Part shown: positions 1 to 64,000 of the stretch, piece by piece
Layout of the letters: each line of letters begins with the position of its first letter
How positions within the stretch are numbered: position 1 is the stretch's first letter
DNA from: Nymphaea colorata
Taxonomy: Eukaryota; Streptophyta; Magnoliopsida; Nymphaeales; Nymphaeaceae
Assembly (NCBI RefSeq): GCF_008831285.2
Contig: NC_045150.1
Coordinates: 17,746,600 to 17,810,599, forward strand
Direction of reading: 5' to 3'
DNA: 64,000 bases
Translations under genes and position numbers: made by a program
The notes under the pieces: model-generated
The model's input: only the letters and a program-made list of their open reading frames with translations
Told to the model about the DNA's origin: nothing
Database searches by the model: none

Positions 1-151
1 CTGAACTTCATTCTTTTGTCAGGCTACAATGATCAGCCATGCAAAATACAAATGAGGTATGAAATCAAGGTCGATAAATGTTGGATTGACTGCATGTCTT
101 CGATAAACCCCATATTGGTTTATATTTTTTATAAGAATGTGATTCATGTAG

Positions 152-509
152 GAATGATGCTGTTGAGGATGGTATCTTCAATGACCTGTTTGTTTTTCAG
201 CATGATCTACTAAGAGACTTGGCCATGTATTCTGCCAAGTCTAATTGTTGCAAATCATCACTGTTCTTTTGTGACGTTGATGAGGCCAATTGTCATTCAG
301 GACTGAATATTGCAAACATGTTTCCAGAGCTCACAGAACTCGAGATTGACTATTGCAGTAATTTGGTGCGTCTACCTCCTGGATTATGTGAGATTATCAA
401 ACTAAAGAGCCTCAGATTTTTTGATGTGTTTGACTGTGCAACCATCAGTAGCTTCCCTGATGAATTTGGTGACCTGACAGGTTTGAGAAAGATCAACATG
501 AGGTGGTGT
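152..509 (+). pseudogene. RNL (ADR1/NRG1-type) NBS-LRR resistance protein fragment
   Basis: One reading frame encodes a QHDLLRDLA motif (about 198-224), which in RPW8-type NBS-LRR proteins ends the NB-ARC region, followed by leucine-rich repeats: LTELEIDYCSNLVRLPPGLC, then a repeat reading ISSFPDEFGDLTGLRKI. These helper NLR proteins transduce cell-surface and sensor-NLR immune signals. Upstream the frame meets a stop at 132-134; a TAG just before 152 could be a splice acceptor. Compared with the family, at least two LRR units between the LPPGLC repeat and the next one are missing. The frame loses similarity after MRWC at 509 and runs into unrelated repeat DNA. No NB-ARC domain is visible to the left, although the gene could continue beyond base 1. 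I see it as a decayed partial copy. Family membership is fairly sure; the exact subgroup (ADR1 versus NRG1) is not. Confidence 0.7.
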
Positions 510-512
510 TTG

Positions 513-629
513 CAGTCATTGCTTGTATGTATAATGTATCACGAACTTGAAATTTTCCACTGTGCCCCTCAGATTGTTCTTGCTGTGATCTCGAACTTGA
601 TACAGTCATTGCTTGTATGTATAATGTAT
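513..629. repeat. 27-bp direct repeat bracketing 63 bp
   Basis: The 27-bp string at 513-539 (starting CAGTCATTGCTTGTATG) recurs exactly at 603-629, 90 bp apart. It sits directly where similarity to the RNL gene stops, so it may mark the junction of a deletion or a small insertion. Confidence 0.8.
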
Positions 630-699
630 TCCAAAAATTGTTGACAATCTGAACATAATTAATGTCAGGTGGTTTTATATAACTTTTTGATGAAACTGT

Positions 700-1020
700 T
701 AGCAGTAATACAATTGGTTTGATTCAGTAAATGAGTTAAACGAGTCGAGCTCGACTATTGGTTTAATTCTTAAACATTAAACGAGTCGAGCTCGACTAAA
801 CGAGTTAAACGAGTCGAGCTCGACTATTGGTTTAATAATCAAACGTTAAACGAGTTAAACGAGCCGAGCTCGAGCTCGACTATGTATAGTCGAGTCGAGC
901 TCGAGCTCGTGTTAGGAACTCGACTCGAGTTCGAGGTCGAGTTCGAGCTCGAGCATTTCGAGCCGAGTCGAGTTCGAGCTGGGCGAGCTCGAGCTCGACT
1001 CGGCTCGTGTGCAGCCCTAC
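700..1020. repeat. TCGAG-rich repeat with hAT-like end
   Basis: Repeated blocks of AAACGAGTCGAGCTCGACT grade into GAGCTCGAGTTCGAG runs, ending at GTGTGCAGCCCTAC (1007-1020). Read from the right the end is GTAGGGCTGCACACGAGCC, a terminus seen in many copies of non-autonomous hAT-like plant repeats. The left end is not resolved. The short ORF here is only a by-product of the repeat. Confidence 0.6.
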
Positions 1021-3659
1021 CACGAACGTTACAACGTGGTTACCATTGGGAGATGGTGTCTATTGAAGAAAGTATGGTATTTTCATATCATTCCATTATC
1101 TATGTGTGGCAACCTCTATGAGTAGCAACCACAAAAGAAGAAAGGTTGTTTCATGCCCGTTGTATTCTTAGACGTTGTTTCTAGATGTTAACTTTTTCTT
1201 TTGTTAAGCATATAACTTCTTGTACAAATTCTTCAAAAAATAAGAAAGAAAGAATACCTGCTTTCTGACCTTTTCCCATCTCCCTCGTCGACTTGAAACC
1301 TTGTCTTGGTTTGTAACATCTACAAGTATCATTTTCTCAAGTTCAAGAAAAAATTACCTAGCGTAGCATCCAAGTTGTTGGCAATGATAAGATAATTTTG
1401 AATAGTCATATGTTGACTGATCTTTTACCCTTTTCTGCATCCACTGTGCTCCAAGATAGCATATAGAGGGAATGAGTGAACTCTTAGAGGAAGGATGAAA
1501 AGTGACCTAAAGGAAGACATGAGACACCCTAAAAAAGAACATGTTGATTGTGGAATGATCAAAAGATCATAGACAAAGCATAGTGCAAAATGCATTAGCA
1601 AAATTAAACTAACAAGCAGTCAACTCTATTAAAGTAAGAGTGCACAAAGAGGTGTAGAGAATAAAGCAAGCTACCTAGTCCCGAAGTTGCTTTCAAACAC
1701 TTCATATCGCAATGAAGACTATTTCCATACACAAGGAATATTATTTCCGAATTGAAACACAAGAAATTGCGGAATTATAGAGTGAGTGAATGGAAAAAAG
1801 GGTCAAAGGACCCTAGGTCATCGGCGTTCAGGTTCAGCCACCAGTCATTGTCGTTCTCCATCGCCCTTTCTCTCCTTCTCACACCCCCCCACGCCACTCT
1901 CTGCACACTCGTCTATTCTCTCGCTCTTTGAAGCCCCTCCCTTCTGCTTTTGAGTGGGTGGCACACCTCCCCGTTTTGCATGGTTCGTCCTTCCACCAAG
2001 TATATGCCTAACGAAAGCCTCCATAGCTAATTTATGCTTGAAAAGATTACAAATAAATTCTCAACAAATGATCTAATAACAAATAGGCACCTAACTTTTA
2101 AATTTCATCAAAGAGGCATTCAGCTTTTGCTTCAAACTCCCAAACAACCACTTTTCCAATAAAAACTTTAAAATAATAACTTGAACTACACACAATGCCC
2201 TTCTTTAAACAATTAAAAAAAAAAATAATAAAGGACAGCCGTCACAAGAAGGCACCATTGACAGCAACCAAGGGCCGCAGCGGTGGCGAGGGATTGGCAG
2301 CAACCCTCGCCATTCTATAAGAGGGAACAATCTTACATAGTCCGCCAACTTTTGAACACCTCCATCGGTCAAGAAGTTCCTCCATTGGCCAGGAAGCTCC
2401 TCCAGATCCCTGATCTCCAATGCCAAAGCTTGTGAGCATGTTGAACTCTTTATCCGAACACCATGTGCCTGCCCCAATGAACTTCTCCTCGACATCTATC
2501 CTTGTTGGTCCTCTGGTCCTACAACTTGAAGAAGGGGCAGGAAGTGAACTGTAGAGCAGCTAGCATTCATAGGCGAGTTGAGTCATCTTGTAAGAAGGCT
2601 GGTGGCCAATGCCAACAAGATCAGAAGGAGGAACTTTGAGGAATGAGAGAACACTATGTACTAGGGGAAAAGCAAGTGAAAGCCATGTTATGGCGCCTTG
2701 CAAATGGAAGACCAATCTTCTAAAATTGATCAATCTTCATGGCATGGGAGACACAGTTACTCTATTTTGCATGCCCACTGCGATAGGTTAACATTTTTTC
2801 GAAGCAACACCTTGTTCGACATGTTAGGCTGTGTGCCATAAGGATCACGACTTAATGGGGATTTTTAGGGATTACCTATTCTTTGTAAGTTCTTGGTAGT
2901 CTTACACTCTATCTATGGTACCCCATTTTGTATGTTTTGAGTATCCCATTCTGATATTTCTTCTCTATCTTTTGGAGCAATAAAAGGGTTCAGGGAGCCC
3001 TTTCCCCTTGTAGGTTGCATTGGAAAGGACCCTTTGAGAGTACTTGTTAAAGTAAATGGGACTTTACTACCCATGTTTTCTGGCCCACAGATATCCATGG
3101 TCTCACTTTAAGGCATTTGGATGATGCCCCAAAACTCAACGTAAAAAGCGATTTTCCTTCAAAAATATTGTTTCATGAGCATTTGAATGACATAAAAAAT
3201 GAGTTTTGCCAAGAAGATTTTTGGTAAAAACCAATTTTCAGACGAGAATGTCATGTTATTATTTTTATATTTTGTTTCTATTATCCAAACATAAAAACCA
3301 GTTTTTCAAAACTGATTAAAAAAATAAATTTTTAAATGCCGTTTCCATAAAAAGCATTGTTTTAGCATGTAATCCAAACGCTACTTATGTGAACGTAGAG
3401 AGGGAGAGAGAGGGAGGGATGAATTTGCATAGAGATCGATCGACTTAACTAAAACATATATTTCGTGGCGAGATGGGCCACCATGCGTTTTAAAGTACAA
3501 GTGAGCATGAAGCTACTATTGCTTCGCTTTGCGTTTTCGACACAAGGCTCAACCATATTCCGAAACATTGCACACGCTCATTAAGTTCCTAGCGTGGGTC
3601 CTCGAGACAAATAATTCTTTAATCCATGTTTTGCCCACCAATCAGGCGATGTTCTGTCA
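1021..3659. other. No recognisable gene
   Basis: This stretch contains only short, uninformative ORFs in all frames, A/T runs (for example 2210-2230) and a short GA-rich run near 3400. A GC-richer part at 2230-2500 shows no recognised protein. Confidence 0.6.
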
Positions 3660-3990
3660 TTCAATAATTATGACCTACATGGTTACTTGAGCCTTTTGTC
3701 TCTCACTTGTGAATTTCTAGCTGCTGCAGTTATGGTTAGGGATTCTGATTTGCCTCGGGATCTATGTTGGCCAATGCTTCCCCCCATATCACTTGGTCAT
3801 GTCTTTACTTTGTTAATTTATTTTTATTTGATTTTTCTATTTCATCGATTTGTTTACATGGCTCATTCTGAAAAAACTTTTGTTACAGGATCCGTATATC
3901 AAACATATCCATGAATAGACTCAACATTGATGCAATCTCTTCTACCTTTCATGACTTTTGGGTGAAGAATCTTGATTATGATGAGTGAGT
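3660..3990 (+). other. Possible exon remnants, unrecognised
   Basis: An open stretch at 3687-3914 encodes a hydrophobic 75-residue peptide, followed after ACAG at 3887-3890 by a piece reading DPYIKHIHE in another frame. The look is that of degraded exons, but I do not recognise a family and the frames are broken further on. Confidence 0.2.
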
Positions 3991-4009
3991 TTTCATGAAT
4001 TTTTATTAG

Positions 4010-4600
4010 GGACCGGGTCGTCGGTCCTGGTCACGGTCGGGTTCATTAGGCTAACCCAAGAATAAATAAGGGTTGGGCAGTTGTAATTAGGGTATCGTAA
4101 AAATTATTGAGTGTTTCTCTAGAAAGAGAAACCCTAGTATGGAGATTAGGATATGGCTCATCAAGGTTACCCGTGGCTAACAATGGTATCAGAGCGAGCG
4201 AATGACTGACACTATGACAGCCATGGACGCCCTCCAAATACACATAGAAGAATCGATGGAGGCAGTGGACCAGCGTTTATAGGCGTTGGAGCGACATCAT
4301 TTGGAAATGGACGGAAGGATTCAGCTGTTCTCAGCGAGCAGCAATCCCTCACAGCAATGATGTGAGAGCTTCTACAGCAAGGTAAGGACTTAAACTCACC
4401 CAAGTACAGAGAGGGCTGATACAGAGAGCTATTGACCGGCACGGGGAGAGCATCGACCGCCTCCACTGGGAAAAGCAGAGACAACGATGTCCTCGATGGG
4501 CAAAAGGTGTTGGGAGATCGACTGGATGGGGGACAGCCAAGATGCCAAACGGTGTGAATGAGATGTTGGAGGCTATGATAGCATAATACATGCAGATATG
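4010..4600 (+). mobile_element. 5' remnant of an LTR retrotransposon
   Basis: The tail of an LTR runs to about 4182 (…GGCTAACA) and is followed at 4184 by TGGTATCAGAGC, the sequence complementary to the 3' end of initiator methionine tRNA that primes plant retrotransposons. An ATG at 4202 opens a gag-like leader (motifs MDALQIHIEESMEAVDQRL and ALERHHLEMDG) of the charged, coiled type found at the start of Ty3/gypsy gag proteins. It is broken by TAG after QRL and by TGA near 4358. No pol domain and no second LTR were found, so only the 5' end remains. The left edge of the LTR is not resolved. Assignment to Ty3/gypsy is an inference from gag character. Confidence 0.6.
4184..4195 (+). promoter_or_regulatory. 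Primer-binding site (tRNA-iMet)
   Basis: TGGTATCAGAGC, identical to the PBS of the copia element at 42052, one base after the apparent LTR end. Confidence 0.8.
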
Positions 4601-5313
4601 TCTGATGCTTGATGAGCTTCTTGGTAAAAAAACTAATGGAGGTCGCTCTGTCAGGAAGGGAAGTTCACGCACAAGCAACGATTGATTCGAAAACTTCAAA
4701 TGGTGAACGGGAAGAAGAAGATGTTCAAGGCAATGGGTCAAAGCTTGTGCTCGTGGGGGATGCTAGAAGAAAATGTCATGCAGTTAGGGAGGATGAAGAC
4801 ATTGTTCTCCCACTCCAAGTCTTGCCACAGAGGACGATTAGTCATGTCATCGAGCACCAAGGCAAAGACAACAACAAATTTTATGAAGCCAAAGGTGCTC
4901 TGGTAGTTAAATCAATGAGCCAACAAGAGGATGGCATAACCCATGGGACTGAGCACATCGAGTTTGGCATTGGGTTCACTAGTGAGGGAAAGAAGTACAA
5001 AGAGAATGGGTTAGAAACAGAGATGCTCTCGCATATTTTAGTTAGGAGTCGAAGTTTAATCAGGCAGTAAGAGAAGCCCCCTTAGAATCAAGATGGGGCA
5101 GTAACAAGAGAGGATATGGACGGGTCGGCCATTGGGTTCGATGATCAGAAGGTGTTGCTCCTGCTGAAAGAAGTACACAGGCAGGACACAGATGAATACA
5201 ACCACAATAAAAAGAGAAAATGCTACCTACCATTACAGCCCGTGTATAGGAGAGATGCTTTGGGCGACTATGGAACTTGGCCACCGATTAACTACGTAAT
5301 TGTAGCATCTTAG
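4601..5313. other. Internal retrotransposon debris or unknown DNA
   Basis: An open frame of 153 codons occupies 4609-5070 (+). It is rich in E, K and Q but has no motif I can name (no zinc knuckle, protease or RT). It may be remnant internal sequence of the element starting at 4010. Coding status is doubtful. Confidence 0.25.
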
Positions 5314-5390
5314 GTGATGCACATCATATAACGTAGCCACCTGACGATGGGGAAGGTGCTATATTGGCCATGCAGCGTGCACTAGAGCAG
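5314..5390 (+). pseudogene. Mitochondrial-type beta-ketoacyl-ACP synthase exon, copy 1
   Basis: A 77-bp exon-like piece with acceptor TTAG before 5314 and donor GTATGC after 5390 reads DAHHIT, a stop (TAG in place of the family's CAG), then PPDDGEGAILAMQRALEQ. This matches the strand of plant mitochondrial KAS (the fatty-acid elongating condensing enzyme) that precedes its first catalytic histidine; related plastid KAS enzymes carry DAYHMT at this place. Because the flanking intron borders came along, the copy is from genomic DNA, not from mRNA. Two further copies lie at 8710 and 15445 inside a longer repeat. Similarity with those copies extends about 30 bp upstream and 50 bp downstream only. 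It is a captured, dead fragment. Confidence 0.65.
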
Positions 5391-5850
5391 GTATGCAATG
5401 ATGCTCCACAAAAGTTGCCTTTTGTACCTTTTTCTTTTTTGCCAAAGCTGGAGCTCAACTCAGCTCATGTACAACACTCACTGCCTTTAAGAGGTGACAT
5501 AGAATTGGAATCAAAATATGATTCATTAGAAAAATGGAAAAGTTTTCAGAATTTTCAACTCTAGAGCAAGATTAAGAAATTGAAATTTCGTGAAATGCAT
5601 GACTAAACTTGTAGACTTTCAGCACGCACACTTCACTTTTAAATATTGTCAGACGTACTCCTCCATTACTTAAAGATTTGCAGATTCACTTTTCCCTACC
5701 CAATTGTTACATTTGTTAGATGTAATAAATAAAAAATAATCATAAGAGGCACCAATAGGAAAAGTTGTTCATAAATATCAAATAAAAAATAAAAAGTTTT
5801 TTGGAATTCGTGTAAGTAATTGCCCACACACACATCCGCCCCCCACATCA
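5391..5850. other. No recognisable gene
   Basis: The first ~50 bp are shared with the KAS-bearing repeats (intron sequence). The rest is AT-rich and holds nothing I can name. Confidence 0.6.
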
Positions 5851-6140
5851 ATCGAGCTCAAGCCAGGTGAGCTGAGCTCATTTAAGTTTGAGTGAGCTTG
5901 TTTAAAACTTATATATATTATGGGCATAATATAGGTGTACAAATAGAGTTGGTGTATTTATAAAAGTAAGTTTTAACCTGACATGTTATGAGACTCCATT
6001 TTCCTATTTAAAACAAATTTCACAATATTCAGTTATTTTGATAGATCTCTGATGACTTCTTTTTTGGAACCTAACGTTCAATCCTCTCTTTAATTTTTTT
6101 CTGATTTCGGCCATTTAAAAATATCGGCAAAAATATCTTC
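5851..6140 (+). repeat. Left copy of long inverted repeat
   Basis: Partner of 12880-13220; see the landmarks listed under the 7.4-kb block. Confidence 0.75.
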
Positions 6141-6344
6141 AGGGGACCACGCCTCTGCTATTTTGGCGGAAAAAAAATGGTAACATTTTCCGAGCGTCGT
6201 GAAAAATATCAGCGTTCGTGGTTTGTTATACTTTTGTTTTCATTTCTTGTCTATTCGTTTTATTTTTGTTACATTCTATCATTTTTAGTGGATGATTTGT
6301 GTGTTCTGTTAATGGATTCCCAATCGCAGATGAAGAGCATTGGC

Positions 6345-6735
6345 AACAAAGTATGACATGCTTCCACAAGAACCGTCGCGACCTTCCCGTGGAGTTCGAG
6401 ATCAAGAGGCTGAGGATGGCCGCACCAAGGCCGTCGACGTCAGCGGCCTTCTTGCCCAGTGGATCAGCGAGCGGTGGGAGGGATTTCTCCGGTGGTGGTA
6501 GAGGGAGGGCGCGGCGGCTTGTTCGGTGGTTGTGGGAGAGGGGGGAGGCAGGGATGGAAGAGGGGGACGTGGCGGACATGGAGGAGGCGGCAGTTATGGT
6601 GGCGGAGCTTGCTATTCTGGCGAACGTTGGGGTGGCGGTGGATATCGAGTCGCCGGCGGTGGCGCTTGCTGTAATTGAGGGGAGCTTGGACATTTTGAGC
6701 ACGAGCGTCCGTCCGGACCGAAATGAAGCAACGGA
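6345..6735 (+). pseudogene. Cold-shock-domain glycine-rich zinc-knuckle protein pseudogene
   Basis: Pieces in the order of a plant cold-shock protein (CSP/GRP2 type, nucleic-acid chaperones) are spread over the three frames. VEFEI at 6389-6403 is followed in another frame by EDGRTKAVDVSG (about 6412-6447), the last strand of the cold-shock domain. A third frame gives SGGRDFSGGGRGR (from 6470), then GGRDGRGGRGGHGGGGSYGG and GACYSGERWGGGGY, a ruined CCHC knuckle. The end reads GACCN, shifts frame, and continues GELGHFEHERPSGPK (about 6680-6722), the second zinc knuckle with its Cys residues lost. At least four frameshifts make it non-functional. The N-terminal half of the cold-shock domain is not clearly present. 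It lies inside the 7.4-kb inverted-end block. Confidence 0.7.
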
Positions 6736-8682
6736 TTGCCGGTGATCCCCCCATCTGATGAGTGATGGAAACAAGGTCAAATGGGGATATTTAAGGGAAT
6801 TGCTTTCATGGTTGAGGCATGATCAGATGTGCCCAGGGTTTCTTTTTGCTTATTTGATTCGTGGCGCCTTTTTTCTTTAATTTTTTTTGTTGATTCTGTC
6901 TTCCTTTTTTGTTTAAATCTTGTGGGTATGGAAGATTGCGTCAGAAGGGGATGATGAATTATGATTAGTGGGCAGACGGGACGGAAGATTTTTGGCTCTC
7001 TTCCGTCTATACTACCCACTCTATGAATAGTTTTCCTTATCTTTCCATCTTTTTTGTGTTTCTGATTCAACCCGTCCCTTTGCTATTTTCTTCCCGTTTC
7101 TCTTTCCTGTTTCTTGATTTGTCATGTTCGAGCGAAACAATGAGTTCGTTCATTCTTGCATTTCATTATGCATGATGGCATAACGTTTTATACATATTTT
7201 TCCGGATTTGTTTGTTCTTCTTGCTACAGAATGGTAGCTGTCTTTTTCTGATTTTCTTATTTTCCTTCTCATGACATAATATATTTTTGGTTGACTAAGT
7301 TCCCTTTTCATTTCTGAAGTTTTTCCCGATTGGAAATAAGTAGTTTTTTGGAACTTTTGGCTTTGACTTCTACTTCTTGTTGAGTGTTCTCTTTGACCGA
7401 ATGTCTGTGCTGTGGGTCATTTGAAGATTAGGGTTTTGATCAGTCATACCCGTTGAAAGTTTCAAATTGATTGACTACTAATACTTTGTTTTTTTACATA
7501 TTATGTTCGAGAATACAATATGAATGGCGAAGGGAGAAAAGTTGGTTGTCTGAGAATCTCTGTAGAAGCTGAATGTGGAGCACGTTCTGCCTCCTTCAGT
7601 TTTATTGTTGGATTCTTCAGCTGGGAACCAGATTCCATGGAGAATCGGTCATACTCCCCTTTCTCTTCTTTATGCCTGCCAATTTACGCATCCCATCGAT
7701 GTGAAAGCATTCTTTCATTCTAGGGGTGTAACTTGCGCTTGGCTTTTATGCTTTGAAACGGACGGTCGTCTATGAAATGGAATTTTCTTTACAGAGTTGG
7801 GATTTCAATTCCCCAAAAGAAATGCACACAGTAAAACGTTCATGCTATCTCCCATACTGAAACGGTTCATTTACTACGAATGGGCATTTAACCGAGTTAA
7901 TTCTACTTCTTTCATTGGTTGGAATCTGCATGAGATGCTTGATTACTTTAAAAAGTTCGTGCTTTTCCCACTAAAATTATGCTTTCTTCTGCATTTCCTT
8001 GAAAGAGCGGTCATGCCTTGTTTATGAAATAATTGCTTTCAGTTACACATCAATTTCAAGAACATTTCCAGCTCCCTTTCGTGGATTCCATGGATTATTT
8101 GAAAGGTTCAGACTCCAGCCAGCCCCTGACCTGTGACATGTCCCCCATGGGCTACTTCTTTCATTCTTTGCATCTTTTGCCTCTGTAGCTGAGCCGTGTC
8201 CGCCTTTTGTAAGAGGTTTCTCTTGCGGCCGGTGGTTGGTTTTGGAAGCAGTCACCTGTTTCCCCCCTCGTATTTCAACTTTGTCAACGCTGTCCTCTTC
8301 TCATTCCTGTTGTTCCCTTTCACCAGCAGTAGTTGTGTCCCCTACAAGCCCGCCATGAACACATTCAGAGTCTCTGTTGAAGCTTAGGTTCTATTTGTAG
8401 AAAGGTGATAGGATCCACTGAAAAGGGAGTGATAATTGGCTGACAGGTATGCATATGCATGTTAATGATTACCATGCTTTTCTGTATTCCTGTTTATTTT
8501 CTTTCTCTTTTTCTGTATTTGGCATCTTTGTTACGCTTCTGTGTGAATGGAAGGAACTGACACATGCCATGGTAGAGGGGGGCTGGGGCAAAAATTTACG
8601 CAGAACTTCGAGGCTATGAAATGTAAGGTAGCCTTTATAATGAATGTTCATGTTCAATTTGTCACACCATATTTGTTTCACA
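6736..8682. other. No recognisable gene
   Basis: T-rich, spacer-like DNA with several ORFs of 60-76 codons, none with a family signature. It may include 3' flanking sequence carried along with the cold-shock pseudogene. Confidence 0.5.
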
Positions 8683-8709
8683 ATTGACTAGGTTACTGTA
8701 TCATCTTAG

Positions 8710-8786
8710 GTGATGCACATCATATAGCACAGCCACCTGACAATGGGGAAGGTGCTATATTGGCCATGCAACGTGCACTAGACTTT
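8710..8786 (+). pseudogene. Mitochondrial-type beta-ketoacyl-ACP synthase exon, copy 2
   Basis: Acceptor TTAG precedes 8710, and the exon reads GDAHHIAQPPDNGEGAILAM followed by QRALD without a stop, so this is the best kept of the three copies. The exon end and donor are altered (GAGCAG-GTATGC of copy 1 is GACTTT-CTATGC here), so it could not splice normally. The downstream intron sequence runs on into copy A of the composite repeat. Confidence 0.65.
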
Positions 8787-10220
8787 CTATGCAATGGTGC
8801 TCCACAAAAAGTGCCTTTTGTACATTTTTTCTTTTGCTAAAAGTAACTCCATGTTTTTAGCGCTGCTTATGGTACTGCAGATGGTTTAATTCATGTAGGC
8901 TACCTTTTACATATTTCATAGTTGAGTTTCTTTCGTGGGACACTGCTGAACTTTTTCTTCATGTTATTCCAAAATTGATGATAATTGGAGTACTAGAACA
9001 TGTTGTTTATAGCATCAGTACTATTTAGCTTGTCATATCTAGATTCTGGTATTTATGTTATCTCAGATATGGGATGATTTGATGCATGTGTTACTCCTGT
9101 CGTGATGCTTGACAATTATAAAACAGTTAAAGAATGTTTACAACAAAAGTGAAGTTATCATTCATGCCTATTAAGAGCAAAATAATGGCTGATTTACATT
9201 ACTTAGTGTCTAGACAAATGATGAACATCACAAACTGCAAGTGCAAGGAGAGATGCTTGTCAAGTGGTTCATCCACTTGGCTAGGATTTTGAATGTAAGA
9301 GCTGGAAGTTGAAGAGGTTCCAGATCTTAATAAGTGGCTTAATTGAAATAGATAGGGTATTGATTCAATCAATCGGTTGAATTGAATCAGAATCGTTTAT
9401 GAATTTAGTTAGTTAAAGAATGTGTTTTTAATTTAAAATTTTATTTAAATAAAAATAGGAAACTAAATGCAATAAAAATTCAAGAAATTAATATAAAAGC
9501 ATAAAAGCTTTAGACAAATCAATTTTCAATGTATCAATCGTCTTATTTGAACATATCAAAAAACAGCATCAATTATCTCATTTCTCAACGTATCAACTTA
9601 CAAGAAATTAGTCATATATGAAATGATTTGAACATGCGGGATTTTTTTTTTTTTTTTGTATGGGTTTCTATCAAGTTGAATTCAATGCTTTGCCTTTCTT
9701 TTTGGGTTTCAAATACAAAGTTTTTTAGCTAGTGGTGAGATTTTGGCTTTTAGCATGATCCAAGCTTTATGTTTGAGCTAAGGCTTTTCCTTTCTCCTTT
9801 ATTTTCCTTTTTTGGCAAAAAAACTATAAGGATTTTGTTTGTGTTTTTTTTTTTAGTAGTGTAAGTGTGCATTAAACCAAAGAAATTGTGCTCTGTGCAG
9901 CACCCGGTGGAATCTTAAAGCTTTGTGATTGTTTCTTACAATGTCTACTAGCAATCAATTTTCATTTACTAAGTGATAAGTGAACTTTAAATATATAAGT
10001 AAAAGTTATACATACAACTTAAACACCCCTCATCATCTCCCTCTTATTGTATAATCCTATTAAAGTTAATGATAAGCAAACTTTTAATAGCTAAAATTCT
10101 ATGTAAAATTTACTAAAGTAAATATGGGATTATCAATGTATTTGTAAAATTCTTCAAACATTGTGATTAGTTTTCTTTTATGTTATAAGTGCATCTATGG
10201 AGTTGGGGCTATATGATGGG

Positions 10221-10869
10221 CAATGTTATCTGTATCATACGATACACATGTGTATCGTACGATACGTATAGTATAGGTTTAGAAAACCTATATGGTACGC
10301 TTACGATACATTGTACGCTCGTGTATCATAAGCGTATCGCCCGTATCGTACGATACGGATTATACACCTTGGTATCGTATGGTACGGGGAAAACACAAAA
10401 TTCTTTATTTTTTAAAGTTTAAACAATCCTCCCTCTCTCTCTTCTTGTATTTAAAGATTCCAAGAGACGAGGGAGGGAGAGATTTTGCACATTTTCATAA
10501 AAAATAACCGATGATTCATCAATGTGGGGAGATATTATCGTTGAATCATGAAAGATGATAACTATATGTTTTGAACTTATGAAATTGTGATGTAGTCCTA
10601 AGATTCTATAAAGTTTTCAAGTTTAAAATTGTGATGGATGCTTATTATGTTATTTTGAATATTTGATTTCTTATTTTTGAATGTGTTGTTGATACACATG
10701 AATGTTCCTTATGAAAGATGATCTTTTTTATATTTGAATACATTTTTCATGATTTTTTATTTTTGTTTATCTTTTCAGATTTTTAATGATTTTTCTTTAT
10801 TTTTCTTTATTTTTAAATATTTTTTAAATTAAGACCAATACTGGTTACACTGCACCTTTTACAACATTG
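10221..10869. mobile_element. 649-bp hAT-like MITE inside copy A
   Basis: Copy B (near 16917) reads GGGCTATATGACGTGTGATTC without interruption, while copy A has 649 extra bases at this point. The insert starts CAATGTTAT and ends ACAACATTG, short inverted ends of the hAT type. Flanks ATGATGGG and ATGACGGT resemble a decayed 8-bp duplication of the empty-site ATGACGTG. Inside are near-perfect palindromes such as CCGTATCGTACGATACGG (10341-10358). There is no transposase. Confidence 0.75.
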
Positions 10870-11879
10870 ATGACGGTGATTCTTTCTTGATTGGCTGATT
10901 CACTCCCAAGTCAAGCCATTATGACAAAAATGGTGGATTTTTTAAACCCTTGGATTTCGCCCCTGCATCTGATTGAGTATATTCGCCAATTCATGCTGAT
11001 TTGAACTAATTTTTATAACAATGCTCCAGGGTGCTGCTCTGTTGGTATAATTTAAAAGGGTTCTGCCAAACTTTGGCCTGGTTAGCCAAAGAAAAAGAAG
11101 AAGAAAGCCTGATTATGTGGAGCCTTTTGTTGTCTATACTTGAGGTAAATATTTAATGTTATTTTAGTATTAATTGGTTGCTTGGATTTGAGTTATTTGT
11201 CCCAGTCTTATTAGTATCACCATGGACTTCCTATGATAGGAAATTTTTTTGGACAGTTGCCTAATTTTCATTGATTTGACTGTATCTTTAAATTTTAACC
11301 AGTAGTAATACCATGTTGTTAAGTGGAACAAGGCTAAAGCCTGTAAAGCATGCGAGGCATAGCTAAGTGATGGATAGTGAACCGTAAGTTTAGTCTAATA
11401 TATAGTATCCACAAAGATCATGTCAAAAATAAAAAAGTAACATGGAAGAAGCATTTTTTTCTCACGCCAAAATCTGAAATGAACGACTACACTGTTTTGC
11501 CAAAGATTATGTAATAATTAATACCTTCTAAGTATTGTAGAAGAAAAAGAAAATATTATTTCCTTTAATTTAAACAATATGCGTATGAAAGCACCTATTT
11601 TGTCAAATGGTTACAAGTTCAATAAATTCTACAATTTTATCCAAAATTTACTAAATCCCATTATTTGAGTCAACATAAAATGTTCAATAAGTCCAGCGCT
11701 CACTGATTTTATCCGACATTAGATAATTCGATCATGCTGCTGAGAAAAAAGTAAACGAAACAAAAATATTAGTATATGATAAAAAAAAATATAGACAAAG
11801 ATCAAAACAGGGAGAGAGAGACCTGAGCGATAAGAAGGCAAGCGAGGTCATGGGCTGGATTTTTTAAAAGGATAATAAT

Positions 11880-12060
11880 ATATACCGGTGGCAGCATTCA
11901 CTGCTATAAGTCTATAGCGGTGACTAGATCATCTGAATATATACCGATGACAGGATTCACTGCTATAGGTCATTCACTTCCCCCCTGCGGCGAACAATAG
12001 CATCGCGATAGATCTATAGCGATCATGTCGACCACCGCAATAGAGAAGGCATACATAACA
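11880..12060. repeat. Palindromic TATAGCGGTGA array (copy A)
   Basis: Units such as CACTGCTATAAGTCTATAGC followed by GGTGAC alternate in both orientations. Equivalent arrays lie at 21240-21380 and 30185-30410. Similar motifs are typical of the subterminal regions of plant CACTA elements, but no CACTA terminus was located. Confidence 0.6.
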
Positions 12061-12879
12061 AATAAAATTTACACCCCACTAAAAACAAAAAACATTGCTA
12101 AGCTCCAAAACCATTTTTGTCTGCTCATTTACTCTAACTAACTAGTCATTGAAATGGGGAGGGAAGGGATATATACATGCACTTGATGATTTCTATAGCC
12201 TTTATCGGCGTTGGGTAACTTGGTGACTTATAATTTTGTGGTGAAATAATGGAGTACATCTTTTTAAAAATATTTTAGGCATAGTGGGCCAGCTAACATG
12301 CTAATGAATCCTTATTTGAGACAAGAAACTTTAATTCAAATTGGTTTCAGAATTGTTGGTCCTTTTTACTATTTTTTTTTGTCGTTATCATTTTATTATT
12401 TAAAAACACGAGGATGATTAGGTTAAGATATGTTTCCTATCAAACTAATCTCCAGACCACACCCACAAAATCAGATTGCACCTATCAAAGTTATTTTGGT
12501 TGGGCAGAAGAAAAAAGCACAGCTCTGTTGAAGATCTAGGAAAACTAATAATAAATTATTGGGGATGGGGTAGAGTGAGATTAGTGATAAGAAAGGTTGG
12601 GCGAGTTAGTGTTCTGGATGAAGAAAAAAAGACCGCGAGGGTTGATTATAGATAGTCGCCAGTGATTTTGTTGACAAAAATTTTTAAATTCTAATTCCAA
12701 CTATTAGGCCTGGCTTTCTTCCCTTCCGTGCAAGACTTTAATCAATACAAGAGGGATAACGGGACTAAGCCGACGAAGGCGCTATCAAGAAGGTAAAACC
12801 AAGAAGAGATCATGACAACCTCGCAGAGAAAATGAACCAGTCTATTGACATTGTCGCCCTTTTTCTTCAGCTTATGTAG

Positions 12880-13105
12880 AAATTTTTGCCGATATTTTTA
12901 GAGGGAAGAAATAAAAAAAAATTAAAAAATAGGATTTAACGTTAGGTTAATTACAAAATATAAGTTATCGAAGATTAGTCAAACTAATTGAATATTGTAT
13001 ATGAAATTTAATTTAAATAGGAAAATGAAGTCTTGTAACATGTCAGGTTAAAACTTACCTTTATAATGACAATAATACAACATTGTTATGTGTCATGAAA
13101 AATGT

Positions 13106-13165
<60 letters not shown>

Positions 13166-13220
13166 TTAAACATACTCACTCAAACTTAAAACTGCTGAGC
13201 TCACCTGGATTGAGCTCGAT
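12880..13220 (-). repeat. Right copy of long inverted repeat
   Basis: Inverted partner of 5851-6140, lengthened by an (AT)n run at 13109-13161. Confidence 0.75.
13109..13161. repeat. (AT)n microsatellite
   Basis: About 26 uninterrupted AT units. Confidence 0.95.
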
Positions 13221-13429
13221 CCACAAGCAAACTAGCTTTGGTTCTTAATTCGAAGTCGGTTCGTTTAAAAAATTTGCCCAGCTTTATTTGGAACTTCTTT
13301 GTTGTATACGTTACTGGCCCAGCACATTGGCAAGAATTAGACATACTAGAAGTAACAAAAACAAACTCAGAATTTCCCTATATTTGCATCTGTCATTTGA
13401 CTTATTTTTAATAATATTGCTATTTGTGT

Positions 13430-13642
13430 AATATATTTGAATTAGTAATTATAACTTGAACTTGATTCATTTAGTTTACTCAAGTTTGAAGATTTACAAA
13501 AAAAAAAAAAAACTAGATTAAATGAGCTTACTTGAGTTTGAGTTTAATTGATTGAGCCGAGTTCATGTAACTCAAATTCAACTTGTTTATAAGCTTGAGT
13601 TTTTAATTAACTTAATAGAGGGAGTTTGAGGTACAACCCTAC
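13430..13642. repeat. GAGTTTGAG-rich repeat with GTAGGG end
   Basis: A diverged relative of the 700-1020 repeat. It ends GAGGTACAACCCTAC (13628-13642), read from the right as GTAGGGTTGTACCTC, with GAGTTTGAGTTTAATTGATT runs before it. Confidence 0.45.
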
Positions 13643-14511
13643 TTAATGGTTTAAAATTTAAAATATCACCTAAAAATTTATATCTCTGTCACTGCCGTAC
13701 TTCCAAAGTATTTTGTCAACCCAGTTTCGATCCATGTGCAACGCTACCGACATATGTTTGGTGGAGAATTAGTCCAAAAAAAAAGCTCTGATCCAATTGC
13801 ACAAATCCCATTAACCAAGACGCACCCACTGGACTTGAACGATACCCACAACCGAACTTTGACCTCATTGAAATCGGTACCAGCTTGATGGTTCCGCGTT
13901 TTCTGGACCGTCTAGATATCAATTTACTAAGCGACCCGAGAGTTCCCCAAAAAGAAACTGTAATCCTATCTTCTTGAAAATGATCTGTAATTATAATAAC
14001 CTGTCCAATATCTCTCAGACCCTTACCTATTCCAATTTGGATCTCAGATCAGGTCTTTTCGTAACCCTAAGCTGAGAAACTATGGATATTAACCTAAGAA
14101 GTCAGGTTCTGGATCATTTGTTTCGTAAAACTTTTTAATTTGGGTAAGAAGATTTATAAGCACTGCCAAGACTGGTACCTTACCGAGAGAGAGAAAAAAT
14201 TGTATAGGACAGATTTCTGGTTGTTAGGAGACTTAAGACTTTGTTTCAGATCCAAATGTTATTGGATATTGATATGGTTTATGATTCTACAAACCTTGGA
14301 ACATGGACAAGTTTGAGATTTCATACGCTAAGAAGAAGAAAAAATTGTCATATTGACCGTTCGGCCACAATCTGGCCCCTTTCCTCTTCTCGTTGACTAT
14401 GGAATCGAAGAACTAGAATGGATAGATGGATGTACATAAAAATATGTATATGTTCACCATTCGATGCACCACGAACAGAGAGCAGAGACAGACAAGAAGA
14501 AGAAGAAGAAG
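13643..14511. other. No recognisable gene
   Basis: A 68-codon minus ORF at 13716-13922 has no known motif. The end of the stretch may be 5' flank of the C2-domain pseudogene (GAA-rich leader at 14495-14510). Confidence 0.5.
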
Positions 14512-15046
14512 ATGGTTCTTGGGATCCTGGAATTGTTATTAGGGTGTCTATGTCTGTGTCTCTTAGAGGGGATCGGGGGACTTCACATGCATCTTTTACT
14601 GCATCACAAGAAATGAAGAAGACGGCAATCTTATTTCACCTTTTCCCCTTTCATATTCACTCCATGTGCACTTCTTTTATGTGACCTTTTTGTTTGGGTA
14701 ATGGGATTCTCTCTTTTCTTTGTATTTCGACCCTCTTTTGTTGTTGTTTTTTTTTTTTTTTTTACATTTGGATATTAAGTGATTAATTAATTGGTTAATC
14801 AGGGAAGATGGATCCATAAATGGTGATTCAATGCAGGAACTATGACTGCAAGAGCTGTACCGCCGAAAGTCTCTCTCACCTTAGGGCACTGTACTTAAAT
14901 CTTGAGATTGATAAATATTTACACTCATCATTTTCCTCTTCTCTTCTTATATGAGGTTAAATGTAATTTTCCTGTTGTTTATTTGATTATTTTGATGACA
15001 AATGATCAAGGAAGCAACCCTGTGTGGAACGAGAAAATCAGTTTCC
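14512..15046 (+). pseudogene. Small C2-domain protein (16-kDa phloem/elicitor-responsive type), broken
   Basis: Three exon-like pieces appear in family order. An ATG at 14512 gives MVLGILELLL, the usual first strand of these C2 proteins. A piece after CAG at 14836 gives NYDCKS. A third after ATCAAG at 15010 gives GSNPVWNEKISF (15011-15045), the highly conserved strand with the NPVWNE motif. C2 proteins of this kind bind calcium and phospholipid at membranes. The expected sequence between the first and second pieces (calcium-binding aspartates) is missing, and the third piece is cut by a MITE that starts at 15049. The remaining two-thirds of the domain are absent. The motif call is good; the exon borders are inferred. 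Confidence 0.6.
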
Positions 15047-15048
15047 CA

Positions 15049-15210
15049 CAGGGGCCCTGCCCCCCCAACCAGCCTTTTTTTTTTTTAAATTAATGTAAAT
15101 TTTAGAGAATTCCACTTATGTAAAAATTTTGAAAATGATATTTTGGCCCCTGTTAAAATTTAGAAATTTTAATTCGGCATCCCTCATGAAAAATTTCTGG
15201 CTCCACCCTG
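15049..15210. mobile_element. GGCGGAGC-family MITE, copy 1
   Basis: Starts CAGGGGCCCTGCCCC and ends AATTTCTGGCTCCACCCTG, with internal TTTTGGCCCCTGTTAAAATT. The same family occurs at 57047 and 59498 (AATTTCTAGCTCTGCC end). It interrupts the C2 pseudogene. Confidence 0.6.
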
Positions 15211-15415
15211 ATTTTCGGCAGCAACTTCCGTGTGTAGATGACCTTGTGCTAATGATTTTAGACAATGATACGATCTCCAATGTTGATTTCGTGGGAAAAA
15301 CTACGTAAGCTTTTATTTTTCTTTCATTTTTCCCTTATGTTTTTTTCTTTCAAATAGTCTTTTAATAAATTCCAACAATTTATGATAATCTAACTCGTGT
15401 CACCACATTGTTTGG

Positions 15416-17350
15416 CAATTGGTTCGGTTACTGTATCATTTTAGGTTGATGCACGTACAGACACTTGACAATGGGGAACGTGCTATATATTTTGGCATGC
15501 AACGTGCACTAGAGCAGCTATGCAATGGTGCTCCACAAAAATCGTCTTTTGTACATTTTTTTGTGCTAAAAGCAACTTTATGTTTTTTAGCGCTGCTTAT
15601 GGTACTGCAGATGGTTTAAGAATCACTTAGGCTAGTTGTTACATATTTCATAGCTAAGTTTCCTTCATGGGATACTGCCGGACTTTCTGTTCATGTTGTT
15701 CCAAAAATGATGATAATTGGAGTACTATAACATGTTGTTTTATAGCATCAGTACTATTATAGCTTGTCATATCTGGATTCTAGCACTTATGTTCTCTAAG
15801 ATATGGGATGATTTGATGCATGTTTTACTTCTGTCGTGAAGCTTTACAATTGTAAAACAGTTAAAAGAATGTTTACAACAAAAGTGAAGCTATCATCCAT
15901 GCCTATTAAGAGCAAAATAATGGTTGATTTACATTATTTAGTGTCTAGACAAATGATGAACATCACAAACTGCAAATGCGAGGAGAGATGCTTGTCAAGT
16001 GGTTTATCCACTTGTCTATGATTTTGAATATAAGAGTTGCAAGTTGAAAAGGGTCCAGATCTGGATACGTGGCTTAATTGAAACGGATAGGCTATTGATT
16101 CGATGAATTGGTTGAATTGAATCAAAATCGTTTATCAATTTAGTTAGTTAAAGAATGTGTTTTTAATTTAAAATTTTATTTAAATAAAAATAGGAAATTA
16201 AATGAAATAAAAATTCAAAAGAATAATATAAAAGCATGAAGACCTTAGACAAATCAACTTTTAACGTATCAGTCCTCTTATTTGAACATATCAAAAAGCA
16301 ACATATCAATTATATCAATGTATCAAATTACAAGAAATTAGCAATCATATCTCAAATGATTTGAACATGCAGGATTTTTTTTTTTTTTTTGTGTGGGTTT
16401 CTATCAAGCTGGATTCAATGCTTTGTTTCTCTTTTTGGGTTTCAAATAGAAAGTTTTTTTTAGCAATGATGAGATTTTGGCTTTTAGCATGATCCAATCT
16501 TTATTTTTGAGCTTATGTTTTTCTTTTCTTCTTTATTTTCCTTTTTTGGCAGAAAAAACTATGAGGATTTTGTTTGTGCCTTTTTTTTTAATGTAAATGT
16601 GCAGCACCAAGTGGAATCTTCCGTGCCACTTTGTGATTGTTTCTTACAATGCCTACTAGTAATCAATTTTCTTTTACTAAGTCATAAGTGAACTTTTAAT
16701 AAATAATCAAAAGTTTCACATACAACTTAAGCAGCCCTCATCATCTCCCTCTTATTGTACAATCGTATTGAAGTTAATGATAAGCCAACTTTTAATAGCT
16801 AAAATTCTAGTTGAGTTTTACTAAAAGTATAAACGGATTATCAATGTATTTGTAAAATTCTTCAAATATTGTGATTAGTTTTGTTTTCTGTATAAGTGCA
16901 TCTATGGATTTGGGCTATATGACGTGTGATTCTTTCTGGATTGGCTAATTTACTCCAAGTAAGGGAATTTGGCTAAAAATTGGTGAATCTTTTAAACCCT
17001 TGGACTTAGCCTCTACGTTTGATTGAGTCTATTTGCCGATTCATGATGATTTGGACCAATTTTTTTAACAATACTTCATAGTGCTGCTTTGTTGGTATAA
17101 TCTGGAAGGTTTTTACCTAACCCTGACCTTGTTAGCCAAAGAAAAAGAAGAAGAAAGCCTCATTACATGGAGCCTTTAGTTGTCTTCACTTGAGGTAAAT
17201 ATTTAATCATATTTTAGTATTAGTTGGTTGCTTGGATTTGAGTTGTTTGTCATAGTCTTATTAGCATCACCCTGCACCGCAAGTGGATGAAAATTTTTTT
17301 GGACAGTTCCCCAATTTCATTTGGCTGTTTTAGCTAGTAGTATGTCTTGT
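15416..17350 (+). repeat. Composite repeat, copy B (first part)
   Basis: Collinear with copy A (8683-11320) but without the 649-bp MITE. Similarity stops at GTTGTTAAG near 17360 and resumes at 20350. Confidence 0.75.
15445..15517 (+). pseudogene. Mitochondrial-type beta-ketoacyl-ACP synthase exon, copy 3
   Basis: The most decayed copy. Acceptor TTTTAG precedes 15445. Small indels destroy the DAHHIAQPP part, while MQRALEQ survives. The donor GT is changed to CT (15518). Confidence 0.6.
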
Positions 17351-18904
17351 TGTTAAGTTGTTTCCTCAAAATTTATTTGATTTTTGAAGTGCTTTAAAAA
17401 AATGAGGTTTTATTTTAAATGAGAGAGAAATGAACTTGCCCGTCGGTAGGAGGAATGACCGTTCCCGACACCTTACCGAGGATAATCAATCCAAGGGATA
17501 TGTTTATTCTTGATGCATTTCATTTTGTTTTAAACATCTTTTTCATTCTAAATGCAATGTTGTGTTTGAAGAAATATTGAAGATTTGATGTTTCAAATTT
17601 TTGAGAATATTTTTTAAGAGTTATTTGAGAGTATAAAACACTTTAATGTAAAAAACTTTAAATTGGGAAATCTTTACAAATATTGTTTGAAAACATTTAA
17701 ATGTCACTTTTTAAAGTCAATTGGTGTTCTCTTAAGAATTTAAGTAACTTTTAGATTTTGTTTTATTTCAGCTACTACTTAACCTGAACTTGCTTAAGTT
17801 CTTTTAGAGGTGATCATTTGTAATGTTAAGTGAATGTGGATGTATGAATATATTGGTTCAATATGCTTAAAAGGAAATCATTCATTCCTACCATGACATT
17901 CATGTAAAAGCATTTATACCATCACATACATTTAAGTTTCTCATTTTATAATTGTCATAAATATTTTTTATGAAAAGAAAAAAGTTTTTTAAAATGGAAT
18001 GAGTTTGTAAACTATCAAGCATGATTCCAATATTGAGTCATTACTTTTTTCGTCTTCAAGAAGTCGATAAATGAAAAATTAAAACCTTAGACCTTGAAAG
18101 AAAAATATCCCAAATAATAGAAAAGAAAAAATACTTTAATTCGAGTGGAATAGGTAAAAAAGAGAGAAAGATATTTTAAAATCGCAAAACAAAAGAATCA
18201 GAAAGACAGAGATACATATACATGTTTATATATACATATATGTATATATATGTACATATGTATACATGTATAAAGGCTTTATGAAAAGAAAATATCAAAT
18301 CAAATGGAGATGGAGAAGAAGATTTTAGAAAAAGAGAAAAAGAGGGAGATTTTAGAGAAAAAGAGGTTTTAAAAGAAAATGAGACTCTAATGAGAGAGAG
18401 AGAGAAGGAGAGAGAGAAAAACACGTATATATATATATATATATTCATTTGTACGTGTATGAGAATTTGTAATAGAATGTGTTAAATCATAAAAAGAGAA
18501 TAATAAAGAGAGATAGTTATATGCACGTATAGGTATATAATATGTATACATGTATATGTCTTCATGAGAGTTAAAATTAAGAAATGACTTGAAAATATTC
18601 AACTCCAATTTTTCTATGTAGGCCAAAGATGAACTTGGACTCATCCAAGAATCTAGGTTAAGTCTCCAAGACCTCATTAAAGAGGATTCTTGCTTTTGAA
18701 GATCTTTTGAAAAACATGATTTCAAATATTTTTATATGTGAACATAAAATATTATTATTTCATTTATTACAAAAGAATATATTTCTTCCACCATCAGGTA
18801 TGGAAGAAAATCAAGCAACCTAATAAAGCACTCATTGAGATCCCTAATCGAATGATTAAGAAAAAAATTAAATGTAAGAATGACACAAAGATGCATTTTC
18901 ACAT

Positions 18905-18968
<64 letters not shown>

Positions 18969-20349
18969 CGTGAATGGCTTTCTCGGGTTATACAAATTTC
19001 AACCTCAAAAATCAACTTAAGAATGAAGAAATCTCAACCCAAACACTCATTCTTGCGGTGCATTTGCTCATTAATTAAAGAAACTTAATAAATCATACAT
19101 ATGCATAATCTCAAGTATAAACAATGAGTAAAGCAAGATAACATGCATATTTTTTAAAATAAATGAAGAAATGAAATTTAGTTCACCTTGCTCATACTGT
19201 CAATGCACTCAAGAGTAGCTTTCGACTCCAGATAAAAAACCTTTAGAGCTTTCTTGCCCGGCCATCAAGATGTGGCAAGAGGAAACAAAAAATGAAAATA
19301 AGATAAAGACTACATACCTCTAATATGTTGTCATGCTTTCTTGAAGAGTTGGAACTTGAAAAAGAAGAAGAAGAAGAAGAAAAGAAGGGAAGAATAAAGA
19401 AGAAGAGTCAAATAAAATTTTAAACCTTTAAGAGGAAGATTGTGGGAGTATTTATAAGGAGTTTTGGAGTTAAAACTCAAATTTTGAAATTTTTTCAACT
19501 TAACAAGAATTTCTTGCGAATTCTAAGTATTTTTTTAATAATTTTTAAAACATTTTTTAAATAGGTTTTTACTAAATGGGATTAGCCATTAGCCCTACAA
19601 GCTCATTTGGGGAGTGGGCAGGGCTAATGCCCAAAATGGTCAAAACCGCTCCAAGGGCAGTTTAGCACAAAAATAGGGGCCTGCGCTCTTGGCTTGGGTG
19701 ATTTAGTGAGCACGCGGCCAAGATTGGCTACGCGCACAGCACTGTCGCGCGGTAGCGCGCTAGGCGCTGGCGCATCGCTTGACGCACGTAGCACAGAGCA
19801 AGAGGTCATGCCATTGCACGCAGCACGGCAGATTTATTTTTTTATATTTTTAAAAAAATATAATATAATAAACAATAAAAAAAACGGATGTTTTAATAAG
19901 AAGGCATAAAACCAATTTTTTGAATGTGTACAAAATTGTTTTTGTTACAAATAGGGACAACTCCGAAATCACTTTAAATCCAATTGGTCGCCGATGCATT
20001 CTACTAAGTGGTTTAAGCTCAAAAACATATCTTGGCATGAGAACGAAACATAAAACAAAATGAAAGGTCCATGCATGCGTGCGGGGTACTCATAGCATCA
20101 ATTTTTGTTGTTTGGGTTCGAGAGATGGATTTTGAATTTGAATCTCGTGTTTGAATTTGAATATTGCGTTTGGATTTAGACATGAGTTTGAAGATTCATT
20201 TTGGATCAAATAATCATAAAATAGACTTAGGTAAGGATATGAAAGTTTGTTTTGGGTCTAGGGATGGGTTTACGGCCCAAAAATTAAATCCAGATGAAAT
20301 AATCGAGATTTAAATGAAAATGAAATGCACCCCTTTCTGAAAAAATTTG
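17351..20349. mobile_element. About 3 kb of foreign DNA splitting copy B
   Basis: Copies A and C run without a break across this point, so these ~3 kb are an insertion. No coding sequence was found. The segment is AT-rich with TA/CA microsatellites at 18200-18270 and 18905-18964 and a GC-rich patch at 19680-19830. Lack of ORFs and size would fit a solo LTR or a non-autonomous LTR element, but I could not confirm TG..CA ends or a target duplication. Confidence 0.45.
18905..18964. repeat. (AC)n(AT)n microsatellite
   Basis: An AC run passing directly into about 20 AT units; it produces spurious poly-(IY) ORFs. Confidence 0.95.
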
Positions 20350-21560
20350 GGGTGATAAGATAAGTGCAAAAAGGTGAAGTGAGGTAGATATGCAGTGAAG
20401 CATAAGTTTTAGGACAAAAATAGTCTAATATATAATATCCCCAAAGATCATGTCAAAAATAGAACATGCAAATGGCTTTTTTTTTCTCTTGCCAAAATTA
20501 GAAATAAATGATGACACTGTTTTGCCCTTTGTTGTGCAGACAAAAAAAATAGCTGTTATTAACAATTTTATATCAAAAATTATGTAATATTTAATAACTT
20601 ATAAGTATTGTACATGAAAGAAAAAACATTGCTTTCTTTAATTTAAAAAATATACTAATGAGAGCACCTATTTTATCCAATGAGAGCACCTATTTTATCC
20701 AATGGTTACAAGTTCAATAAATTCACTAAATTCTATGATTTTATCTAAAATTCACTAAATTCCTTTATTTAAGTCAGCACACAATGTTCAATAAATCCAA
20801 CGCTCACCGATTTCATCCAACATCAGATAATTCTGCCATGCTGTTGAGAAAAAAGTAAACAAAACAAAAATATAACTATATGATAAAAAAGACAAAGGTA
20901 CAGGTGTTAATCACAAAACAAAGAGAAGAGAGAAAAAAAAAATTTTTTGAGTGGTACGAAGTAAGCCTGAGCATGGGGTCAGGTGTTCGACAGATATCCA
21001 GCCTAACTCAAACCCAAAAAAAGGTAACAGGTCTGCCCGATAAGTTAATGGGCTGGCTTATGTGGGCCCGATACATTATCGAGTTGGCCCGGATAAGCCC
21101 GACTAAGCCAAGTTTGACCTGATAAGGATTCTTTAATATTAATTTTATTGATTTATATATATAATTATAATATTTTATTATAATTAATTATATTTATATA
21201 TTATTTCATACTAAAAATATATTTTTTAATTTTAATCGAGCCAGACCGTACAAGCCACTGGTATAGATATATAGCAGTGACTTTCTGTTCACTGATATAA
21301 GCCAAGCCCAGCGGCGAACAGATTCACTGCTATATATCGTTATATCCATCACCAGTGTAACCTATGCCGATTCTAATATCCAATGGAATGAAATTTACAA
21401 AAAAAAACACTTAAATGAGCTCCAAACCCATTTTTATCGGGTAATTTAATCTAACTAGCCATTGATGGATATATACATGCGCATGATGATTTCTATAGAT
21501 TTTATGGACGTTGGATAACTTGATGACTTATTTAAAATATTTAAGGGAGAACATCCTTTT
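20350..21560 (+). repeat. Composite repeat, copy B (second part)
   Basis: Resumes collinearity with copy A from about 11340 (TAGTCTAATATATA, then TTTTTCTC and GCCAAAAT) through the palindromic array (21240-21380) to GATGATTTCTATAG at 21486. The tail seen in A after 12290 and in C after 32400 is absent. Confidence 0.7.
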
Positions 21561-22254
21561 TTTTTAATATTTAAAATCAACTCTAAATGCTACTTTTCTT
21601 CCTTTAACGAGTAAGAATATTGCCTATGAATTATAATTAGTTCAAACCCCATTTTCGAGATTTTGTAAACATGAGAACCTCTCTAATTTGCAATGCAGGG
21701 TTTAGTCAGGATCCTCTTTCCACAAATAAAGTCTTGAAAGAGTTGTGAAATAAACGTTCTTAATTATAACACTGTTTTCGAAAACGTAAAAACATTTGAG
21801 GCTAGTTTGAAATTCTCATAGGATGAAGGCTAAGGACCTCTCTTAGCCGACATCTTCCATTTTGCCCGAAGTTTTTTCTTTCCTCATGTTTTCTTGCTCC
21901 AACCGTGAACTTTCATAGCATTCTGGCCATCTCCGGCGTCCGACGGGGTCTGGCGACATCTGACCACCGGCGCTTTCAACTGACCCTGTCGCCACGGTTG
22001 GACGACGAGATCGTCCCATGGTGACGTCCTTTCTCTCTAGCACCCAACTTCTTTTCCTATTCCTTTCTCTTTTTTCATTTCTTCAAAGTTTTGTTTGTCC
22101 GACCGGAAAATTTTCAGCGGCCAACCTCGGCGATCACCGAGGCGACCAAAGACCGAGACTTCAGATGCCTTTCTCCCAATTTTATTATATGCCATACATT
22201 AACATATATATTATCCCCATTTTCCTCTTCATTAGAAAAAATAGGTTTTCCTTA
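21561..22254. other. No recognisable gene
   Basis: Spacer between copy B and the Harbinger element. A GC-richer patch at 21900-22150 has open frames on both strands but no known motif. Confidence 0.5.
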
Positions 22255-23103
22255 AGTAGTGTTTGATGGCCTCGAAATATGGAATTGGAAATATATTTCT
22301 TGGAAAAATGAAATGAGAAAAATCTCTTCGATTTTCATTTTGATGTGTGTGTCATGACTCAGAAATATATTTTCAGAAATATATTTCTGTGTGTTTGATG
22401 ATAAAGGAACATATTTCCAGAAATATATTTCCAGATTTTCTAGAAGAGAAGATTGATCTAGCAACAACAATAACAAGCAAAAGCATAGACGCATGTCGTA
22501 AAATTTAAACATCACATGTGGTAATAGTGATCATACAAAAATAACAGCTCTTGGATACCTAGTAACATGTCATACGACTGAAAACACTCCAACACTTGTA
22601 AACTTGCCAACACACATTCATCCACTAAGGATGACATAAATTACTCAAGGAAGACAGTCAAATAATTCACCTTTCTTTTGAGCAAACTGTTCCCATTTTG
22701 TAAGAGGCTTCGACCTTCGAATCTGAAGAAAAAAATAGGACCAGAATATGATAATGCCTTTATAGTTTTCCGACTGTTCTATAAGAACAAGTTAAACAAA
22801 CTGAACGTCAACCATTCAAGTGACGCTTCTTGACCTGTTGCAACTAAATCAATGGAATTGCAAACCCCAAAATAGAACAAAATACATAATATGGTCAAAA
22901 TAATTGGTATATTTAAAAGACATTGAAAGTGCTAACAGCTGATGAACATGAGGCACACTCGGTAGAAGTATGAACAACAGGAATATGAGAGGCATTCTAT
23001 AATTCTCACTGTTAGATCATGAAAAATGTAGAACACAGAAGCTCAACAATTCCAAGCCAAACAAAAAATTGAACAGAGCAAAAGATGTGTAAGATCAAGG
23101 AAC

Positions 23104-23546
23104 CTGATCCATGGCAGAAGGCATCTTCCCATGATGAAAGGTTGAGACCATGATTGCGTGAGCATGAACATGATTCATGCTCACATTGAATTGATCCTGC
23201 AACTTCCTCGCCCTTTCGGCACACATATTGATAAGGGTCTCCTTCCTTCTCTGAACATTCTGAGAAATTATATACCAGAAAATCCACCAAGATACCAATA
23301 TCCCACCTAGTATCCACATAAAAATCAGTCTTTTCCTCCAGCTCCCCCACGCCTTCACAGATCCAACATACACATATTTGTGTTGGCTAGTCCAGTCTCC
23401 ACCTACAAAGTTTCCCCACCATTTCAACCCCAATTTTCCTGTACTCCCACAACCCCAGACTTCTAGGCCATGAAATCTGTAGCAAAGACCCAATTCATGA
23501 TTCTCAAAGTTAACAACCTCATCCATCTCTAATGAAGGCCAACCAT
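23104..23546 (-). pseudogene. Captured N-terminal exon of a cytokinin-receptor histidine kinase (AHK2/AHK3/AHK4 type)
   Basis: A minus-strand open frame includes a membrane-spanning stretch (LIFMWILGGILVSWWIFWYI) and then RRKETLINMCAERARKLQDQ, FNVSMNHVHAHAIMVSTFHH and GKMPSAMDQ, ending exactly at a GT donor (23102-23103). These are hallmarks of the start of the CHASE domain of plant cytokinin receptors, which sense cytokinin at the ER or plasma membrane and feed a phosphorelay. The preceding residues (WRKRL before the helix) look more like AHK3 than AHK4. An in-frame stop lies near 23548 and the remaining CHASE, kinase and receiver domains are absent. The fragment sits inside the Harbinger element, downstream of its transposase and in the same orientation, so it was captured together with intron sequence. 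Confidence 0.75.
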
Positions 23547-23611
23547 CTTACCGTGAAACTTTGAAACATCCAAAAAGAAACTCAACAAGACATAAAACCC
23601 CACTCCATTAC

Positions 23612-23959
23612 TTACAAGAAAAGGTACAATATTTTCCCCCACAAAGTGATGCAAATAAAAAAAGAGAAACGCGACACTAAATTCCAGAACATATGAAAGT
23701 GGGCATCCCCAAAAAACAAATAGTCGAGCAAGAGGTAATAACAAATCATTACTTCTCCGTGGACAGATAGATAATTTACATAAGTGTCGACAGAAGCATC
23801 AACGTTAAATACATAGCACAGACAAAATGTAACTTTCACCATGTCTATTGTTTTAAACAAAAAGGTTCTTCCAAAATTTGATGATTGTATTTCTTCATAT
23901 ATGTCTCTTGAACGACCCTCGAACATGACATAATACTTATGTCGCGGCTTCATCTTCAA
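23612..23959 (-). other. Open frame of unknown meaning in the Harbinger element
   Basis: A 115-codon minus frame begins HKYYVMFEGR, a motif reminiscent of the N-terminal domain of some RNase H1-like proteins, and continues as hydrophobic, low-information sequence. It lies between the captured receptor exon and the transposase. The W and C residues that normally follow the motif are absent, so I do not assign a function. Confidence 0.2.
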
Positions 23960-24268
23960 TTACCTATGAACATAAACATATAGATCAGCTTGATGAACTC
24001 ATATTCTACATATAATAACTAACAAAAGTAAAACATAAACAAAACAAACATATGAATAACTAATAATCATCAACACAATTGTTTCCCCTTTGTCATAAGT
24101 TCCTACGCACCTACGATTTTGAAAATCCATGAACATTTAAAATGTTATTGAAGTGTGCAAGTCATTATTGGATCCTCGATGAATACTTTGTGCCGCACTT
24201 TCAAGTTCGGTTACAAATGATGTACTCTCATTTGCGTCGTCAGATGCACCTTCATCAAGGTCAAAATG

Positions 24269-25471
24269 TTATGCATGAGGATTATGTTCTATAATGAAAT
24301 TGTGTAGAACAGAGGTGGCTAACACAATCGCAACTTGTTTATGATAAAGAAATGATACTTGTGCTTTTAGTATAGGGAACCATCCTTTTAACCGACCAAA
24401 AGCTCGTTCAACGGTTGTTCTTAATGATGAATGATGATGATTAAACAGTTCCTCTGCAGATGTAACATGTCGTGCCCCCAGTGCATTAAATTTAGAGAGG
24501 TGGTATCAATGACCTCAATATGAAGTTAGTAAACCACGTATGTTTGGGTATCCTCCATCGCCAAGATAGTATTTCCCTACACAATAAAGTTATTATGAGT
24601 TTGACATCAAATAAATAGTAAGGTAAGACCTACACAACAATCTATTACTTGTTTATGAATGAGTAAATTGATAATATAACATGTAGGTATGACAAAAAGG
24701 TCGATCTCAGTGTTTAGTGCATTGTATAATAGTCTTGAATCTATCGCACTGTCTTCCCAACCCGCAAAAACATAGTGGAATCGCATGTCGAATCTGAATC
24801 CGACTACAGGCAAGACATTTTGTGAAAGAGTTCCTTCTCTATTACGAAACCTCGATTGTTCTAATGTACGTACCCAAACTGATATGTGAGTGACATCTAT
24901 AGCTCCTAAACAATCCTACGTGTAGTGAAAAATGTTAGTTGCACTGCATTTGTACAATTTAATATGTGATCATGAATTGGCTTACCTTAAAATATGGATA
25001 GAAACGAGGATTGAAGCGGATTTTGGATGGAGTGTCATCGTTCGGTCGGCTAATGTATTCTTTACCCAATTGACATAGTGCTCGTAGGATGAGGTTGACG
25101 TACTTACTAATTGTTTGACCAGAGTACTAGAACGTGTTTTGGCATGCACGATTGCGCTCATTATGGCCAACAGTAAGTAGAAAGATAGCAACTTGTTCTT
25201 CAATGTAGATTTCACGACCATCTTCTACTAAATTTTTCTCTTTCAAGATATTACATAGTGTAATAAACGAGTTGTGATCCATGCGCAGTAAGTCTAAGCA
25301 ATTTCTTGGATGGCCGTCAATGATATTTTGAACAAATTGACTACCAGCATTTCTATAAGGGTGAACAAGTTGCCTACGAGGATGTAGGAATCTAAAAAAC
25401 ATGATGACCAACACAAACATCATTTTCACCCATGACTGCAGCACTGGGTAGCACATACAAAAAGGTAACAT
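24269..25471 (-). pseudogene. PIF/Harbinger transposase (DDE_Tnp_4), three exons, nonsense mutated
   Basis: Exon 1 (about 25471-24986) has the N-terminal helical part with NSFITLCNILKEKNL and EEQVAIFLLTVGHNERNR. Exon 2 (24915-24681) carries DCLGAIDVTHI with the first catalytic Asp, then LPVVGFRFDMRFHYVFAGWE and DSAIDSRLLYNAL. Exon 3 (24576-24269) carries YYLGDGGYPNIRGLLTSY with the second Asp, then TTVERAFGRLKGWFPIL with the Glu, and HNFIIEHN near the stop. Introns have GT..AG borders. Stops interrupt the frame at 25127-25129 (TAG) and at 24515-24517 and 24506-24508 (TGA). Each is one C-to-T change from Gln or Arg codons expected in the family. The enzyme cuts and pastes the element at TWA targets; this copy cannot make it at full length. 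Confidence 0.85.
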
Positions 25472-25741
25472 TCATCATATCCAATCATATCATGTACGAA
25501 TAAAACATTCTAATATGCAAAGGGGAAAGGAATTAATAGCCATAAAACAAACATATTTGTATAAAGTATAAAGCAAGTTCAATAGCATGTTTTCAATTTC
25601 ATAGAAGTTAGAACGAACACAACAATGAATTATAAAGATGTAGGAGAAACGTACTACTTACTATTGTTGATTGAGATTATGCAGCAACCAAGGCACACGT
25701 TCGGTCGGCCGAAGTTTGAGGAAGATGATTGGCTTATTTCC

Positions 25742-26240
25742 CTACTCCATTAGCATCATGGCTCTTAAGTGCATGTCATTATCAATCTCTCCCGAGTCAA
25801 GCATTTCATGCAATATATCCAAACATTTGTCCATTGTTTGTGTTGTAGATGTGTTTATGATTGTTCGAAAACTATTGACTATGTCATGCAATGTCGATCT
25901 ATAGTCCACGTCATTCGTACTTAATCTTGCTCTTTTGTTTGATGAGTTTGTGGTCCTACTTTCAGATGCAGTAGGTTGTGAATCTTGTTGAACATGTGCC
26001 AGTGATGGTATAGGAGAATCACTATTCAACATTTGTGTGAAAGTATTTATCGTGAAATTAGGCGTATGGGTTATAGGGGTCTGAGGTGCATGATTAGACT
26101 GATGGTCTTCGGTCATCATGTACGAAGCACAATTACCACCATCACGACCTGTGGCAGTTGACTGACCATACACTTCATGTAACTCTTCATAGTGTTTTCT
26201 ATTTTTGCGCTCCTTTGAATTTCCGCCTGTCAGGGAATTT
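25742..26240 (-). pseudogene. Harbinger partner protein (Myb/SANT-like ORF), C-terminal exon
   Basis: After an acceptor (CAG before 26240) the frame reads KNRKHYEELHEVYGQSTATG, a conserved motif found after the Myb/SANT-like domain of plant Harbinger partner proteins. A Ser/Thr/Asn-rich middle follows, then DKCLDILHEMLDSGEIDNDM and a stop at 25742. The partner normally binds transposon ends and brings the transposase into the nucleus. The SANT domain itself should lie in an upstream exon between 26241 and about 27200, but I find no trace of it. The gene is therefore probably truncated. Orientation and order upstream of the transposase are normal for the superfamily. Confidence 0.7.
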
Positions 26241-27267
26241 CTGCAATTTGAATTTTAGTCATATATGTTGTATATAGTAATTGACATGATGATTGAGTAA
26301 CTGATGACATTGAGAACAAAAAAATCCAATGATATTATCAGAAACATAAAAAACATTCACACATTTCTACCACTGATACCGTAAGAGAATAGCAATGATA
26401 AATGATAATTTACTACGCATGTTAGCAACAATGAGTGGACTAAATGTTTCCTTCTAGGAAAGTAACCATCACAAATGAAAATAATCACAAAAGCTAAATT
26501 CTGCAATAATTAAATAAATAACATTCAAATGAATGAAGAAAGCAATTGAAGAAGAAGTCGAAGAGTCACCGAAACCCACAAGGAGTAAACAACTGAAGGC
26601 TTGGTCTGCCTCATTTTCAAGTGTCAACGGACATCCACAAATAAGAACAAAAGGATCTCAAGTAGGCTAAGATTCTGTTTCCAACAGAGCAGTGCTTTTC
26701 TGTTGATAGGTTTTGGCCCTTGACAGTTTTATTGCCCAAAAAATAAAATATATAGAGGGCAAAAAGTATGAAGCCCACCCACACAAGTACTGAGATACAA
26801 AAATTACACTGAAATTTAAGAGATGGGGTTCCAGCTTCATGTTCCATTATACCTTATGTAGAAGAAAAACAATAATTTTCGTGCTTTAAAACCCATTTCT
26901 CAGTCAAGGGATGGATGGCAAAAAAGCACATGCTTCTTCATCTTTGATAGGATCTGTTAAATTGATTATGTTTTCTTCCACTTCAATCTACATGCTACCA
27001 TAACATAATGTAAAGACCCGGAGACAACTGATTGACTAATAGTAAAAAGGGAAACGAGGAACACAGATATCATGAACTGTCATGAAAGGGTATTTCAAAA
27101 TTAGAACCAAATTATCTTTCTCGTATCAATTGTAACAGGATTCCAGGATGCATCAACAATTGATCAGGATATTCACTTCAAATCCTACAAAGAAATGCAT
27201 AAACTGGCACTAGATAAGCATGAGATGATAGGCTGCAATGGACGGTGGGAAAATGGCGGAGGAAGAG

Positions 27268-27270
<3 letters not shown>
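26241..27270. other. Element interior without recognisable exon
   Basis: AT-rich interior where the SANT exon would be expected. A 76-codon minus ORF at 26617-26847 is hydrophobic and unrecognised. Confidence 0.5.

Positions 27271-27300
<30 letters not shown>
27271..27300. repeat. (GA)n microsatellite
   Basis: Fifteen GA units; on the minus strand it is a CT run in the probable leader of the Harbinger genes. Confidence 0.95.
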
Positions 27301-27302
<2 letters not shown>

Positions 27303-27896
27303 CCTTTCACCCCTTCTAGACGTTGCGCTGCTGAGGAGATGCCCAAATCAAGCCGCTGGTGAGAACGCTGTGCAGGAGGAAGAACGCCGTGCTGGCGACT
27401 GATGTGTCTGAGGTAGCAGCAGGGGGAGAAGGGGAAAGGTGTGACGAAGGCAGGTTGGGTGAAAAAAAGACGTGAGGGTTTCAAGTGAGAGAGTGAGAGG
27501 GTTTTGAGCAAGACTCCTTTCAGCAGAATGCGAAAGGCGCGAGGAGGAAAACGGGCGGCGGTGTTGACGGTGCGGTGGGGTTGAGGAAGCAGCAGGGTAA
27601 GGCAGCTGCAGAGGATGAGCAGGGTGAGGCAGCTGTAGAGGATGAGAAGAGCAAGACGAGGAGAGAGACGCGAGGAGAAGCCTCAATGGGCAAAAAAACA
27701 TTTCTAGAAATTTTTTCCCACCTTTCAGGCGAAAAAAATTTTCGGAATGAAAAAATTTTCGGAAAAAAAAATTTCGAAAATGGGTTCAATGGTCATTTTT
27801 TCCTTCCCTTGTTTGATGGGAAGGAATTTTTTTAAAAAATTTGAATTATTTTTCCGGTTAAACAATACATTTCCAATGCATCAAACGCTACCTTCA

Positions 27897-29329
27897 GGCC
27901 AAAGGTTTCACAGTGTGAATAGTGAACCTATAGTCGACCAAACCTTTGTTCATCCATCTCTGATTACTTTGTTTCATATACATTACATGTTTCAGATTGA
28001 AACGGACTCACCTAGAACCGCTCAAAATTGAGAAGATGGGAGCATCCGTCTGGGAGCCAAAAGAACAGAAGGGGGTCAAAGAAAATGCCTTAGCAGGGCA
28101 CCAATTCTATACCTTTCCCTTTTTTTCTGTTAGAAGAATGGTGGAATTATGTTCGCAAGAATGATGCATGCTTACGTAGAATTAATATGCAACCATAGTA
28201 CCATGCTTTCAACAAGGCCATGCATAGCATTAGTTGGCTAACTAAGAAATAAGAATCAATACATCGACATCATGGATGGAGATAACATCATGTAGGTCAT
28301 ATAGCATAACTGGAGCCGATAGAATTGTACATGCATGTACGAACATTCATGTCACCTTTAATTGAAGCAGGCAAACATGACTTTTTACTAATGGATACAT
28401 GCAGCAATATAGGTATACCTGCATAACATGGCGAGCATGGTTCAGTTTGTGCATGCATACGATAGATATCAGTTGGATCTATGACATAAGCATCTAGATA
28501 GAACACATAGATTTAATAAGTAGACACGTAGCTGAAACAGAAAAGTAATGTTTACGTAATGATTATGCATGCATGTTTGATTGGTACTCTGAGATATTTG
28601 ACATAACTAGCACATTGGGATGCACTTCTAAACAGTCAAAACGGCATACTCTTATGTTGCTCAAACGCAAACTCTACTGCCGAAGAACATCGGAAACCTT
28701 GTTAATTTTGAAGGTCTAAAGGATACTGCTTATTGTTAATTTATTTCATCCTAGAAAAACTCACAACATGCTAGAAAAACTCAAAACATCCTAGAAAAAC
28801 TCTGATGTTTTTTTTTTTTTTTTGCCATAGCCATATCTAAACATCAGGTGAAAATTTAACGCTGGCTTGTAGTTTGGCATGAGAACTCAAATTTTTTTTA
28901 GCAATTCAAAATAAATATCAGTTTATAAGAATCTATAAAATTTTCAGTTGATCAAAGTTTTATTGCTGATATTGCGAACTCAAACAAACACGATCTTTAT
29001 GTTGAAGAACCTAGAACAATATATATATATATATATATATATAACACTCAATTGGGGATAATGCTCAGAGATTGTACACTTGTACACGGTGAACCTACAG
29101 TCAATTAGACAAGGTAAGATTTTGAACCCTTTCATGTTTGGCTGTCATATATTTAGATTCATGAAGTTTGTCTTGCTAGCTTCAGCAAATCTCAGTTCCA
29201 CTTGCTTTTCAATCTAAGCAGCCAAAGATCGATAATAGATTTTTCATCTTCATCTACATTTTGCAATCTAGCTAGCTCTTATTTTTGCCCTTATCTTGTT
29301 GCAGTTTAAGTTAGATAGGTTGCTTTCTA
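27897..29329. other. No recognisable gene
   Basis: AT-rich spacer. It contains three tandem 20-bp units (CATCCTAGAAAAACTCACAA and variants) at 28747-28803 and a short (TA)n at 29019-29042. Confidence 0.6.
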
Positions 29330-30415
29330 AGATATAAAACGCAATGGAGCTTGTTAGAGTGTAGTTGAAGCCCCAAGGGCAAAAGCCTCATTATGTGGAG
29401 CATGTTGTCTCTACTTAATGTAAATGTCTTATGCTATTTGAGTATTGATTGCTGCTATTTGAGTTATTGTCAGTCTTATTAGTATTACCATGTTATTTGC
29501 ATATAACTTTTAGGACAATTGTCCATTTTCATTGATTCGGTTATATTTTCAAATTTTAGCCAGCAATTCATGGCAGTATACAATGTTGTTAAGCAGAACA
29601 AGGCAAAGCAATGTGCCAAGCCAGTAAGCAAGGTGTAGCTAAGTGATGTGTAGGGAAGCGTAAGTTTCATGACAAAAATAATCTAATATATAATATCCAC
29701 AAAAATCATGTAAAAATAAAAGGGAAATCCAAGAACATTTTTTTCTCACGCCAAAATCAGAAATGAATGATGACATTGTTTTGCTATTTGCTAGAAAATT
29801 TAGTTAGTTGCTATTAACAATTATACATCAAAATTTGTGAAATATTTAATACCTTATAGATATTGCAGATGAAAAAGAAAAAGCATTACTTTGGTTTATT
29901 TAAACAACATACTTGTGAGAGCACCTATTTCATGCAATGCTTACAAGTTCAATAAATTCACTAAACTCTGTGATTTCTATCCAACATTTAATAACTTACA
30001 CTATTTCATTCAACATACAACGTTTTATAAGTTCAACATTCGCTGATGTTATCTAATTCTACGATGCCACTGAGAAAAAAAGTAAACAACATAAAAATAA
30101 AAAATATCCAAGCATTAATTACAAAATAGGCAGGGAGACCTGAGCGATAAGTAGACACTTGAGGTGCACCCTCGCCTCAAACAACAATGGGTATATACTG
30201 ATTGGCGACTGGGTATAGGAACATATAGCAGTGTCAAAAACCACCGTTGTAGATTTATAGCGGTGAAAATTTATACCAGTGAGATAAAACACCGGTATAA
30301 GTACATTTAGCAGCGAAGATAATCACCGGTACAAGTTTCTTATGGCGGCGACTAAATCACCGCTACAAATTTTTACCGGCGAACCGGTATAACTGAAATC
30401 CTTTTATACCAACAA
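29330..30415 (+). repeat. Composite repeat, copy C (first part)
   Basis: Collinear with copy A from about 11085 to 12000: GCCTCATTATGTGGAGC, ATGTTGTTAAGCAGAACAAG, TAATCTAATATATAATATCC, GAGACCTGAGCGATAAG, then the palindromic TATAGCGGTGA array (30185-30410). It runs directly into a nucleoredoxin fragment. The KAS segment is not present. Confidence 0.7.
30185..30410. repeat. Palindromic TATAGCGGTGA array (copy C)
   Basis: The best developed of the three arrays. Units like ACCGCTACAAATTTTTACC and TTTATAGCGGTGAAAATTT alternate in direct and inverted form. Confidence 0.65.
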
Positions 30416-30418
30416 CAG

Positions 30419-30887
30419 GTTAAAGTCAATCATCTGGAAGGGAAGGTTGTTGGCCTCTATTTCTCCGCAATCTTGGTGTGGCCTATGCCAATGATGCATT
30501 CCCAAACTCATGAATGCATGTGAAGAGCTTCCTCAAAAAGGTGATTTTGAGGTTGCACTTGTATTGGCTGATTTTGACCATGAGCAATTTGACAAATACT
30601 TCTAAAAACTGCCGTAGTTGACCGTTCCGTTCCCTGATTCAGACACCAAATCGGCTCTCGATCAGATCATTGAGGTCTCAGGGATCCCGTATCTTGTCAT
30701 TCTTGATGGCAATGGTTGCTCGAACCTACGTGCAGATTGTGACTTCGACCTTCATCCAGTGTGTGCTTTAAAAGCAGCGGCAGATGTTGGTGCTCAAGAT
30801 GATGAGAATACAGTTGGCTATAAAGAACAAGATGAACCATCCAATGAAGGTTTGGTTTGTGATGGTGAGACCTGCCGCAAGGCCTGA
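30419..30887 (+). pseudogene. NRX1: Nucleoredoxin (NRX1 type) pseudogene with internal deletion
   Basis: After an AG acceptor the sequence reads VKVNHLEGKVVGLYFSA, then a +1 insertion near 30471, then SWCGLCQ, a stop, and CIPKLMNACEELPQKGDFEV. It goes on to VPFPDSDTKSALDQIIEVSG and IPYLVILDGNG, the second half of a thioredoxin fold. The next residues are CDFDLHPVCALKA from the C1-like zinc finger at the far C-terminus, so a large central part has been deleted. The end CDGETCRKA-stop is that of plant NRX1, a disulfide reductase protecting antioxidant enzymes. The redox site is WCGLC instead of WCGPC. Additional stops sit around 30486, 30603 and 30615. Not functional as NRX, though the last 89 codons (30618-30887) are open. 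Confidence 0.8.
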
Positions 30888-32278
30888 AGGAAGAACACCC
30901 CTTCGTTTTGAACCAAATAATACTCGCATCGTGATTCTTTTACCGTATCCGCTTGCTCTGGCTTAACTGCTTAGTTGCATATTTATTTGGCATCCACAGC
31001 ACACGCATACTCCACTTTTTCAATTGCCTTGTGGCAGAAATCATATGAGAAACTTCAAAAGAAAATGGTTGTATCCCCTTTGTCATCCGTCGTATGCATG
31101 TGAGAATTGGCATTCTCTTACTAGGTAAGCACAATTAATTTATTTCCATGCTATATATATACTACCTTATTGTAACTCTTTGTTTTTCTAAAATTAGAAC
31201 TCGATTTTGTTGTAAATTACTAGTTCTTGTAAATAGTATTTTATTGAAGATCATTGCGCATCTCCCTCAAAATTGCCAATATTTATGAATATAGACAGCC
31301 CTCTGGTTTTGCTTATTGGAGAAGTATAACGGTGTAGTTTATTGCATATAACAAAGGCGAAACCAAGATGCATGTCAGTTTTCGACATACAGCTCAAAGA
31401 AAAGGCTGGCTTAAGCAGTGTCAATATTATATGATTCTTTTTACTTGTAAAATTCATGTTACATGTTCAAGAAACATGATTTTTGTGTTGGTTTGTATAT
31501 CTTAGAAAATGCGTATTCGACAATTTCATAGGTGTTTTGTTGTTAAAAAAAAAAAAGCACACGAAACATAACATTTGGTTGGAGTAGTCGTAAAATGAGG
31601 TTGCAGATTTAAAATACACGCGCACACACATACACTTACATATACAAAGATCACTAAATTTGTAAACTTGGTCAATCAAAGACTATTTGAACTGATTATT
31701 GATCAATCAATCAATTTGATTAATGTTTTAAAGTATCATATGTAGAATTGCTTTCTAACGCCAAGCTACAAATTATCATTTATCATTTTGGAGAAGATAC
31801 ATCAAAAAGGCTGAAGCCCCTGCTCTCGAGGCCAAAGACTAGTTGGTGGCATGTGTGGACTTATAATTATTGCCTTCAACTTCAACTCAAGATTAGTAGC
31901 ATCTGCCACCATTTGTAGCTCAATGAGTAGTGTCTATGAGTCAACCGGTTTAATGTCTGGATTGCAATCGGTCTTCCAATCAAGTTCGAAAAAAGTCAAG
32001 AAAATTTAATGTCTAGATCAGTGGTGGGATATGGGATTTTAGGTTGAGGTTGCACAGATTCAAAATATCATAGATCTTTCAGTAAAATTATTGAAGTTTA
32101 CTGATATATAAATAAACCAATGATTTAGATATCTATATATAAATAAATAAATTTTCTGAGGCTATGTGAAACTGCCCACATAAGAAGCACACGAGGGTCG
32201 GCCACTTGTTTTGATCATGTATTAAGATATGATCATTAGATTTGGTGACTCAGCGGTTTTAGGTTACCCTCGTAAAAG
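30888..32278. other. No recognisable gene
   Basis: The first few hundred bases may be 3' flank of the nucleoredoxin gene carried along. The rest is AT-rich with short ORFs only. Confidence 0.5.
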
Positions 32279-32410
32279 ATTATTTCTCCGCAACTTGGTG
32301 TGGCCCATGCCAACGATGCATTCCCAAACTCATGAATGCATGTGAAGAGCTTTCTGAAAGAGGTGATTTTGAGGTTGCATTTGTATCGGCTAATGCAGAC
32401 CAGGATTTCT
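32279..32410 (+). pseudogene. NRX1: Nucleoredoxin fragment, copy 2, with intact WCGPC
   Basis: Reads YFSATWCGPCQRCIPKLMNA followed by CEELSERGDFEVAFVSANAD. This is the first half of a nucleoredoxin thioredoxin fold with the active-site cysteines intact and no stop. At about 32400 it passes into DNA shared with the tail of copy A, still in an open frame to 32526. It is closely similar to the same part of the 30419 copy, without that copy's frameshift, so it is a separate copy. Too short to fold as an enzyme. Confidence 0.75.
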
Positions 32411-32890
32411 GGCATGCTAACGTGTTAATGAATCCTTATATAAGACAAAAAGCTTTAATTCAAATTGGTTTCGAAAATGTTGGTCCTTTTTACTATTATT
32501 TTGGCGGTTATCATTATATTATTTAAAAACACATCTAGACTGAGGAAGATTAGGTTAAGATATGTTTCCTATCAAACTAATCTCGAGATTACACCTATAA
32601 GATCATATTGAACCTATTAAATTTATTTTGGTTGGGCAGAAGACAAATGCAGCTCTGTTGAAAATCTAGGAAAACTAATAATAAATTGTTGGGGATGGGG
32701 TAGGGTAAGATTAGTGATCAGAGAGGCTGGGTGAGTTGATGTTGTGGCAATGAAGAAAAAAAGACCATGCCGGTTGATTATAGATGGTAGCCAGTATTTT
32801 TATTGACAAAAATTTTTAAATTCTAATTTCATCTATTAGGATTGGCTCTCTTCCCTTTCGTATAAGACTTCAATCAATCCTAAAATCCTC
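32400..32890 (+). repeat. Composite repeat, copy C (tail)
   Basis: Matches copy A 12285-12750, for example TTTAATTCAAATTGGTTTC, GGTCCTTTTTACTATT, GGTTAAGATATGTTTCCTAT and GGGGATGGGGTAG, ending at GACTTCAATCAAT. Confidence 0.75.
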
Positions 32891-33246
32891 CCTTCGCCTC
32901 GGTTCGTCCATGTTAATCACGTTCTAAACAATTTAAAAATTAGGGGTACTTGTGTTACTCTGTCAAGAGGGAGACAGAGGTATTTTCATGCTTAAGGATA
33001 CTTAAATAAATAAAATGTAAAATCTTCCTCATATATTGCAAGTGCCATTTTATAAAACTTGCTAGTTGCATATATGGATATGATTTCCAAGTCAACAACC
33101 TTGTTCTTCATATATTGGCAAGACAAGCCCACATTGCTAAACCTATAGATCCAATTTATATTTTTTGATTTAATTCATACTTAATGTTTAGAAAAACGAT
33201 CATTGTTTTTAAAATTTGGGAGAAAAATAAATAACTTTCATATTAT
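32891..33246. other. No recognisable gene
   Basis: AT-rich spacer; nothing seen. Confidence 0.6.
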
Positions 33247-33393
33247 GCAGCAGGGCAAGAAAGAAAAAATGCGGGGAGAATTGTGATCAACACAAGCTCC
33301 ATTGCAGGTGTATTCATGGTTGTATGTGCCCCATGCTTAGTTCGAAAGAGAATAAGACACATGGGTTTGACATCGAAGGCAGTAAAACAGTAA
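33247..33393 (+). pseudogene. Possible short-chain dehydrogenase/reductase remnant
   Basis: An open frame reads NAGRIVINTSSIAGVF, matching the beta-strand and catalytic-serine region (G-x-I-V-N-x-S-S-x-A-G) of classical SDR enzymes, followed 30 residues later by MGLTSKAV, where the YxxxK-type segment would lie. The catalytic tyrosine is not preserved and the frame stops at 33393. No cofactor-binding exon was found nearby. The similarity is short, so this may be a chance match or an old fragment. Confidence 0.35.
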
Positions 33394-34084
33394 GGCACAA
33401 AGACTTGGTATTCTAATAGGAGTAGATCTATAAAAATATAAGAGTATCAAAATCTGGGGATAGCATCAAAGTAGTAAAAATAGAAATATGAATAAAAAGA
33501 CCAATTAATTCATTTCGGGAAACATGATTATTATAAATATAAATTGGGGCTTATTGAAGAGTCCAAGTCGCTAAAAAAAACCATTACAGATATATCAGAT
33601 CTATGTAATTCAAATGAAAAATGTATGACTTGCCATGCTAAATAGAATACACCTACCTCATCCTGTTTTTGCAAGAGACCTGTAGAGAAACTATTGAAAG
33701 ATGTCCTTTCGCCTTATATCTAGTATTTTATAAGCATTATAGTTATTATTTCTAAAGAAAAAAACAGTGGTGCAATCACATCGTCGAGAGCGGAGAAGCC
33801 AGTCTTTCATCCACATGCCATGTCTACATCAAGATATATCTTTATTTACCTTGGATATTTCCTTGAGGCAGGGAAGAAATTTCAAGTTCTTGCTATCAGT
33901 TGACTGAAAGAAATTTTGAAAGATCTTCGATATGAGCAATGCGGAGAAGTTCAATGAAGTTGAGAAAGCTTGGGAAAGGATATTACATTGACTTTGACAA
34001 TTAAGCATTTTCAAGGTTCAACAATGAAATACTATGAGAGGAAACCCTCATATTCTATAAGTTTCTGACAGGATATAAAAAAAA
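33394..34084. other. No recognisable gene
   Basis: AT-rich, nothing seen. Confidence 0.6.
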
Positions 34085-34420
34085 AAAGCACCTAAAGGTG
34101 ATAGAATGAGGTTCCTCCAAACCAACCTCAAAAAGTGCTAAAAAGAAAAAGAAGAAAGAAAAGGGAGCACCGAGAGGGGGATTTCTGTAGTATCACTGAG
34201 CTGAAGGTAATGGAAGGGCTTCCTTGCAGGGGAATTTCACTACTGACACTAAGCTGAAGGTGATGGAATGAGTTTTCTTCAAGCAAACCTCAAAAGTGCT
34301 AAAAAAAAAAAACAAAATAAACATCAAGAGGTGGGGAATTTCTCTATTGTAAATAAGCTGAAGGTGATAGAATCTTTCCTCCAAGCAAACCTCGTACGTA
34401 CTTTAAAAAAAAAACGAAAA
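34085..34420 (+). repeat. Degenerate tandem minisatellite
   Basis: Three to four units of roughly 55-140 bp share GCTGAAGGTGATAGAATG, TTCCTCCAAGCAAACCTCA and AAAGTGCTAAAAA, at about 34092, 34200 (shorter), 34255 and 34359, with variable A-runs between them. Confidence 0.75.
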
Positions 34421-37400
34421 AGGAAAAAAAGATACTTGTCAAGAATTATAAAGTTATAGGGGCCAAAATCTCAAGTACCAAATGTGAAAACTTTTGTACA
34501 TGTGAGATTCCAATTCAATGTTTACTCCTTTTTTGTGTTTTTCTATGAGGCTGAGAATTACTCCTCTATGTTCATATCCTAGATATGGAAAGAGGTCCCT
34601 TCAAGACGCTCAATAGCATCGTTTTGAGGTAGATTTTAATACTCGTGAAATATTTTGGGTAAGAGAGAATATATCTCCTGCACACAAACACTTGCACTCA
34701 CAAAGCTCAAATTGAAATTCTTAGATATTCTGGCAAATAAAGTTGTGATCTGATTGATATATTGCTCACCTTTTGCTCATGAAAAAGTGTAAGAAAAGTT
34801 TTCAAACAAAATTTATCCCCCCTAGTGTTATTGTTGCATCCAACTATTTTTCCCACAATTAGTCCCTGCTGTCTCACCAAAGTAGGATCAAACCTAAGAC
34901 TTTGTTCTTATAGAGTATTAAACCATAACCTTCATTTAAATCAAACGATGACACCCTGATGCTTGAAGGGGTCCTTGGTGAGAAGCAACCATGTGTTTTC
35001 TAGTTCAAGCTAAAATGACTTTTTTGGAAGTTTGAGGGGAATGGAAGAGAGATTGCCAATTAGTTTGGTAGGACACCTTCTCAGTATAGGAGGACCAGGA
35101 AAGGACCTTTTTTTTTTCAACTTCCCTTCCTCTTCTTAATTTCTCTTATGGCCGACTGAAATTAGTGGAGTCTGGTTTAGTTTGGAATTAAATTTAGGTC
35201 ATGCTTGACTTTGGCTTTTCTGTGTTTGTATAATGGGGTTTGTTGGGAAAGGGAACATTTTCTATGGTGATTTCTCCATTTTTTGTTTGTGAAGGGTCTA
35301 CTTGGTTTAAGTAGAGGGTTAACTGCCAAAAAACTTCTTAACTTTGGGTCTCTCTCTCTCTCTTCAGGTGCGTATTGTTCTCTTGTCGTATTCAATTGTT
35401 TTTTTTTTCTCGTTGCAAAGTTTTCTCATCTTAATTATTTTTTTGTTGCACATTTATGCTTCTTCTCCTTACTTTCCATGTTCATCTCTCTCTCTCTCCC
35501 CCCTTCCGACCAGAAAATCTCCTCTTTTCAGCATATGGGTGCTGGTCTTTCAGGTTTCAGGTGGTGAGTATTCTCTATCATCATTTCCACATATTGTTGA
35601 GCGAGTTTGCATTTTCACTTGTTAATATTGAGGCAACGTTAATCGCTAGGTACTGATGGACTGACTTTGATTGACAATGAAAAAGTAAACGTTACAACAT
35701 GGGATCTAGGTAATTCTATAATATGTAAACATTTCAATAAAACCCTGAAAATGGTTTTACATCTCCTAAAGGGTCCAACCATCGGTGGAAACCTAGTCCT
35801 CCTTTCAATATTGTTTTTGGATCATCATAAATTTCAGTTGTTCTGCTCTTCTTGGTAGACAAGATTTGTGTGTTTCACACAAAAGAACACATACAAATAA
35901 AAGATCAGGCAACAGTGTTCTAGCTGAAATATTCTTCCTATTGTCAAGGTGTATTGATAGCTCCGTCTTCAAATGCAAAAGTACTAGTTGTATGCCGATA
36001 TGGTGCCCAGACGAAATCTTCAGAGATCATTTGTTCCATGCTGTTTAATCACATTTTTTACCAAATGCCATCTAGACAAAACGGACGTTTGGACAAGAAG
36101 TATAAATTATTCTTTGTTACAGTCTGTTCTGAGCTAACCGTCGGAATAGACAACACGCTCCCTCCTGCCCCCGAGCCCTCGCCCCCGACCCCATTCTCTT
36201 TCTCTCCTTCTCCTCTGTTTCCGCCCCGGAGTTGCCTTTCTCCACTGTCTCTGCCCCCGTCTCCGCCCTCAAGCTGCTCTCCTTCTCCTCCGTCCCCCGA
36301 GCTGCGCTAGCCCTTTCTGTTTCTTTCCTTCTCCTCCGTCTCTGCGAGAGGGCGACTTCCGGATGCTTTTGTTTTCATTGTTTTCATCTGCTGAAAAATA
36401 TCGCTCATCTGCTTCTTCCTCTTCTTTCGCGGCTGTGCCTTCTCCCCTTTCTCTTCATCCTCACCTCACACTTCCACTTCTGCTGATTCGGTTTTGGTCT
36501 TTCCCTCTCGCTATCCTTATCTAGGAAAGAAGGGGTGGAGTCCAAAGTAAACAGCGATTGGATGCGTTTCGGAGAGAAGGTATGTAAGTTCAAGGTCTGC
36601 CAGCTCTTTCTTTTGGTCTTCCTTGGTTTTTGGGGATGAGAGGAGGAGGTGATTGGATTTCTTTAGTCAATGTTGTTATTCTATATTGTGGCTGAGGGAT
36701 GAGAGGGTTTTCCGATGCAGTGATTGGCTTCATCTGAAGGATCTCTCGTTTGTTTTGTTCTTCTCTGGATCTTTTTTCGGTTGATTTCTGAAGATTTTGT
36801 GAAGTTTGAGCTCCTTTCTTCATGTTTTGTTCTTCAGTTTTCTTATATGTGCCTCTGAAGAGTGTGCGAGCGTCGTAGCACCTCGAGGTGGATTTTATGC
36901 AAGTAGGTTACTTTTGTTCATCACCTGCTTTGGATTTTTTAAGTTCTTGAAAACTTATAACCCCAAGGTGGCACCTGCAACCCATGACGTAGTGGGGCAT
37001 AGCTAGAATCTGAACTGTGGCTACCTAGCACAGAGAATTGGCAGGGAAAAGTTTAAAGAACGCTAAAGCAAGTTAGTTGGCCATTGAAATGATAGCTTGA
37101 CTGCTTGTTGTTTCTCTTGCCTTTTCACTGTAAGGAATCAGTAGCGAGGGAGGGCTCAGTGGATTATGCTTCTCTCAACCACTTTCGCCAGTCAGATGCA
37201 GCAGCACGACTGCCACCATATATTTTACATTGAGGATACTGGAATTGCTAGCAAAGGTATCTTCATGGAGACGCATCTTTGATTGCAGAGACTTTGTAGT
37301 TTCCTTACACAGTATTTTATCAGATTGTTCATTAACAAGTTTCTCTGTTTTTAATTCGCTTATCATATTGACTAGAGATCATAAAGTATCCTCGTGCTTG

Positions 37401-38759
37401 TTGTATATTGCTGCAATACCAAATTGCCTAAATTTTAAGATTTGAATCAGTATTATACTGTTTGAAAGAGGAATAAATCTTTCTGTAATGCATGCTCAGT
37501 GATATTGTCGACTTTCCATTGTCGTCGTACATTGTTATAAAGGAGATAAAAGATTTGAGAAGGTTGCATAATGCCAATGTTCCATTTTTTTTCCATGTTG
37601 CAGACAAACACTGGATGGAAATCCAGTAGATTATAATTCAAGTTGAAAAACACGCTTACATTTTTGGAATGGGGATGCAAATCCCCATTCTACTTATTCC
37701 AGGATTCAAGGCCTGGGATTTTCATTGCAGGATTTCAATCTTGGTGCTGCCAAACACCACTTAATAGTTTCAGCAATCAAAGAACGTAGGACTAAGACGT
37801 TGGTATCAAACACCATAGGAAGAGAGTGAATTTTCTTCAAACTAGGCGTTGTGATCTCCAGATGTACCAGGTTGATTGTAGTTCAACAGTCTTTATTAGT
37901 GTCTAATCTTACAATGAAAACTCAGCAGAAACCATTTGATCTTCCTTTTCTCATCTTTAATTGAAGATCTATACATGTCAGAAGGAATTACTAAGGGGTG
38001 CTTGACAGTCATAGAGGAAGAAGAAGGAAGCCATAGACGGCTCTTACAATTCTTTTATAGAAACAAAATGCCCAAAGAGATTGTATCAAGCCGTACCTGG
38101 TTCCATTCTTAATTTGCTCACTTGGTTCACTTAATATTCTTTGTTTGATATGTTCGTGCTAATTAACTATGTATGCTTTTTGTTCCATTGGATCAAAGTC
38201 GTTAATTTCGTCTCTTTTTCCCCCCTTCTCTGTCTATTCTTTGCTTGGAATATTAATTTCTCATGTAAGTTAATCGATGGACAAGAATATGATTCAAGAA
38301 ACTTGTGGTGAGCTTGAATTTTTCCAATTGTCCAAGGTTTCGTGCTGTTAAGTTTTCCTCACAAAACTCACACTCCCTTGACGTTTCCCTTTTTTTTTTC
38401 AATCTGTAGAAAGGTTAATTATGCATTGAACAGAAGGCATGCTGATCTGAAAACACATGGTTCCAATGCAAGGTACTACCAATAATAATTGTGATCGTTT
38501 TGATCACATGAATTTGATTATACAGCAACATGAAGTGACAGATTTTTGCCATGCTAGCTAGTTTTTGATATTCTTTTAAGGTAATTTTCCCTACCAAGTG
38601 AATTTTCATGGGAAAAGAAAGAAGTTTCGAAGATAACTGATGTAGTCTTTCCTTTAGGCCATGCTTAAATTCTGGTACCCTGCACACTCCCTGTATGTTC
38701 ACCAAGGATGTACTTTCACCCTGAACCTGGGTAATGAAAGTGAGAACCTTTCTTCACAC
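34421..38759. other. No recognisable gene
   Basis: A mix of AT-rich DNA and a pyrimidine-rich, CpG-containing stretch (36140-36500) resembling a gene leader, without a convincing ORF after it. Small features: CT run at 35352, and a perfect hairpin AATGGGGAT-GCAA-ATCCCCATT at 37668-37689 next to a GTGTTTGGCAGC-type end near 37765, which suggests a small MITE. Sequence near 35940-36030 (AGTTGTATGCCGATATGG) is related to 39760-39850. Confidence 0.45.
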
Positions 38760-39002
38760 TCAGTTGCAATGAAAAGAATTCATGAACAGCTCTGCCATTG
38801 AACCAGATGTGTTAAGAAGCCCTTCTATATGTATATTGGCGGCCTGTGGAATAGCCACTGACCCCCTGGCCTGCAATTCATTGAGCCAAGATGCCTGGGG
38901 TATTGGCACCATGGAGCTGCCTTTCACTTGGCTAGGCAGCAAAGCCTTGGTGCCAGCGGCTAAGAGTGTGACAAGGTGCTTAGTGGGTAGCTGGCTAGCT
39001 GA
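38760..39002 (-). CDS. Unrecognised 80-codon exon-like open frame
   Basis: The minus frame reads KHLVTLLAAGTKALLPSQVK, GSSMVPIPQASWLNELQARG and later GLLNTSGSMAELFMNSFHCN before a stop at 38760. Composition looks like a real protein (balanced residues, few repeats), more than other frames around. I do not recognise the family, there is no obvious start codon, and no matching exons were found on either side. It may be a captured or decayed last exon. Confidence 0.3.
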   Translation of the reverse strand, partial: SASQLPTKHLVTLLAAGTKALLPSQVKGSSMVPIPQASWLNELQARGSVAIPQAANIHIEGLLNTSGSMAELFMNSFHCN

Positions 39003-39108
39003 CTAGTTATGTGCTATAGTGCTCTTGACAATCATCTCTCGAGGCCAAGTGGACCCATTTTTATCCCACTCTTCTCCTCTCTCTCTCTCTCTCCCTCTCT
39101 CCCTCTCT

Positions 39109-39243
39109 AATTGTTGCCAAGGGATTATCTCATTAATACCATATCGCAGTGAGGGGTAGAGACATAATTTTTTTTTTTAATTGTTGCCAAGGGATTATCT
39201 CATTAATACCATATTGCAGCGAGGGGTAGAGACAATTTTTTTT
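39109..39243 (+). repeat. Tandem duplication, about 68-bp unit
   Basis: AATTGTTGCCAAGGGATTAT through GAGGGGTAGAGAC is present at 39109-39178 and again at 39179-39243, with three differences outside the T-run. A CT-rich run precedes it. Confidence 0.9.
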
Positions 39244-40536
39244 TCATGGGGCCTTAAACATATAGTTACTAAATTTTCAATTGGCTATGGAATAGTTACC
39301 CGGTTTCGTACGGTTGATCTATATGGTTGAATTCAATCCACGTTTTCTCCATTTAAAATGTCATAGGGCACATTCGTAGTCAAAAGTTTTTACAACTCTT
39401 CTTTTCTTGTCAATAAATAACAAACTCAAAGTTGAGTCAAGGTAGCTGCATATGACAAGAAGAAGATAGATCGGACAGAATAGAAACAAACGCCAGATAG
39501 GACCGACAGAATAGACAAAACAGACATATGTGAAACAAACGTCAGACAAAAAAAACGTAGTGTTCTGTTTTTAAAATCATCAAACGGTGGACAAAGAACA
39601 TCATTGTCTATGAGGTCAGGACAGTAGTGTGATGGACAGGACATTCTGTCTGTCCTATCCCAATGGACAGCAATCAAACGATCTCTCAAGATACGTGGAT
39701 CTGCACCATCACAATCATCTCTTTCTTTTGTTTTCTCTGTTCATGCTTATCTTTCCTAGCTGACAAGGTGTATGCATATCTCTGTCCTCAAACACTTGAA
39801 AGCACTAGTTGTATGCCTATATAGAGCCTAGATGAGACCTTCAAGATAGCAGCACCATCACAATCATCTCTTTCTTCTATTTTCTCTATTCAAGCTTATC
39901 TTTTCTTTTAGTAGAGCCTATCAATGTATGCCTTGTGCAATAAAATTGAATTTGAGTTTGATTTTTGGTTTTGTTGTGTGAAAATTAGCCCACAAAATTT
40001 CAGATTTTTTTGAACTTCCAGTTATTTTTGATAGATTTTTAAGCTATTCCTTGTTTTTGTTTCTCACAAACCAAAATTCTGAAAACCAAGCTCAATTATC
40101 ATTTTTTATTATATCTATTAAAGAGATTTTTCAATTTTATTTTTTTCAAGTGTTTTTTCAAATTTTATAGCTTTTATGTTTTTTTTATGCCGAGGTTGTG
40201 AAGCTTAACCAAACATGAAAAGTTGTGAAGAAAGGGATTAGGAGCATTTTATCATTTCTTTCTATGCTTCAATGTACAAGTGCATGAAAAAGGAAATTTT
40301 TTAAGTTGAAGTTTCATCTGGAAGCCAACATTAATAGTGTATCTTGTGTGACATAAGGATATATCCGACATTTTGCATGCACTGTATTTTCTTTCATACA
40401 GAGGAAAATTGGTAGCCAATGAAGCTCAGCCAAGAGGTTGTGAAGAAATGGATTAGGAGCATTTTGTCATTTCTTCCTATGTATCAATGTATGGCATGTG
40501 AGAAAGGACATTTTTCTTGTTGCACGTGCTTTGCAG
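39244..40536. other. No gene; short direct repeat
   Basis: Two related ~55-bp blocks (GTTGTGAAGAAAGGGATTAG at 40222 and GTTGTGAAGAAATGGATTAG at 40437) are 215 bp apart. A block near 39425-39690 is rich in GACAGAA/TTCTGTC motifs and may be a small inverted-repeat element. Confidence 0.5.
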
Positions 40537-40639
40537 GAGGTACCTTTGAAATTGCTTGGGAAATGGAAGGAATCTGAATATTTAGGTGGCCAGTTTATTC
40601 TTGTTGGTGGTATTGCTTACTACTTACAGCACCATCGAG
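40537..40639 (+). other. Exon-like fragment, unrecognised
   Basis: Between CAG (ending 40536) and GTGATT (from 40640) the 103 bp are open and read EVPLKLLGKWKESEYLGGQF followed by ILVGGIAYYLQHHR. Sharp canonical splice borders and protein-like composition suggest a real exon, alone in this region. I do not recognise the protein; it could be another captured fragment. Confidence 0.35.
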
Positions 40640-41672
40640 GTGATTATTTTGCTTATTCATTTCCTTCCATTTAAATGATGTATTTTGGTGCTGTTTTACC
40701 TATGTTTTCCAAGCAATATTATTCTTTTTGTTCTTTTCACATTACATAATATGTGTACAAATCTATTAACTTGAAGATGCAGTGCAGCCTGGTAGATATG
40801 GCAGCCAATCCATTCCATGCTCTCTTCTTTATTGTTTTTTATTTTATTAGCATGTGCACTGTTCTCAAAGACTTGGATAGAAATATCTGTCTCCTCTGCT
40901 AGGGATGTGGGCAAGCAGTTGTTTGCTTGCTCGTGTTTTTCTTGCTTTGTGTGTGTGTGCTTTTCTTTTCTGCGATACACACTAGGGTTTATTACGCAGA
41001 TTTCAAAAGTTTGGCCATCAATTGGTTTCAAGAGTTTGGTCGTTATGGAGTCCCCACCTTCTGATTTAAAATTCTTGGTTCAAAGATTTTGGTGGCTGCA
41101 GGAAAACATGAAATAAAATTATCTCAAGACAAATGATTTGTGAACAATGTTTTCTGCATGGGAGTGTGTTACAGAGGCTGAGTGATTTGCGTAGCATCCT
41201 ATAGAATTTGGCAACCCTGGTCTAAAGGTAAGCTTTGCTGATGAGCGACATTAAGGCTATCTTTGATTGCCTGGAAACAATTGGCTCAGCTCTGATTTTG
41301 GTTATTGTTTTGACTGAAAGGGCCCATCTTACTATGGAGGTCATTAGTGATTTTGGGCTGGTTGGTCTTGAATTAATGGTGGTTGCTATCAATTAGTTGA
41401 GATCAGGTTGAGACTGCTCCCGTTGTCAAAAGCACCCTTCAATAGACCTAACTAAGCACAACATTTGACATGATAGACTAAAATATATATGGAAAACGTT
41501 GGACTACAACGAACTTTGATGAAGATCGATGAATAGAAGATGACCGATTTCCATGAAAATCAGATACTGCAAGAAGCTAATGGTTGGGGTTAGTGAGGGT
41601 CAAAGTGCATACATACTTGTATATGAGGAATTAGGTGAAAAGGGAACACCGGAGGTGACAAGCTGCCACCAC
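40640..41672. other. No recognisable gene
   Basis: Short ORFs only; flanks the copia element. Confidence 0.6.
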
Positions 41673-42051
41673 TGATAACGCACAAGAAGATAAGGCACCA
41701 GCTGATAACGCACGAGAGGATAAGGCACCAGCACCAGCTCCAGCTCACAATATTTCCATAAAATCATGAGCAAGTGATAAAGGCGATAACAATGGAAAGC
41801 AGATCAGGCCATCGGTTTCTCCTATTCAAAAACAAGGGAGAGACTTAAGGAAGGAGACTTTTCAAAATTGTAAACGACAGAATGGGAAAAAGGGGCGCTT
41901 GATTTGAATTTGAATCTTTCTAAAACTTGTATAAATTCCATTTGAGAAAGGAAACCAGTCCATCGTGAATCAAGGACTGAGACCGTGGAAGTAGGAATAT
42001 TTTTCTGAACCACATTAAAATTTTGTCTTTTTTTATCTTCATCCTCTTTCA
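41673..42051 (+). repeat. Copia 5' LTR
   Basis: Begins TGATAACGCACAAGAAG and ends TCTTTCA. Its first 60 bp are a 30-bp tandem duplication (TGATAACGCACxAGAxGATA…GCACCAGC) also found in the 3' LTR, so the duplication predates this insertion. Near its end it includes the likely TATA/leader region (ACTTGTATAAATTCC). Confidence 0.9.
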
Positions 42052-42063
42052 TGGTATCAGAGC
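42052..42063 (+). promoter_or_regulatory. Copia primer-binding site
   Basis: TGGTATCAGAGC, complementary to initiator tRNA-Met, directly follows the LTR. Confidence 0.9.
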
Positions 42064-42115
42064 TCTAAAGCTCTAATCAGCAGATTGGTTTTGGTTGCTG
42101 TAGTTTGTTTTCTCC

Positions 42116-42783
42116 ATGACGACATCAGCAACATCTTCAACAGCTAAGTACCCCTATCCCTCCGCTGTGAACGTGGCCAATTTCGTTTCTATCAAACTTT
42201 TACACAAGAATTTCTTGTTGTGGAAAACACATCTTCTTAGACTCATAGATAGTCAAGATTTGCTTGGGTTCATTGATGGTTCGATTCCCACGCCAGCTTC
42301 TACCAATGAATCTACAGAAAATGGTGAAGTCGTGAGATGACCAAATTCTGATTTTTCTGCTTGGAAAAAATCAGATTGTCTTTTAAGGGGTTGGATAACT
42401 GAATCTCTCACAGAATATACAGAACCATTGAGTATGTCATAGGCTGATAGGAGCCATTGCTATGGAAAACACTGAGAGGAGCCATTGCTCGAGAATCAAA
42501 AGATAGAGAGATTATGTTGACAAGGAAATTACAACTCTTTCGTAAACAAGACAAATCTGTCATTGAGTATGTCATAGGCTTCAAAGCCATATGTGATGAA
42601 CTTGCAGCTATAGGAAAGCCTCTAATGGATAACGACAAAGTTTTTTGGCTAGTCAATGGACTTAGACCAGGCTACGAGTCATTCATGACTTCCATTCTCA
42701 AGCCGTCGGTACCATCATACATCGATGTTGTGTCCTTACTCCAAGGACATGAAACGATCAGAGTTACATGCAGGAGAGACTAG
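42116..42783 (+). pseudogene. Copia gag (UBN2-type), broken
   Basis: An ATG at 42116 opens NFVSIKLLHKNFLLWKTHLL and LIDSQDLLGFIDGSI, the typical start of copia gag. TGA follows at about 42338. A second open piece, 42457-42783, gives SVIEYVIGFKAICDELAAIG and GLRPGYESFMTSIL, the gag_UBN2 region. The repeated strings GGAGCCATTGCT and GAGTATGTCATAGGCT around 42430-42580 suggest a local duplication that disrupted the frame. Gag forms the particle in which reverse transcription occurs. The zinc knuckle expected near 42950-43040 is only partly visible. Confidence 0.75.
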
Positions 42784-43823
42784 ATTGAACAGCCAAATGG
42801 CCTTTCTCACACAACAATCTAGCAGCCAAAACAACAGAAAATGTTACAACAACAATAACAGCAATATTTGATTCAATTCCAAAGGGCGTGGGTTCAATCC
42901 GGCAACTCAAACACGAAATCCTCAAGGGTTGACCAATGGAGAGTTCGCTAAATCCAAGGTACGGTGTCAGATTCGTGGATTAAATAATCATAGTGCCTTC
43001 AAATGTTATCACGGGTTTGATTATGCTTATCAGCCTCGTGATATGTCACGAGCCTTTGCGACTATGAAAGTCTTCGATCCTACTGATCAAGATTGATTTC
43101 CCAACACTGGAGCAAGATCTCATGTGACCGATGATCCAGGTAAACTCAAAAGTTGTATTCCATATAATGGAACAGAAAAAATTATAGTAGGAAATGGTCA
43201 GCATCTTGATATTACACATATTGTTGCTACTAATATTCATGTGGGCAATCGTACAATCCCTCTAGACAATGTTCTTGCAGTACCCGACATTAAGAATAAT
43301 CTTATTTATGTCAGCAAACTTACTTCTTATATGCCTTATGTGTTTGAATTCTCTTTCAATTGTTTCTCTATTAAGGACAAGGAAACCAAGGAAGTGATTG
43401 CAATAGGGTCTAGAGAAGGCGACTTATACGCTTTCAAGCCAAAACCAAAGATTGTGTTCTTCTCAACAAGGTTCCGGTCAGCTCCCTTTGAAGTTTGGCA
43501 TGGACGACTTGATCATCCACATCATAAAATATTAAACTTTATGGCTATGAATAAGTTGATTACTGTGACAAGTAACTCGCATGAATCTTTCATCTGTGCT
43601 CGTTGTCAGATGGGGAAGGCAAGGCATGCAGACTTCCATTTATTTCTGTTGATGATGATTGTGATTCATTATTTGCTAAGGTTCATTGTGATTTATGGGA
43701 ACCAGCTCCTGTTACTTCTTGTCAGAATATCTAATGTTATGTCTTATTTGTGGATCAATTTTCTAGATATTCCTGGATATATCCTCTAAAACAGAAGTTT
43801 AAATTTTTTGCTAAATTCCTTGA

Positions 43824-43945
43824 GGGCCCGTTTGATGCACAGGAAAAATCCTGTGCATCAGTGAAAAATCCTGTGCATCGGGTGAAATTTGTACGGCGAG
43901 GGGAATTCACTCCGATGAGTGGTGTGTGCATCAAACGCCGTTAAA
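43824..43945. repeat. Foldback segment at the left end of the nested element
   Basis: GATGCACAGG-AAAAAT-CCTGTGCATC forms a perfect hairpin at 43833-43858, and GTGTGCATCAAACGCCG at 43921-43937 is an inverted copy of the element terminus. The first ~115 bp are thus themselves a small inverted-repeat unit. Confidence 0.75.
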
Positions 43946-46400
43946 AACCACCCGCAAATTCTGTACGATGAAGGTAAAATTCACCCGAAAAAAAGTCTGA
44001 GCTTTCAGCTCGGACTTTTTACCGCAGATTTTTTTGAGAGCTTTCTCGCTGCCTCTTACCCCTCCATCGCCTCTTCCCCTCTCCTCTCTCGGTCTCTCGT
44101 TCCTCTCCTCTCTCACTGCCTCTTTCCCCTCTGTCGCCTCTTCCCCTCTCCTCTCTCGCTCTCTCCTTCCTCTCCTCTCGCGCTCTCTCGCTCTGTTGTT
44201 CCTCTCCTCTCTCGCTCTCTCTTTCTTCACACGCAGGCCTTTAGACACCATCGCTCGTCTCTCTTTCTTGCCCCTTCCTCTCTGCAAAGCCGTCTTCCTC
44301 CCTGTGTCCAAGCCTGTGATTTGCCTCTCTATCGAAGTCGGCGATCTTCCTCTTCCTCCTTCGCGCCAGGTAAGGTGACCTTGCTTCTCCCCCTTCTCCC
44401 TCTGTTTCTGCTATACGGTGCCCTAATCCCCTTTCTCTTTTCTCTCTCTGCAGGGTTGGCTGGAAGAAGCTGCTTTTCTAACTGGCTGTAGGTCGAGCCA
44501 CGAAAATCAGATTCATCTCTCCATGTGAGTCCCTTGTGGCAGTTAGATGTGATAATTTTTTTGCTCTTCAGTGGGATTGTCGAAGCTATAATTTTTTTGA
44601 TCTCATAGTTTAGTTGCATGTGACTTACGAAGTTACTTTTTATTTAAGGTGGTCAAGATGATGCTAGTATTTGATATGGAATAGGCCATCTAACTATATT
44701 GTGAAAACCTTTTCTTTGTTGTTTCCTTTTTGCTTGGCCTATTCTCTCTATATCGTTTCCTGTATTCTGTGACATTTCAGTAAACTGTGCCCATCTTTAG
44801 CTGGCTTCTTAGTCCACGGCAAGTTGGAGATTTGTGAAAGTGGGTTGCAATAAAAGTTACCGAAATGATCTGGTGATTAATGTGCTTGGCCAAAACCTTT
44901 CATGTTGGGTCTTGGTTGAATGTAAGGTCTAAATGGATCTTCTGGGTCCTTGTGGGTCTTCATTCAGGCAGACCGTGCCTGACATGTTATCTAGGTTTGT
45001 AAAATTGACATACAATTTTTTTCTCAAATAACTTATCTTATTTTGCAGCTGCAACAAGCAGAAAGATTTTCTTTTCTTTCATTATAAATATCAAATATAG
45101 TAAAATTGGTTTCAGATTTTGTAGTCGGTATCTGAATTTTGAGAGAGTGATCTAATTAAAAACCACTTGATCAAGTCAGTGCCAAAACCTCAATAGGGAA
45201 CATGTTTGTGATGTTTTTATTTTGAGAACTCCTGCTGCAAAGTAAATTGGGGGTTTTCCAGTTTTTTGTTCATTAGCTAATTTTCCTTTCTTTCTTCCTC
45301 TGCAGCTCTGCTCTCTCTCTCTTTTCTTCCCAAGTCTTTGCTTTTTCTTCCTCCCATGCTGTTTCCGTTGTTCTTTGAGTTTATTCATTGCTGTTATATT
45401 CCCTTGAACAGTCGCAGTGGTCTGCTGGTCCCTAAAGCTGGTTGCCTTGATTGCTATATGGACCTAAGCTATCCAGGACTCATATCCTGCATATTTTACT
45501 GCATTTGTCAACAGTGAGTCAGTGACTTCTAGAAAAGATGTACTTCTGTAGCACGAGGATTGGCTTTTGAACATTTTGACAAAATGTAAACAATCCTTGG
45601 GAATGCAGAAGAAATGAACACCAGTGACTGCTTACTCGACTGGGCCAACTATGCCAGTTTCCTTCTAGATCAACTACTTTTATGATCTGTTTTATTGTAG
45701 TTGACCTTTGGACCTAAGCTATCCATGACTCATAACCTGCATATTTTATTTGCTCTATTTGCTGTTTAAAGTGGGCTTGTGTTTGCTTCTCTCAAGTTCT
45801 TGTTGCTGTTTCCTCATACACAGCCATCCATTTGCTTCAACAGTGTAGTTGTAGTTGTCAGCTGCTTCCTCCTAATCCTGCTTGTCCTATTTACTGTTGC
45901 AAGACACTTTAGTCTTCAGTTTTAGGCTTGCAAGGTTGACTAGTTTCTTTATCTATAGAATCTAAAATTAGTTTTAACCTTTCAAGTTATACATAGCATT
46001 TTTTTTCTTTGAAACACGAATCTGTGCTTATTTAAATTTATTTTTATTAGCTCTAATTTGTTTGTCGGCTATGGAATTATGATCTTGTTCCATATAGCAA
46101 TGTGTATATCTGTTCAATGTTCATACCTTACAATCTTGTGCATCAAACAACTACTACTAACAGTCCTGAAAAAAAGTCTTTCAAATTTTCTATCATGTGC
46201 ATCAAACAGAGTTAATTTTACCGTGCAAAAAACTACCATGTGCATCAAACATGGTTAATTTTAGTACGTTAAATTTTACCCTCTCATCAAACACAACCTC
46301 AAATTGGAAGAGGGAGAAATTTCATCATGTAATTTTTTTTAGAAAAATTTACCATGGTAAATGTATCACGTTAAATTCTTCCATGCCATCAAACGGCCCA
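43824..46400. mobile_element. 2577-bp PIF/Harbinger-like element nested in copia integrase
   Basis: Starts GGGCCCGTTTGATGCAC and ends GCCATCAAACGGCCCA, imperfect inverted ends related to those of the 5.6-kb Harbinger element (xGTTTGATG). It is flanked by TGA (43821-43823 and 46401-46403), a 3-bp target duplication; removing the insert plus one TGA restores the integrase frame …KFLEFHKKIQT…. Subterminal GTGCATCAAAC motifs recur at 43923, 46136, 46195 and 46241. No transposase. The interior begins with a pyrimidine-rich leader (44050-44330) and an intron-like GTAAGG…TGCAG segment (44371-44453), so it resembles the 5' end of a gene. Confidence 0.8.
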
Positions 46401-48722
46401 TGAGTTTCACAAAAAGATCCAAACTAAGTTTGATGCCAAGTTAAAAGTATTTCAAAGTGATGAGGGAGGCGAGTTTAATAGTACGGCCTTCATAGACTAT
46501 TTAAAAGAAAACAGCAAAAATCCTACTGTAAGACGCTTGAGCAAAATGGAGTGGTGGAGCACAAGCATAGATCTATCATAGAATTGGGTCTTACTATGTT
46601 GTTTCATAGCAATCTCCTAACTCAATTTTGGGTTGAGGTCTTTTTCTACTGTTGTATGGCTCATCAATCTTCTTCCTTCACATGTTTTACATATGCAAAG
46701 TTCATATGAAATTCTTTTCAAAAAACGCCCAGATTATTCGTGTCTTCGTGCTTTTAGATCTAGATGCTATCCTTATATTCGGGGTTATACAAATCATAAG
46801 TTTCAACTCAAATTTTTACCATGTGTGTTTGTTGGCTATAGCAATCATCATAGGGGGTATAGATGCCTTTATCCTCCCATTGGTCGGGTATATATCTCTG
46901 GACATGTTGTCTTTGATGAAGCCGTTTTTTCCTATCAAACTCCCACGTCAATCCCTAGGGCCATCACCTCTAATGCTGATTTTGTCTCTTTTTTCAGACT
47001 CGTCCAAGGATCATCATCTAGAGTCCCAATGTTTAGCACAGATGCATACCTTCTATGCATAATTTAGAAAACCCACCTTCTATTCTTCCCAGAGAGATAC
47101 CAAACACTACATTACCTCTCCAAATCACCCAACCTAGTCCATCTCCAGCCTCATCGACAGCCTACTCCTTGTCCACTCACCCTATGACCACTCATTTCAA
47201 AGCCAGAGTTATCAAACATAATCCCACGTATGCACTTACTACCACATTCATTCCAAAGGAACTGTCCCACTACTCCCTTGCTCTCAAACACTCGGGTTGG
47301 CATTGATAGATGAAATGACTGTTTTATAGGCTAATCACACTTGGGATTTTGTGCCTCGTACTTTAGACATGCATGTGATTGGTAGTTGTTGGGTTTTCAA
47401 AACTAAAGTAAAAGGAGATGGGTAGCTTGAAAGACTCAAGGCTAGCCTTGTAGTGCAAGGATATACTCAAATACAAGTTCTGGATTTCTTGAAAACCTTA
47501 TTACCAGTGGTAAAATTTCTTGCTTTTGATTGACCTCTCAAACAATTAGACGTCAAAAATGTTTTTCTTAATGGTCATCTACCAGAGTTGGTTTATATTG
47601 AACAACCTCTCAGATTTAAAGATTCATCCAAGTCACATCATGTTTGTCGCCTAAATCGAGCTCTCTATGGATTGAGACAAGCACCCAGGGCTTGGTATGA
47701 TAGATTTGCTCAATTCTTATCTTCTGTTGAATTTATTGCTAGCATGATTGATTCATCTCTCTTTGTTCGACGACAAAGCAAAACAGTTACTATTTTACTA
47801 CTGTATGTTGATTATATCATTCTTACAGAAAATTCTTCTTCGTTTATAACATCATTTCAAGCAACCATCAGGCAACAATTTGCTATGACAGATCTTGGGA
47901 ATCTGAAGTATTTCTTGGGGGTTCAAGTTGATGGAACTTCATCGGGCTTATTTATGTATCAGTCCAAATATGCACAAGACATCCTCTATAGAGCACAAAT
48001 GCAGACCTGTAATACTATGAGCACGCCTATGTCTGCCAATCTTAAATCTTCTGATGGGCAAGATCAATTGTATTCAAACCCTAGAGAATGTCGTAGCCTT
48101 GCAGGGGCTCTTCAATATCTTACTCTCACAAGGCCTGATCTCTCCTATGCTGTAAATTTCGCATGTCAATTCATGCATGCACTAGTGGTGAAGCATTTTC
48201 AACTTTTAAAGCGGATTCTCAGATATGTTAGAGGCACTTCTCAATATGGAATTCAATTTTGTAAATCCAAAGATTTGACTTTACGAGCCTTCTCTGACAC
48301 CAATTGGGCTGGCTGTCCAACTACACGACGCTCCACGTCCAGAAATTGTACATTCCATAGTCCCAATTGTATATCTTAGAGTTCTAAGACGCAACCAACT
48401 GTCGCTCGTTCATCTTGTGAGGCTGAATACCGAGCTCTTGTTGGAGCTGCTGCAAAAAATAAATGGATTACATTCATTTTACAAGATATTGGTGTATATT
48501 TTTTCAAAGCTCTTATTTTACTTTGTGGTAATGTCTCTGCACTACATACTACCATCATATTATCATCAAGCTTGTTTTTTATTCTCGCATGAAACACTTG
48601 GAACTTGATTATCATTTTGTTCGCAAACAAGTAGCACTGGGAAACATAGAGACTCAATTTGTGACAATCGAAGGCCAGCTAGCTGATCTCTTTACCAAGC
48701 CACTATGGCAGCAGCGTCCTTC

Positions 48723-48735
48723 AGTTGAGGGGGAA
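48723..48735 (+). promoter_or_regulatory. Copia polypurine tract
   Basis: AGTTGAGGGGGAA directly before the 3' LTR, the plus-strand primer. Confidence 0.85.
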
Positions 48736-49095
48736 TGATAACGCACGAGAAGATAAGGCACCAGCTGATAACGCACGAGAGGATAAGGCACCAGCTCCAG
48801 CTCACAATATTTCCATAAAATTAGGAGCAAGTGATACAGGCGATAACAATGGAAAGCAGATCAGGCCGTCGGTTTCTCCTATTCAAAAACAAGGAAGACA
48901 TTTAAGGAAACAGATTTTTCAAAATTGTAAACCGATAGAATCGGAAAAAGGGGCGCCTGATTTGAATTTGAATCTTTCTAAAACTTGTATAAATTCCATT
49001 TGAGAAAGGAAATCAGTCCACCGTGAATAAAGGACTGAGATCGTGGAAGTCGGAATATTTTTCCGAACATGGAGAAAATGACTTTTTTTTTAACT
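48736..49095 (+). repeat. Copia 3' LTR
   Basis: Begins TGATAACGCACGAGAAG and follows the 5' LTR closely to GGAATATTTTTCCGAAC (about 49065). The last 30-40 bp diverge, so the outer end and target duplication cannot be fixed. Confidence 0.85.
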
Positions 49096-51161
49096 ATCCA
49101 CTGATTTTACTGGGATGGATCTCGCTGCTGGATGCTTTCTCCATCTAAAGTATTCGTCTGTAGATGTATAACACAAATGTAATAACACGAAGGAAGGGGA
49201 AAAAAGGAACCATGTTGGATAAATAAAAGAGGCCTACCAGCTTATAGAGAAATAAGGGCCATATACTCTTCTTTCCGGAATCGCTGGACTGTCTTTATCG
49301 AAAAGAAGTGAATCATCAATTTATTAGTTTATTTGACACGTTCACACCAACGAAATTCAAAGCGAAAGCTTTGGCGGAGAGACCACTGGCCTTTTTTATA
49401 TTGAAATCTTTATGTTTGAGCTTCCCTTTTACAAACAAATTGAACCATTTGCACATTTGACGGTTGGAATTATTGAATTGATTTAATGATTCAATATTCA
49501 ATCAATCTCTTTTTCCTATTAGTGCGTATAATCATGTGTTATATTTGTATTATATATTAAATAAATAAGACTTTTAGACAAGTTGTATGATTATACAAAA
49601 TAATTCACATGATGGATTAAATAAGCAATTGATAAATTGATAAACAAAACCTTTTTTAAGAGCTATACAATTTTTCCATATTCAATATATTTACTTGATA
49701 TTAATTTTATTATTTATAATTAAATAAATACATTATTTAAGATATCATGTTGATGTCTTAACTATAATAGTTTGATTGATTACATAAAGACGCTTAATTA
49801 AATATAATATTAATTAATTAATTAATTGAAATTATTTTGTATGATTTAGTTGTAAATATTTTAAGTCAAATGGTGTATCAAATGGTGTATATGGCTATTA
49901 ATATTCTTATCATGCCATGTTGTTAAGCTGACTTGAGGCTTGGGTTTGGGAATTGGGAATTGCTGGAAAAGCAAAATCGTCCATATGTATATATATAAAG
50001 AGAGGTTGAACAACATATTCAACCTCCACTTTTTTTTTTGTCTTTCCATACCGATTCAAGGTCAAAATCAACTTTTATCTTTAATTTAGCTTTGTATCGC
50101 GAAAACTCATATTGTGTCCGACTTGGCCAAGTCAGTTGAGTCTTGTCCGAGTCATGGACGTGTGGATTGCTTGAGTGCTAACCCGTAACCCGCTAAGAGA
50201 ACAATCCTGATCCGACTCGGGCGCGAGGAACTCGGTTTGCCAACTATGCTTTTAATAAGCTCCCTACCCGACTGAATAGTTCAAGCAAGAGATTGGAAAC
50301 CGTCTACTGCTCAGCCAAAACCGACTACAGGCGAGTCTCAATCTCTGAAAATCACTGTTGTACCCGGTCATCCACATTTGATAGCCTCTGACAGAATCCC
50401 CATATTCCTTCAAGATGCCCAACAATCAGGTTTCGGTAAGCTTCCGCCTACTTGCCTCATATTTTTTATGATGGCGAGCGTCTTCTTGCTCACGATCGGC
50501 TTCATACCACTTTGGTAGCTCCACCACCAAATGGCTAGTTAAGACACCACAAACACTCACTCTCTGTTGTGGTTAGCAGAGCCAAACCGTCATCGATCTT
50601 CATTTTAAAAAAAAAAAAATCACTGGGCATCACATCCCTTTTAAGTAACAAGTTATAATAATAGCAGGTCGGTCTTACATTGATTTATTTTGGACCGGAC
50701 TCCTTACCTTTCCTATTCTCCTCCACTCATTCAGAAACCCTCAGGTTGTACCATTATCTACCTATAGCTTTGACTTGTGGAGAAAAAGTGAAGCGCGTAA
50801 GAATTAAACTATGACTGCGTCGCATTAAACAGGCACGGCCCACTTGGCATTTTGACCAAAGAATTGTGCATATAGCAATGAAATATGGTGATCTCTTGTC
50901 AGAAGGTTAGGCAATCTGGGACAGTCAAGCAGATATTACAACCTTGCCAGAAAAATGAAAAGGCCGTAGTTCGTGACGCAAAACTATACCGAAGCATAGT
51001 AATTTAACAAGATTGCAAATGCTACAACAATCATGCATCAGAACCACATGATAACTCAATATCGGCCAAAGGGATTACATACTTAGACAATGGACAAGGT
51101 CCCTAATACAACTCAGGGATGATCTACAGTTGATTATCGCAGGAACCATGTCATTTTGCAT
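49096..51161. other. No recognisable gene
   Basis: AT-rich spacer with TAATTAATTAATTAATTG near 49810 and a GC-richer patch at 50130-50420. It includes the 3' flank of RECQL4A; no gene seen. Confidence 0.6.

Positions 51162-64000
<12,839 letters not shown>

Follow-up and report, generated by a model that had tools for sequence, protein, structure and literature searches.

A PIF/Harbinger transposon of the water lily Nymphaea colorata very likely captured pieces of a cytokinin receptor gene and an RRS1 gene

Pack-MULEs are chimeras whose terminal repeats enclose fragments taken from several genes, and MULEs are characterized by a MULE transposase and a target-site duplication (TSD) of ~9 bp. 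The closest relatives of the locus described here belong to the PIF/Harbinger superfamily. Pifvine-3 of grapevine (2008) comprises PIF elements whose long 5' region mostly matches host exons and introns and is in some cases common to multiple copies; the captured exons lie in transposase-bearing elements (PMC2528002). Pack-PIFs of maize and rice were catalogued by Gisby and Catoni in 2022 with a pipeline that files any transposase-bearing element as autonomous (PMC8903248). The original prediction for our locus, made from the letters of the DNA, held that gene capture is less often described for PIF/Harbinger; this stands as a matter of degree, but both reports provide direct precedents. A literature search for captured cytokinin receptor or histidine kinase sequences in transposable elements, in the portions of the sources available, returned nothing that looked relevant, and a search pairing N. 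colorata with Harbinger found no paper.

The window, a stretch of 64,000 nucleotides of N. colorata DNA (NC_045150.1, positions 17,746,600 to 17,810,599), contains an element of 5638 bp that runs from 22255 to 27892 between the trinucleotides TTA and TTC, so that the predicted ends (22255 and 27893, ~5.6 kb) were correct to one base. Each terminus differs from GGTAGTGTTTGATG at 1 of 14 bases. The flanking TSD has one mismatch in the window copy and is perfect in four other complete copies, namely, L009 (2396 bp, TTG/TTG), L015 (3327 bp, CTA/CTA), L017 (2269 bp, TTC/TTC), and L035 (4749 bp, TTA/TTA); in the remaining carriers, both ends were not found at up to 3 mismatches in the stretches examined. 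The left end is present in high copy number (484 first-look candidates, of which the best 40 were scored). A DDE_Tnp_4 (PF13359) transposase is recognizable on the minus strand of the window (E = 1.4e-9) and in L035 (3.5e-16), and on these sequence features the element is assigned to the PIF/Harbinger superfamily. The Myb/SANT domain of the second open reading frame was detected in L035 (PF12776, 4e-18), L011, and L012, but not in the window copy. Four in-frame stops and the missing Myb part suggest that the window copy is probably no longer moved by its own transposase. In-frame stops also interrupt the long transposase matches of L011 and L012, which carry AHK DNA; L035 holds both domains, and its pieces served as the query of the transposase alignment, so their open frames follow from that choice. 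Elsewhere in the window (43097-48376), broken retrotransposon open frames were observed (RVT_2, 9e-39; gag_pre-integrase; SH3-like), which we take to be Copia-type.

An AHK-type exon was found inside the element as predicted, but the captured DNA is not confined to the exon at 23104-23546 and overshoots it on both sides. The exon starts with ATG and ends GATCAG/GTTCCT, and thus closes at its own GT donor. Its final 52 residues match the solved sensor domain of AHK4 (3t4j, E = 3e-16), and a transmembrane stretch was spotted by eye, whereas a Pfam search of the exon by itself gave zero matches. The predicted start of the CHASE sensor region, splice donor, and shared strand with the transposase were borne out, as was, by eye, the transmembrane helix. 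The 150-aa open frame fared less well: it is not a clean AHK frame, as stops occur at codons 6 and 28 of the true start frame, and the AHK frame is regained only via a 1-bp deletion.

Table 1. Features of the element and its captured DNA in window coordinates
Feature	Position	Strand	Remarks
Left target-site copy TTA	22252..22254		
Left terminal inverted repeat and subterminal region	22255..22430	plus	starts AGTAGTGTTTGATGG; family form GGTAGTGTTTGATGG
Captured RRS1 (ribosome biogenesis regulator) fragment	22600..22735	minus	93% to C1:30310916-30311051
RRS1 exon, 52 bp	22671..22722	minus	acceptor TTTTTTTCTTCAG, donor GTGAAT
Captured AHK segment	22972..23690	minus	93.7% identity to parent C2:21240678-21241403
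Captured beginning of AHK intron 1 (132 bp)	22972..23103	minus	alignment to C2 parent
AHK-type receptor, first coding exon (from its ATG to its GT donor)	23104..23546	minus	stops at codons 6 and 28, 1-bp frameshift
Captured DNA 5' of AHK start codon (144 bp)	23547..23690	minus	alignment to C2 parent
DDE_Tnp_4 transposase remains, three pieces (24212-24577, 24706-24915, 24986-25423)	24212..25423	minus	4 in-frame stops
Second open reading frame, C-terminal part	25745..26242	minus	Myb/SANT part not found here, present in AHK-free L035
Third captured fragment, likely	26904..27225		93% to C7:16291487-16291810
Right terminal inverted repeat end	27877..27892	minus	reverse complement GGTAGCGTTTGATGCA
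Right target-site copy TTC	27893..27895		one base off TTA

A whole-genome search with the AHK exon gave at least 14 places among the best candidates scored, genome counts being lower bounds: one gene on contig C2, two paralogous receptors (C7 and C8:8.54M), one fragment on C14, and ten element-borne copies. The C2 gene is headed by the same exon (ATG at C2:21240825) and continues with open frames for CHASE, HisKA, HATPase_c, Receiver_CRE1, and Response_reg. It thus has the CHASE, kinase, and receiver domains of an AHK-type receptor, whereas the window fragment includes exon 1 only. From its alignment with the window segment (726 bp against 719 bp), the C2 gene, apparently intact, is the parent of the captured piece. 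Blastn found no other part of it in the window, and a genome-wide CHASE search gave no place within the window. On C14 (L016, C14:2167000-2176900), three segments of the C2 gene that are non-adjacent in the parent (87%, 84%, and 74%) lie together in ~720 bp at 4708-5428. We initially regarded this locus as an element copy and dropped the idea since it runs beyond both capture borders; the scrambled fragment may have arisen by another, independent capture or be what is left of a pseudogene that has shrunk.

The AHK piece does not stand alone. An RRS1 exon with its splice sites kept follows on the 3' side in the same orientation, and a likely third fragment matches a locus on C7, which indicates that the capture is chimeric. 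The donor RRS1 exon, once joined to the next exon, matches PF04939 along its whole length from profile position 75 (E = 8e-22), compared with 9e-11 from position 92 for the frame of the next exon alone. The end of the AHK exon and the beginning of the RRS1 exon are both in phase 0. L009 and L015 also contain the RRS1 piece, and the acceptor AG is lost in L009. The C7-matching fragment is shared with L009, and 169 bp of it are present in L017 and L018; its C7 locus is, judging from the alignment, probably a further donor. The open reading frame beside this fragment, which presumably resembles Bap31-like proteins, had no match in a Pfam search. A further dispersed RRS1 fragment was observed at L042 (C1:37840200-37841400), where RRS1 pieces with 94-97% identity to L040 occur in a different arrangement.

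The search for copies of the element with and without the exon that the original prediction had proposed found ten and four, respectively (lower bounds). Ten of the 14 exon matches, the window included, adjoin the left end of the element family. In the four AHK-free relatives (L035 read whole, L036-L038 at the left part only), the family left end is followed by ~0.35 kb of other sequence and then by the equivalent of window position 23772 onward. The transposase stretch gave 55 matches in the genome when the best 40 of 172 candidates were scored, and AHK DNA adjoins transposase at four loci among the matches listed (the window, C3, C4, and C13:6.26M). The borders of the AHK piece recur: that at parent base 21240678 is common to the window, L011, and L014, and that at 21241403 to the window, L009, and L015. 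Two sub-lines can be distinguished. Sub-line A (the window, L009, and L015) keeps the AHK piece up to the intron border together with the RRS1 exon. Sub-line B lacks window 22421-23166 and comprises seven places (L011, L012 twice, L014, L017, L018, and L020), the junction of 22421 to 23167 being displayed by the alignment in four of the seven. A 3-bp deletion that creates TAG at codon 6 is present in all three copies holding the start region (the window, L009, and L011) and absent from the C2 parent and the C7 paralogue. As these copies span both sub-lines, the AHK frame was broken before A and B separated. Within L012, two left ends lie 874 bp apart (at 4076 and 4950; C4:1.448-1.449M), each followed by an AHK piece, and the two pieces are identical at 216 of 216 aligned bases.

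Taken together, it is very likely (probability about 0.93) that a PIF/Harbinger element took up AHK and RRS1 pieces, and probably the C7 piece, and spread by transposition with the AHK piece as a passenger. A parent located elsewhere, common borders, AHK-free relatives, and perfect 3-bp TSDs in other copies all support the capture originally predicted. The common borders and the common 3-bp deletion point to a single capture, after which the element transposed and underwent internal deletions. In this account the element took up the 726-bp C2 piece (719 bp in the window copy), and its sequence shows RRS1 pieces and probably one of the C7 locus as well; the capture-bearing element then spread to other contigs through cut-and-paste transposition and, as the common borders show, gave rise to the two sub-lines. 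The capturing element presumably carried a transposase, because transposase remains occur in members of both sub-lines. Capture may have occurred by break repair with template switching; the location of the donors on different contigs favors this route over a fusion of neighboring elements, as proposed for Pack-CACTA (PMC13317346). Two observations count against this account. The window TSD is not identical (TTA/TTC), and L015, which is without substitutions common to the other copies, clusters with the parent and paralogues in a tree of the AHK pieces (support 95; remaining supports 42-73, except for the identical pair in L012, with 97; L020 excluded). The position of L015 requires an early split or gene conversion, and the codon-6 stop cannot be scored there because this copy stops short of the start region.

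Could the copies still matter to the host? It is unlikely that they act in trans on the parent gene through small RNAs or methylation. At least ten element-borne places exist, and 219 of the fragment's 699 21-mers and 185 of its 696 24-mers are perfect matches to the parent, which makes the small-RNA idea possible, though unsupported; the other 480 21-mers differ from the parent sequence at one or more positions. Because the fragment is in sense orientation to the transposase, transcription running in from that side would moreover yield AHK RNA in the sense rather than the antisense direction. A shade less probable is that the sub-line A element acts as a putative exon-shuffling cassette, spliced into chimeric or neighboring-gene transcripts, or feeds small RNAs that tune the parent receptor. 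This idea derives from the pairing of a first AHK exon that retains its 5' flank and donor with an internal RRS1 exon on the same strand in matching phase.

The same retained splice sites, the phase 0 junction, and the open 150-aa frame might suggest a functional product translated from a transposon transcript that reads through, either a shortened peptide anchored in the membrane or an AHK-RRS1 chimera, but we consider this very unlikely. The codon-6 stop interrupts the AHK start frame in every readable copy, the L009 frame has one TGA and one TAG and this copy has lost the RRS1 acceptor, and dN (0.039) is close to dS (0.038) over the 115 codons beyond the frameshift, a rough figure based on 10.5 and 2.5 differences. 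Given the common stop and the dN near dS, we rejected the idea that the 150-aa frame has a coding role, and on the same sequence evidence a receptor decoy role is unlikely. Least probable of all is that the fragment is the leftover of an old local AHK gene hit by a PIF/Harbinger insertion: the degenerate fragment on C14 shows that dying AHK copies occur, but both AHK borders lie inside the element, identical borders recur on other contigs beside the same element ends, and blastn found no more of the AHK gene in the window; this origin was rejected on the borders common to dispersed copies. The captured AHK piece is thus best described, under the capture reading, as a broken passenger with no signs of selection.

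This element likewise resembles Pack-MULEs in holding pieces of several genes between terminal repeats, and differs from them in its DDE_Tnp_4 transposase and 3-bp TSD. As in Pack-PIFs, PIF/Harbinger ends enclose and disperse coding-gene fragments (PMC8903248), and L009 and L015 have intact ends and gene pieces with no transposase match; none was found in the alignments of L009, L015, and L017. The window copy holds host gene fragments between its ends as a Pack-TYPE element does, but retains transposase remains and is therefore not non-autonomous in the sense of lacking a transposase match. A pipeline that sets transposase-bearing elements aside would leave it uncounted as Pack-TYPE, which illustrates that captures can reside in copies still holding transposase sequence that are set aside by definition (PMC8903248). 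With the Pifvine-3 and Pack-PIF precedents, the water-lily capture is of an already known sort; it is a well-resolved PIF/Harbinger case in which one can trace the gene that served as donor, relatives free of the capture, the borders, the deletions that came later, and a stop across both sub-lines. The likeness to Pifvine-3 lies in host exons and introns inside a PIF element that are in some cases common to several copies (PMC2528002). The species and donors differ: the water-lily element joins AHK exon 1 with an RRS1 exon, and the stop common to its copies can be dated to before the sub-lines split.
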